Source of the DNA: Streptacidiphilus neutrinimicus
Lineage (GTDB): Bacteria; Actinomycetota; Actinomycetes; Streptomycetales; Streptomycetaceae
DNA: 45,212 nucleotides
NCBI RefSeq assembly: GCF_000787815.1
Contig: NZ_BBPO01000004.1
Coordinates: forward strand, 118,815 to 164,026
Reading direction: 5' to 3'
In this document: in pieces, positions 1 through 45,212 of the stretch
Layout: each line of letters begins with the position of its first letter
Numbering within the stretch: the first letter of the stretch is position 1
Position numbers and translations under genes: made by a program
The notes under the pieces: model-generated
Databases searched by the model: none
What the model saw: the letters and a program-made list of their open reading frames with translations, nothing else
What the model was told of the DNA's origin: nothing

Positions 1-1
1 G

Positions 2-1123
2 GTCGAGCGCGCCACCGGCGTCGTGATGCACCAGACCGGCGGCACCGCCGCCGAGGCGCGGCGGAAGCTGACGGGCGACGCCGCGGCGGTCGGGCGGACC
101 CTGCCCTGGCATTGCGCCGTCGTCCTGGCCGACGCGTCGCGGCCCGCTCCCACGCCCGCCCCGGTCGGCTGCGCCGCCCCGACGCGCCACCGCCTGGTGA
201 CCACCGACCCCGAGGTGGCGCGAAGCGAGCTCGTCGCCGCGTACGGCACGCCGATCCGGATGGCCGCATCGGCGTCGGGAGGAACCTTCCGGCTGGAGCA
301 CACCGACGCCGACCTCTTCCAGACCGGTGACCAGCAGCTTCCGGGCGCGCTCGACTTCGCCTCCGAGCCGGCCTCGCAGGTCGTCGTCGGGCAGCTGCTG
401 GCGGGCGCCGTGAGCCGGGGCACGCCCTCCGGAGAGGAGCGCCTGACCGCCGGTGACGTCTTCCTGACCGGGCGGCCGGCCACGGTTCACACCGCCGCCA
501 CCCACGACGCGCACGTGCAGACCGTCACACTGCCGCTGACGTTGCTCCACAAGGTCGCCGGACAGCTGCCCGACCAGTCCGGGCCCCTGCGCTTCGCCGC
601 CCTGCGCGCGTCCTCGCCCGGGGCGGCCGACCGGTGGCGCGCCACCGCTGCCTGCACCGCCACCCTGCTCGAACGTCCCGAGTACGCCACCCGCCTGGTC
701 GTCGCCAACGCCGCGCAGCTGCTGGCCGCCACCGCGCTGGCCGTCTTCCGGAACTCCGCGGCCGCCTCGCCCGACCTCTCCGGGGAGACGGCGGACGCCA
801 CCCCGCTCACGGTGCGCCGCGCGGCGGCGTTCATCGAGGCGCACGCCGACCGGGACATCACGCTCGCCGACATCGCGGGCGCGGCCTTCGTCACCCCGCG
901 CGCCCTGCAGTACGCCTTCCGGCGCCACCTGGGCACGACCCCGCTCGCCTCCCTGCGGGACGTGCGGCTGCGGCGGGCGCACCGCGACCTGGTGGACGCC
1001 GACCCGGCGCTGACCACCGTCTCCAAGGTCGCCGCACGCTGGGGGTTCCTCCACGCCGGCCGCTTCGCCGCCCGCTACCAGGACCTCTACCACTGCCCGC
1101 CCAGCACGACCCTGCACGCCTGA
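2..1123 (+). CDS. ANTAR-like/AraC-family regulator, 5' end outside window
   Basis: The reading frame is open to the left edge, so the true start is missing. The first ~30 visible residues (VERATGVVMHQTGGTAAEAR) look like the end of an ANTAR RNA-binding domain. They are followed by an AraC-type ligand-binding region and a C-terminal AraC/XylS double helix-turn-helix over the last ~100 residues (DITLADIAGAAFVTPRALQY, then VSKVAARWGFLHAGRFAARY). The DNA-binding half is clear; the ANTAR half rests on a short stretch. A predicted start at the first internal GTG would discard the ANTAR-like part, but the upstream codons are in frame and similar to the family. It is probably a transcriptional regulator with an unknown ligand. 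A normal AraC gene fused to the end of an ANTAR gene by deletion is an alternative. Confidence 0.75.
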   Translation, partial: VERATGVVMHQTGGTAAEARRKLTGDAAAVGRTLPWHCAVVLADASRPAPTPAPVGCAAPTRHRLVTTDPEVARSELVAAYGTPIRMAASASGGTFRLEHTDADLFQTGDQQLPGALDFASEPASQVVVGQLLAGAVSRGTPSGEERLTAGDVFLTGRPATVHTAATHDAHVQTVTLPLTLLHKVAGQLPDQSGPLRFAALRASSPGAADRWRATAACTATLLERPEYATRLVVANAAQLLAATALAVFRNSAAASPDLSGETADATPLTVRRAAAFIEAHADRDITLADIAGAAFVTPRALQYAFRRHLGTTPLASLRDVRLRRAHRDLVDADPALTTVSKVAARWGFLHAGRFAARYQDLYHCPPSTTLHA

Positions 1124-1141
1124 GCCCGCGGGCCCGGCGGC

Positions 1142-2107
1142 TCACAGGCGCCGCAGCGCGGGCAGGAGCTCGTCCTCGGCCCAGCGCAGGAAGGCGTCCT
1201 GCGACTTCTCGCCGATCTGCACCAGGGCGACGTCCGTGAAACCGGCTTCTACGTAGCCGCGGACCGCCTCGGCGAAGGAGTCCAGGCTGTTGCCGCACGG
1301 GATGGCGGCCGCCACGTCCTCCGGGCGCACGAAGCGGGCGGCCGCGTCGAAGGCGGCCGGACCCGGCAGCTCGGAGTTGACCTTCCAACCGGACCCGAAC
1401 CAGCGGAACTGCTCGTGGGCCCGCTCGACGGCGACGGCCGGGTCCGGGTCGTAGCACACCGGGACCTGCCCGACCCGGGGCTTGCCCGTGCCGCCGTGCG
1501 CGTCGAACGCCTCCAGCAGCCCGCGGTCCGGCTCCACGGCGATCACCAGATCGGCGGCCCGTCCCGCCAGCGCGCAGGAGGTGGGGCCGGAGACGGCCAC
1601 GCCGATCGGCGGAGGCGGCTCCGGCGGATCCCACAAGCGCGCGGAGTCGACGTCGTAGTGGGTCCCGTGATGCGTCACATACCCGCCGCCGAACAGCCGC
1701 CGGATGATCTCGACCGCCTCCGAGAGCCGGTCCAGGCGAACCTCGGCCGAGGGCCAGGGCTCGCCGACGACGTGCTCGTTCAGGTTCTCGCCCGAGCCCA
1801 GCCCCAGGGTGAACCGGCCCTGCGACAGCAGCTGGACCGTCGCCGCCTTCTGCGCGACGACGGCCGGGTGGTAGCGGGTCGTCGGGCAGGTGACGTAGGT
1901 CATCAGCGGAATCCGCGAGGTGGCCTGGGCGGCGGCGCCCAGCACGCTCCACACGTACGGCGAGTGGCCCTGCTCCTCCAGCCAGGGGAAGTAGTGGTCG
2001 GAGGCGACCGCGAAGTCGAAACCCGCCGCCTCGGCGTGCACGACGTCCTCGACCAGCTGTCGCGGACCGGCCTGCTCGCCCATCATCGTGTATCCGATCT
2101 TCACCAT
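1142..2107 (-). CDS. LLM-class F420-dependent oxidoreductase (FGD-like)
   Basis: 321 residues. The sequence begins MVKIGYTMMGEQAGPRQLVE and runs through a TIM-barrel luciferase-like fold. Family-typical stretches include AAGFDFAVASDHYFPW, the strand GRFTLGLGSGENLNEH and AVEIIRRLFGGGYVTHHG. This resembles the F420-dependent glucose-6-phosphate dehydrogenase-related subfamily, which transfers hydride with coenzyme F420; the substrate cannot be read from sequence. The ATG was chosen because an AAGG-type ribosome site lies ~10 bases upstream and the longer frame has no homologous residues. It is divergent from a flavin reductase-like gene with under 60 bases between them, so shared control is likely. 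Confidence 0.88.
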   Translation of the reverse strand: MVKIGYTMMGEQAGPRQLVEDVVHAEAAGFDFAVASDHYFPWLEEQGHSPYVWSVLGAAAQATSRIPLMTYVTCPTTRYHPAVVAQKAATVQLLSQGRFTLGLGSGENLNEHVVGEPWPSAEVRLDRLSEAVEIIRRLFGGGYVTHHGTHYDVDSARLWDPPEPPPPIGVAVSGPTSCALAGRAADLVIAVEPDRGLLEAFDAHGGTGKPRVGQVPVCYDPDPAVAVERAHEQFRWFGSGWKVNSELPGPAAFDAAARFVRPEDVAAAIPCGNSLDSFAEAVRGYVEAGFTDVALVQIGEKSQDAFLRWAEDELLPALRRL

Positions 2108-2164
2108 GGCTCGCGCCTTCCCGGGGCAGGAGCCGGAAAACCGGAAACCGGAAGGAGACCAGTG

Positions 2165-2647
2165 ATGAGCGGTTTCGAGGGGTTCGTCCAGGCGCTGGAC
2201 TACCCGGTCCACGTGGTCACGGCCGCCTGCTCGGGGGAGCGGGCCGGCTGCCTGGTCGGCTTCGCCGGGCAGACCTCCATCGATCCGCCGCGGTTCACCG
2301 TCTGGCTCTCCAAGGCCAACCGGACGTACGCGGTCGCCGCCCGTTCGGCGGTGCTGGCGGTGCATACGCTGCCGCACGACGCGCTCGCGCTCGCCCGGCT
2401 CTTCGGCGCCCTCACCGAGGACGAGGGCGTCGACAAGTTCGCCCGGACGCCCTGGACGCCGGGCCCGGAAGGGGTGCCGCTGCTCGGCGGTGCTGCGGCG
2501 TGGCTCGTCGGACGCGTCCTCGACCGCGCCGACTGGGGGGACCACGTCGGCTTTCTGCTCGATCCCCTCGACGCCCGCCAGGCGCGCCCCGGGCCCGTGC
2601 TGATGTACCGCCAGGTCCGCGACCTCGACGCCGGCCACCCCGCGTAG
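2165..2647 (+). CDS. Flavin reductase-like FMN-binding protein
   Basis: 160 residues of the flavin reductase-like/split-barrel family: YPVHVVTAACSGERAGCLVG is the usual start of the fold, followed by QTSIDPPRFTVWLSKANRTY and HDALALARLFGA. Such proteins bind FMN or F420 and often supply reduced flavin to, or act beside, monooxygenases. A GGAAGGAG ribosome site sits just upstream of the ATG; a GTG one codon earlier is also possible. It is divergent from the F420-dependent oxidoreductase, and the pairing of two flavin/deazaflavin proteins suggests a shared redox job, which is inference. Confidence 0.8.
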   Translation: MSGFEGFVQALDYPVHVVTAACSGERAGCLVGFAGQTSIDPPRFTVWLSKANRTYAVAARSAVLAVHTLPHDALALARLFGALTEDEGVDKFARTPWTPGPEGVPLLGGAAAWLVGRVLDRADWGDHVGFLLDPLDARQARPGPVLMYRQVRDLDAGHPA

Positions 2648-2683
2648 AACCCCGGCACCAGGGCCTGTCTTGTGGATCACGCC

Positions 2684-2959
2684 CTAGCCGTCCCGCATGG
2701 GGGAGGCCGTAGCGGACGTCCAGCGCAGCAGGCGCTCGAGCGGCCAGGTGGTCACCAGCCGGTCCGCGCCCAGTCCGGCGCGGGCCGCCCGGGCGTAGCC
2801 GGAGGTCTGCCAGTGCAGTTGCCCCGGCGCGTGCGCGTCGGTGTCGACGGCGAAGAGGCAGCCCTGCTCGGCGGCGAGGAGCAGCAGGTCGTCCGGTGGG
2901 TCGCGTCGTTCCGGCCGGCAGTTGATCTCCACCGCGGTCCCGCTCTCGACGGGATCCAT
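2684..2959 (-). pseudogene. PHP-domain hydrolase, C-terminal remnant
   Basis: The last ~75 residues match the C-terminal end of PHP-domain phosphoesterases related to the PolX C-terminal domain: EINCRPERRDPPDDLLLLA, CLFAVDTDAHAPGQLHW and RLVTTWPLERLLRWT. The metal-binding DTDAHAPGQL segment is present, but the rest of the ~300-residue protein is absent. The frame runs straight into the neighbouring hemerythrin gene with no homologous residues. It is a 5'-truncated relic, not an expressed enzyme. A short sequence resembling a Streptomyces insertion-sequence end lies immediately beyond the stop and may mark the rearrangement. Confidence 0.72.
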
Positions 2960-2976
2960 CCTCGGTGCCGCCTCGG

Positions 2977-3537
2977 TTACGAGCGGCCGCGGCCGGAAAG
3001 CATGTCGCGGGCGCGGTCGACGAGGCCTGCGCCGGGGGCGAGGATCTTGTTCATCGGGGGAGTGCTGGGGGCCGCGGGGTGGGGACGCGTCGGGGCCCTG
3101 TCCTTCGCGGAGCGGATCTTCTCGCCGAGCTCGTCCAGCTGCGCGGGAGTGCACGCGGCTGCCAGGGCGGGAAAGAGGCGGTTCTCCTCGTCGGCGACAT
3201 GGCCGGTGACCTCGGTGATGATGCCGGCGACCAGGGTGTCGAACTCGGAGCGCTTCACGTCCATGCCCTCGAGCTTCTTGAGCAGCCCCTCGACCGTGGA
3301 GTGGTCCTCGAGCTCCTTGTCGGCCATCGCTTCGCCGCCCGCAACGCGCTCGCGCACGGCCGGGTAGAGGTACATCTCCTCCGCGACGGAGTGGCGGACC
3401 AGTTCGATGGTGAACTCGTCCGCGACCTCGCGACGCCGGGGATCGCCCAACGGCAGGGCGTTGATCTTGTCGAACATGGCCTCCACCTCGCGGTGGTCGA
3501 CCTTGAGTTCCTCGATGATGTTCCCGCCGTGACCCAT
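2977..3537 (-). CDS. Hemerythrin HHE-domain protein
   Basis: 186 residues. A four-helix HHE cation-binding domain fills the first ~135, with the His/Glu ligand motifs KVDHREVEAMF, RHSVAEEMYLYPAV, LEDHSTVEGLL and GHVADEENRLFPAL. Such proteins bind a di-iron centre and sense or buffer oxygen, NO or peroxide. The tail (~50 residues) is Pro/Arg-rich and ends in a short helix, as in several actinobacterial homologues. A strong GGAGGAAGGAG ribosome site precedes the ATG. About 60 bases upstream lies a near-match to a stress sigma-B-type promoter, which fits a stress role (inference). Confidence 0.88.
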   Translation of the reverse strand: MGHGGNIIEELKVDHREVEAMFDKINALPLGDPRRREVADEFTIELVRHSVAEEMYLYPAVRERVAGGEAMADKELEDHSTVEGLLKKLEGMDVKRSEFDTLVAGIITEVTGHVADEENRLFPALAAACTPAQLDELGEKIRSAKDRAPTRPHPAAPSTPPMNKILAPGAGLVDRARDMLSGRGRS

Positions 3538-3594
3538 GGCCCTGGCTCCTTCCTCCGTGGCGGTCGCTTGCCGGTTCCCCCGGGTGCTGCGCGG

Positions 3595-3618
3595 TTACCC
3601 CGTCACACGGGAACAAAC
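3595..3618 (-). promoter_or_regulatory. Near-consensus SigB-type promoter upstream of hemerythrin gene
   Basis: On the minus strand GTTT is followed after 14 bases by GGGTAA. The Streptomyces sigma-B-type consensus is GNNT, 14-16 bases, GGGTAC or GGGTAT, so only the last base differs. It points at the hemerythrin start ~58 bases downstream. Matches of this kind can arise by chance in a window this size. Confidence 0.35.
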
Positions 3619-3644
3619 GGCGTCGTGGGGGCCCCGGAGGAGCG

Positions 3645-3869
3645 TCAGGCGGAGTCGTCCGTGACGGCGATGCACTCGACGTCGATCTGGTCGGCCAGGC
3701 GGTCCAGGACGTGGGCCGCGTCCGCGACGGCCTGGGCTTCGGAGTGGTCGGCCCGGCCCCAGCTGCGGTACTCGCCGGCGATGTCCCGCAGCAGGGCCGT
3801 CACGTTTTCGGCGGGGATGAGCAGTGCTCCTTCGCTCAGCGCGAGCAGCGGCAGCTCGACGCTGATCAC
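3645..3869 (-). CDS. Small conserved protein, possibly DUF6213-like
   Basis: 74 residues, starting at a GTG whose GTGA overlaps the stop of the upstream DinB/mycothiol-type gene, so the two are translationally coupled. The protein begins ISVELPLLALSEGALLIPA and ends with DRLADQIDVECIAVTDDSA. This pattern recalls the DUF6213 family of small Streptomyces proteins; the assignment is from memory and moderate. No metal or catalytic motif is visible. The function is unknown, and the coupling is the only clue. Confidence 0.65.
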   Translation of the reverse strand: MISVELPLLALSEGALLIPAENVTALLRDIAGEYRSWGRADHSEAQAVADAAHVLDRLADQIDVECIAVTDDSA

Positions 3870-4480
3870 GGCGCCGGCTCCGTCCGCCGGGCCGCTGCCT
3901 GACGCCCGGTCAGGGCCAGCAGCCTGGTCTGCGAGTCCGCGCCGCGCGGGACCGGCAGGGGCGGGTCGAACAGGCCCGACTCGGCCAGTCGCTCGGCGTA
4001 GCCGGACAGTTCCCGCAGCGCGAACGAGACGAGCGGGCCCGGCAGGTGGTCGTCGGCGCCGACGGCTCGCGCCAGATCCCAGCTGTGCACGACGAGGTCC
4101 ATCGCCAGTTGGCTGACCAGATGCCGTGCCGGGGCCGGACCCGCCCACAGCGTCACCGCGCCGTCGAGCGCGCCGGAGCCGTGGACCGCCGCCTCCGCCT
4201 CCGCGGCCGCCCGCTTGAAGGCCAGGACGGGGTCGTCGCCGAGCTGGTCCCCGTCGAGGCGGTCGCCGACGTCCGCGGGTGAGGAGCCCGCCAGCAGCAG
4301 GGCCAGCCACTGCTCCTGGACCGTGACGTGGTTGACCAGATCGCGCAGCGTCCACTGCCGGCAGGGCGTCGGCAGGGCCCACTGGTCCGGTTCCACCTCC
4401 CGGACGAGCCGGCCGAACAGCTCCAGCGCGGCGTCGTGGGCGTGCGGCAGGGCGGTGACGATGGGTCCGCGGGTGACCAT
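3866..4480 (-). CDS. TIGR03086-type DinB/maleylpyruvate isomerase-like metal-binding protein
   Basis: 204 residues of the mycothiol-dependent maleylpyruvate isomerase/DinB-like superfamily. Typical features are LPTPCRQWTLRDLVNHVTVQ (N-terminal helix with a His ligand), a central region ending PARHLVSQLAMDLVVHSWDL (second and third His) and a C-terminal LPGPLVSFALRELSGYAERL. The fold is a four-helix bundle that binds a divalent metal and usually a small thiol. The substrate is unknown. A GGAG-type ribosome site lies ~5 bases before the ATG. It is coupled to the small downstream gene by a 4-base overlap. Confidence 0.83.
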   Translation of the reverse strand: MVTRGPIVTALPHAHDAALELFGRLVREVEPDQWALPTPCRQWTLRDLVNHVTVQEQWLALLLAGSSPADVGDRLDGDQLGDDPVLAFKRAAAEAEAAVHGSGALDGAVTLWAGPAPARHLVSQLAMDLVVHSWDLARAVGADDHLPGPLVSFALRELSGYAERLAESGLFDPPLPVPRGADSQTRLLALTGRQAAARRTEPAP

Positions 4481-4925
4481 GGGCTACTCCTTCACATGGC
4501 CCCGAATGGGTCTCTTCCTCCGGGCCAGGCGACTGCCCCGCCGACGCCGGTTGACACCCGACCGCGCCGAGATGTGAGGCGATGAACGAACCCTCGTCGG
4601 ACGGCACACCGGACGGCGCCCACTTCGCCGCGGACGGGGCACACGCCGCCGTGGGCAGGGCAGAGGCCTCGGCGCCGACGTCCCAGCGCGGTCCGGCGCG
4701 GGGGCGGCGCACGCGCGCGTTCGTCGTAGGTCGCATGGGAGGGCCCGTTACGGCGATCGGCCGGCCCGGCCGGGTCCCCTGTGAACCCGTGACGGACTCA
4801 CCCGCGCCTACTCCGATGCCCACCGCCGACCAGCCCCCTCGCACGAGGAAGGTCGGCGCGCATGCGAGTGCCCGTCCCGGGAAGGCGCCTCACAGACCGC
4901 GTCGACACGACAGCGAGAGGCAGCC
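4481..4925. other. Intergenic stretch without a convincing gene
   Basis: Open frames exist on both strands but are Ala/Arg/Pro-rich GC shadows without a family match. The longest, from an ATG at 4582, has no strong ribosome site and overlaps the better-supported small gene that follows. I see no tRNA or strong terminator hairpin here. Confidence 0.5.
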
Positions 4926-5084
4926 ATGGAGGCACAGCACGGCCCCGCGCTGTCCCTGCGTGAGCAGCGGGTCCTCGGCTCGATCGAGACGGTGCGGACC
5001 GTACGGGTGCTGCCGGCACAGGTGGCCGAGCAGATCGACGCCGGCTGCATCGCCCTCGCCACGAGCCTGGACGAGGCCCCCTGA
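4926..5084 (+). CDS. 52-residue hypothetical protein
   Basis: ATG with a GAGAGG ribosome site five bases upstream. The product starts MEAQHGPALSLREQRVLGSI and continues with a helical segment ending LPAQVAEQIDAGCIALATSL. The LREQRVLGSIE stretch loosely resembles the start of DUF3040-type proteins (LSEHEQRLLEQIE), but no membrane segment follows. Balanced composition and a good ribosome site favour a real small gene; function is unknown. Confidence 0.45.
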   Translation: MEAQHGPALSLREQRVLGSIETVRTVRVLPAQVAEQIDAGCIALATSLDEAP

Positions 5085-5200
5085 CGGGTTCTAGGGGGTT
5101 CCCGGTGGCGTCGATGTGGCGTGTACGCGCTCCCGGCCCGGGTAGGCGCGGCCTGTCGGGGCGAGCGGTCGCCTCAGGACCTCACAGGCGAGGAAGAGCC

Positions 5201-5302
5201 ATGAGCCAGAAGATCCGAGAGATGATCACGCGCCGGCCCGTCACCGTGTCCGCGTCGGCGTCCGCGCCGGGCCGCGTCAGCGCGGCCGCCCCGAACCACT
5301 GA
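5201..5302 (+). pseudogene. CBS-domain protein, N-terminal remnant
   Basis: The frame has an AGGAAG ribosome site and encodes 33 residues starting MSQKIREMITRRPVTVSASA. This matches the usual opening of a CBS-domain protein (Arg-Glu-Met-hydrophobic-Thr-Arg-x-Pro-Val-Thr-Val). It then ends after a short unrelated run. About 100 or more residues of a CBS pair are missing. It is best read as a relic left by an internal deletion; a functional 33-residue peptide cannot be excluded. Confidence 0.5.
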
Positions 5303-5357
5303 CCGAGCAAGGCCGAGCACGGCCGAGAAGGGCCGAACCGAGGAGAGGAGCGCTGCC

Positions 5358-5681
5358 ATGCCCAGGGGATCGAGCCCGAAGCGGGAACGGCAGTACGAGC
5401 ACATCAAGGACAGCGCCAAGGAGCGCGGCGAGAGCGAGAAGCGCGCCGAGGAGATCGCCGCGCGCACCGTCAACAAGGAACGTGCCCGGCACGGGGAGTC
5501 CAAGACCGCGAGCCGGACCTCCCTCCAGGACATCTCCTCCGGCCGCCGCGGCGGACTGCGCTCCCACAGCGGCGCCCAGGGCCCGACCAGGGAGCAGCTG
5601 TACGAGGAGGCCAAGCAGCGGAACATCCAGGGCCGTTCCAAGATGAACAAGCGTCAGCTGGCCAGCGCCCTCGGACGCTGA
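5358..5681 (+). CDS. Plasmid stabilization/Rho_N-like small basic protein
   Basis: 107 residues, strongly charged. It starts MPRGSSPKRERQYEHIKDSA, followed by KERGESEKRAEEIAARTVNK, and ends with a SAP/Rho-N-like helix pair (TREQLYEEAKQRNIQGRSKM, NKRQLASALGR). This matches the widespread actinobacterial protein annotated as plasmid stabilization protein, whose real function is unclear; a nucleic-acid-binding role is plausible. A GAGGAGAGG ribosome site precedes the ATG. It often occurs among stress genes, which fits its DJ-1-like neighbour. Confidence 0.8.
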   Translation: MPRGSSPKRERQYEHIKDSAKERGESEKRAEEIAARTVNKERARHGESKTASRTSLQDISSGRRGGLRSHSGAQGPTREQLYEEAKQRNIQGRSKMNKRQLASALGR

Positions 5682-5722
5682 CGCGCCGCGGCCATCGACA
5701 CAGCACCGACGGGAGCTGAGAC

Positions 5723-6307
5723 GTGATCACACTTCAAGGACGTACGGTCGCCTTCCTGGTGGCCCCGGAGGGGACCGAGCAGGTCGAACTGACCCGTCCC
5801 TGGCAGGCGGTCGAGGAGGCGGGCGGCACGCCGCGCCTGCTGTCGACCGAGTCGGGGGAGATCCAGGCCTTCCACCACCTGGACCGGGGCGACCGGTTCC
5901 CGGTGGACGCGGTGGTGGGGGACGAGACGGTCGACGACTACGACGCGCTGGTGCTGCCGGGCGGCGTGGCCAACCCCGACCTCCTGCGCACCGACCCCGA
6001 GGCGGTGGCCTTCGTGCGCGGATTCTTCGCGGCGGGCAAGCCCGTCGCCGCGATCTGCCACGGGCCGTGGACCCTGATCGAGGCCGACGTGGTCCGAGGC
6101 CGGACGATGACCTCCTGGCCCAGCCTGCGTACCGACCTAGGCAACGCGGGGGCAGACTGGGTGGACCGGGAGCTCGTCGTCTGCGAGGGCGGGAACAGCG
6201 TGCTGATCACCAGCCGCAAGCCCGACGACCTCGACGCCTTCGACGACGCGCTCGTCACCCACTTCGCCCGACAGGCGCCGGCCGAGCACTCGACCGCCCG
6301 GCACTGA
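5723..6307 (+). CDS. DJ-1/PfpI-family type 1 glutamine amidotransferase-like protein
   Basis: 194 residues with the DJ-1/PfpI fold. The nucleophile elbow is AAICHGPWTLIEADVVRGR, with Cys112 followed by His113. Upstream are the acidic/phosphate strand GRTVAFLVAPEGTEQVEL and the strand DYDALVLPGGVANPDLLR. Members act as glyoxalases, deglycases, proteases or chaperones in stress responses. The start is the GTG with a weak GGGAG site. It lies in a row of small stress-type genes on the same strand. Confidence 0.88.
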   Translation: MITLQGRTVAFLVAPEGTEQVELTRPWQAVEEAGGTPRLLSTESGEIQAFHHLDRGDRFPVDAVVGDETVDDYDALVLPGGVANPDLLRTDPEAVAFVRGFFAAGKPVAAICHGPWTLIEADVVRGRTMTSWPSLRTDLGNAGADWVDRELVVCEGGNSVLITSRKPDDLDAFDDALVTHFARQAPAEHSTARH

Positions 6308-6325
6308 CCCGAGGAGGAGCACGCC

Positions 6326-6550
6326 GTGCACGCCACGATCCCCGCACCCCCGGACCCCGACGTGGTGCCGATCCCCGGCCCGACGGATCCCCCGGTCCCG
6401 ATGCCTCCCGACCCGGACCGCCCGCTGCCGCGCCCAGGGCCCGCCCCGGACCCGATGCCCTACCCCGACCCTGAGCCGGCCCGGCCCGCCGAACCCCCGG
6501 CCAAGCCGCCCGAGCCCGAACCCAAGCCCGTCGGCCCAGGCGCGCCCTGA
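6326..6550 (+). CDS. 74-residue proline-rich hypothetical protein
   Basis: The GTG start has a strong GAGGAGGAG ribosome site, 18 bases after the DJ-1-like stop. The product is about 40% proline with Asp/Glu/Lys spacers (for example PDPDVVPIPGPTDPPVPMPP) and lacks any hydrophobic segment. It would be disordered and extended. Codon usage matches the GC-rich background, so coding status rests on the ribosome site and gene spacing. Function is unknown. Confidence 0.5.
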   Translation: MHATIPAPPDPDVVPIPGPTDPPVPMPPDPDRPLPRPGPAPDPMPYPDPEPARPAEPPAKPPEPEPKPVGPGAP

Positions 6551-6566
6551 GTCGGCCGCGACGCCG

Positions 6567-7652
6567 TCAGACGCCGTCCGGGGACGCGGAGCCGGCCGGC
6601 TGCCGCGTCGCCAGGGCGGCGAGGGCGGTCGCGGCCGTCCCCGGGAAGAGACGGCCCAGGCCCGGGGGAGGGCCCTGCGGCCCTCGGCTCGCCTCGGTGA
6701 GCGCGGCCAGCAGGGCGCCAGGGGAGTCAGCCAGGCGGGTGAGGCCGAGGCCGGCCATCGCCAGGACGCCGTCGCGGCCGTGGCCCGGCAGGGGCCGGTA
6801 GGCGACCACGGGGACGCCGAGGGCCAGCGCCTGCAAAGCGGTCTGGCCTGCGGCGTTGTCGATGAGGGCGGTGCTCGCGGCCAGCACCGAGGGCAGGTCG
6901 CGCTGCCAGCCCAGGGCGGTGACCCCGGGCAGCCCGCTCAGCGAACGCCGCATCCGCTCGTTGCGGCCGCAGAGCACCACGGGTGCGAAGCCCGCGGCGG
7001 CCAGGGTCCGCGCGGTCTCCGCGAACCGCGTCCCCGCGCCCCACGCCCCGGCCGACAGGAGCACGCGCGGTCGCCCGGGAGCGGGGCTGCGCGCGGGGGC
7101 CAGCGGCGGGAGGAACCGATCGGCGAGGACGGCGCCGACGGCATGGGCCGGACGACCGGTGCCGACGCGGGCCTGGTCGGCCGCGTCCTCGGTCAGGCAC
7201 AGGTAGTGGTCGTTGCCCGCGTGCAGCCACTGGCGGTGCACGGCGAAGTCGGTGACCAGCACGGCCGTCGGCACCGTGAGGCGGCCCAGCTCCCGCTCCC
7301 GGCCCGTGGTCTGCGCGGCCAGGTGGAACACCGGCACCACCAGGTCGGGTCGCAGGCGATCCGTCAGGTCGCGCAGTCTCGGACCGATGACGGCGGCGAG
7401 CGGGCTGGTGCCCGGCCCGGCGCCGGGCCGGAAGAACGCGGCGTAGAGGGCCGCGTAGATCCACGGCGCGTGGCGGATGCTGCCCCGGTAGAAGCCGCGC
7501 AGCGCCGCCCCGGCCGCTCGGGAGGGCAGCAACCGCAGCACGTCGACGGCGACAGCGTCGTGGCCCTGACCGTTCAGCCGGCCCGCCAGGGCGCGGGCGA
7601 CGGCGTCGTGCCCGTCGCCCATGCTCGCGCTGAGGATCAGGAACCGGCTCAC
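6567..7652 (-). CDS. MGDG synthase-like glycosyltransferase (GT28 type)
   Basis: 361 residues. The N-terminal VSRFLILSASMGDGHDAVAR is the signature of the monogalactosyldiacylglycerol synthase N-terminal domain. The C-terminal GT-B half contains RVLLSAGAWGAG, CGRNERMRRSL, LGWQRDLPSVLAASTALIDN and ALALGVPVVAYRPLPGHGRD, the nucleotide-sugar side. It probably glycosylates a lipid or a carrier at the inner membrane face; the substrate is unknown. The start could be this GTG or another three codons upstream; neither has a strong ribosome site. It is divergent from an SDR gene. Confidence 0.8.
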   Translation of the reverse strand: MSRFLILSASMGDGHDAVARALAGRLNGQGHDAVAVDVLRLLPSRAAGAALRGFYRGSIRHAPWIYAALYAAFFRPGAGPGTSPLAAVIGPRLRDLTDRLRPDLVVPVFHLAAQTTGRERELGRLTVPTAVLVTDFAVHRQWLHAGNDHYLCLTEDAADQARVGTGRPAHAVGAVLADRFLPPLAPARSPAPGRPRVLLSAGAWGAGTRFAETARTLAAAGFAPVVLCGRNERMRRSLSGLPGVTALGWQRDLPSVLAASTALIDNAAGQTALQALALGVPVVAYRPLPGHGRDGVLAMAGLGLTRLADSPGALLAALTEASRGPQGPPPGLGRLFPGTAATALAALATRQPAGSASPDGV

Positions 7653-7840
7653 CTTGCCCACCGTAGGCGGCCGGGCACGCGGGGGCCGGTTCGGCGCGCC
7701 TGAACGCCCGGACTCGGGGATGGTGGAAGGGGAGTGACCGCCCGCCGGGCGTGCCCCGCGGGGGCGCTTGTCCTCCCGCCGCCCACCGCCGTCCGTCGCA
7801 GTCAGCCGCAGTTCGCCGCCAGTTCGGACAGGAGCCCGCT

Positions 7841-8659
7841 GTGATCTTGTTCCACCGGGAGGCACGCCCTTCGGGACGTCGAGCAGGACCACACAGCGAG
7901 GCTGACCGGTCCGTGCCGGTGGCCCTGGTCACCGGCGCGTCCTCGGGGATCGGCGCGGCCGTCGCCGAACGGCTGGCCGTCCAGGGCGGCTGGCGGCTCG
8001 CGCTGAACGGACGCGACCGCAATCGGCTGGACCGGGTCGCGGCCCGCACCGGCGGAGCCGTGTTCCCGGCCGACCTGATTGTGCCCGGCGCCACCGAGGT
8101 GCTCGTCGCCGCGGCCTCACTCGCCGGGCAGGACCGGATCGGGTTGCTGGTGGCAGCGGCCGGCGTCGGCTGGGCCGGGCCGCTGTGGACCATGCCCGGC
8201 GACGCGGTCGACCGGCTGCTCACCGTCGACCTACGGGCCACCGTGCACCTGGTCCGACTGGTCCTGCCGTCCATGCTGGCGGCGGAGGACGGGCACATCG
8301 TCCTAGTCGGCTCGGTCGCGGGCAGCGTGGGCGTGCGCAACGAGGCGGTCTACTCGGCCGCCAAGGGGGCCCTCGGGGTCTTCGCCGACGCGCTGCGCCA
8401 GGAACTGCACGGCTCCGGCGTGCACGTCACGCTCGTGGTCCCCGGCGTGGTGGACACGCCCTTCTTCGAGCGGCGCGGCGTTCCCTACGCCCGCTCCCGG
8501 CCGCGTCCGATGCCGCCCGACCGGGTCGCGGACGCCATCTGCCGCGCGGTGGCGCTCGGCCGCGAACAGGTCTACGTGCCCGGCTGGCTGCGTCTGCCGG
8601 GGCTCGTGCGCAGCGCGGTCCCCGGGCTCTACCAGCGACTGGCCTTCCGCTTCGGCTGA
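7841..8659 (+). CDS. Short-chain dehydrogenase/reductase
   Basis: 272 residues from a GTG with an AGGAG site seven bases upstream; a GTG at 7913 is a shorter alternative that starts just before the Rossmann strand. Classical SDR motifs are visible: VALVTGASSGIGAAVAERLA for cofactor binding, LLVAAAGVGWAGPL in place of NNAG, the Ser of IVLVGSVAG and the catalytic YSAAKGALG. The last ~30 residues are hydrophobic (VPGWLRLPGLVRSAVPGLYQ), which suggests membrane association. The substrate is unknown. It is followed within 40 bases by a transporter gene, probably in one transcript. Confidence 0.85.
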   Translation: MILFHREARPSGRRAGPHSEADRSVPVALVTGASSGIGAAVAERLAVQGGWRLALNGRDRNRLDRVAARTGGAVFPADLIVPGATEVLVAAASLAGQDRIGLLVAAAGVGWAGPLWTMPGDAVDRLLTVDLRATVHLVRLVLPSMLAAEDGHIVLVGSVAGSVGVRNEAVYSAAKGALGVFADALRQELHGSGVHVTLVVPGVVDTPFFERRGVPYARSRPRPMPPDRVADAICRAVALGREQVYVPGWLRLPGLVRSAVPGLYQRLAFRFG

Positions 8660-8695
8660 GAGCCGCCGAGACGACCCGAGGGGAGGACGCACCCG

Positions 8696-9625
8696 GTGAC
8701 CTCGTTGGCCGTCCTGTGCGCGCTGGTGTGCGCCGCCGCCAACGCGGCCGTCTCCGCCCTGCAACGGCTGGCGGCCCTGGACGTGCCCGCGGGCGGGACC
8801 GGGACGCGGCGGCTGCGGCTGTTGCTGCGCAGCAAGGTCTGGTGGGCGGGCTCGGCGGCGCTGCTCGTGGCCGCGGTCGCGCAGGCCGCCGCACTGGGCC
8901 TCGGCAGCCTCTCGCTGGTGCAGCCGCTGCTCGCCTCCGAGCTGCTGTTCGCTCTGCTGGTCGGCACCCTGGTCTTCCGACGCGGCCCGGGCCGCCGCAC
9001 CTGGGGCGCCTTCACGGCCCTGGCCGCCGGCCTGGCGCTGTTCCTCGCCGCGACCCGTCCGCGTCCGGGCGACGACTCGGCTACCACCGCGCGCTGGGCG
9101 ATGACCGGCCTGGCCGTCGCCGTTGCGGTGGTGGCCCTCCTCGCCGCGGCCCGGACGGTCCGCGGCGCGCCCCGCGCCGCGCTGCTCGGCTGCGCGACGG
9201 CGACCGGGTTCGCGATGACGGCGGCCCTGATCAAGGAGGTCCTGTCCCGCGCGGGCGCGGCGGGCTTCGCCCAGCTCTGGCTCGACTGGCCGGTCTACGT
9301 GTTCGCCGCGACGGGCGGGACCAGCTTCCTGCTGCTCCAGGCCACGCTCCGGGCGGGGACGCTGCGCGTCTCCCAGCCCGCGCTGACGCTCGCCGACGCG
9401 CTGGTGAGCCTGGTCCTGGGCGGGGTCCTGTTCGGGGACCGGCTCGCCCTCGGCGTGCACACCGTCCCCGCCGTGGCCGGGTGCGCGCTGATCGTGGTCG
9501 GTGTCGTCGGTCTGAGCCGGTCGCGGACGCTCGCGTCCGGCTGGGACACCCGCGACGACACGCTCGACGGCGCGGGCGACGAGGCGGGCGAGGCCCGCGC
9601 GCAGGGGCCGGACCGGGCCGACTGA
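8696..9625 (+). CDS. DMT-superfamily (EamA/NIPA-like) membrane transporter
   Basis: 309 residues with nine or ten hydrophobic segments and two EamA-like halves, for example SLAVLCALVCAAANAAVSAL at the start and SLVQPLLASELLFALLVGTL in the middle. The second half repeats the pattern with LRVSQPALTLADALVSLVLG. The cytoplasmic tail is acidic and polar. Drug/metabolite exporters and Mg2+ transporter-like NIPA proteins share this layout; the substrate is unknown. The GTG start has a GAGGGGAGG site. Confidence 0.8.
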   Translation: MTSLAVLCALVCAAANAAVSALQRLAALDVPAGGTGTRRLRLLLRSKVWWAGSAALLVAAVAQAAALGLGSLSLVQPLLASELLFALLVGTLVFRRGPGRRTWGAFTALAAGLALFLAATRPRPGDDSATTARWAMTGLAVAVAVVALLAAARTVRGAPRAALLGCATATGFAMTAALIKEVLSRAGAAGFAQLWLDWPVYVFAATGGTSFLLLQATLRAGTLRVSQPALTLADALVSLVLGGVLFGDRLALGVHTVPAVAGCALIVVGVVGLSRSRTLASGWDTRDDTLDGAGDEAGEARAQGPDRAD

Positions 9626-9655
9626 GCGTCGTCGAGCCGACGCGCGCGGCCGCCT

Positions 9656-10081
9656 TCACCGGTCGGGCAGGGGCAGTTCGGCCCACACGTCCTTCCCACC
9701 GCCGCCCGGCCGCCAGCCCCAGGCCTTCGACAGCCGGTCGACGATGAACAGGCCGTGGCCGCCGACGCGGTCCGGCAGGTGCGGGTGGACCGCGCGCGGG
9801 GCACGGGCGTTGGCGTCGTGGACGGTGAGCCGGAGCAGGCCCAGGGGGTGCTCGAGGTCCATGGAGCTCCCACCGCCACCGTGCCGCTCCGCGTTGCTCA
9901 GCAGCTCCGCCGCGACGAGCACCGCGTCGATGGCCGGTTCCTCCCCGCTGCCGATGTGCCACTCCGCCAGCGCCTCGCGGACGAACATGATGCCCGCGGC
10001 CACCCGGTCGACCCCGTCGCGGTGCGGGAGGTCGAGGTGGCGCGGCCCGAACGAGGCTGCGGTGGCGGAGTCCGGGCTCAT
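9656..10081 (-). CDS. Anti-sigma-factor-type ATP-binding protein (HATPase_c)
   Basis: 141 residues of the RsbW/SpoIIAB-like GHKL fold: VLVAAELLSNAERHG carries the N box (Glu and Asn for Mg-ATP), LTVHDANARAP the G1 region, and GGHGLFIVDRLSKAWGW the G2 box. Streptomyces has many stand-alone copies that act as serine kinases or anti-sigma factors in partner switching. The ATG has a GGGAG site; an upstream extension is less likely. The partner may be the STAS protein encoded next to it. It converges with the DMT transporter. Confidence 0.85.
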   Translation of the reverse strand: MSPDSATAASFGPRHLDLPHRDGVDRVAAGIMFVREALAEWHIGSGEEPAIDAVLVAAELLSNAERHGGGGSSMDLEHPLGLLRLTVHDANARAPRAVHPHLPDRVGGHGLFIVDRLSKAWGWRPGGGGKDVWAELPLPDR

Positions 10082-10144
10082 GGCGCTCCCTTGCAGACGT
10101 GGTGCGGGGTCCCGACACACCGTGTCTAACCGGGCACGACCGGT

Positions 10145-10543
10145 TCACACACGTTGACGCAGACCGGCCACCGCCGAGCCGGAGTCCGGGAAGATCGGGA
10201 AGAGCGTTTCGGTGTCCGTGAGTTCGAGCAGCCGGCTGACCCGCGAGCTGGGGGCGACGAGTGCGAGCGCGGTGCCGGGCGCCGCGCAGCGAGAGCGGTA
10301 CTCAAGGAGCAGGTTGAGCCCCATCGAGTCGCAGAAGTGCACCTCGCGCAGGTCGACGCAGAGGACCGGCGGGCGGCCGGACAGGGCCCGGTCGAGCGCG
10401 CCCTCCGCGATCGGGCGGGTGTGCAGGTCGAGGTCGCCGACCAGGGCGCAGACGGCCGTGCCCACCGCCGTCCCGTTCTCGGCCTTCAGTCGTCGACTCG
10501 GTACGGACTGGCCCTCGCCGCACACGGTCTGGGTCTCCCTCAT
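10145..10543 (-). CDS. STAS-domain anti-sigma factor antagonist
   Basis: 132 residues. It contains the STAS strand-helix pattern CALVGDLDLHTRPIAEGALD and the phosphorylation-loop motif VDLREVHFCDSMGLNLLLEY, where Ser73 sits in the usual D-S-x-G position. The C-terminal half (RVSRLLELTDTETLFPIF) is also typical. Unphosphorylated antagonists bind anti-sigma kinases and release the sigma factor. GGAGG lies seven bases before the ATG. It is flanked on both sides by GHKL ATPase genes of the same strand, and a SigB-type promoter match lies ~43 bases upstream. Confidence 0.88.
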   Translation of the reverse strand: MRETQTVCGEGQSVPSRRLKAENGTAVGTAVCALVGDLDLHTRPIAEGALDRALSGRPPVLCVDLREVHFCDSMGLNLLLEYRSRCAAPGTALALVAPSSRVSRLLELTDTETLFPIFPDSGSAVAGLRQRV

Positions 10544-10585
10544 CACTTGCCTCCGGTGGATCGTCAACACGTCGGCATGCAGCGC

Positions 10586-10609
10586 GTACCCGCGCGAGGG
10601 ACTTCAAAC
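10586..10609 (-). promoter_or_regulatory. SigB-type promoter match upstream of STAS gene
   Basis: On the minus strand GTTT, 14 bases, then GGGTAC: a full match to the Streptomyces sigma-B-type consensus (GNNT, 14-16 bases, GGGTAC/T). It would start transcription about 35 bases before the STAS gene. Chance matches occur in such GC-rich DNA; the position before a partner-switching gene raises the likelihood. Confidence 0.45.
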
Positions 10610-10643
10610 AGGAGGACGGACGCGTGGCGGCCGTGGCCGACCG

Positions 10644-11105
10644 CTACCGGGGGGAGCCGTCGACGTGGGGCCGGGGAAAGGCCGTCAGGCCGAAGCGCGT
10701 CGGCATCCGGAGTTCCGCCCACACCGTCTTGCCCTCCCGCTGCGGGAAGGCGCCCCACCGCCCGGCCAGGCACTCGACCAGGTACAGGCCATGGCCGGAG
10801 GGCCGGGCCGGCAGGTGCGGCCAGACCAGCCGCGGGGTCTGCCGGTTGCTGTCGCTGACCGCGATGCGGAGCCGCGTGCCGTGCCAGGAGAGCTCAACCT
10901 CGCGTGCGCCGCCGCCGTGCTGCCGGGCGTTGGCCAGCAGCTCGCCCGCCACCAGCACCGCGTCCGACGCCTGCTCGCAGTCGCCGTCCAGGCCCCAGCG
11001 CGCCAGGGTGTCCCGCACGTGGCGCAGGCCGTGGCCCGTCCCGAGCGGCGCGTCATAGCGGTGCAGACGGGCCCGGCCCGTCGGCGCCGACCTCAATGAG
11101 ATCAC
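10644..11105 (-). CDS. Anti-sigma-factor-type ATP-binding protein (HATPase_c), second copy
   Basis: 153 residues with the same GHKL layout as the other copy: SDAVLVAGELLANARQHGGG (N box), IAVSDSNRQTPRLVWPHLPA (G1 and lid) and SGHGLYLVECLAGRWGAFPQ (G2). The start is GTG. It is first in a minus-strand series with the STAS antagonist and the other ATPase; the gaps of ~60-100 bases and separate promoter matches suggest independent start points. A SigB-type promoter match is present upstream. Confidence 0.83.
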   Translation of the reverse strand: MISLRSAPTGRARLHRYDAPLGTGHGLRHVRDTLARWGLDGDCEQASDAVLVAGELLANARQHGGGAREVELSWHGTRLRIAVSDSNRQTPRLVWPHLPARPSGHGLYLVECLAGRWGAFPQREGKTVWAELRMPTRFGLTAFPRPHVDGSPR

Positions 11106-11125
11106 CGAAGACTCCTGGAGGAATC

Positions 11126-11144
11126 GCGAGATCCGGCTCTCGCG
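11126..11144 (-). other. Short inverted repeat in the 5' leader of the second ATPase gene
   Basis: Seven-base arms (CGCGAGA and TCTCGCG) separated by six bases lie just downstream of the promoter match, so the transcript could fold here or a repressor could bind. No further support. Confidence 0.3.
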
Positions 11145-11147
11145 CGG

Positions 11148-11172
11148 GTACCCGACGCCGTCCGGCTCACAC
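11148..11172 (-). promoter_or_regulatory. SigB-type promoter match upstream of second ATPase gene
   Basis: On the minus strand GTGT, 15 bases, then GGGTAC, a full match to the sigma-B-type consensus, about 40 bases before the GTG start. The -10 element is the palindrome GGGTACCC, so direction is set only by the -35 match. Confidence 0.42.
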
Positions 11173-11229
11173 CCCCGCGTGTTCGTTACCTGGACAGGCC
11201 TTGTCGAATTTGTTCGTCCGTCGGATTAC

Positions 11230-12375
11230 TTAGGCCGCCTGCGACCAGCGCAGCAGGGCGCCGACGCCGCCGATCGGTCCGGACGCTCCCGCCGGGACCG
11301 TGATCGCGTCCGCGTCCAGTGCGACGGCCGCGCGCAGCAGGGCGTCGTCGGCGCGGGCCGGCACCGGGTAGCGGGCGCCGAGCGCGTGGGCCTCGCTGCG
11401 GCCGGGGGCCAGCTGGCACGCCTCGGGGCCGGTCCACACCGTGCGGGCCGCGTCGCCCGAGGAGTCGCCGAGCAGGAGCGTGTCGAGGCTGCGGTCGCGT
11501 GCCGCGCGCAGCACCTGGGGGACGCCCTCGGCGGTCCGGCCGCCGCGCTCGGGGGCGACGGCGTGCCCGGTTTCCGGGTCGCGCGCGCGTCCGGCGGCGA
11601 GCCGGGCGAGGGCACGTTCCATGTGGTCGGCCTCGGCCCGTGCCCGCACGACCTCGAGCTCCTGGTCCAGGGCGTGGTCGCCGCCGGGGGCGCGCCCGCC
11701 GCTCGGCAGTTCCGTGACGTCGGCGTCGAGCGGGTGGGGGAGGCGGCGGACCACCTCGTGCCGCTCGCGGGCGTCCCCGGCCAGGACCACGACGCACTCG
11801 GGGGCCGCGGTGTGCTGCCGGGCGACCTCGTCGGCGATGACCTGGGCGGTGCGGTCCCAGGTGTCCTCCATGCGGTGCTGGTAGTGCCACTCGTAGCGGT
11901 CGGTGGGCACGGAGCGGTGTCCGCGCCACTGCGGCCCCTGTGCGCTGGCGAGGGGACGGCGGCCGTGCCCGTCGCAGAGCTCCAGATCCGCGCCGGTGCG
12001 GTCGATCAGGGCGAGCAGCACGTCGGGGTGGTCGGCGCGCAGGGGCAGCAGCGGGGCCAGCCGCGGCAGCGCGGCCCAGGCGGTCAGCGGCGCGCCGGGA
12101 GCGCAGGCCAACGGCAGGTCCAGGACGACCTTGCCGTCGGTGGCGTAGACCGCGCGTGCCGCGGGGGAGCCGGCCGGCGGCTCGCCGGCCAGGTGGCGCG
12201 TGACCGCGTCGACGGTGCGCTTGTCGGCGCCGAGCCGGGCGAGGTCCCTGGCGGCGGCGCGGATCCGCAGTTCGGCCTGCTTGGCGGCGTCCTCGGTGGT
12301 CCGCGAGGTGTCGATGACCACGCTGGCCCAGGGGCCGGGTCGGTCGAGCAGAGGATGGAGGAAGGTCAGTTCCAT
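11230..12375 (-). CDS. Bacterial eRF1-like (baeRF2, Rv2629/Vms1-type) protein
   Basis: 381 residues. It starts MELTFLHPLLDRPGPWASVV and contains RADHPDVLLALIDRTGADLE, DRYEWHYQHRMEDTWDRTAQ and CVVVLAGDARERHEVVRRLP. It ends with an L7Ae-like part ending LDTLLLGDSSGDAARTVWTG. This is the layout of the Rv2629/baeRF2 family, related to eukaryotic release factor 1 and the peptidyl-tRNA hydrolase Vms1. Such proteins are thought to act on stalled ribosomes; in mycobacteria the homologue belongs to the dormancy set. The ATG was chosen at the family start. It fits a stress-gene neighbourhood. Confidence 0.82.
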   Translation of the reverse strand: MELTFLHPLLDRPGPWASVVIDTSRTTEDAAKQAELRIRAAARDLARLGADKRTVDAVTRHLAGEPPAGSPAARAVYATDGKVVLDLPLACAPGAPLTAWAALPRLAPLLPLRADHPDVLLALIDRTGADLELCDGHGRRPLASAQGPQWRGHRSVPTDRYEWHYQHRMEDTWDRTAQVIADEVARQHTAAPECVVVLAGDARERHEVVRRLPHPLDADVTELPSGGRAPGGDHALDQELEVVRARAEADHMERALARLAAGRARDPETGHAVAPERGGRTAEGVPQVLRAARDRSLDTLLLGDSSGDAARTVWTGPEACQLAPGRSEAHALGARYPVPARADDALLRAAVALDADAITVPAGASGPIGGVGALLRWSQAA

Positions 12376-12525
12376 GGCTGCCTCGATTCCTGTGGTTCGA
12401 CGTTCGCCAGTACGGCCCATGCCCCGCGCGGACTGTTCCCACGCGGATCACCCGCCACAATCGTGCCCCCGCGCGCCGCCGGGCCGCCTCCCCGCGGTGC
12501 CCCGGCCCGGGCGTCTGCCGCCCAC

Positions 12526-12790
12526 GGGCGCAAGCAGTACGGGGTGGGCGCCTCCACCACCGCCACGCTGCTGGCGCAGCGTGTGGCCGCGCCGCTGCTC
12601 GACCGCTACCCGGCGCGCACCGGCTACGGCTCCCAGCAGACCGACGAGCCCGCCGCCCCCGGACCAGCCCGCCAACCTGGGGCATCCGGTCGACGGGGCG
12701 GACGGCCACGACTTCGGCGCACGGCTCCTTCGACGCCCGCGCCCGCGGTCGCAGCGCCCTGACCTGGCTCGCCGAACGCGACACCGCTCT
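12526..12790 (+). pseudogene. SDR oxidoreductase, frameshifted C-terminal remnant
   Basis: Three successive plus frames carry the end of one actinobacterial SDR family. The first gives GRKQYGVGASTTATLLAQRV and LLDRYPARTGYGSQQTDEP. The second gives PDQPANLGHPVDGADGHDFG. The third gives AHGSFDARARGRSALTWLAE. Two single-base shifts join them. The Rossmann part and catalytic Tyr-Lys region are absent. It is a decayed relic between the eRF1-like gene and two small genes. Confidence 0.6.
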
Positions 12791-12903
12791 CGCTCTCCTC
12801 GGCCGGGACGGCTCGCGGTTTGCCTCCGGGGGCGCGGGGCAGGCGCGCGGTGGACGGACACCGGGGGCGACGCGCTCGACGTGAGCTGGAGCAGGTGAGA
12901 TCG

Positions 12904-13142
12904 GTGGAACTGGAGCTGAAGGCGGAACCGGGTTGCGCGTGGGAGGAGGGGGAGATCCACCTGTGGCACCTGGTCCTGGCGCGCAGCGACACCGCGCTGT
13001 GCGAACTCCGCCTGGACCACGAGGGCCCGACGCGCACGACAGAGCCGTCCGCCGAGGTCTTCCCCGAACGGCTCTGTCCCGTCTGCCGCCGCCGCTGCGC
13101 GGAACTGCTGCCGTTCGGCGCGGACCCGGGGACGGCGCTGAG

Positions 13143-13146
<4 letters not shown>
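12904..13146 (+). CDS. 80-residue small protein with CPxC motif
   Basis: It begins at GTG (VELELKAEPGCAWEEGEIHL) with an AGGTGAG site. A central WHLVLARSDTALCELRLDHE is followed by a C-terminal PERLCPVCRRRCAELLPFGA. Cys residues in CPVCRRRC plus an upstream Cys could bind zinc. Its stop overlaps the ATG of the next small gene (ATGA). Similar small W-H/C-x-x-C proteins are common in Streptomyces and uncharacterized. An in-frame GTG three codons upstream is possible but too close to its GGAG. Confidence 0.62.
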
Positions 13147-13433
<287 letters not shown>

Positions 13434-13437
13434 CATC

Positions 13438-13458
13438 GCCTGCGGCGCCGCCGCAGGC
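13438..13458 (+). terminator. Perfect hairpin after the small-protein pair
   Basis: Nine-base arms GCCTGCGGC and GCCGCAGGC around a three-base loop, starting four bases after the stop codon. There is no T tract, as usual in Streptomyces. It separates the small genes from the hydrogenase block. Confidence 0.6.
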
Positions 13459-13614
13459 AGCGCGGCCGACCGGGGGACTTCCCCGGCGGTCCCGGGGCGT
13501 TCGGGTGACCTCACGGCGCGGGTGCCGCGCCGGTCGTTGACGGCGTATCAGGCTTGCCGGTGGACCCGGCGCGCGTCCGGACGGGCGGTGCTCCGGGCCC
13601 CCGAGGAGGCCCCT

Positions 13615-15360
13615 GTGGAGATCCTGCTGCTGGCGTCCGGCTTCAACAGCCTCACCCAGCGCGTGTTCGCGGCCCTGCGGGACCGCGGCCACGCCGTCGC
13701 GGTGGAACTGGCCCTGAGCGACGCGTCGCTGCGCGCGGCGCTGGCCCGGCTGAGACCTGAGCTGGTCATCGCGCCCATGCTGAGGACCGCCGTCCCCGAC
13801 GACGTCTGGTCGTCCGTCCCGTGCTTCATCGTGCATCCGGGACCGCTGGGCGACCGCGGTCCGTCCTCGCTGGACCGGGCCGTCCAGGAGGGGCGCGACA
13901 GCTGGGGCGTCACCGTGCTCCAGGCCGAGGCGGAGTTGGACGCCGGACCGGTGTGGGCGACGGTGCCGTGCCCGCTGCCGCCGCGCGGCAAGAGCGACCT
14001 GTACCGGGGCGAGGTGGGCGACGCGGCCCTGGAGGCCGTCCTGCTGGCGGTCGAGCGGTTCGCCTCCGGCACCCACCAGCCGCTCTCCCAGGACCGACCG
14101 GAGGTGCGCGAGCTCGTCTCGGCGCGGCCGCTGCTGCGGCAGGACGAGCGCCGCATCGACTGGACGCGGGACGCGACGGCCGAGATCCTGCGGCGGCTGT
14201 GGTCGGCCGACTCCCAGCCCGGGGTGCTCGACGAGATCGACGGCGTGGAGTGGTTCCTGCACGGCGGGCAGGAGGAGGACCGGCTGCGCGGCGTCCCGGG
14301 CGAACTGCTGGCCACTCGCGCCGGCGCGGTCTGCCGGGCGACCGTCGACGGCGCGGTGTGGATCCCTCAGCTACGGGCTCGTCGCCGTCCCGGCGGTCCG
14401 CCCGCCTTCAGCCTGCCGGCCGCGCTGGCGCTGGCCCTCGCGGCCCGCGGCCGCACGGACCGGCCGCCGCTGACGCTGCCCGAGTCGCCCGTCCCGCTGG
14501 AGCTCGCCCCCGGGCGCCGCACCTGGAGCGACATCCGCTACCAGGAGGTCGGCGAGGTGGGCCTGCTCTGGTTCTCCTTCGCGGGCGGGGCCATGAGCAC
14601 CCATCACTGCCGCCGGCTGCTCGCCGCCTACCAGGAGGCGTGCCGCCGACCCACCTCGGTGCTGGTGCTGGGCAGCCGCCGGGACTTCTTCAGCAACGGC
14701 ATCCATCTGAACGTCATCGAGGCCGCCCCCGACCCCGCCGCCGAGTCCTGGGCGAACATCAACGCCATGGACGACCTGGTCGAGGCCGTGCTGACCACCA
14801 CCGACCGGCTGGTCGTCGCCGCCCTGGGCGGCAACGCGGCCGCCGGCGGCGTGATGCTCGCGCAGGCCGCCGACGAGGTCTGGTGCCGCTCCGGCACCGT
14901 GCTGAACCCCCACTACCGGCTGATGGGCCTCTACGGTTCGGAGTACTGGACCTACTCGCTGCCCCGGCGGGTGGGCCCGGCCGAGGCGGAGCGTCTGATG
15001 GAGGCGGCCCTGCCGGTCGGCGCGGAGCGCGGCCTGGACCTCGGTCTGGTGGACCGGATCCTCGGCTGCACGCCCGAGGAGTTCGCCGCCAACGTCATCC
15101 GGTCGGCCCAGCGGCTGGCCGCGACCCCGGGAACGCAGGCCAGGACGGCCCGCAAGAAGGCCGAACTGGACCGCGACCAGGGCGAGCGGCCGCTGCACGC
15201 CTACCGCGAGGAGGAGCTCGCCCGGATGCACGCGATCTTCTTCGATCCCGAGCATCCCTACCACGCGTTGCGTCGCGCCTTCGTCCGCAAGGAGCGGCCC
15301 ACGGCCACTCCCGAGCACTTGACGGCGTACCACCGTTCGGCGGTGTCCGGCTCACCCTGA
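13615..15360 (+). CDS. hypX: Hydrogenase maturation protein HypX (formyl-CoA to CO)
   Basis: 581 residues from a GTG with a GAGGAGG site; the longer frame upstream has no homologous residues. The N-terminal half is formyltransferase-like (FIVHPGPLGDRGPSSLDRAV). The C-terminal half is enoyl-CoA hydratase-like (RRDFFSNGIHLNVIEAAPDP, then AESWANINAMDDLVEAVLTT). HypX transfers formyl from formyl-tetrahydrofolate to CoA and releases CO for the NiFe(CN)2CO centre, so the CO ligand can be made in air. It belongs here because the downstream hydrogenase is of the aerobic high-affinity type. It opens the plus-strand block, with ~100 bases before the small-subunit gene. Confidence 0.9.
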   Translation: MEILLLASGFNSLTQRVFAALRDRGHAVAVELALSDASLRAALARLRPELVIAPMLRTAVPDDVWSSVPCFIVHPGPLGDRGPSSLDRAVQEGRDSWGVTVLQAEAELDAGPVWATVPCPLPPRGKSDLYRGEVGDAALEAVLLAVERFASGTHQPLSQDRPEVRELVSARPLLRQDERRIDWTRDATAEILRRLWSADSQPGVLDEIDGVEWFLHGGQEEDRLRGVPGELLATRAGAVCRATVDGAVWIPQLRARRRPGGPPAFSLPAALALALAARGRTDRPPLTLPESPVPLELAPGRRTWSDIRYQEVGEVGLLWFSFAGGAMSTHHCRRLLAAYQEACRRPTSVLVLGSRRDFFSNGIHLNVIEAAPDPAAESWANINAMDDLVEAVLTTTDRLVVAALGGNAAAGGVMLAQAADEVWCRSGTVLNPHYRLMGLYGSEYWTYSLPRRVGPAEAERLMEAALPVGAERGLDLGLVDRILGCTPEEFAANVIRSAQRLAATPGTQARTARKKAELDRDQGERPLHAYREEELARMHAIFFDPEHPYHALRRAFVRKERPTATPEHLTAYHRSAVSGSP

Positions 15361-15377
15361 CGCGCCCCGTGGGCGCG
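15361..15377 (+). other. Short hairpin between hypX and hydrogenase small-subunit gene
   Basis: Seven-base arms (CGCGCCC and GGGCGCG) around CGT directly after the hypX stop. It may attenuate read-through. No clear promoter elements could be assigned in the remaining ~80 bases before the small-subunit gene. Confidence 0.35.
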
Positions 15378-15456
15378 CGCCACGGCGTGGCACACGTTAT
15401 CCAGGAGTCAGGACGCCGTTGTCTGGCTCCGTACAACCTTCCCTTTGGAGGCATCC

Positions 15457-16533
15457 ATGTCGGATGCGCAGACTTCCACCGCCACGGCGGACATCGGGGC
15501 CCAAGAAGAGGCCCCGATCCACATCCTCTGGATCAACGCAGGACTGAGCTGCGACGGCGACTCGGTCGCCCTCACGGCTGCGACGCAGCCGAGCATCGAG
15601 GAGATCGCGCTGAGCGCGCTCCCCGGACTGCCGAAGATCGCCGTGCACTGGCCGCTGATCGACTTCGAGTGCGGTCCGGTGCAGGGCGCGGACAACTTCG
15701 TCGAGTGGTTCTTCAAGGCCGATCGCGGCGAACTCGAGCCGTTCGTGCTGGTGATCGAGGGGTCGATCCCCAACGAGTCCATCAAGCGCGAGGGTTACTG
15801 GTGCGGCTTCGGCGACGACCCGGCCACCGGTCAGCCCATCACCACCAGCGAGTGGCTGGACCGGCTCGCCCCCAAGGCGCTGGCAGTCGTGGCCATCGGC
15901 ACCTGTGCCACCTACGGCGGCATCCACGCCATGGAGGGCAACCCCACCGGCGCCATGGGCGTGCCGGACTACCTGGGCTGGGACTGGAAGTCCAAGGCCG
16001 GGATCCCCATCGTCTGCGTGCCCGGCTGCCCGATCCAGCCGGACAACTTCGCCGAGACCCTGACCTACCTGCTCTACCAGGCCACCGGCCAGGCGCCGAT
16101 GATCCCGCTGGACGACAAGCTGCGGCCCACCTGGCTGTTCGGCGCCACCGTGCACGAGGGCTGCGACCGGGCCGGCTACTACGAGCAGGGTGAGTTCGCC
16201 ACCACCTACGACTCGCCCAAGTGCTTGGTCAAGCTGGGCTGCTGGGGCCCGGTGGTGCACTGCAACGTGCCCAAGCGCGGCTGGATGGACGGCATCGGCG
16301 GCTGCCCGAACGTCGGCGGCATCTGCATCGCCTGCACCATGCCGGGCTTCCCGGACAAGTTCATGCCGTTCATGGACGAGCCCCCCGGAGGCAAGATCTC
16401 CTCGGCCGCCAGCGGCGTCTACGGCGCGGCCATCCGCAGGCTGCGCGGCGTGACCATGAAGACGGTCGACCAGGAGCCCAAGTGGCGTCACCGGGGCGAC
16501 AAGCTGACGACCGGATACCGCAAGCCCTGGTAG
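15457..16533 (+). CDS. hhyS: [NiFe]-hydrogenase group 1h small subunit
   Basis: 358 residues. It carries the Fe-S relay. The proximal-cluster motif reads NAGLSCDGDSVAL: Cys32 is followed by Asp35 where standard enzymes have the second Cys. Further ligands lie in AIGTCATYGG and VPGCPIQPDN. The medial/distal set lies in HEGCDRAGYY, SPKCLVKLGCWGPVVHCNVP and GGCPNVGGICIACTMPGF. The Asp ligand is known in the actinobacterial-type hydrogenase (AH) of Ralstonia. There is no Tat signal and no C-terminal anchor, as in that group, so the enzyme faces the cytoplasm. TTTGGAGG precedes the ATG; an in-frame TTG four codons upstream was rejected because it overlaps that site. Confidence 0.95.
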   Translation: MSDAQTSTATADIGAQEEAPIHILWINAGLSCDGDSVALTAATQPSIEEIALSALPGLPKIAVHWPLIDFECGPVQGADNFVEWFFKADRGELEPFVLVIEGSIPNESIKREGYWCGFGDDPATGQPITTSEWLDRLAPKALAVVAIGTCATYGGIHAMEGNPTGAMGVPDYLGWDWKSKAGIPIVCVPGCPIQPDNFAETLTYLLYQATGQAPMIPLDDKLRPTWLFGATVHEGCDRAGYYEQGEFATTYDSPKCLVKLGCWGPVVHCNVPKRGWMDGIGGCPNVGGICIACTMPGFPDKFMPFMDEPPGGKISSAASGVYGAAIRRLRGVTMKTVDQEPKWRHRGDKLTTGYRKPW

Positions 16534-16605
16534 TCGGCGCGCCCGGCCAGAGCTGAGACAGCTGACAAACGTCATCGAATCGACGAGGAAAGAGCGCAGA
16601 CCACT

Positions 16606-18366
16606 ATGGCGGCAGACGGCTTGCTGGAGATGTCCTGGGACCCGATCACCCGGATCGTGGGCAGTCTGGGCATCCACACGAAGATCGACTTCAAGCAGAA
16701 GCGGGTCGCCGAGTGCTACAGCACCTCGTCGGTCTTCCGCGGCTACAGCGTCTTCATGCGCGGCAAGGACCCGCGTGACGCGCACTTCATCACCAGCCGC
16801 ATCTGCGGCATCTGCGGTGACAACCACGCCACGTGCTCGGTGTACGCGCAGAACATGGCCTACGGCGTGAAGCCGCCGCACCTGGGCGAGTGGCTGATCA
16901 ACCTCGGCGAGTCCGCGGAGTACATGTTCGACCACAACATCTTCCAGGAGAACCTGGTCGGGGTCGACTACTGCGAGAAGATGGTCAAGGAGACCAACCC
17001 CGGCGTGCTGGAGCTGGCCGAGCGCACCGAGGCCCCGCACGCGGCCGAGCACGGCTACCGCACCATCGCCGACATCATGCGCTCGCTCAACCCGCTGGAG
17101 GGCGAGTTCTACCGCGAGGCGCTCCAGGTCTCGCGCTACACCCGCGAGATGTTCTGCCTCATGGAGGGACGCCACGTGCACCCCTCCACCCTCTACCCGG
17201 GCGGTGTCGGCACGGTCGCCTCGGTGCAGCTGATCACCGACTACCTCAGCCGGCTGATGCGCTACGTCGAGTTCATGAAGCGCGTCGTGCCGCTCCACGA
17301 CGACCTGTTCGACTTCTTCTACGAGGCCCTGCCGGGCTACGAGGAGGTCGGCCGCCGCCGCGTGCTGCTGGGCTGCTGGGGCGCGCTGAACGACCCGGCC
17401 TACTGCGACTTCACCTACCGCAACATGACGGACTGGGGACGGCGCATGTTCGTCACCCCGGGCGTCGTGGTCGACGGCAAGCTGGTCACCAACGACCTGA
17501 CCCGGATCAACCTCGGCATCCGGATCCTGCTCGGCAGCTCCTACTACCAGGACTGGGAGGGCCAGGAGCAGTTCGTCACCCACGACCCGCTCGGCAACCC
17601 GGTCGACCCGCGCCACCCGTGGAACCAGCACACCATCCCGGCGCCGCAGAAGCGCAACTTCGACGACAAGTACAGCTGGGTCATGTCCCCGCGCTGGTTC
17701 GACGGCACCGACCACCTGGCGCTGGACACCGGCGGCGGCCCCATCGCCCGGCTGTGGTCCACCGCGCTCTCCGGCCTGGTCGACATCGGCTACGTCAAGG
17801 CCACCGGCCACAGCGTGATCATCAACCTGCCCAAGTCGCTCACCAAGCCGGAGACCACCTTCGAGTGGAAGATCCCGCAGTGGAGCAACGCGCTGGAGCG
17901 CAACCGGGCCCGCACCTACTTCCAGGCCTACGCGGCCGGCGTCGCCCTGCACAGCGCCGAGCAGGCGCTCAAGGAGATCCGCGCCGGACGCACCCAGACC
18001 TGGGAGAAGTTCGAGGTTCCGGACGAGTCCATCGGCTGCGGCTTCACCGAGGCCGTGCGCGGCGTGCTCTCGCACCACATGGTGATCCGCGACGGCAAGA
18101 TCGCCAACTACCACCCCTACCCGCCGACGCCGTGGAACGCCTCCGTGCGCGACAGCTACGGCACGCCCGGCCCCTACGAGGACGCGGTGCAGAACACGCC
18201 CATCTTCGAGGAGAACCCGCCGGACAACTTCAAGGGCATCGACATCATGCGCGCCGTGCGCAGCTTCGACCCCTGCCTGCCCTGCGGCGTCCACATGTAC
18301 GTGGGCAACGGCAAGACGGTGGAGAAGATGCACGTCCCGACCGGCCTGAGCGGTCTGGCCGGATGA
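16606..18366 (+). CDS. hhyL: [NiFe]-hydrogenase group 1h large subunit
   Basis: 586 residues with the NiFe site. L1 is SRICGICGDNHATCS (Cys67, Cys70) and L2 is FDPCLPCGVHMYVG (Cys557, Cys560, His563). A 23-residue C-terminal extension after His563 is presumably removed by the protease encoded downstream. The L0 motif reads DPITRIVGSLG; the Glu of the usual RxEGH is Val18 here. The sequence is close to the high-affinity H2 uptake enzymes of Streptomyces and Mycobacterium (HhyL/HucL), which oxidize atmospheric H2 and feed electrons to the quinone pool. The 72-base gap from the small-subunit gene has a GAGGAAAG site rather far from the ATG. Confidence 0.96.
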   Translation: MAADGLLEMSWDPITRIVGSLGIHTKIDFKQKRVAECYSTSSVFRGYSVFMRGKDPRDAHFITSRICGICGDNHATCSVYAQNMAYGVKPPHLGEWLINLGESAEYMFDHNIFQENLVGVDYCEKMVKETNPGVLELAERTEAPHAAEHGYRTIADIMRSLNPLEGEFYREALQVSRYTREMFCLMEGRHVHPSTLYPGGVGTVASVQLITDYLSRLMRYVEFMKRVVPLHDDLFDFFYEALPGYEEVGRRRVLLGCWGALNDPAYCDFTYRNMTDWGRRMFVTPGVVVDGKLVTNDLTRINLGIRILLGSSYYQDWEGQEQFVTHDPLGNPVDPRHPWNQHTIPAPQKRNFDDKYSWVMSPRWFDGTDHLALDTGGGPIARLWSTALSGLVDIGYVKATGHSVIINLPKSLTKPETTFEWKIPQWSNALERNRARTYFQAYAAGVALHSAEQALKEIRAGRTQTWEKFEVPDESIGCGFTEAVRGVLSHHMVIRDGKIANYHPYPPTPWNASVRDSYGTPGPYEDAVQNTPIFEENPPDNFKGIDIMRAVRSFDPCLPCGVHMYVGNGKTVEKMHVPTGLSGLAG

Positions 18367-18920
18367 CGGGCGCGCTCGACACCAAGGCGCCGAACGCCCA
18401 GCAGACCGCGGCCCGCGTCGAGGAGCTGCTGGACCGGCTCGCGGCGCAGGATCCGGCGTCCGCCGCCGCGGCGGAGGAGCTCGTGCGCGCCTTGATGGAG
18501 TTCTACGGCGCGGGCCTGGCCCGCGTCGTGGGGCTGCTGTCCGGGCGCTCCGGCTCGCCGCTGACCGCGCTGTTGGACGACGAGGTCACCGCCGGGCTGC
18601 TGGTCCTGCACGACCTGCACCCCGACGACCTGGCCGCCCGCGTCGGCCGCGCGCTGCGCTCGGCCGGGGCCGGCTCGCTGGACGTGGTCGAGCTGGACGA
18701 GGAGCAGGGCCGCTTGACGCTGCGTGAGGCCGAGGACGGCGGCCACGGCTGCGGCTGCCCGAGCACCAACACCGCGCTGCGCGAGCGGATCGAGGCGTCG
18801 CTGTCCTGCTTCGCGCCGGAGGTCACCTCCGTCGAGATCGCCGCCGAGCAGCCGGCGCGCCGCGAGCCGACGCTGCTGCAGATCGGCCGACGGCCCGCGG
18901 TCCCCTCGGAGGCCCGATGA
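18363..18920 (+). CDS. NifU-like C-terminal-domain protein of hydrogenase cluster
   Basis: 185 residues, ATGA-coupled to the large subunit gene. The N-terminal ~100 residues are helical and Ala-rich. The C-terminal ~80 contain the NifU-type pattern GHGCGCPSTNTALRERIEAS followed by LSCFAPEVTSVEI (C-x-C-P-S-T, then A-P-E-V). NifU C-terminal domains carry or transfer Fe-S clusters. Homologues occur next to group 1h structural genes, so a role in loading the small subunit's clusters is likely. The Cys pair is C-G-C rather than the usual C-x-x-C. Confidence 0.85.
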   Translation: MTGALDTKAPNAQQTAARVEELLDRLAAQDPASAAAAEELVRALMEFYGAGLARVVGLLSGRSGSPLTALLDDEVTAGLLVLHDLHPDDLAARVGRALRSAGAGSLDVVELDEEQGRLTLREAEDGGHGCGCPSTNTALRERIEASLSCFAPEVTSVEIAAEQPARREPTLLQIGRRPAVPSEAR

Positions 18921-19576
18921 GCGCGGGCCACCCGCCGGCTCCCGTCACCGCACGCGGCGGGCTGCGGCGCTTCACCGCGCCGCGCCCGCCCGCCGTCGAG
19001 CGGTGCGAGCTGTGCGCGACGCCGGTCGCCCCCGAGCACCGGCACCTGGTGGACGTCGAACGGCGCGCCCTGGCCTGTGCCTGCCCGCCCTGCGCCGCCC
19101 TGTTCGACCGCGACGGCGCCGGCGGCGTCCACTACCGCGCCGTGCCGCGCCGCTACCTGCACGACCCCGCCTCCCCGCTGACCGAGGACGCCTGGGCGAT
19201 GCTGCGCATCCCCATCGGCGTCGCGTTCCTGCTGCGCAACTCGGTCCTCGGGCAGGTCGTCGCCTGCTTCCCCGGTCCCGCCGGGGTGACCGAGAGCGAG
19301 ATCGAACCGGCCGTCTGGGAGCGCTTCACCGACGCGACCCCGCTCGCGGCCGAACTCCTCCCCGACGTCGAGGTGCTGCTCGTGCGCCGCACGGACGGAC
19401 ACCGCGACTGCCACCTGGTCCCCGTCGACGCGGCCTACGAACTCGTCGGCCGGATGCGGATGTTCTGGCAGGGCTTCGACGGCGGCGCCGAGGCCCACGC
19501 CGAACTCGACACGTTCTTCGCCGACGTGGCCCGCCGGTCCCGTCCGCTCAGGCGCACGGCGGAGGCGGACCGGTGA
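18917..19576 (+). CDS. Hydrogenase-associated DUF5947-like protein
   Basis: 219 residues, ATGA-coupled to the NifU-like gene. A possible metal site near the N-terminus combines VERCELCATPVAPEHRHLVD with ACACPPCAALFDRDGA: CxxC plus CxCxxC and a His pair. The middle (LTEDAWAMLRIPIGVAFLLR) and the end (AYELVGRMRMFWQGFDGGAE) are characteristic of the family seen in group 1h hydrogenase clusters, which I recall as DUF5947. It may be an Fe-S or zinc protein in assembly or electron transfer; this is inference. Confidence 0.75.
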   Translation: MSAGHPPAPVTARGGLRRFTAPRPPAVERCELCATPVAPEHRHLVDVERRALACACPPCAALFDRDGAGGVHYRAVPRRYLHDPASPLTEDAWAMLRIPIGVAFLLRNSVLGQVVACFPGPAGVTESEIEPAVWERFTDATPLAAELLPDVEVLLVRRTDGHRDCHLVPVDAAYELVGRMRMFWQGFDGGAEAHAELDTFFADVARRSRPLRRTAEADR

Positions 19577-20256
19577 GCGGCGGCCTGGACTTCGCCTGCG
19601 TCGGCGTGCGCGCCGAGCCCTACGCGGTCGGCCCCACGCTGGTGTTCCGCGTCAGGATCACCGCGCACGGCGAGGACCGGCGCGTCCACGCGATCGCGCT
19701 GCGCTGCCAGTTCCGCGTCGAACCCGCGCAGCGCGGCTACAGCGACGCCGAGGCCGCGGGGCTCGGCGACCTGTTCGGCGAGCGGGAGCGGTGGGGCCGC
19801 AGCCTCAACCCGATGCAGTTCGCCCAGGCTTCGGTCGTCGTCCCCGGGTTCGACGGCAGCACCGAGGTCGACCTGCCGGTCCCGTGCAGCTACGACACCG
19901 ACCTCGCCGCCACCCGGTACTGCGAGGCGCTGGCCGGTGGCGAGGTGCCGCTGCTGCTGCTCTTCTCCGGCACGGCCTTCCGCGGCCCCGGCGGCTTCCA
20001 GGTCGAGCCGGTGCCCTGGAACAAGGAGGCCGTCTGCCGGATGCCGGTGGCCGTGTGGCGGGAGATGATGGACCAGCACTTCCCCGGCTGCGGCTGGCTC
20101 CGCCTGCCCCGCGACGTGCTGGACGCCCTGCGCGCCTACCGCTCCCGCCATGCGCTCCCGTCCTGGGAGGCCGCCGTGGAGCAGCTGCTCGCGAGGGCCG
20201 GCGAGGACGGCCCCACGGATGCCCGCGTGCTGACCTCCGAGGGGAGCCCCAGGTGA
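19573..20256 (+). CDS. Hydrogenase-associated DUF6084-like protein
   Basis: 227 residues, starting at GTG within GTGA, coupled to the previous gene. It begins VSGGLDFACVGVRAEPYAVG and looks all-beta, with alternating hydrophobics (PTLVFRVRITAHGED, VHAIALRCQFRVEP). A later segment, PLLLLFSGTAFRGPGGFQVE, precedes a Trp-rich stretch (WNKEAVCRMPVAVWREMMDQ). I recall the family as DUF6084, found with actinobacterial hydrogenases. There are no catalytic motifs. A scaffold or assembly factor is possible; function is unknown. Confidence 0.72.
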   Translation: MSGGLDFACVGVRAEPYAVGPTLVFRVRITAHGEDRRVHAIALRCQFRVEPAQRGYSDAEAAGLGDLFGERERWGRSLNPMQFAQASVVVPGFDGSTEVDLPVPCSYDTDLAATRYCEALAGGEVPLLLLFSGTAFRGPGGFQVEPVPWNKEAVCRMPVAVWREMMDQHFPGCGWLRLPRDVLDALRAYRSRHALPSWEAAVEQLLARAGEDGPTDARVLTSEGSPR

Positions 20257-21683
20257 CCACCACGGCCGCCCGCCCGTGCTTCGACACCGCCCGCGAGGCC
20301 GCCGACGCGGTGCTCTACGAGGGCTACGTGCTCTATCCCTACCGGGCCTCGTCCGCCAAGAACCGGATGCGCTGGCAGTTCGGCGTGCTGGTCCCGCCCG
20401 CCTACGGCGCGGGCGTCGGCGAGCACGCCTGGCACCGCACCGAGTGCCTGGCCGAGCCGCGCGCGGACGCCGAACTCGTCGCGCAGGTGCGGTTCCTGCA
20501 CGCGCAGCGGCGCACCGTCCAGCGGGTCGGGCCGGACCGCTCCTACCGGACGGCGGACCGCTTGGAGCTGCCCGACAAGGTGCTGGTCCCGTGGGACGAG
20601 GGCGTCGAGGAGTGCGTGGAGTTCCGGGTGCCCGTGGCCGAGCTGTGCGAGCACGGCTCCAAGCCGATGGAGTTCCCGTTCCGCCGCCCCGCCGCCGAGG
20701 AGAGGGAGGAGGTCCGCGACGAGACGGGCCGCACGGTCGGGCGGCTGGTGCGGCGCCGCGAGCGGATCGACGGCGTGCTGCGGCTGTGGGCCGTCGAACT
20801 CCCGGGCCCCTACCGGGTGGTGCGGCTGCGCGCGGTCGTCGAGAACACCGGCGAGTGGAGCCCGGGTGCCGGCCGCGCCGGAGACCGGGACGCGGCCCTG
20901 CCGCACGCGCTGCTCTCCGCCCACCTGCTGCTGGGCCTGACGGCGGGCTCGTTCGTCTCGATGACCGACCCGCCGCAGTGGGCCAAGGCTCTGGTCGCCG
21001 AGTGCCGCAACGAGCGCACCTGGCCGGTGCTGGCCGGGGTCGACGGTCGCGCGGACGTCGTGCTCTCCTCGCCGATCATCCTGGAGGACCACCCCAGGAT
21101 CGCCCCCGAGAGCTGCGGCGCGCTCTACGACTCCACCGAGATCGACGAGATCCTGGCCCTGCGCACGGCCACCCTCACCGAGCAGGAGAAGCGCGAGGCG
21201 CGCGGCACCGACGAACGCGCCGCCGCCGTGGTCGACCTCGCCGACTCGCTGCCCCCGGAGATCTGGGAGCGCCTGCACGGCGCGGTCCGCTCACTGCGCG
21301 AGGTCACCGAAGGGCCGCCGGTCCTGGTCACCCCGGGCGAGGAGCAGGCCGCGCTCGGGGACCTGATGACACCCCAACTGCCCTGGTGGGACCCGGCCGC
21401 GGACCGCAGCGTCGATCCCGGCACCGACCACGTCCTGGTCGACGGCACGCCGGTGCGGGCCGGCAGCAGGGTGCGGCTGCGGCCGGGCAAGCGGCGCAGC
21501 GACGCCCAGGACCTGTTCCTGACCGACGCGCCGGCGCTGGTGGAGGCGGTGCTGCACGACGTCGACGGGCTGGTCCACCTCGCCGTCACCCTCGACGACG
21601 ACCCGGGCGCGGACCTGCGCCGCGAACAGGGCCGGTTCCTGTACTTCCAGCCCGACGAGGTGGTTCCGGTGGAGGCGCGATGA
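20253..21683 (+). CDS. Hydrogenase-associated protein of unknown function, 476 residues
   Basis: Starts at GTG inside GTGA, coupled to the DUF6084-like gene. Near the N-terminus ADAVLYEGYVLYPYRASSAK is followed by NRMRWQFGVLVPPAYG. The middle has HALLSAHLLLGLTAGSFVSM and VVLSSPIILEDHPRIAPESC. The end has an SH3-like part (AGSRVRLRPGKRRSDAQDLF). No Cys-rich cluster site or membrane segment is seen. Homologues occur in group 1h loci of actinobacteria and are annotated hypothetical. Its place between structural genes and protease points to assembly of the complex (inference). Confidence 0.7.
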   Translation: MTTTAARPCFDTAREAADAVLYEGYVLYPYRASSAKNRMRWQFGVLVPPAYGAGVGEHAWHRTECLAEPRADAELVAQVRFLHAQRRTVQRVGPDRSYRTADRLELPDKVLVPWDEGVEECVEFRVPVAELCEHGSKPMEFPFRRPAAEEREEVRDETGRTVGRLVRRRERIDGVLRLWAVELPGPYRVVRLRAVVENTGEWSPGAGRAGDRDAALPHALLSAHLLLGLTAGSFVSMTDPPQWAKALVAECRNERTWPVLAGVDGRADVVLSSPIILEDHPRIAPESCGALYDSTEIDEILALRTATLTEQEKREARGTDERAAAVVDLADSLPPEIWERLHGAVRSLREVTEGPPVLVTPGEEQAALGDLMTPQLPWWDPAADRSVDPGTDHVLVDGTPVRAGSRVRLRPGKRRSDAQDLFLTDAPALVEAVLHDVDGLVHLAVTLDDDPGADLRREQGRFLYFQPDEVVPVEAR

Positions 21684-22195
21684 ACGGACGACAGGCCCCG
21701 CGCCGGGTGCTGGTCGCCGGGCTCGGGAACATCTTCCTGTCCGACGACGGCTTCGGCGTCGAGGCCGCCGGGCGCCTGGCCCGGCGTGAACTGCCGCCCG
21801 GGGTGGAGGTCGTGGACATCGGCGTGCGCGGCGTCCACCTCGCCTACCAGCTGCTGGACGGCTACGACACCGTCGTGCTGCTCGACGCCACCGCCCAGGG
21901 CGGCGAACCCGGGACGGTCTACCTGATCGACCACGCCGAGATCGCCGACCCCGCCGAGGCTGTGATCGACGGCCACCGGATGACGCCGGACGCGGTGCTC
22001 GCCCTGCTCGCCACGCTCAGTGTCGGCACCGGCGGGACGCGCCCGCGCCGCGTCGTCGTGGTCGGCTGCGAACCGGCCTCGCTGGAGGAGGGCATCGGGC
22101 TGAGCGCCCCCGTCGCCACGGCCCTGCACGAGGCCGTCGCCGTCGTCCTGCGCGTGCTGGCCGAGGACTCGGCGACCGCTCTGAAATCGAACTGA
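21680..22195 (+). CDS. Hydrogenase maturation protease (HyaD/HycI family)
   Basis: 171 residues, ATGA-coupled. It has the family start VLVAGLGNIFLSDDGFGVEA (Asp at the first nickel-sensing position), the second acidic site in YDTVVLLDATAQGGEPGTVY and the His in VIDGHRMTPDAVLAL. The C-terminal half contains VVVVGCEPASLEEGIGLSAP. It should cut the large-subunit precursor after His563 once nickel is in place. The order, structural genes then protease then hyp genes, supports this. Confidence 0.9.
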   Translation: MNGRQAPRRVLVAGLGNIFLSDDGFGVEAAGRLARRELPPGVEVVDIGVRGVHLAYQLLDGYDTVVLLDATAQGGEPGTVYLIDHAEIADPAEAVIDGHRMTPDAVLALLATLSVGTGGTRPRRVVVVGCEPASLEEGIGLSAPVATALHEAVAVVLRVLAEDSATALKSN

Positions 22196-22209
22196 CCGAG
22201 GAGGTGCAC

Positions 22210-22311
22210 ATGTTCAAGATTCTCTGCGGGATGACCGTTCTCGCGGCCGTCGGCATCGCGGTGGCCAACATGGAGGACATCAAGCGGTATCTGAAGATGC
22301 GCTCGATGTAG
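22210..22311 (+). CDS. 33-residue single-pass membrane peptide, DUF6893-like
   Basis: A short ATG frame with a strong GAGGAGG site, 14 bases after the protease stop. The N-terminal MFKILCGMTVLAAVGIAVAN is one membrane span, followed by a charged MEDIKRYLKMRSM tail. This is the layout of the tiny Streptomyces proteins I recall as DUF6893. It lies inside the hydrogenase operon between protease and hypA and is too short for most gene callers. It could anchor or stabilise the soluble enzyme at the membrane; this is inference. Confidence 0.75.
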   Translation: MFKILCGMTVLAAVGIAVANMEDIKRYLKMRSM

Positions 22312-22419
22312 ACGCGTCCGAACGGTGGACCTCGCGACGCCCCTGACGGCGTGGCGGGGCCACCGGCCGGAGCGGTCGCCGTGTAATCGACGGAGGAGCC
22401 GCGGCGTCAGGAGAGCGCG

Positions 22420-22830
22420 ATGCACGAGATGTCGATCGCACTGGCCGTCGTCGGCCAGGTCGAGTCGGCGGCGCGCGCGGCCGCGGGCAGTGACGAGGCC
22501 GCGGGCGGTGACGAGGCCGCGCCGACGGCCCGCAGCGTGACCCTGCGCGTCGGCGAACTCGCCGGAGTGGTCCCCGAATCGTTGCGCTTCTGCTTCGAAC
22601 TCGCCTGCGCGGACACCCTGCTGGCTGGGGCTGAGCTGCGGTGCGAGACCGTGCCGGGCCGCGCCCGGTGTACCCCCTGCGACGCCGACTGGGCCACCGG
22701 CCTGCCGCCCGACCTGTGCTGCCCGCGCTGCGGTGGCGGGGCGAGCGAGCTGACCGCCGGGCGCGAGCTGGAGATCGCCGAGGTGCGCTGGGCCGAACCG
22801 GCCCGCGTGCCCACATCGAAGGAGGACTGA
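22420..22830 (+). CDS. hypA: Hydrogenase nickel incorporation protein HypA
   Basis: 136 residues. The N-terminal MHEMSIALAVVGQVE carries the nickel-binding His2. The zinc domain is CTPCDADW (CxxC) and, after ~18 residues, CCPRCGG (CxxC). HypA passes nickel to the large subunit together with HypB. An Ala/Glu/Asp-rich insert (SDEAAGGDEAAPTA) lengthens the loop after the first helix. AGGAGAG precedes the ATG. It starts the hyp set ~110 bases after the membrane peptide. Confidence 0.92.
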   Translation: MHEMSIALAVVGQVESAARAAAGSDEAAGGDEAAPTARSVTLRVGELAGVVPESLRFCFELACADTLLAGAELRCETVPGRARCTPCDADWATGLPPDLCCPRCGGGASELTAGRELEIAEVRWAEPARVPTSKED

Positions 22831-22836
22831 CGCCCC

Positions 22837-23586
22837 GTGTGCCGTGTGACCGAGCTGCAGCAGGCCGTGCTCGCCAAGAACGACCGGAGCGCGGACGACC
22901 TGCGCGCCCGGCTCGCGGCCCGCGGCACCAACGTCGTCAACCTCCTCTCCAGCCCCGGCAGCGGCAAGACCGCGCTGCTGGAGGCGGAACTGAAGCTGGC
23001 GTGTGAGCGCGGCGTCCCCGTCGCCGCGCTCACCGCCGACCTGGCCACCGAGAACGACGCGACGCGGCTCGCCCGCTCCGGGGCCCCGGTCAAGCAGGTG
23101 CTCACCGACGGCCTGTGCCACCTGGAGGCGGACATGCTGGCCGGCCACCTGGAGGGCTGGCTGCCCGACCCGACCCGCCTGCTGTTCGTCGAGAACGTCG
23201 GCAACCTGGTCTGCCCCGCCTCCTACGACCTCGGCGAGACAGTGCGGGTCGCCCTCGCGTCGGTGACCGAGGGGGAGGACAAGCCGCTGAAGTACCCGAG
23301 CGCGTTCGGCCTCGCGCACCTGGTCGTGGTCACCAAGGCCGACCTCGCGGAGGCGGTCGAGTTCGACCGGGAGGGCTTCCTGGCGAACGTGCGGCAGGTC
23401 AATCCGGGTGTGGAGGTGGTCTTCACCTCCGCCCGGCGCGGACAGGGCGTGGGCGAGCTCCTCGACCGCGCCCTCGCCGCCCACGAGGCGGGCGGCCCCG
23501 CCCACCGCCCCGTCATGGCGAGCGCGCCGCAGGCGCTCGGCCACCATCACCACGGCTCCCAGCACGCCCACGCGCACTCCCACTGA
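22837..23586 (+). CDS. hypB: Hydrogenase maturation GTPase HypB
   Basis: 249 residues from a GTG with AAGGAGG. The G domain has the P-loop NLLSSPGSGKTALLEAEL, switch/dimer metal residues near TDGLCHLEADML, VENVGNLVCPASYDLGE and the base-recognition VVTKADL. Nickel insertion is driven by GTP hydrolysis. The last ~12 residues are His-rich (HHHHGSQHAHAHSH); in most HypB proteins such a nickel-storage tract is at the N-terminus. It is six bases downstream of hypA. Confidence 0.95.
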   Translation: MCRVTELQQAVLAKNDRSADDLRARLAARGTNVVNLLSSPGSGKTALLEAELKLACERGVPVAALTADLATENDATRLARSGAPVKQVLTDGLCHLEADMLAGHLEGWLPDPTRLLFVENVGNLVCPASYDLGETVRVALASVTEGEDKPLKYPSAFGLAHLVVVTKADLAEAVEFDREGFLANVRQVNPGVEVVFTSARRGQGVGELLDRALAAHEAGGPAHRPVMASAPQALGHHHHGSQHAHAHSH

Positions 23587-23593
23587 GGCCGCC

Positions 23594-25945
23594 ATGACCG
23601 CTCCCGCCGCCGCCCCGGCCGAACGCCGCCGGGTGACCGTGCAGGGCGTGGTGCAGGGCGTCGGCTTCCGCCCCTACGTCTTCGGCCTCGCCAACGAGCT
23701 GCGCCTGACCGGCTACGTCACCAACACCGCCGAGGGCGTGATCGCCGAGGTCGAGGGCGCGGGTGGGGCGGTCGCCGCGTTCTGCGCGCGGCTCGCGCCC
23801 GAGGCGCCGCCGCTGGCGGTCGTGCAGTCGGTCAGCCATGAGCCGGTCGCGGTGCGCGGGGACGCCGCGTTCACCATCGAAGCCTCGCGGGAGGGCGGCG
23901 CGCGCCGCACGCTCGTCTCGCCCGACACCGCCACCTGCGACGCCTGCCTGGCCGAGCTGCGCGACCCGGACGACCCCCGCCACCGGCACCCGTTCGTCAC
24001 CTGCACGCACTGCGGGCCGCGGTTCACCATCGTCACCGGCCTGCCCTACGACCGCGCCAACACGACGATGGCGGGCTTCCCGATGTGCCCGCGCTGCGCC
24101 GGCGAGTACCAGGACCCGGCCGACCGGCGCTTCCACGCCCAGCCGGTGGCCTGCCACGCCTGCGGCCCCCGGTTGCGGCTGCTGGTGAATTCGCCCGGCG
24201 GTCCGGTGGAGCGCGAGGGGGAGCCCGTCGCCGCGGCACGGCGGTTGCTGGCGCAGGGCGCGATCGTCGCGGTCAAGGGGCTGGGCGGCTACCACCTCGC
24301 GTGCGATGCCGCCGACGCGCGGGCCGTCGCCGAGCTGCGACGGCGCAAGGCGCGCGGCGCCAAGCCGTTCGCGCTGATGGCCGCCGACCCGGACGAGATC
24401 GCGACGCTGGTCCGGATCGGACCGGAGGAGCGGGCGCTGCTGACCGGCGCCCGCCGGCCGATCGTGCTGCTGCGCCGCCGCCGTGACGCGGACGCTTCGG
24501 GAGCGCGGGCCCGCGCCCTGGTCGCGGACGCCGTCGCGCCCGGCAGCCCCGACCTCGGCGTGATGCTGCCCTACACGCCCGTGCACCACCTGCTGCTCGG
24601 CCTGCCCGGCGATCCCCCGGGGCCGCGTCTGCTGGTGATGACCAGCGGCAACCTGGGCGGTGAGCCGATCGTCACCGACGAGGCCGACGCGCTCGGGCGG
24701 CTCGCGCCGCTGGCCGACGCCTGGCTCACCCACGACCGCCCGATCCACGTGCCCTGCGACGACTCCGTGGTGCGCGTCGTCGACGGCGAGGAGCTGCTGG
24801 TACGCCGCTCACGCGGCTACGCGCCCTTCCCTGTCGCGCTGCCGTTCGCCGTCGCGCCGACCCTCGCCGTCGGCGGCGACCTGAAGAATGCCTTCTGCCT
24901 CGGACGCGACCGCCACGCCTGGCTCTCCGCGCACATCGGCGACATGGACGACCTCGCCACCGTCGCCGCGTTCGAGGGCGCGGAACGGCAGTTGGAGTCC
25001 ATCAGCGGTGTCGCGCCGGAGCGGCTCGCCGCCGACCTCCACCCCGGCTACCGCTCGGCCACCTGGGCACGCCGCAACGCGCAGGGGCGGCCGCTGCGCA
25101 CCGTGCAGCACCACCACGCCCACATCGCCTCCGTGCTGGCCGAGAACGGCTGGCAGGAGAGTGCGGGCCCGGTCCTCGGGGTCGCCTTCGACGGCACCGG
25201 CTACGGCGAGGACGGCACGGTGTGGGGCGGGGAGGTGCTGCTCGCGGACTACGACGGCTTCCGCCGCCTCGCCCACCTCGCCGAGGCGCCGCTGCCGGGC
25301 GGCGATGCCGCCGTCCACCGCCCCTACCGGATGGCGCTCGCCCACCTGTACGCCGCCGGGCTGCCGTGGACTCCCGGACTGCCGTGCGTCGAGGCCTGCG
25401 GCGAGGTCGAGCGCCGAGTGCTGGCTCGGCAGTTGGAGCGCGGTCTGAACTGCGTGCCGACCTCCAGCGCCGGGCGTCTCTTCGACGCCGTCTCGGCGCT
25501 GGCCGGGGTGTGCCAGGAGGCGCGGTACGAGGCGCAGGCCGCGATCGAGCTGGAGGCCGCCGCCTGCGCCTGGGACGGTCCCGTCACCGAGCCCTACCGG
25601 TTCGACCTGCGGCCCGTCCCCGACGCGCCGCTGCGGATCGACGCCGCCCCCGTGCTGCGGGCCGTCGTCGCCGACGTGACGACCGGCGTCGACGCGCGGC
25701 TGGTCGCGGCCCGGTTCCACGCGGGGTTGGCGGCCTCGGTCCGCGAGGTCTGCCGCCTGCTGCGCGAGCGGACCGGTGTCGGCGCCGTCGCGCTCAGCGG
25801 CGGCGTCTTCGCCAACGCGCTGCTGCTGACGGCCTCCCTGAACGGTCTGCGCGAGGACGGCTTCACCGTACTGCGGCACCGCCTGGTGCCGCCCAACGAC
25901 GGCGGACTGGCCCTCGGCCAGCTCGCCGTCGCGGCCCGACCCTGA
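23594..25945 (+). CDS. hypF: Carbamoyltransferase HypF
   Basis: 783 residues with all four HypF parts in order: acylphosphatase ([20 protein letters not shown]), paired zinc fingers (CDACLAEL with [16 protein letters not shown] with CHACGPRL), the YrdC-like domain ([28 protein letters not shown]) and the Kae1-like C-terminal domain ([44 protein letters not shown]). It makes the carbamoyl group that HypE turns into the cyanide ligands. It begins eight bases after hypB. Length is normal. Confidence 0.96.
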
Positions 25946-25981
25946 ACAGCCGGAAGCGACACGAAGCAAGGAGAACAGCCC

Positions 25982-26298
25982 ATGTGCCTGGCGGTGCCCG
26001 GCAAGGTCATGTCGATCGAGGAGAAGGAGGGGACCAGGATGGCCGTCGTCGATTTCGGCGGCGTCGTCAAGGACGTGTGCCTGGAGTACCTGCCGGACCT
26101 CCAGGTCGGCGAGTACACCATCGTCCACGTCGGCTTCGCGCTGCAGCGCCTGGACGAGGAGTCCGCGCGGCAGACGCTGGCCCTGTTCGAGGGACTCGGC
26201 CTGCTGGAGGAGGAGTTCGGCGACCAGTGGGAGCTCGCGGCCAAGGCCGCCGGAGCGGACGGGCCCGCCGAGGAGCCGCACGCGAAGGAGGCGCGGGC

Positions 26299-26302
<4 letters not shown>
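25982..26302 (+). CDS. hypC: Hydrogenase assembly chaperone HypC
   Basis: 106 residues. It starts [14 protein letters not shown], with the essential Cys2, and continues [20 protein letters not shown] and [20 protein letters not shown]. HypC carries the Fe(CN)2CO unit with HypD and chaperones the large subunit. The Ala/Glu-rich tail of ~25 residues is longer than in most HypC proteins. AAGGAGAAC lies before the ATG; the stop overlaps the hypD GTG. Confidence 0.95.
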
Positions 26303-27481
<1,179 letters not shown>

Positions 27482-27489
<8 letters not shown>

Positions 27490-28570
27490 CATCGTCGACA
27501 CCCTCGCGACCGGCGCCGAGCGCCCCGACTTCTCCGGCTTCAGCTGCCCCGCGCCGCTGCGCGGCGGCGAGCGGGTCGTCATGGGCCACGGCGGAGGCGG
27601 GATGCTCTCGGCCGAGCTGGTCCGCGACGTCTTCGCCCCCGCCTTCGGCGGCGAGCACCTGGCCCAGCTCGGCGACTCCGCCGTGCTGAGCCTCGGCGGG
27701 GCCCAAATCGCCTTCTCCACGGACACCTTCGTCGTGCGGCCACTGTTCTTCCCCGGCGGCAGCATCGGCGACCTGGCGGTCAACGGCACCGTCAACGACC
27801 TTGCCATGAGCGGCGCCGTGCCCGCCTACCTCGCCTGCGGCTTCGTGCTGGAGGAGGGCGTGGAGCTGGACACCGTGCACCGCGTCGCCCAGGCGCTCGG
27901 CGCGGCCGCGCGGCGCGCCGGGGTGGAGGTCGTCACCGGCGACACCAAGGTCGTCGAGTCCGGCCACGGCGACGGCGTCTACCTCAACACCTCCGGCGTC
28001 GGACTGATCGCCCCCGGCGTCGACATCCGCCCGCAGCGGGCGCGGCCCGGCGACGTCGTGATCGTCAGCGGCGCGCTGGGCGAGCACGGCGTCGCCGTGA
28101 TGAGCATGCGCGAGGGGCTGGAGTTCGGCGTCGAGATCGTCAGCGACTGCGCGCCGCTGGGCGATCTGGTCCGCGCGCTGCTCGCCGCCGTCCCCGACGT
28201 CCACGTGCTGCGCGACCCCACCCGCGGCGGGCTGGCCGCCGCGCTCAACGAGATCGCGGCGGCGGCCGGAGTCGGCGTCACCGTCGACGAGCGTGCCGTG
28301 CCGGTGCCCGCGGAGGTGGCCAACGCCTGCGCGATGCTCGGCCTGGACCCCTGGTACGTGGCCAACGAGGGCAAGCTGGTGGCCTTCGTGCCGCGCGAGC
28401 ACGCGGACGCGGCCCTGGCCGCGCTGCGCGCGCACCCGCTCGGCGCAGGGGCCGCCGTCATCGGCGAGTGCACCGACCAGCACCCGGGCATCGTCGTGGC
28501 CCGCACCGGGCTCGGCGGCACCCGTGTCGTCGACCTGCCGCTGGGAGAGCAGTTGCCGCGCATCTGCTGA
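27482..28570 (+). CDS. hypE: Carbamoyl dehydratase HypE
   Basis: 362 residues. The start is a TTG that overlaps the hypD end by eight bases and has AAGGAGG at the right distance. PurM-like motifs: [60 protein letters not shown] and [16 protein letters not shown]. The C-terminal PRIC ends in the essential Cys that accepts the carbamoyl group from HypF and forms thiocyanate. It is the last gene of the hydrogenase block. Confidence 0.95.
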
Positions 28571-28572
28571 GT

Positions 28573-28595
28573 CCCCGTCGCCTCCGGCGACGGGG
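28573..28595 (+). terminator. Perfect hairpin after hypE
   Basis: Ten-base arms CCCCGTCGCC and GGCGACGGGG with a three-base loop, three bases after the hypE stop. No T tract. It closes the 15-kb hydrogenase transcription block. Confidence 0.75.
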
Positions 28596-28725
28596 AGCAG
28601 GGGCCGCCGCTCCCCGTCGCGCGCACCGGCATGCCGTCGCACCGCAAGGCCGTGCGGAGGTTTGAACACCGGCGTGGTGGTCAGGCGCGCATCCGGAAAC
28701 AGGGACACCGGGCTCTCGATCGTAA

Positions 28726-28743
28726 GACCTCCTACGAGGGGTC
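28726..28743. promoter_or_regulatory. Imperfect palindrome upstream of GAF-ANTAR gene
   Basis: GACCTCCTACGAGGGGTC is an inverted repeat with one mismatched pair, ~28 bases before the start of the GAF-ANTAR regulator. It could be an operator; nothing identifies the binding protein. Confidence 0.3.
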
Positions 28744-28771
28744 GGACACCCGGGCGTCGAGGCGGTGACAG

Positions 28772-29482
28772 TTGGTGGATCTGACCCGAGTGGTCCAGAT
28801 CATGGGAAACGCGATCGCGGAGGAGGACGCGGACGCACTGCCCGGACGGCTGTGCCTCGCGCTCGACGAGGTGCTGGAGGGTGACGGCACGGTGCTGGTG
28901 TTGATGGCACACCTGTCCCACCACCGGGTGCTCGCCGCGAGCGACAAGCACACCGCCAGGCTGGGCGAGCTCGAGTTCTCCCTCGGCGAGGGGCCGGGAC
29001 TCGACGCCGTCGCACGCTCCGCGGCCGTCCTGGCGGGCGACCTGACCGGAGGCGACGGGGACCGCTGGCCGGCGCTGGCCGTCACGCTCGCCGGCTCAGG
29101 TCTGCCGGTCCGCGCCGTGTTCGCGTTCCCGCTCCAGCTGAGCGGCGTGAGCTTCGGCGTGCTGGAGGTCTCCCGGCACCGGCCCGGAGAGCTGGACGAG
29201 CGCGAGAGCGCCAACGGGCGCATCGCCGCCGATCTGGCCAGCGTCGCGCTGGCGCGCTCCTTCGAGGCCGCGGGGCAGCCCCTGGGCGCGCCGACCTGGC
29301 CGGAGGAGTCCGGCGTCGACGGGGTGGAGGTCGACCAGGCCGTCGGCATGGTCATGGCGCAGCTCCGCGCACCGGCCGACGTGGCGCTGTCGACCCTGCG
29401 CGCCCGCGCCTTCGCCGAGGGCCGCACCGTGGGCGAACTCGCCCTTGACGTGCTGGGACGGCGGGTGAGCTTCAAGCCGTGA
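28772..29482 (+). CDS. GAF-ANTAR transcription antitermination regulator
   Basis: 236 residues from a TTG (or the GTG one codon later). A GAF-like sensor occupies about residues 15-160 (VVQIMGNAIAEEDADALPGR, LEFSLGEGPGLDAVARSAAV, VRAVFAFPLQLSGVSFGVLE). A C-terminal ANTAR domain contains DQAVGMVMAQLRAPADVALS and ARAFAEGRTVGELALDVLGR. ANTAR proteins bind paired hexaloop RNA hairpins to prevent termination. The GAF ligand is unknown. It sits directly downstream of the hydrogenase block in tandem with a second, damaged GAF-ANTAR gene. Confidence 0.82.
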   Translation: MVDLTRVVQIMGNAIAEEDADALPGRLCLALDEVLEGDGTVLVLMAHLSHHRVLAASDKHTARLGELEFSLGEGPGLDAVARSAAVLAGDLTGGDGDRWPALAVTLAGSGLPVRAVFAFPLQLSGVSFGVLEVSRHRPGELDERESANGRIAADLASVALARSFEAAGQPLGAPTWPEESGVDGVEVDQAVGMVMAQLRAPADVALSTLRARAFAEGRTVGELALDVLGRRVSFKP

Positions 29483-29523
29483 GCGGAGAGAAGAGGGGTA
29501 CCGTTGGACTCGACTAGGGAGGT

Positions 29524-30249
29524 GTGGGCCGCTCCGAGCAGGTGAACCAGCCGAGCTGCGGAGACCCTGGTCAGCGCGTTCGATCTGGCCGAGACGCTCG
29601 AGCGCGTCCTCGCCTCCGGCATGGACGCCTGCGGAGCGGCCGGCGCCGGCATCGTGATCGAGGACGGGCACGGCAACCTGCGCGACATCGCCTACTCCGA
29701 CGACCGGGTCCGCCGTCTGGAGCGGCTCCAGGTGCAGACGGCCGAGGGGCCCTGCGTCGAGTGCGTCCAGCTCGGGCAGCCGGTGGTGGTCAAGGACCTG
29801 GTCGCCGTCTACGAGCGCTGGCCCCGGTTCGCCGAGGCGGCGACGGAGTCCGGCTTCCTGGCCGTCCGCGCCTTGCCGCTGCGGTTCTACGGGCGCACGG
29901 TCGGCGCGCTCAACCTGTTCAGCTACGACGGCGCCGACTGCGCCCCCGACCGGCTTCCGACGGCGCAGGCCTTCGCCGATCTGGCGATGGTGGCCATCGT
30001 GCAGCACTCGCGCGCCCACGAGAGCGCGGCCGTCCACATCACCCGCGCGCTCGCGGCCCGCTCCGCCATCGAGCAGGCCAAGGGCATGCTGGTGGAGGAC
30101 GGCCACCTGACCGTCGAGGAGGGGCTGGAGGCCTTGCGCATCCATGCCGCCCGCACCGGTGTCGGCATCAGCCGCCTGGCCGGCGGCTGGTGCGTGGCGA
30201 GGCCACCACGCGGGAGGTGCTGGGCGCGGGCAACCGCGAGCCCAGCTGA
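29524..30249 (+). pseudogene. GAF-ANTAR regulator with two compensating frameshifts
   Basis: The GAF core (LERLQVQTAEGPCVECVQLG) and ANTAR helices (SAIEQAKGMLVEDGHLTVEE) are in one frame, open from an ATG at 29621 to 30316. But residues normally present before it (LVSAFDLAETLERVLAS) lie in that frame without any start. The family-type beginning (GRSEQVN) and the family-type end (LVRGEATTREVLGAGNREPS, stop at 30249) lie together in a different frame. So one shift is needed near 29545 and an opposite one near 30182. It is either a sequencing artefact or a recently damaged gene. If expressed as the core frame, it would overlap the methyltransferase start. Confidence 0.62.
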
Positions 30250-30250
30250 G

Positions 30251-30266
30251 CTCCCCCTAGGGGGAG
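30251..30266. promoter_or_regulatory. Perfect 16-bp palindrome between ANTAR and methyltransferase genes
   Basis: CTCCCCCTAGGGGGAG begins two bases after the GAF-ANTAR stop and ends 39 bases before the methyltransferase ATG. With no loop it is more like an operator than a terminator; the binding factor is unknown. Confidence 0.4.
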
Positions 30267-30305
30267 GGCCGCCGCCGCGAAAACGTCTGCGCGTACAGTG
30301 GTGTG

Positions 30306-31100
30306 ATGGGCAGTGACACCTGGGCCGATCTTGCCGACCCGTTCGCCGACGGCGCGTACGCCACGGTGAAGGGGCGCGTGCGCACCTATGTGATGCACCA
30401 GCAGTTGCTGGAGCAGCTGCCGCCGCCCTCGGCCTCCGTGCTCGACGTCGGCGGCGGCGCGGGCCACCAGTCGTTCCCGCTGGCGCTGGCCGGCTACGAG
30501 GTGACGCTGCTCGACCCGTCCGCCGCGATGCTCGACAAGGCCAGGGAGCGGCTCGCGCGCCTTCCCGCCGAGGCGCGGGCGCGGGTGACGCTGGTGCAGG
30601 CCGACGGCGAGCGGGCCGAGGAGGCCGTGCACGGGAGGCGCTTCGACGCCGTGCTCTGCCACGGCGTGCTCGGCTACATGGAGGACCCGGCGCCGCTGGT
30701 GGAGCAGCTGTGCCGGTGCGCGGCCGACGGCGGCATCGTGTCGATCATGGCCGGCAACGCCCACGCGATGGCGGTGCGCCCGGCCCTGGAACAGCGCTGG
30801 GAGGACGCGCTGGCGTCCTTCGACGCCACCTCGGAGACGGGCGTGCTCGGCGTGCCGACGTGGCCCACCACGGTGGAGGAGATCAGCGCCCTGCTGCGCG
30901 GACGCGGCGTGGCGCCGGTGCGCTGGTACGGGGTGTGGCTGTTCGTCGACTGGCTCGACTTCGGCGGGACCGAGCTGGACCCGACCGACCAGAAGCAGGT
31001 GGAGGCCGCGGCGGCCGTCGAACTCGAGGCGAGCCGACGCGACCCCTACCGTGCCATGAGCCGGGTCTTCCACCTCGTGGGGCGCAAGCCGTCCGCCTGA
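30306..31100 (+). CDS. SAM-dependent methyltransferase
   Basis: 264 residues. The SAM-binding motif I is ASVLDVGGGAGHQSFPLALA, motif II VTLLDPSAAMLDKARERLA, and a later motif FDAVLCHGVLGYMEDPAPLV. The layout is that of class I methyltransferases of the SmtA/CmoM type, with a helical cap and a C-terminal extension (WYGVWLFVDWLDFGGTELDP). The substrate is unknown. A TACAGT hexamer at 30293 could serve as a -10 element, though it would leave almost no 5' leader. It converges with the phosphodiester glycosidase gene. Confidence 0.82.
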   Translation: MGSDTWADLADPFADGAYATVKGRVRTYVMHQQLLEQLPPPSASVLDVGGGAGHQSFPLALAGYEVTLLDPSAAMLDKARERLARLPAEARARVTLVQADGERAEEAVHGRRFDAVLCHGVLGYMEDPAPLVEQLCRCAADGGIVSIMAGNAHAMAVRPALEQRWEDALASFDATSETGVLGVPTWPTTVEEISALLRGRGVAPVRWYGVWLFVDWLDFGGTELDPTDQKQVEAAAAVELEASRRDPYRAMSRVFHLVGRKPSA

Positions 31101-31119
31101 GCCCGTCCGGCCGCGTGTG

Positions 31120-32379
31120 TCACTTGGCGTAGACCGCGACGAAGTCGCGGGTGGCCTGGGTGTAGTAGCGGTCCGCGGCCTCGCCGAAGTCGAGGATGTT
31201 GGTCGGCTTGGGGTTGGCCGGGTCGGCGCTCGCGTCGTAGCTCATGAAGGACGGCCACGCGCCGTTCATGTCGAGCGGCATCGCGCGCACCGCGCCCGCG
31301 TGCTGCATGAGCTCGGCCAGCGTGCGGGCCGACAGCGCCTGGCCGACCACCATGATGATGTCGCCGTTCGCGGTGACGCCGACGCCCGAGCGCTCGACGT
31401 ACTTCTTGCCCTGGTAGGCCCAGCCGTAGGCGTAGGGCACGTCGATGTTCGGGGCGAGGCGGCCGTTGTCGACCATCAGCTGCAGGCACTGGCGCACCCC
31501 GACCACGTCCGGCGTCATGGTGACGTCGTGTCCCCAGGTTCCGATGCGGATGGAGCCGTCCTTGTAGAAGACCTCGGAGGCGGCGCCGTCGCGCAGGGTT
31601 CCGTCGGTGCGCCCGTCGAGGTAGAAGCCGCCCTTGGAGGTGCCGTCGGTGATCCGGAAGCCGCCGTTCCAGGTGGCGATGAGGCCGGTGCGCTGTCCGA
31701 CGGGGATGGTCGGCGGGACGGCGAAGTCGCCGCCCGGCTCCCGGAACCCCGGGTGCAGGAAGAACTTGGCGTGGGAGGCGCTGATCCAGGCGACCGCGGC
31801 CTCGTAGGAGGAGTGCTCGGCGTCCGGGCGGACGTAGGTGCCCTGCACCAGCGGGAGGCCGTGAAAGGTGACCAGCGCGCGCCAGACGCCCTCGCCCGGC
31901 AGGCTCGGGCTGATGCTGGTCGGCATCGGGGCGCGCAGCGGCACGGCCCCTCCCCCCGGAGCCGCGCTCTGGGTCGCCTTCATCCGGGCGAGCTCGGCGG
32001 CCGAGAGCGAGCCGCCGACGCGCGGCGGGTTCAGCTCGTACTGCCAGTCCTCCAACTGGTTGATCACCAGGCCCAGGTGGTGGTCGCGGCCCCACTCGGC
32101 CAGCCGCGCCTCGACGCCGTCGCGGCCGGGGTAGGTCAGCGCCTGCCCGATCGACCAGCCCAGCCAGCTGACGCCGAGCAGGGTGGCGGCCAGCCCGCAG
32201 CGGGTGGTGATCTGACGGCGGCGGCGCTGGGCGGGCGTCAGGTCCCTGCGGTGCTTCCACGGCAGCAGCCGACGGCGGCGACGTCGGGGCGCGGCCGTGG
32301 CGCCGTCGGCTCGGGCGGCGCCGTCGGACGTGTCGGCACCGGTCGTCTCGCGGAGGACGTCCGCGTCGTGGTCGGTCAT
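31120..32379 (-). CDS. Membrane-anchored phosphodiester glycosidase-family protein
   Basis: 419 residues. A basic N-terminus (RRRRRRLLPWKHRRDLTP) and one membrane span (ITTRCGLAATLLGVSWLGWS) place the rest outside the cell. The catalytic-like C-terminal half matches the NAGPA/phosphodiester glycosidase family: GLIATWNGGFRITDGTSKGG, GVGVTANGDIIMVVGQALS and AVRAMPLDMNGAWPSFMSYD. Family members remove GlcNAc from phosphodiesters, and bacterial ones act on wall polymers. The next gene on this strand is a peptidoglycan amidase, which supports an envelope role. Confidence 0.82.
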   Translation of the reverse strand: MTDHDADVLRETTGADTSDGAARADGATAAPRRRRRRLLPWKHRRDLTPAQRRRRQITTRCGLAATLLGVSWLGWSIGQALTYPGRDGVEARLAEWGRDHHLGLVINQLEDWQYELNPPRVGGSLSAAELARMKATQSAAPGGGAVPLRAPMPTSISPSLPGEGVWRALVTFHGLPLVQGTYVRPDAEHSSYEAAVAWISASHAKFFLHPGFREPGGDFAVPPTIPVGQRTGLIATWNGGFRITDGTSKGGFYLDGRTDGTLRDGAASEVFYKDGSIRIGTWGHDVTMTPDVVGVRQCLQLMVDNGRLAPNIDVPYAYGWAYQGKKYVERSGVGVTANGDIIMVVGQALSARTLAELMQHAGAVRAMPLDMNGAWPSFMSYDASADPANPKPTNILDFGEAADRYYTQATRDFVAVYAK

Positions 32380-32503
32380 GGCGATTCCCTCAGGGCGTGC
32401 GCGAGCGGCGTGCGGATCATCGGATGATGTGTATGCATCACCGCGGCTCAGGCTCCGTCACGCGCGACGGGGGTGAATCACCCGCACGCGCGGGCCGATC
32501 CGC

Positions 32504-33328
32504 TCAACGGCCGGGCGTGGGCTTGGCCTGGAGTACCGGCGAGTCCTTCCCGAACACCGGGTGGACGCTGGACTGCTGGATCCGGGCGGCATCCTGGCGG
32601 ATCCCCGCGAGCGCGCCGTAGAGCGTCGAGCCGGGGCACAGGGTGCAGTCGGCGTCGGTGTGGCCGGAGAGCACCGCGAAGTTCGCCCGGCTGCCCACCT
32701 TGTAGCGGCTCTCGGAGTCGGTACAGGTCAGCGTCGTCGAGGAGAGGGCGTCGACGCCGTGCAGGCTCAGCTTCCAGGCGACCAGCGCCCCGATGGCCTT
32801 CAGCATGGCGGCGGTCGGCGTCGCGCCGTCGGTGAAGGTGCCGATCGCGGCGATGCCCGCGGTGTTGATGTTGAAGCCGCTGCAGTGGGCGCCGATCACG
32901 GGCCTGTCGACCCCGCCGTGGCGTCCCTCGTAGATCGTGCCGAAGCGGTCGACCAGGAAGTTGTAGCCGATGTCGTCCCAGCCGCGCCGGCCCGTCTGGT
33001 CGTCGTGGATGCTCCAGATGATGCTCGGCACCTCGCTGAGCGCGTACTCGTTGCCGCTGTCGGTGTGGTGCACGAAAACGGCCTTCACCGCCTGCGCGTA
33101 GCGCGGTGGGGGCAGCGGACGGGTGGGGGCGACGGTGTCCCAGTCGGCGCGGCGCACGATGGCGGGCTGGTCGGCGACCCAGTGCAGGTCCGCCGGTTGG
33201 GCCCAGGTGCGGGCGGGTGCGGTGTCCGGACCGGCCGCGGCGGAGGCGCGCGCCACCACCGCGGTGACGCCGGCGACCAGGGTGGCCTGCGCGGCCCGAC
33301 GAAGGATCAGACGCCGTTCGACGTGCAT
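32504..33328 (-). CDS. Secreted N-acetylmuramoyl-L-alanine amidase, PGRP type
   Basis: 274 residues. It has a twin-Arg-like signal (MHVERRLILRRAAQATLVAG followed by an Ala-rich stretch ending ARASAAA). The PGRP/amidase_2 domain has zinc ligands in VKAVFVHHTDSGNEY and LSGHTDADCTLCPGSTLYGA (His and Cys), with the catalytic Tyr in RGWDDIGYNFLVDRFGTIYE. It hydrolyses the bond between muramic acid and L-Ala in peptidoglycan outside the membrane. The domain is common in Streptomyces and is full length here. Confidence 0.9.
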   Translation of the reverse strand: MHVERRLILRRAAQATLVAGVTAVVARASAAAGPDTAPARTWAQPADLHWVADQPAIVRRADWDTVAPTRPLPPPRYAQAVKAVFVHHTDSGNEYALSEVPSIIWSIHDDQTGRRGWDDIGYNFLVDRFGTIYEGRHGGVDRPVIGAHCSGFNINTAGIAAIGTFTDGATPTAAMLKAIGALVAWKLSLHGVDALSSTTLTCTDSESRYKVGSRANFAVLSGHTDADCTLCPGSTLYGALAGIRQDAARIQQSSVHPVFGKDSPVLQAKPTPGR

Positions 33329-33377
33329 GGAAATGACGATAAGCAGATGATCGGCCTGCTCGCATCGGCGCGCACGG

Positions 33378-33992
33378 TCACCGGCGTGTCGTGTCCGCGC
33401 CCGCCATCCGACGTACCTTGCCCGTGCCGAGCGCGACGTAAGCCCGCGGCCGCATCGGATCCTCGGCGCCGCGCCGCGACAGCAGCGCCAGCTCGATCAC
33501 CCGCGCGGAGTACGCGCCGAGGCGGACGGCGCACTCGGCGGCCACCCGTCGCGGATCGCCGGTCCGGCCGAGGGACAGATGCGGGGTGAAGACCTCGAAG
33601 CGCCCGCGACAGCGTGGGAACCGCTCGGCCAGCTCCGCGTGCAGCGCCCGCCACCCGCCCGCGCCCGACGCAGCCGGGTCGAGCCAGATGGTGCTGGACC
33701 CGCGGTGCCGGAAGGTGCGGATCCCGGCGAGCCGGACCGGGAACGGAGCCACTCCGCCGAGCGCCTCGGCGACCAGGGGAGCGGCCAGCTCGAAGTCGGA
33801 CTCGGGCACGAACCCGAAGAGCACGTTGACGTGCGGCGGCCAGCGCCGGATCTGCGGGTCGTGTTCGCGGCGCACCGCCTGGACCGGCGGCCACAGCTCG
33901 TCGGGTGGGAGCCAGGCCAGGGCCGTCCGCGGCGTCGGCGCCACGTCGAGGACGCCTCCGGCCGGTGTGGGCCGGGCGTTCGGATCGGTCAT
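33378..33992 (-). CDS. 2'-5' RNA ligase/cyclic phosphodiesterase-like protein
   Basis: 204 residues of the 2H phosphoesterase fold. The two catalytic H-x-S/T-like motifs are [11 protein letters not shown] (the first, with Asn in place of Thr/Ser) and [13 protein letters not shown] (the second). [20 protein letters not shown] precedes the first. The first motif is degenerate compared with HxTx, as in several actinobacterial members. The natural substrate is unknown; the family cleaves 2',3'-cyclic phosphates or joins RNA ends. The start is the ATG; the site upstream is weak, and a GTG in the upstream frame is possible. Confidence 0.78.
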
Positions 33993-34056
33993 CGGCCCGC
34001 CGTTCCCCGCGGCGGCTGCGGCGGCTCGCGGCGGTGGTGTCACGCGGCCGCGTGGT

Positions 34057-34170
34057 CCCGGGATGCCGGAGTACCCACGTTCCCGGCATCCCGGGTGAGG
34101 AGCCGCGAGGAAACCTGTCCATGCCCTCGCGACACGGGGCTCCGGCCGCTCAAAGCGGAGTCCCCGCAGA
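34057..34170 (-). other. Strongly structured leader or small-RNA candidate
   Basis: Three hairpins stand in a row on the minus strand. One has five-base arms at 34146-34158. One has seven-base arms CGCGAGG/CCTCGCG at 34104-34131, extended by GAGC/GCTC. The last is a perfect 13-base stem (34057-34069 with 34083-34095). A sigma-B-type promoter match lies just before the first. It could be a terminated small RNA, the leader of the RNA ligase-like gene, or a terminator of the redox operon upstream. No protein-coding gene fits here. Confidence 0.4.
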
Positions 34171-34176
34171 GGCCAC

Positions 34177-34201
34177 GTACCCACGCTGGCCTGCGCAAAT
34201 C
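34177..34201 (-). promoter_or_regulatory. SigB-type promoter match in front of structured region
   Basis: On the minus strand GATT, 15 bases, GGGTAC: a full consensus match about 185 bases before the RNA ligase-like gene and directly before the three hairpins. Chance occurrence is possible. Confidence 0.35.
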
Positions 34202-34253
34202 ATGTCGCTGTGCGTGGCGGACCGGGCCGCGAGGGTCACCTCGGCGACCTGGG

Positions 34254-34874
34254 TCACCTGCCGAAGTGGCCCGGCGCCCAGCCGGAGACCAGATGGACGC
34301 CCAGCAGCGCGACCGCGAGCCCCGCGCCCAGGGCCGCCGCGAGCAGCGTCCAGCGCAGACCGCGTCCGGCCACCGCGTCGCGGCGCAGCTCCGAGCCGAG
34401 CAGCCGTGGCAGCCGCCACAGGTACACCAGCACGTGGATCCCGGCCAGGCCGACCCAGAGGACGAACGAGGCCTTGTGCAGGAACAGCACCTGGTCGGCC
34501 GTGCGGCCGCGGCCCAGCAGGGCCAGCGTGATGCCGGTGGCCAGCACGGCCGCCGACGTCAGCACCAGCAGCGGGCCGAGCAGGCGCAGCGGCATCGCGG
34601 GCGCGCCCTTGCGCCGGTAGGCGTCCGCGCCGGTGTAGTACCGGAAGGTCCGGTAGCAGGTCGAGCCGATCTTCAGCGCGACCGGGCCGGTCAGCATCAG
34701 ACCGACGAAGAAGTGCACCGTGAGCAGCTGCGTCAGCGACAGGATGGTGAATCCCTGCACGGCGAAGAGCACCAGCAGCACCGTGCCGGTGGCGGCCGTC
34801 AGCCGTTCGTTGCCCTCGGGGCCGCGCGCTCGGCGGTGCTCCTGACGGGTGGCGGCGGCGGGAGCAGTGGTCAC
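34254..34874 (-). CDS. Cytochrome b561-like four-helix membrane protein
   Basis: 206 residues from a GTG with a GGAAGGA site. Four membrane spans: ATGTVLLVLFAVQGFTIL, LTVHFFVGLMLTGPVALK, LLGPLLVLTSAAVLATGITL and a span in KASFVLWVGLAGIHVLVYLW, plus a final one (WTLLAAALGAGLAVALLGVH). Histidines in TVHFF, FLHKAS and AGIHVL are positioned to bind one or two b haems. It is the last gene of the redox array, ~120 bases after the ferredoxin gene. It probably passes electrons across or within the membrane; partners are unknown. Confidence 0.72.
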   Translation of the reverse strand: MTTAPAAATRQEHRRARGPEGNERLTAATGTVLLVLFAVQGFTILSLTQLLTVHFFVGLMLTGPVALKIGSTCYRTFRYYTGADAYRRKGAPAMPLRLLGPLLVLTSAAVLATGITLALLGRGRTADQVLFLHKASFVLWVGLAGIHVLVYLWRLPRLLGSELRRDAVAGRGLRWTLLAAALGAGLAVALLGVHLVSGWAPGHFGR

Positions 34875-34996
34875 CGTGCATCCTTCCGGGGGCGCGTGCA
34901 GCGGACCTGCGCGCAGGACTCGGACTCGTGCGGCGAGTCTGCCGGACCGGTGACTAAGAACTCGTTCAGTTCGTTCGCCGTGCACCGCCCCTGACG

Positions 34997-35221
34997 TCAG
35001 GGGCGGGCTCGCTCCAGACGCAGCGCCAGTACCGGGCAGGCGGCGACGGCGCGGCGGGCGTGCGCGGCGAGCTCGGGCGGGACGGTCGCGGAGTGGACGA
35101 TCGGGAAACCCCACTCGTCCAGCGACAGGAGCTCCGGCAGCAGCTCGGCGCAGGCCCCGTGGCCCTCGCACGCGATGCGGTCCAGACGCAGCGACTGTTC
35201 GTTCGATCGGGTCAGCGCCAT
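34997..35221 (-). CDS. Three-cysteine ferredoxin
   Basis: 74 residues. Cluster ligands are Cys18 and Cys24 in IACEGHGACAELLPELL and Cys62 in AVAACPVLAL. The spacing C-x5-C-x37-C-P is that of the small actinobacterial ferredoxins that carry one [3Fe-4S] (or incomplete [4Fe-4S]) cluster, often partners of P450s or dehydrogenases. Here it follows the NuoF-like gene by five bases, so it is most likely the electron carrier of that protein rather than of a P450. Confidence 0.85.
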   Translation of the reverse strand: MALTRSNEQSLRLDRIACEGHGACAELLPELLSLDEWGFPIVHSATVPPELAAHARRAVAACPVLALRLERARP

Positions 35222-35226
35222 GCCCG

Positions 35227-36588
35227 TCACCTCCACTCGTCCGGGCCGGGGACGGAGCCCGTCGGCACGTGCAGGACGGGCTCGTGGTGCACCGCCGGGC
35301 AGGGGCCGTGGTGCAGATGGCGCTCCACGTCCGCGGCGAAGGTGCGCAGCGCGGTCGCGGCGAAGCGGGAAGCGCCGTCCGGGTGGCGGCAGGCCCCGCG
35401 TCCCGCCAGCAGGCCGACGCGGCGCTCCAGGCGCCTCAGCCCGTCCGGGTCGAGCCGGCCGAAGGCGAGCGCGGCGAAGTCCTCCGCGACGGCCGGGAGG
35501 CCGAAGCGGCACGGACCGCACTGCTGCGCGCCGTTGCGCGCCAGGAACGCCAGCACGGACGCGGTCTCCGCGAGGCCGCAGGCGCGCTGCGGCAGCGCGA
35601 CCAGCACACCCGCGCCCGGGCCCGCGCCCAAGGCGGCGAGGTCCTGCTTGGTGAACGGCGTCGGCAGCGCCTGCTCCGCCGGGAGCCAGCTGCCGAAGAA
35701 GCCGCCGACCAGCACCGCGGACAGCGGCTCGCTCGGCCCGCCGCCGTGGGCGAGCAGGCGGCCGATCGGCGCGCCCATCGGCGCCTCGTAGACGCCGGGG
35801 TGCCGCACCGCCCCGCCGAGGGTGACCAGCGTGGTGCCGGGCGCGTCCGGGGTGCCCGCCTCGCGGTACCAGGCCGGGCCGTAGCGGGCGATCAGAGCCA
35901 GGTGCGCCAGCGTCTCGACGTTGTCGATCAGGGTCGGGCGCTTGCCGACGCCCTTCTCGAACGGGCGCGGCGGCGTGGACAGCGGCCGGGCGTCGCCGCC
36001 GTTCAGCCAGCGCACCAGCGCGCTCTCCTCGCTGGAGACGTAGTGGTGCGGCAGCTCGTGCAGGCGCACCGGCAGCGGGTCGACGCGGCGGCGCTCGCGC
36101 TCGGCCAGGGCCGCGTGCAGCTCGTGTACCTGGTGCTGCCGGGTGCGGGCCACGCACAGGTGTGCCTCGCGCGCGCCGACCGCCCGCGCGGCCAGCGCGA
36201 TCCCGTCCAGGACCAGGTGCGGCGCGAGTTCGAGCAGGGTCGCGTCCTTGGCGCTCGCGGGCTCGCTCTCCATGGCGTTGGCGACCACCACGGCCGCGCC
36301 GCGGCCGTCCGCGACGGCCTGCAGTTTGCGCGCGGTGGGGAACGCCGCGCCGCCGCGGCCGGTCAGACCGGCCTCCTCGACGGCGTTGATCAGCGGCGAC
36401 GCGTGTCCGCGGCGGGCGCGGTCGAGCGGGAGCGGGCCGTAGCGGTCCAGGTGGTCGGTCAGGTCGGCTGCCCGTCCGGTGGTGAACCAGCCCGACAGCA
36501 GCCGGGTGCCGTGCGGTCCCGGCGCGGAGCCGTCGGCGGGGACGGCGGGCATCGGCCGCGTGGACTCGTGGACGCTCTCGGCGGTCAT
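35227..36588 (-). CDS. NuoF-like flavin/Fe-S oxidoreductase subunit
   Basis: 453 residues. The FMN/NADH domain is recognised by GLTGRGGAAFPTARKLQAVA and NAMESEPASAKDATLLELAP. Then come FEKGVGKRPTLIDNVETLAH, an SLBB-like segment (LVTLGGAVRHPGVYEAPMGA) and the C-terminal N3-type Fe-S region. That region has only three of the four usual Cys: Cys357 and Cys360 in QQCGPCRFG and Cys400 in GRGACRH; the first Cys of the NuoF quartet is Ala. The start ATG overlaps the ferric-reductase-like stop (ATGA). It likely transfers electrons between a pyridine nucleotide and the ferredoxin or the membrane partner; direction is unknown. Confidence 0.85.
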   Translation of the reverse strand: MTAESVHESTRPMPAVPADGSAPGPHGTRLLSGWFTTGRAADLTDHLDRYGPLPLDRARRGHASPLINAVEEAGLTGRGGAAFPTARKLQAVADGRGAAVVVANAMESEPASAKDATLLELAPHLVLDGIALAARAVGAREAHLCVARTRQHQVHELHAALAERERRRVDPLPVRLHELPHHYVSSEESALVRWLNGGDARPLSTPPRPFEKGVGKRPTLIDNVETLAHLALIARYGPAWYREAGTPDAPGTTLVTLGGAVRHPGVYEAPMGAPIGRLLAHGGGPSEPLSAVLVGGFFGSWLPAEQALPTPFTKQDLAALGAGPGAGVLVALPQRACGLAETASVLAFLARNGAQQCGPCRFGLPAVAEDFAALAFGRLDPDGLRRLERRVGLLAGRGACRHPDGASRFAATALRTFAADVERHLHHGPCPAVHHEPVLHVPTGSVPGPDEWR

Positions 36589-37418
36589 CGGGTCGCCTCC
36601 TTCGTCGGTGTGGGCGGCGTGGCGAGCGCGGCCGTCGCTGTTCCGGGGGTGGTCGTTCCGGGCGTGGTCGTCCCGGGTGTGGTGGTTCCGGGTGTGGTGG
36701 TTTCTGGGAGCGGCGACGCCGCGGCCGGTGCCGGGCCCTCGGCGCGGTGCGACCAGCCGGGCGCCAGCGGGCCGACGTGCAGGAAGGTGACCAGCGCGAG
36801 CGGGACGGCGAGGGTGGCCGCGCCCGCCGCCACGCGGACGAGGGCGTGTCCCGGTCCGGCGCGGAACAGCCGCCACCACACGGCCAGCACGACCACGCCC
36901 AGGCAGAGCGCGTACAGGGCGAGCTGCAGGGTGTCCTTGGTGTCCGTGCCCGTGCCGGCGGCGTGGAAGACGGCGATCGGCCACGAGCCGTAGGCCAGCC
37001 AGTGGATCGCCTTCCAGCGCCGCTGCCCGATCCGCAGGCGCAGGCCGGCGGTCGCGCTGGTCAGCGTGACGGCCAGGAGCAGGTCGAAGGCGACCGTGCC
37101 GAGGCCCAGCCAGAGCGTGCGGTAGCCGGAGGTGAAGGGCACCAGCGTGATCCACCAGCCGAGGTGGACGAAGGAGTCCATGACGGCCGTGACGATGTGC
37201 AGGGCGAGGAAGACCAGCGTCAGAAACGCCAGGTTCCGGTGCAGGTTGGTGACCTCGAACCGGGCGACGGTGCGGGGCGCGTGCCGTCCGCCCACGGCGA
37301 TGCCGAGGGCGACGGTGGCCGTGAGCAGCACCAGGGCGACGGTGCCGCCCGCGCGGGTGGCGTACCAGAGCGGGCTGGGTGCGGTGCTCGCGGCGAGCAG
37401 AGCGGTGGTGGGGGTCAT
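36585..37418 (-). CDS. Ferric-reductase-like haem membrane protein with TTTPG tail
   Basis: 277 residues with six or seven spans, e.g. TVALVLLTATVALGIAVGG and AFLTLVFLALHIVTAVMDSF. His pairs in NLHRNLAFL/LALHIVTAV/SFVHLGWW and KAIHWLAYGSWPIAVFHAAG are placed as in ferric reductase-like domains binding two b haems. No NAD(P)H/FAD domain follows; the NuoF-like protein may replace it. The C-terminal ~45 residues are outside-facing or cytoplasmic Pro/Thr repeats (TTTPG five times). ATGA overlaps couple it to apbE and the NuoF-like gene. Confidence 0.8.
   Translation of the reverse strand: MTPTTALLAASTAPSPLWYATRAGGTVALVLLTATVALGIAVGGRHAPRTVARFEVTNLHRNLAFLTLVFLALHIVTAVMDSFVHLGWWITLVPFTSGYRTLWLGLGTVAFDLLLAVTLTSATAGLRLRIGQRRWKAIHWLAYGSWPIAVFHAAGTGTDTKDTLQLALYALCLGVVVLAVWWRLFRAGPGHALVRVAAGAATLAVPLALVTFLHVGPLAPGWSHRAEGPAPAAASPLPETTTPGTTTPGTTTPGTTTPGTATAALATPPTPTKEATR
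36641..36708 (-). repeat. 15-bp tandem repeat encoding TTTPG units
   Basis: Four to five copies of a 15-base unit (plus-strand form like TTCCGGGTGTGGTGG) with a few substitutions, inside the ferric-reductase-like gene. Units are in frame, so copy-number change would only lengthen or shorten the tail. Confidence 0.85.
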
Positions 37419-38434
37419 GCCGCGCCTCGCTGGTTCGGGGTGTCGGTCGGCGCGTCGGCCGGGGCGTCGTGCTCGGCGTGGTGCGGGGCCTCGCCGGGCA
37501 CGTCCTCGGGCCAGCCGCCGACGCGGAGCACGGTGCCGTCCTCGTTGACCAGGCGGGCGGGCAGGCCCGCGTGGCGGAGAGCTGTGGGGGCCTCGGGGCC
37601 GAGGATCATCGCGGCCGTGGCGGCTGTGTTCGCCGCGACGCACGAGGGCGCCGCGACGGTGACGGTACGCCAGCAGACGGCCGGGTTGCGGCCGGTGCGG
37701 GGGTCGACGATGTGGTGCAGGCGCTGCCCGCCGCGCTGCCAGGCGCGCACGGCGGAGCCGGAGGTGGCCAGGCCGCCGGTGTGCACGGCGACGACGGGGG
37801 AGTCGGGCGCGGGCGCGCGGTGGTCGTCGGCGATCGAGACACGCCAGCCGCCGGCCGGGGTCCCGCCCGCGACGGACAGGTCGCCGCCGAGGTTGACCAG
37901 CACGCCGCAGCGCAGTGCGGCGGCGATCCGTTGTGCGGCCCGGTCGGCGGCCCACGCCTTGGCGGTCGCGCCGAGGTCCAGCGCGGCCCCGGCGGGCAGG
38001 CGCACGCGCCTGCGGGCGGCGTCCCACACGACGTTCCGCCAGCCGGGCGCGGGCGAGGTCGCGGGCCCGCCGAGCTGCTCGGGGCGCAGCGAGGCGAAGG
38101 TGCGGTCGTAGCCCAGGCCGATGACGGACGCGCCGACGGTCGGGTCGACCAGGCCGCCGCTCTCCGCCGCCGCCTGCCACGCCACGTCCAGCGCCTCGGC
38201 GAGCAGCGGTCCGACGACCACGGCCGCGCCGTCGGCCGCGTTGACGCGGGACAGCTCGGAGTCGGTGCGGAACCGGCTGCAGGCGGTGTCGATCGCCGCG
38301 AGCTCGGCGTGCAGCAGGCGCAGGGCGGGCGCGAGTCGCGTCGGGTCGGTCACCAGCAGGTGGGCGGTCGTCCCGAAGACGGGGAAGCTCGCCTGGCCCG
38401 GAGGCTGGTCCTGATCATGGGAGGGGGTGCTCAT
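37415..38434 (-). CDS. apbE: FAD:protein FMN transferase (ApbE)
   Basis: 339 residues. Family motifs are AIDTACSRFRTDSELSRVNA, AALDLGATAKAWAADRAAQR, VLVNLGGDLSVAGG, LHHIVDPRTGRNP and SCVAANTAATAAMILG. ApbE covalently attaches FMN to a Thr/Ser of exported or membrane redox proteins. No FMN-binding-domain substrate is encoded nearby. No signal or lipobox is visible at the N-terminus (MSTPSHDQDQPPGQASFPVF). The usual acidic residue before the last helix (ADA) is replaced by AAN. It is ATGA-coupled on both sides. Confidence 0.9.
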   Translation of the reverse strand: MSTPSHDQDQPPGQASFPVFGTTAHLLVTDPTRLAPALRLLHAELAAIDTACSRFRTDSELSRVNAADGAAVVVGPLLAEALDVAWQAAAESGGLVDPTVGASVIGLGYDRTFASLRPEQLGGPATSPAPGWRNVVWDAARRRVRLPAGAALDLGATAKAWAADRAAQRIAAALRCGVLVNLGGDLSVAGGTPAGGWRVSIADDHRAPAPDSPVVAVHTGGLATSGSAVRAWQRGGQRLHHIVDPRTGRNPAVCWRTVTVAAPSCVAANTAATAAMILGPEAPTALRHAGLPARLVNEDGTVLRVGGWPEDVPGEAPHHAEHDAPADAPTDTPNQRGAA

Positions 38435-38886
38435 GAGCCACCCGTGGTCGTGTGGGTCGGCTGCGGCGCCGACGGGGGAGCGACGCTCGTCGGGGGCGGC
38501 GCGACGGGGGTCGGCGGGACGTAGGGCGCGGCCGAGCTGTGCACCGGCGCCGGCACCGGGGAGACGCTGTGGGTGCGCTTCGGCGTCGCCGAGTGCGTGG
38601 CCGGAGTCTGGGTGTGCGTGGGCGTCGGCTTGGGCGCGGCGGTCGCACTCGTGCTCGGGGACGCGGAGGGGGTGGCCGAGGACGTCGAGGGTGAGGGACT
38701 CGGCGTCGTCGCGGCGCCGGTCGAGCCGCCGCCCGTGGTGGAGGCCTGGGCGTAGCCCGTGGCCAGCGCGACCGAACCGACCGCGGCGGCTGCGGTCACC
38801 CAGCGCGTGGTGTTTCCGACGCGGCGTACCGACCGGTCGCGGCGGTGGGCCCGGGCGCGGGCGGCGGGCTGCTCGGGGGCGTCCAT
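38431..38886 (-). CDS. Small single-span Ser/Thr/Pro-rich membrane or exported protein
   Basis: 151 residues. After a basic leader, NTTRWVTAAAAVGSVALATG forms one span or signal sequence ending YAQAS. The rest is a low-complexity Ser/Thr/Pro stretch (TPSPSPSTSSATPSASPSTS) then His/Thr/Pro, likely outside the cell. It is coupled to apbE by ATGA and heads the electron-transfer array. A second protein of the same plan is encoded divergently at the other end of the locus (TRW...LGLGYAHA). A STGAATT sequence just after the span is loosely like an FMN-attachment site; this is speculative. Confidence 0.75.
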   Translation of the reverse strand: MDAPEQPAARARAHRRDRSVRRVGNTTRWVTAAAAVGSVALATGYAQASTTGGGSTGAATTPSPSPSTSSATPSASPSTSATAAPKPTPTHTQTPATHSATPKRTHSVSPVPAPVHSSAAPYVPPTPVAPPPTSVAPPSAPQPTHTTTGGS

Positions 38887-38959
38887 CGGGGCGTCTCCTC
38901 GGGTTCGGCGGGCGGCTACCGCACCAGCCTGCACACCCGGCACCCGGGATTTCGGTTCA

Positions 38960-38986
38960 GGAAGTCTTAAGAACCGGTAAACATCC
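38960..38986. promoter_or_regulatory. Element A, candidate response-regulator site before small-protein/apbE operon
   Basis: On the minus strand it reads GGATGTTTACCGG then TTCTTAAGACTTCC, 73 bases before the operon's first ATG and just after the sensor-kinase stop. About 22 of 28 aligned positions match element B before the other small-protein gene, in the same orientation relative to the gene. Shared bases include GGAT, TT, ACCGG, AAGAC and TTCC. Confidence 0.6.
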
Positions 38987-39001
38987 GTTTTTGTACGGAG
39001 A

Positions 39002-40483
39002 TCATCCGGTGGGCGTCCCGGTGCCACCGCCGTTCGCGCCCGAGTCGCCGCGCTCGGCCCGCTCGCCGCGTTCGCCCCGCTCGGTCCGCTCGCCGCGCGG
39101 GGGGCGGCGGTCGCGGCGGACGGGACGGGCGGTGCGTGCCTCGGAGGGGCCGGCCGGAAGGGAGAGGCGCACGGTGAGCCCGCCGCCGGGCGTCTCCTCC
39201 AGCGTCGCCTGACCGCCGTTCGCGGTGACCAGCCGGTGCACGATGGCCAGGCCGAGCCCGGTCCCGCTCTCGCGCCCCGTGTCGAAGCGCCGGAACGCCC
39301 GCTCGCGCGCGGACTCGTCCATCCCGGGCCCGTGGTCGATCACCGCGAGGGTGACCGTGCCGCCCTCCGCCGGGCGGCTGGTGCGGATCTCCACCTGGCC
39401 GCCCGCCGGGGCCGCCTCCAGCGCGTTGGCGAAGAGGTTGTCCAGCGCCTGCTCCAGATCGCCCGGCCCCATCGACGCGGTCAGCTCGGCCGGTCCGCTC
39501 GCGGTGAAGCGCACCTCGCGTTCGGCTGCCACCGGCTCCCACGCGGTGATCCGGTCGGCGACGACGCGGTCCAGGCGCACCGGGGTCGCCCGGGGCACCG
39601 AGTTCTCGGCGCGGGCGACCGCGAGCAGGCCGTCGACCATCCGGGACAGGCGCGCGATCTCCTCCTGCGCGCCCGCCAGCTCCACGGCGAGGTCGTCCTC
39701 CACGTCGGCGGCCAGCAGGTCCAGCCGCAGGCGCAGCGCGGTGAGCGGGGTGCGCAACTGGTGCGAGACGTCGGCGATCACCGCGCGGTGGCCGTGGATC
39801 AGGTTCTCGGTCCGGGCCGCCATGGCGTTGAAGGTGGCCGCGAGCCGGCGCACCTCCGGTGGGCCGTTCGTGACCGCGGCCCGCGCGCCGAGGTCGCCCT
39901 CGCCCAGCCGTGTGGCCGCGTCGTCGAGCTCGACCAGCGGTCGCCCGACCCAGCGGGCCAGCCGGGTGGCCACGAACAGGGCGGCGGCCAGCGCGCCGAG
40001 CGCGCAGAGGCTGAGCCAGCCCCAGACCGTCAGCAGCTGGTGGTTCAGGTCGTCGGTCGGCCGGGAGTAGACCAGCGCGCCTGAGGCCGGGACGGTGTCG
40101 TCGACCGGGATCGCCATGGTCAGCCACCCGTCGTTCTGCCGGGTCTGTGCCTTGCCGGTGCGGAGCACGTCCGCGACGGCGGAGGGCGGCAGGGCGGAGG
40201 CGTGGCACGGGGTGGAGAGGATCAGCGTGCCGTGCTTGTCGTAGACCAGGGCGCAGTCGCCGTGCCGGCCGGCGTTCGCGACCTGATCGGCGGCCTCGGT
40301 GTCGGGGTGGTTGTCGGAGAGGTGCTCCTCGGCGGCGGAGGCGACGGCGCGGGCACGCGCGGCGGTCTCCTCGCGGAACGAGTCGTGCTCGCGGTCGGTG
40401 ATGGAGATGCCGAGCGGCACCACGGCCAGCACCAGCAGGGCGACGATCAGCGCCCCCACGCTGAGGGCGATCCGTCGGGTCAC
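39002..40483 (-). CDS. Sensor histidine kinase
   Basis: 493 residues. First span at about residues 5-29, an extracytoplasmic sensor of ~120 residues, second span about 150-173, HAMP (RWVGRPLVELDDAATRLGEG), then HisKA with the phosphorylated His241 in VIADVSHQLRTPLTALRLRL. The ATPase part has N box QALDNLFANALEAAP, G1 VIDHGPGMDES and G2 GTGLGLAIVHRL. The C-terminal tail is an Arg/Gly/Glu repeat. The GTG start overlaps the response-regulator stop. The sensed signal is unknown; the redox operon downstream suggests a redox or metal cue. Confidence 0.92.
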   Translation of the reverse strand: MTRRIALSVGALIVALLVLAVVPLGISITDREHDSFREETAARARAVASAAEEHLSDNHPDTEAADQVANAGRHGDCALVYDKHGTLILSTPCHASALPPSAVADVLRTGKAQTRQNDGWLTMAIPVDDTVPASGALVYSRPTDDLNHQLLTVWGWLSLCALGALAAALFVATRLARWVGRPLVELDDAATRLGEGDLGARAAVTNGPPEVRRLAATFNAMAARTENLIHGHRAVIADVSHQLRTPLTALRLRLDLLAADVEDDLAVELAGAQEEIARLSRMVDGLLAVARAENSVPRATPVRLDRVVADRITAWEPVAAEREVRFTASGPAELTASMGPGDLEQALDNLFANALEAAPAGGQVEIRTSRPAEGGTVTLAVIDHGPGMDESARERAFRRFDTGRESGTGLGLAIVHRLVTANGGQATLEETPGGGLTVRLSLPAGPSEARTARPVRRDRRPPRGERTERGERGERAERGDSGANGGGTGTPTG

Positions 40484-41298
40484 GACCGGACGTCCGGCGC
40501 GGGGGAGCCGGAGCCGCGGTGCTCCTCGCCCTCGTCCTCCGCGGCCTCGTCCTCCGTGGCGTCCGCGCCCGCGGCGTCGGCGTCTGCTGCGGCGTCCGCG
40601 AGCTCGGAGAGGTCGCCCAGGCGGAAGCCGCGCCCGTAGACGGTCTCGACCAGGCCCGGCGCGCCGAGCTTGCGGCGCAGTGCGGCGATGTGGACGTCGA
40701 GCACCTTGGTCGGTCCGTACCAGTGGGCGTCCCAGGCGCGTTCGAGTATCTCCTGCCGGGTGACCACGCGGCCTGGGTCGACCGCGAGACAGTGCAGGAT
40801 GTCGAACTCCTTGGGGGTGAGCGCGGTCTCCTGGCCGCCGACGGTGACGCGCCGGGTGCGCGGGTCCACCGTGAGCGGCCCGTGCACGATCAGCTCCACG
40901 CCGCTCGGGCGGGTGCGCCGCAGCACCGCGCGCAGCCGGGCCAGCAGCTCGGCCAGGCCGAAAGGCTTGACCAGGTAGTCGTCCGCGCCCTCGTCGAGGG
41001 CGGCGACGCGGTCCGCCTCCTCACCGCGCGCGGTGACCACGATGATCGCCGCGTCGGACTGGCGGCGCATGCGGCGGCAGACCTCCACGCCGTCGACGTC
41101 GGGCAGGCCCAGGTCGAGCAGGACGACGTCGGGGACGGGCCGCGCGCCGAGCGCCTCCGCCCCCGTCCCGGCGCAGCGGACGGCGTAGCCGGCGCGGGTC
41201 AGCCCGCGCACGAGGGAGTCAGCGATGCCCTGGTCGTCCTCGACGACCAGCACGGACAGCGCGGCGCTCGCCACTGCGGTGTCGGTGACCTGTGCCAT
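40480..41298 (-). CDS. OmpR-family response regulator
   Basis: 272 residues. Receiver: VLVVEDDQGIADSLVRGL, phospho-acceptor Asp62 in VVLLDLGLPDVDGVEV, IIVVTARGEEADRVA and DDYLVKPFGLAEL. The winged-helix DNA-binding domain includes LTPKEFDILHCLAVDPGRVV and TKVLDVHIAALRRKL. An acidic tail (EDEAAEDEGEEH) follows the wing. It is the first gene of the minus-strand array, paired with the sensor kinase. It likely binds elements A and B, one of which lies 57 bases upstream of its own start. Confidence 0.93.
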   Translation of the reverse strand: MAQVTDTAVASAALSVLVVEDDQGIADSLVRGLTRAGYAVRCAGTGAEALGARPVPDVVLLDLGLPDVDGVEVCRRMRRQSDAAIIVVTARGEEADRVAALDEGADDYLVKPFGLAELLARLRAVLRRTRPSGVELIVHGPLTVDPRTRRVTVGGQETALTPKEFDILHCLAVDPGRVVTRQEILERAWDAHWYGPTKVLDVHIAALRRKLGAPGLVETVYGRGFRLGDLSELADAAADADAAGADATEDEAAEDEGEEHRGSGSPAPDVRS

Positions 41299-41354
41299 TG
41301 GCCCAGCGTAGAGCCTGACCCGAGGTGCTCCGGGCCGATGCGGGGGACGGCCCG

Positions 41355-41382
41355 GGATCTTAACCGGATTTGAAGACGTTCC
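41355..41382. promoter_or_regulatory. Element B, candidate response-regulator site in the divergent promoter
   Basis: Plus strand GGATCTTAACCGG then ATTTGAAGACGTTCC, 38 bases before the plus-strand small-protein ATG and 56 bases before the response-regulator start on the other strand. It matches element A in the orientation facing a small-protein gene, allowing one-base gaps. Confidence 0.6.
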
Positions 41383-41420
41383 GTACCGTCGGTTGACGGG
41401 GCTTCACGCACACTGGAGAC

Positions 41421-41798
41421 ATGAGCGGGAAGCCCGCCTTCCGTGCTTCCCGGCGTTCCGCGCTCCAGGGGGAGGAGGCCGCATTGTCCGCCGCCCATCC
41501 GTACCGACCGCCCGCCCCGCCCGGTCCCTCCGAGCGCCGCAGCGCCGGGCTGCTCCGCGTCCGGCGGGTGACCCGGTGGACCCTGGTCGGCTCCGCCGCC
41601 TCGGCCCTGGTGCTGGGGCTCGGCTACGCCCACGCCCTGCCCGACCTCGCCTCCCTGCTCCCGTCGCACGCCTCCGACGGCGGCGGCACCAGCGACTTCA
41701 CCGGCGGCTCCGGCGCGAACTCCGGCGGCGGGGCCCAGGCCCCCAGCCTGCCGGGCGCGGGCTCCGGCGGCAGCCACACCTCCACCGGCGCGTCCTGA
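41421..41798 (+). CDS. Small single-span Gly/Ser-rich protein, partner of the 38431-38886 gene
   Basis: 125 residues; GGAG lies five bases before the ATG. The basic leader is followed by RVTRWTLVGSAASALVLGLG and YAHALPD, the same plan as the small protein heading the apbE operon. The outside part is Gly/Ser-rich (GGTSDFTGGSGANSGGG). It lies divergent to the response-regulator gene with element B between them, so both small proteins probably answer to the same regulator. Function is unknown. A TTGACG hexamer at 41393 has no matching -10 at normal spacing. Confidence 0.72.
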   Translation: MSGKPAFRASRRSALQGEEAALSAAHPYRPPAPPGPSERRSAGLLRVRRVTRWTLVGSAASALVLGLGYAHALPDLASLLPSHASDGGGTSDFTGGSGANSGGGAQAPSLPGAGSGGSHTSTGAS

Positions 41799-41868
41799 CC
41801 CGCCGTCCGTCCACCGCGCTTCGTCCGTCCACCGCGTCTCGTCCGCCCATCGCGCTTCGTCCACCGCA
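41799..41868. repeat. Degenerate GC-rich direct repeats after the small-protein gene
   Basis: Three or four imperfect copies of a ~20-base unit of type CGTCCACCGCGCTTCGTC. No gene is seen in this stretch. Confidence 0.5.
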
Positions 41869-41880
41869 AGCCACCTCCCC

Positions 41881-41935
41881 GGCCCCGGACGGGGGCTTCG
41901 CCGCGGCAGCCCCCGGCAAAGCCCGGTCCGGGGCC
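41881..41935. terminator. Long hairpin between convergent genes
   Basis: Outer arms GGCCCCGGAC (41881-41890) and GTCCGGGGCC (41926-41935), inner arms GGGGGCT and AGCCCCC, with a side bulge. It lies between the convergent small-protein and LysR genes and can terminate both. Confidence 0.7.
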
Positions 41936-41951
41936 TCACCTTGCGGGGTCG

Positions 41952-42875
41952 TCATGCCGGGTCGTCCGGCTGCGGGTCCCGGCCCTGGATCTCGGCGGCG
42001 GCGCGGTGCAGCGCGGCGAGGACGGTGCGGACGGCGCGTCGCGCCGTGCGCTCCGGCCGGTGCAGGACGTCGATGTGGCGTCGGGCGTGGACGGCGCCGA
42101 GCGGCCGCAGGACCAGGTCCTGGTGTGCGCGCGCGGTCCAGCGCGGCATCAGCGCCAGGCCGCCCCCGGCGGCCACGATCTCCGCCGCGACGGCGAAGTC
42201 GTTGACGCGGTGCGCGATGCCGAGGCGACGGTTGGCGACACTGCCGATGGCCTCGATGGTGGACATGAGCGGGAAGCCGTCGTGGACGGTGATCCAGGGC
42301 TGCTCGGCCACGTCCTGGGGCAGCAGCACCGCCAGGGCGGCGAGCGGGTGGCCCGCCGGCAGGGCGACGTCGAGCGGCTCCCGCAGCAGGGTGCCGGCGG
42401 TCACGCCGCGGGGCCAGGGCGCGCTGTGGTCGAGGCGGTGGGCGAGGACGAGGTCGTAGTCCCGGGTCAGGGCGGGGAAGCGGTCCTGGGCTACGTCCTC
42501 GTCGGCGAGCGCCAGGCGCGGCCGGCCCGGGCCGGTGAGGTCGCGCAGCAGCAGGGGGAAGAACGCCGAGGCCGCGCTGTGGAACGCCGCCAGTGAGACG
42601 TCGCCGTCCGGCTGCTCGGCGAAGTCGGCGACGGTGTGCCGCGCCCGGGCGAGGGCGCTCTCCACCTCGACGGCCGCGCGGGCCAGGGCCTGCCCGGCGT
42701 CGGTCAGCACCACCCGGCGCCCGGCGCGCTCGGTGAGCGGGACCGGGATCGAGCGCTGTAGGAGGCGCAGCTGTTGGGAGATCGCGGAGGGCGTCACGTG
42801 CAGCGCCTCGGCCACGGCGCTCACACTTCCCAGTTCTCCCAGCTCGCGCAGGATCCGTAGCTGCCGCTCGTCCAT
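41952..42875 (-). CDS. LysR-family transcriptional regulator
   Basis: 307 residues. The N-terminal winged helix is LRILRELGELGSVSAVAEAL then HVTPSAISQQLRLLQRSI. The C-terminal part is the periplasmic-binding-like effector domain (LLREPLDVALPAGHPLAALA, EIVAAGGGLALMPRWTA). It is divergent from an EamA transporter gene, the usual arrangement for a LysR regulator and the exporter it controls. The effector is unknown. Confidence 0.9.
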   Translation of the reverse strand: MDERQLRILRELGELGSVSAVAEALHVTPSAISQQLRLLQRSIPVPLTERAGRRVVLTDAGQALARAAVEVESALARARHTVADFAEQPDGDVSLAAFHSAASAFFPLLLRDLTGPGRPRLALADEDVAQDRFPALTRDYDLVLAHRLDHSAPWPRGVTAGTLLREPLDVALPAGHPLAALAVLLPQDVAEQPWITVHDGFPLMSTIEAIGSVANRRLGIAHRVNDFAVAAEIVAAGGGLALMPRWTARAHQDLVLRPLGAVHARRHIDVLHRPERTARRAVRTVLAALHRAAAEIQGRDPQPDDPA

Positions 42876-42883
42876 GCCGACAG

Positions 42884-42898
42884 TGTAGGCCTGCTACA
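42884..42898. promoter_or_regulatory. Candidate LysR operator
   Basis: TGTAGGCCTGCTACA: five-base inverted arms around five bases, nine bases upstream of the LysR start in the intergenic region shared with the EamA gene. Similar to LysR boxes in symmetry. Confidence 0.45.
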
Positions 42899-42956
42899 GC
42901 TTGGGTTTAGAAAGCTGGTGATTGTCTTCAACATGCCGCTGGTCCAGCGTGGGGGC

Positions 42957-43868
42957 ATGCCTGTCGCGCGCCGTACCGATGCCGTGCTGTTCCTGATCGC
43001 CCTCGTCTGGGGTTCCAGCTACCTGGCGGCCAAGACGGCCACGGGCACGCTCCCCGTCCCCACCGTGCTGTTCGCCCGCTACGCGATCTCCGCGCTCGCG
43101 TGCGTCGCGTTGGTCGCCTTCCGCCGCCGGGGACGCCCCTGGACGCGCGCGGAGGTGCGCGCCGGGTCGCTGCTGGGGGTCACGCAGGCGGCAGTGCTGG
43201 CGTTGGAGACCTACGGAGTCGCGCACACCAGCGCCGCGAACGCCGGGTTGATCATCAGCCTGACTATCGTGCTCACGCCGCTGCTGGACCGGACGGCGAG
43301 CGGCCGCCGACTGCCCTGGACGTTCTTCGCCGCCGCTGGCCTGTGCGTGCTGGCAGTCGGTCTGCTGACCTCGAGCACCGGGCTGCACACGCTGCGGCTC
43401 GGTGACGCCCTGGTGCTCGCTGCGGCGGTCGTGCGGGCAGGGCACGTCGCGTTCGTCGGACGGCTCACCGCCCACCGCCCCATGGACCCGCTGCACCTGA
43501 CGACGGCCCAGACCGTCGTCGGCTCGGCGCTGTTCCTGCCGCTCGCCCTGGTTCACGTGCCCGCCCTGGCCCACAGCAGCGCCGCCACCTGGTCGCAGCT
43601 CGTCTATCTCGCCCTGTTCTGCAGCGTGTTCGCCTTCGTGGCGCAGACCTGGGCGGTGCAGCGCACCTCCGCAAGCCGGGCCAGTCTGCTGCTGGGCACC
43701 GAACCGATCTGGGCCGTCGTGGTCGGCATCAGCCTCGGTGGCGAACGCCTCACGGTGCCGGCCTCGCTCGGAGCCGTGCTGATGATCGTGGGAACGTACT
43801 GGGGCCAGGCCGTCGAACGCGTCCACCGCACCGCTGTGACGCAGTCCGTGGCCACGCAGTCCATTTGA
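42957..43868 (+). CDS. EamA-family DMT transporter
   Basis: 303 residues with ten membrane spans in two EamA halves: DAVLFLIALVWGSSYLAAKT, VLFARYAISALACVALVAF, AANAGLIISLTIVLTPLLDR, then the second half with ATWSQLVYLALFCSVFAFVA and SRASLLLGTEPIWAVVVGIS. The start at MPVARR was preferred for family length; ATG 42933 and GTG 42918 are in frame. It probably exports a metabolite or amino acid under control of the divergent LysR gene. Confidence 0.85.
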   Translation: MPVARRTDAVLFLIALVWGSSYLAAKTATGTLPVPTVLFARYAISALACVALVAFRRRGRPWTRAEVRAGSLLGVTQAAVLALETYGVAHTSAANAGLIISLTIVLTPLLDRTASGRRLPWTFFAAAGLCVLAVGLLTSSTGLHTLRLGDALVLAAAVVRAGHVAFVGRLTAHRPMDPLHLTTAQTVVGSALFLPLALVHVPALAHSSAATWSQLVYLALFCSVFAFVAQTWAVQRTSASRASLLLGTEPIWAVVVGISLGGERLTVPASLGAVLMIVGTYWGQAVERVHRTAVTQSVATQSI

Positions 43869-44042
43869 ATCCTCTTCGTCGACGAGCCGACCTCGGGCCT
43901 CGAGGCGCTATGCGTCGGCATCATGAACACCACGCTGCGCACCATCGGCCGCCCCGACGAGCTGCGCGAGCAGCTGTTCGCCAAGACGCTGCAGGTCGCC
44001 ACCCCCGAGCCGCTCCTGACGCTGCCCCTCCCTACCTCCAGC
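43869..44042 (+). pseudogene. ABC-transporter ATPase remnant
   Basis: Directly after the EamA stop, one frame reads ILFVDEPTSGLEA, the Walker B and D-loop of an ABC ATPase. It then jumps to NTTLRTIGRPDELREQLFAK and TLQVATPEPLLT, the usual C-terminal part of the same family (DrrA/multidrug type). Everything before Walker B and about 100 residues in between are missing. It is a deleted relic. Confidence 0.68.
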
Positions 44043-44241
44043 GGCGACGCCGCCGGCCGAAGAACCACCCCGCCGGCGGCTTGTCCGCCCGCCACGGCTG
44101 CGGCTCCGGCGCCTCCTGCCGCCACCGTGCCGCCAGCATCCGCGCCCGCCCCGACGGCTCACTGACCTCCGCGCCCCGCACGAACGCCTCGTCGAGGACG
44201 ACGGAATCCCAGCCGTCGGCGGTCTCACCGTCCTCCCGCAT
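44032..44241 (-). CDS. SCO2583/SCO2584 N-terminal-domain-like small protein
   Basis: 69 residues. WDSVVLDEAFVRGAEVSEPS and GRARMLAARWRQEA match the conserved motif at the start of Streptomyces SCO2583/SCO2584-type proteins. It ends with a Trp/Arg-rich tail (PPAGWFFGRRRRRWR). A GGAGGG site precedes the ATG. In larger homologues a membrane or low-complexity region follows; here the protein stands alone. Function is unknown. The stop overlaps the end of the ABC relic. Confidence 0.68.
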   Translation of the reverse strand: MREDGETADGWDSVVLDEAFVRGAEVSEPSGRARMLAARWRQEAPEPQPWRADKPPAGWFFGRRRRRWR

Positions 44242-44394
44242 GTGCCCTCCCGCTCCGTCGTCGAGGGTCGACGATGCGCCAAGTCTGCAACATCGCCCGT
44301 CAAGTCCACGTGAGGGCCCGATCGCCGACTCAGACCGGGGGCTGCCACGGAATTCGGTCGCGGTCGGCGGCGTCCGGACCGGAGGATGGCGCCG

Positions 44395-45212
44395 ATGCCT
44401 CCTTCGACGCCTTCCTCGACGCCCTCCTCGATCCGTGACTCCCTGACCGGCCTCGCCGTCGGCGACGCCTTCGGCGCCCAGTTCTTCGTCCCCGACAACC
44501 TGCCGGCCCTGCGGGCTCGGCGGCTGCCGCCCGGCACCTGGCCGTGGACCGACGACACGGAGATGGCCTGCTCCGTGGTCGAGGTGCTGACCCGCTGCGG
44601 AGCTGTGGAGCAGGACGCGCTGGCTCGGGCCTTCGCCGAGCGGCACGACTTCGACCGCGGCTACGGGCCCGCGATGAACCGGATGCTGCGGCTGGTGCGG
44701 CAGGGCGGGGACTGGCGCGGGCTGGCCGCCGGGCTGTTCGACGGGCAGGGCTCGTGGGGCAACGGCGCGGCCATGCGGGTCGCGCCGCTCGGCGCGTGGT
44801 TCGCCGGGGATCTCGGACTGGTGGCCGAGCAGGCGCGGCTGTCCGCCGCGGTGACGCACACCCATCCCGAGGCCGCCGCGGGGGCGGTCGCCGTCGCCGT
44901 CGCGGCGGCGGTGGCCGCGCGGGGCGGGGGCGGGGCGGAGCTGCTGGAGGCCGCGACGGAGCTGACGCCGCGGACGCGGGTGCGCGACGGGCTCGTGGAG
45001 GCGTGGACGCTGCTGTCGCAGCCGCACGCCGCGTACGCCGCGCACCGGCTCGGCAACGGACGGCAGGTCAGCGCCGCCGACACGGTGCCGTTCGCGCTCT
45101 GGTGCGCCGCCCGGCACCTGGGCCGGTACGAGGACGCGCTGTGGGCGTGCGCCTCCGTCGGCGGCGACGTCGACACCACCTGCGCGATCGTCGGCGGGAT
45201 CGTCGCGGCGGG
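44395..45212 (+). CDS. ADP-ribosylglycohydrolase family protein, 3' end outside window
   Basis: The frame starts at an ATG with GGAGG nine bases upstream and runs off the right edge (about 272 residues visible). Metal-binding motifs are SLTGLAVGDAFGAQFF, WPWTDDTEMACSVVEVLTRC and, near the edge, SVGGDVDTTCAIVGGIVAA (GGDxDT). QGSWGNGAAMRVAPLGAWFA is also typical. These enzymes remove ADP-ribose from proteins (DraG-like) or act on related compounds using two Mg2+ or Mn2+. The end and any C-terminal domain are not visible. Confidence 0.88.
   Translation, partial: MPPSTPSSTPSSIRDSLTGLAVGDAFGAQFFVPDNLPALRARRLPPGTWPWTDDTEMACSVVEVLTRCGAVEQDALARAFAERHDFDRGYGPAMNRMLRLVRQGGDWRGLAAGLFDGQGSWGNGAAMRVAPLGAWFAGDLGLVAEQARLSAAVTHTHPEAAAGAVAVAVAAAVAARGGGGAELLEAATELTPRTRVRDGLVEAWTLLSQPHAAYAAHRLGNGRQVSAADTVPFALWCAARHLGRYEDALWACASVGGDVDTTCAIVGGIVAA

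Follow-up and report, generated by a model that had tools for sequence, protein, structure and literature searches.

Described ApbE systems

The flavin transferase ApbE attaches FMN to the last Ser/Thr of the motif D-x-x-[S/T]-G-A-[S/T]; the ApbE proteins studied are described as favouring Thr as the acceptor, and replacement of the motif Asp by Ala is described as having a minor effect only (PMC12052999). The same source presents the Flavin-tag, an artificial 7-residue tag that performs best at a terminus (Tong et al. 2021; PMC12052999). In the ApbE-flavinylated FMN_red proteins of Lactococcus, the acceptor motifs are carried by a C-terminal extension that is unstructured (Huang et al. 2024; PMC11334425). 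The MsrQ-like flavinylation systems of the 2021 survey include 31 clusters with a NuoF-like donor on the NAD(P)H side, and are described there as broadly conserved in Actinobacteria (Meheust et al. 2021; PMC8238504). According to this survey, genomes with orphan apbE genes remain and less prevalent substrates are still unidentified; its first screen, as described, removed genes that showed neither a signal peptide nor a lipidation site (PMC8238504).

The locus of Streptacidiphilus neutrinimicus

The analysed window comprises 45,212 nucleotides of contig NZ_BBPO01000004.1. Open reading frames and a Pfam search confirmed nine genes, eight on the minus strand and one divergent on the plus strand, all where the initial annotation had placed them. 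On the minus strand, an OmpR-type response regulator (40480-41298) and a sensor histidine kinase (39002-40483), both recognized by the Pfam search, are followed by small protein A (38431-38886, 151 aa), which has no family at a meaningful E-value, and by an ApbE FMN transferase (37415-38434; PF02424, E 2.5e-51) of the class here called class I or tail class. The array continues with a MsrQ/ferric-reductase-like haem-type membrane protein (36585-37418; Ferric_reduct, E 2.4e-5, below the cut-off), a NuoF-like flavin/Fe-S protein (35227-36588; Complex1_51K, E 4e-34), a small ferredoxin (34997-35221; Fer4_15, E 5.9e-15) with the pattern Cys-x5-Cys ... Cys-Pro, and a multi-helix membrane protein encoded by the last gene (34254-34874). 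Small protein B (41421-41798, plus strand, 125 aa) shares the architecture of small protein A, and both are predicted as ApbE substrates. Three adjacent pairs overlap by ATGA (small protein A/ApbE, ApbE/haem protein, haem protein/NuoF-like protein), the response regulator and sensor kinase overlap by GTGA, and the ferredoxin starts 5 bases past the NuoF-like stop. Small protein A is preceded by a gap of 115 bases, and the last gene by one of 122 bases. No promoter-like sites were found in the locus, and terminator-like sites numbered 1 versus 0.8 expected.

As in the MsrQ-like systems, ApbE is accompanied by a putative six-helix, two-haem protein of the PF01794 type; unlike those clusters, which are described as typically containing an FMN_bind gene (PMC8238504), the locus has domain-less C-terminal tails. 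The Pfam search detected no FMN_bind domain within it, in agreement with the earlier observation that no such substrate lies near ApbE, and the only Pfam FMN_bind match of the genome is located on a different contig, adjoining the other ApbE of this genome. The membrane electron-transfer module is less new than the initial annotation supposed, having a published counterpart in the MsrQ-like systems as surveyed (PMC8238504); the ApbE substrate looks like the new part.

C-terminal tails of the small proteins

Small protein A consists of an Arg-rich N-terminus, one helix (VTAAAAVGSVALATGYA), a Pro/Ser/Thr linker with few charges and a C-terminal tail. A match to PF04205 (FMN_bind) was absent from both small proteins in Pfam. 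Small protein A ends with TGGS-COOH (heptamer H-T-T-T-G-G-S, 38434-38454, minus strand), the terminal Ser being the predicted FMN acceptor, and small protein B with TGAS-COOH (heptamer H-T-S-T-G-A-S, 41775-41795, plus strand, read from the sequence); relatives end with SGAS, SGGS or TGAS. These tails correspond to the acceptor motif of ApbE, Dxx[S/T]GA[S/T], from which the Asp is mostly missing, and the motif sits at the C-terminus of proteins without a flavin-binding domain. The initial annotation had suggested the small proteins as substrates of ApbE; this conserved terminus, which had gone unremarked there, lends the suggestion strong support, and we read the tails as a predicted natural C-terminal flavin tag.

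The exact tail [ST]G[AGS][ST]-COOH was present in 42/67 small proteins, and the motif lay at most 4 residues from the end in 48/67, all counts being inflated by relatedness among the sequences. Shuffled post-helix regions (1000 runs) gave a mean of 0.42 and a maximum of 4 exact tails, and a mean of 2.05 and a maximum of 7 for the motif at most 4 residues from the end, by which chance arising from low complexity was rejected; inside the linkers the motif background was 32/4661 positions. The tail count was drawn from 79 loci and left out L101 and L124, which adjoin FMN_bind or FMN_bind-like proteins, L122 with a spurious ORF of 50 residues, and L160 with another kind of protein. Eight loci had no small ORF under the filter. 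Tails missed by it were located upstream in L056 and L130, downstream in L128 and on the divergent gene in L047; contig ends truncate L068 and L093, the reading in L069 is out of frame, and L123 is without a tail.

The tail is far better conserved than the fast-changing Pro/Ser/Thr linker: among 29 proteins, identity was 0.67 over the last six residues, 0.33-0.36 over the next twelve and 0.10-0.20 further in. The predicted acceptor was Ser in 42/42 exact tails, and Asp occupied the first place of the motif in five tails, two of which read exactly DSTSGAS. In several lineages the Gly of the motif is swapped and the terminal Ser is kept (SKAS, SHAS, SRAS, TRSS, THHS); some families have 2-4 residues beyond the motif (TGGSHP, SGGTGD, TGGSAPPP, SGASGAYR). 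Gene overlap at the start of apbE (TCATGA) was considered as the cause of the terminal Ser and rejected: it determines no more than the final base of the codon, the Ser codon was TCG or TCC in 20/42 exact tails, and small protein B, which has no overlap with an apbE start, also ends in Ser, so that this residue is not forced by gene overlap.

The tails resemble the Flavin-tag, in which a short terminal acceptor motif is enough for FMN to be attached (as presented in PMC12052999); unlike that man-made tag, they would be natural tags, tethered to the membrane and with an ApbE class of their own. In the Lactococcus FMN_red proteins, the extension with the acceptor motifs is described as belonging to a folded flavin-binding domain (PMC11334425); none was found in the small proteins of the window.

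Two classes of ApbE

The ApbE of the window scored 175.2 bits with PF02424 (cut-off 25.6) and, in an alignment with 4xdt, keeps the Ser (TSG) and the His (HHIVDPRTG) and has Asn at the position that is Asp in solved ApbE proteins. Over 76 aligned class I rows, the acid position of the triad was Asn in 56, Glu in 15, Asp in three and a gap in two, and Ser and His were each kept in 74/76. In class II, this position, next to the active site, was Asp in 21/21. Among the ApbE proteins listed, a Pfam FMN_bind match within 2 kb accompanied 0/56 of class I versus 55/61 of class II. A tail ORF was found in 0/21 FMN_bind-type loci, and an ORF with Dxx[ST]GA[ST] was seen in 17/21 of them. The ApbE tree required one label change (mean with shuffled labels, 20.1), the labels denoting ApbE class rather than a verified tail, with the exception of L124, which was placed in the FMN group for its neighbour; there, a class I ApbE adjoins a protein that resembles FMN_bind and was missed by Pfam. 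The locus pairs a specialised ApbE class with motif-tailed one-helix proteins. The membrane-anchored FMN_bind proteins of class II loci in the same group of bacteria (e.g. L101, L162-L172, L174-L178) likewise have N-terminal Arg, a helix and a flexible-looking linker followed by a D-x-x-S-G-A-[S/T] site, and likewise adjoin an ApbE. They differ in that their ApbE is of the other class and in having the folded FMN_bind domain, which the window proteins are without.

An N-terminal hydrophobic segment is absent from the window ApbE, and a signal peptide was likewise not seen in L101, the FMN_bind-linked ApbE of this genome, both as judged by N-terminal hydrophobicity rather than by a signal-peptide program. 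Such loci may therefore have been missed by the first screen of the 2021 survey as described (PMC8238504).

Distribution

The recurrence that the initial annotation had proposed as a check was observed: the block is present in the same order in Streptacidiphilus, Streptomyces and Streptantibioticus loci, and other families of the phylum have shorter versions with a small protein, ApbE and the haem protein, often together with the NuoF-like protein and ferredoxin. A family-wide search with small protein A gave matches in 23/101 genomes (E ≤ 0.001); several of the weak ones belong, or may belong, to other Ser/Thr-rich proteins (e.g. L023), and homologues were therefore traced by neighbourhood. 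A tail ORF (motif [ST]G[AGSN][ST]) was found in 42/52 NuoF-anchored loci with ApbE versus 1/35 lacking ApbE, where the 52 comprise two special cases (L101, not itself a NuoF locus, and L063, a repeat of L010), three of the 35 (L012, L068, L093) are cut by contig ends, and L004-L008, whose genomes are those of L042-L046, are omitted. In a wider sample of 30 ApbE loci, the small proteins had the strict motif in 12 (that of L140 within a Cys-flanked tip), a looser [ST]-x-[AS]-S in five, a Cys-flanked tip in four and another end in eight; one locus had none. The class I loci L122 and L123 were without a tail protein. Among the matches listed, 11/68 genomes had ApbE and no Pfam FMN_bind match, and 0/11 of these had DUF2271 or DUF3570. 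A tail-type small protein adjoins ApbE in 8/11 of these listed genomes, in three of the eight with only the Cys-flanked tip. In L128, a lone class I ApbE adjoins a tail protein, and haem and NuoF-like genes were not found in its 15-kb stretch.

Redox proteins

The haem-type protein reached 24.8 bits with Ferric_reduct (cut-off 28 bits) and matched DUF4405 at E 0.027; as initially noted, it has no NAD(P)H/FAD domain of its own by Pfam search. Its residues His 60, 74, 139 and 152 were invariant in 12 sequences and, by analogy, may form two bis-His haem sites. The structural model has six long helices (mean pLDDT 66), and its fold search returned NOX5, STEAP1 and DUOX1 amid unrelated hits (best E 0.59, not significant), a likeness that is suggestive only. 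The NuoF-like protein retains the Glu of the FMN/NADH-site motifs. In its four-Cys (N3-type) cluster the first Cys is replaced by Ala; among 85 aligned relatives, Cys was present at the first position in 0/85 and at the other three in 85/85, and the protein is hence designated NuoF-like and not NuoF.

Predicted function and alternatives

The gene content and the tails point, with fair probability, to redox-regulated electron export across the membrane, in which a covalent flavin on a tether would be the mobile carrier. A cytosolic ApbE would transfer FMN from FAD onto the terminal Ser of the tail. The Arg-rich N-terminus of the small protein would stay inside, with linker and tail outside or released upon cutting of the AxA-like site that follows the helix. 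Electrons would pass from NAD(P)H over the NuoF-like protein and the ferredoxin into the MsrQ-like protein, and from its two haems to FMN at the tip of the leash, to be delivered in the envelope. We infer this order of electron flow and a single transcript for the array, as well as the FMN attachment itself, from the sequences. The two-component system would switch the module according to the redox state of the envelope. The sensor kinase has two conserved Cys 16 residues apart in its N-terminal part, which lies outside in the usual kinase topology; the pair is a possible redox sensor.

The predicted cytosolic location of ApbE counts against electron export, since FMN-loaded tails must then be exported, although the FMN_bind-linked ApbE of this genome (L101) shows no signal peptide either. 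Further points against it are the Ser acceptor of the exact tails where studied ApbE proteins favour Thr, the triad Asp mostly missing from class I, the tips that depart from the strict motif in the wider sample, the tail-less class I loci L122 and L123, the FMN_bind-like neighbour in L124 and the fold searches, which gave no significant hit. If instead the flavinylated tail stayed in the cytosol, its FMN leash would be a mobile link from the NuoF-like protein or the ferredoxin to the inner haem and replace the absent FAD domain. No export would then be needed, and the haem protein has no flavin domain of its own. We regard this as quite improbable: by the positive-inside rule, Arg before the helix and a linker with few charges place the tail outside, many window-type helices end with an AxA-like site (GYAQA, GYAHA), and the FMN_bind proteins of the same bacteria begin with a similar Arg-then-helix arrangement, the L101 ApbE being equally devoid of a visible signal peptide.

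The persistence of the terminal Ser in lineages that replaced the motif Gly, and the scarcity of the triad Asp in class I, would also suit a C-terminus that serves in binding or sorting, as a tag read by ApbE, by the haem protein or by a protease, with ApbE modifying another protein. This is unlikely, as the residues past the motif in some families indicate that it is not the free C-terminus that is conserved, and the match to the acceptor motif together with the split from FMN_bind-linked ApbE proteins is hard to explain otherwise. That the locus is an ordinary MsrQ-like flavinylation system, its substrate being the one FMN_bind protein matched by Pfam elsewhere in the genome and the small proteins unrelated, appears very improbable: that protein adjoins its own ApbE, eight listed tail-locus genomes are without Pfam FMN_bind, DUF2271 and DUF3570, and the small proteins occur together with class I ApbE.

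Beyond the electron-export reading of this locus, we lean, with somewhat less assurance, towards a phylum-wide group of domain-less flavoproteins, in which disordered membrane-tethered leashes would carry a flavin tag at their extreme C-terminus and have an ApbE class dedicated to them. A concrete, testable class of ApbE substrates is thereby named, with a precise predicted acceptor residue, and a handle is gained on electron movement beyond the membrane in actinobacteria. If the prediction is true, covalent FMN would act as an electron carrier on a disordered tether without a protein pocket, forming a flexible relay across a thick envelope; the laboratory flavin tag would have a counterpart in nature, and many orphan ApbE proteins of actinobacteria would gain a substrate.

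The last gene

The label b561-like given earlier to the last gene was not confirmed, as its product matched no Pfam family at E ≤ 1. A fold assignment was dropped (model pLDDT 55.7, fold search without a significant match). The gene more likely starts at GTG 34874 than at the mechanical ORF start 35171, and is present in only part of the relatives. Its residues His 54, 133 and 147 were invariant in eight sequences, and the protein is possibly a second cytochrome b.

Gene block and its recurrence

The gene block represents a variation on an already described type of system. Its two small proteins, A (38431-38886, minus strand) and B (41421-41798, plus strand), look like ApbE substrates of a new type: membrane leashes predicted to bear a naturally occurring flavin tag at their tip. 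The window's genome (8.4 Mb, actinobacterial) has Streptacidiphilus species as its closest named relatives. Pfam and NCBIfam searches bore out the nine genes of the initial annotation; A and B gave no meaningful family match in either.

With the NuoF-like protein (35227-36588) as query, 12 loci were found in the genome collection. The order regulator, kinase, ApbE (37415-38434), MsrQ/ferric-reductase-like haem protein (36585-37418), NuoF-like protein, ferredoxin (34997-35221) and last gene (a multi-helix membrane protein, 34254-34874) is common to five Streptacidiphilus loci and Streptomyces sp. NRRL F-5122. The whole set except the last gene was found in Streptantibioticus silvisoli (L010) and Streptomyces neyagawaensis (L011). 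All eight of these loci contain a small ORF between kinase and ApbE, and four of the eight have a sequence match to small protein B. NuoF-like matches at E <= 1e-50 occur in 194 of the 297 genomes of the window's family; many are relatives at 40-47%, and among those fetched none has an ApbE beside it. A related set of NuoF-like protein and ferredoxin, lacking ApbE and tails, was observed in loci L097-L121 except L101 (the own genome's FMN_bind/ApbE locus), mostly from the window's own family, and often includes a haem protein related at 29-39% and no longer than 554 residues. In the window, the block is adjoined by ORFs 32504-33328 and 33378-34184, which resemble a peptidoglycan-recognition amidase and a 2H phosphoesterase, respectively.

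Conserved tails of the small proteins

An ApbE match at E <= 1e-10 is present in 167 of 396 genomes of the phylum. The compared loci comprised 80 stretches (78 at NuoF-like matches of other genomes; the remaining two, from the window's genome, cover its second NuoF-like gene and its FMN_bind/ApbE locus, respectively), nine further stretches around other ApbEs, and a phylum-wide sample of 30 ApbE loci, one per genome, from the best 30 of the 167 matching genomes, the window's own included. Once identical ApbEs were removed, 79 loci were kept, and in 67 of them apbE is directly preceded by a small ORF that fits expectation and encodes a hydrophobic helix.

The C-termini of these translated ORFs stay alike and the linker varies (e.g. 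HTTTGGS, HTTSGGS, QTTTGGS, HTTSGAS, HTTTGAS and PVTSGNS). The pattern [ST]G[AGS][ST] forms the exact C-terminal end in 42 of the 67 small proteins and lies at most four residues from it in 48; 1000 shufflings of the post-helix regions gave means of 0.42 (maximum 4) and 2.05 (maximum 7), respectively, and 0.7% of linker positions match. The stricter [ST]G[AG][ST] is found in 39/67 at the exact end and in 44/67 within four residues, and the last residue is Ser in 55/67. Among 29 relatives of the window type, identity falls from 0.67 over the last six residues to 0.10-0.14 past residue 24, counted from the C-terminus. Different codons are used in the tails (all four for Gly; TCA, TCG and TCC for Ser), so the tail is conserved as protein and not as DNA.

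Additional tail ORFs were noticed in the same neighbourhood downstream in L051, L053, L055 and L056 and upstream in L070 and L072; one ApbE may therefore serve two or three substrates. In five loci (L149, L151, L157, L158, L159) ApbE is preceded by a tandem pair of small proteins, each with a hydrophobic stretch; the upstream member has an acidic end and the one nearer ApbE a TGGS-like tail.

Association with one class of ApbE

A helix-plus-tail ORF was present in 42 of 52 NuoF-anchored loci with ApbE versus 1 of 35 without; the sole exception, L084, comes from genome G310, which encodes a tail-class ApbE elsewhere (L126). By the shape of the Pfam alignment, ApbEs were divided into class I (one piece, including that of the window) and class II (two pieces). 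Among the matches listed, a Pfam FMN_bind match (PF04205) lies within 2 kb of 0 of 56 class I versus 55 of 61 class II ApbEs. None of the 21 class II loci read had a helix-plus-tail ORF, and 17 of the 21 had an ORF combining a hydrophobic N-terminal stretch with a Dxx[ST]GA[ST] site. When 97 ApbEs were placed on a tree, a single change accounted for both labels (ApbE class, except L124, placed with the FMN group because its neighbour is an FMN_bind-like protein that Pfam missed), versus a shuffled mean of 20.1, with support of 90/89. One active-site position also separates the classes, being Asp in 21/21 of class II and Asn (56), Glu (15), Asp (3) or a gap (2) in the 76 of class I. The published catalytic-triad Asp is thus mostly absent from class I, which counts against the flavin reading, as does the FMN_bind-like neighbour of L124.

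Among the matches listed, 11 of 68 genomes have ApbE and no Pfam FMN_bind match; searches of these 11 for DUF2271 and DUF3570 found neither. A small helix protein adjoins ApbE in eight of them (G310, G458, G499, G636, G644, G652, G667 and G675), with Cys-flanked tips only in G499, G636 and G644. L128 has a class I ApbE with a tail protein downstream, and no haem or NuoF-like gene was found in its 15-kb stretch. In L122 and L123, from a genome without an FMN_bind match, a ferredoxin follows the class I ApbE, and neither tail protein nor haem protein was found in the stretch; these two loci likewise speak against the flavin reading. In a single case (L052) a small protein ends in SAYRAS and the locus has no ApbE.

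Match to the flavin acceptor motif

A review gives the ApbE acceptor motif as D-x-x-[S/T]-G-A-[S/T], the last residue receiving FMN; seven residues suffice, replacement of Asp by Ala has a minor effect, an engineered tag performs best when placed terminally, and the studied ApbEs prefer Thr as acceptor (PMC12052999). The window tails have His in the first place, and all 42 exact tails end in Ser, none in Thr, the latter a further point against the flavin reading. Five relatives have Asp there (DSTSGAS twice, DATSGSS, DSTSGSS and DTTSGGS), and in L126 DSFSGGT is followed by two further residues at the C-terminus. Judged from these sequences, the prediction of flavin attachment is firm among relatives of the window and in several families. 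It is weaker for the remaining families of the phylum-wide sample, because the strict motif occurs in only 12 of its 30 loci (one of the 12 within a Cys-flanked tip); five others have a looser form, four a Cys-flanked tip, eight other ends and one no small protein. A Cys-flanked tip, for example CYTTPSGSTVCS or CYTSPSGNVTCY, closes the small protein encoded before ApbE in family f53 (L086, L088, L089, L092, L129); it might be a disulfide loop holding the acceptor.

A literature search, including the available portions of PMC8238504, PMC11334425, PMC12052999 and PMC10339131, yielded no account of ApbE substrates that are C-terminal and lack a domain; the supplementary gene lists of the 2021 paper (PMC8238504) lie outside that scope and may contain such loci. 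The nearest case in those portions is an unstructured C-terminal extension, but on a folded FMN_red protein (PMC11334425).

Topology

As ApbE begins right at its domain without a hydrophobic segment in most loci, it is most likely cytosolic. Arg N-terminal to the helix and the few charges in the linker favour a location of the small-protein tail outside. Many small proteins have an AxA-like site past the helix. Export of the loaded tail by the twin-arginine route would be a guess; the FMN_bind locus of the window's genome raises the same question for its loaded substrate.

Proposed electron path and possible redox sensing

Four His residues of the haem protein are invariant among 12 sequences, and the model of this protein shows six long helices (mean pLDDT 66); Foldseek returned NOX5, STEAP1 and DUOX1 among weak matches, none significant. 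Compared with chain 1 of Thermus complex I, the NuoF-like protein largely keeps the FMN/NADH-site motifs (GRGGAAFPT, MESEP, SSEESAL). Of the four Cys that bind the cluster in complex I, the first is replaced in all 85 aligned relatives (Ala in 81, as in the window; Ser, Val or Thr in four) and the other three are present in 85/85, so the cluster of this clade would have to be bound differently. The ferredoxin is of the C-x5-C...CP type. A NuoF-like donor has been published for MsrQ-like systems, with 31 clusters (PMC8238504). Lastly, the sensor kinase (39002-40483) has in its N-terminal part a Cys pair 16 residues apart (CALVYDKHGTLILSTPC in the window), which suggests redox sensing; the pair recurs in 29 of 31 related loci, the exceptions being L094 and L095, both distant.
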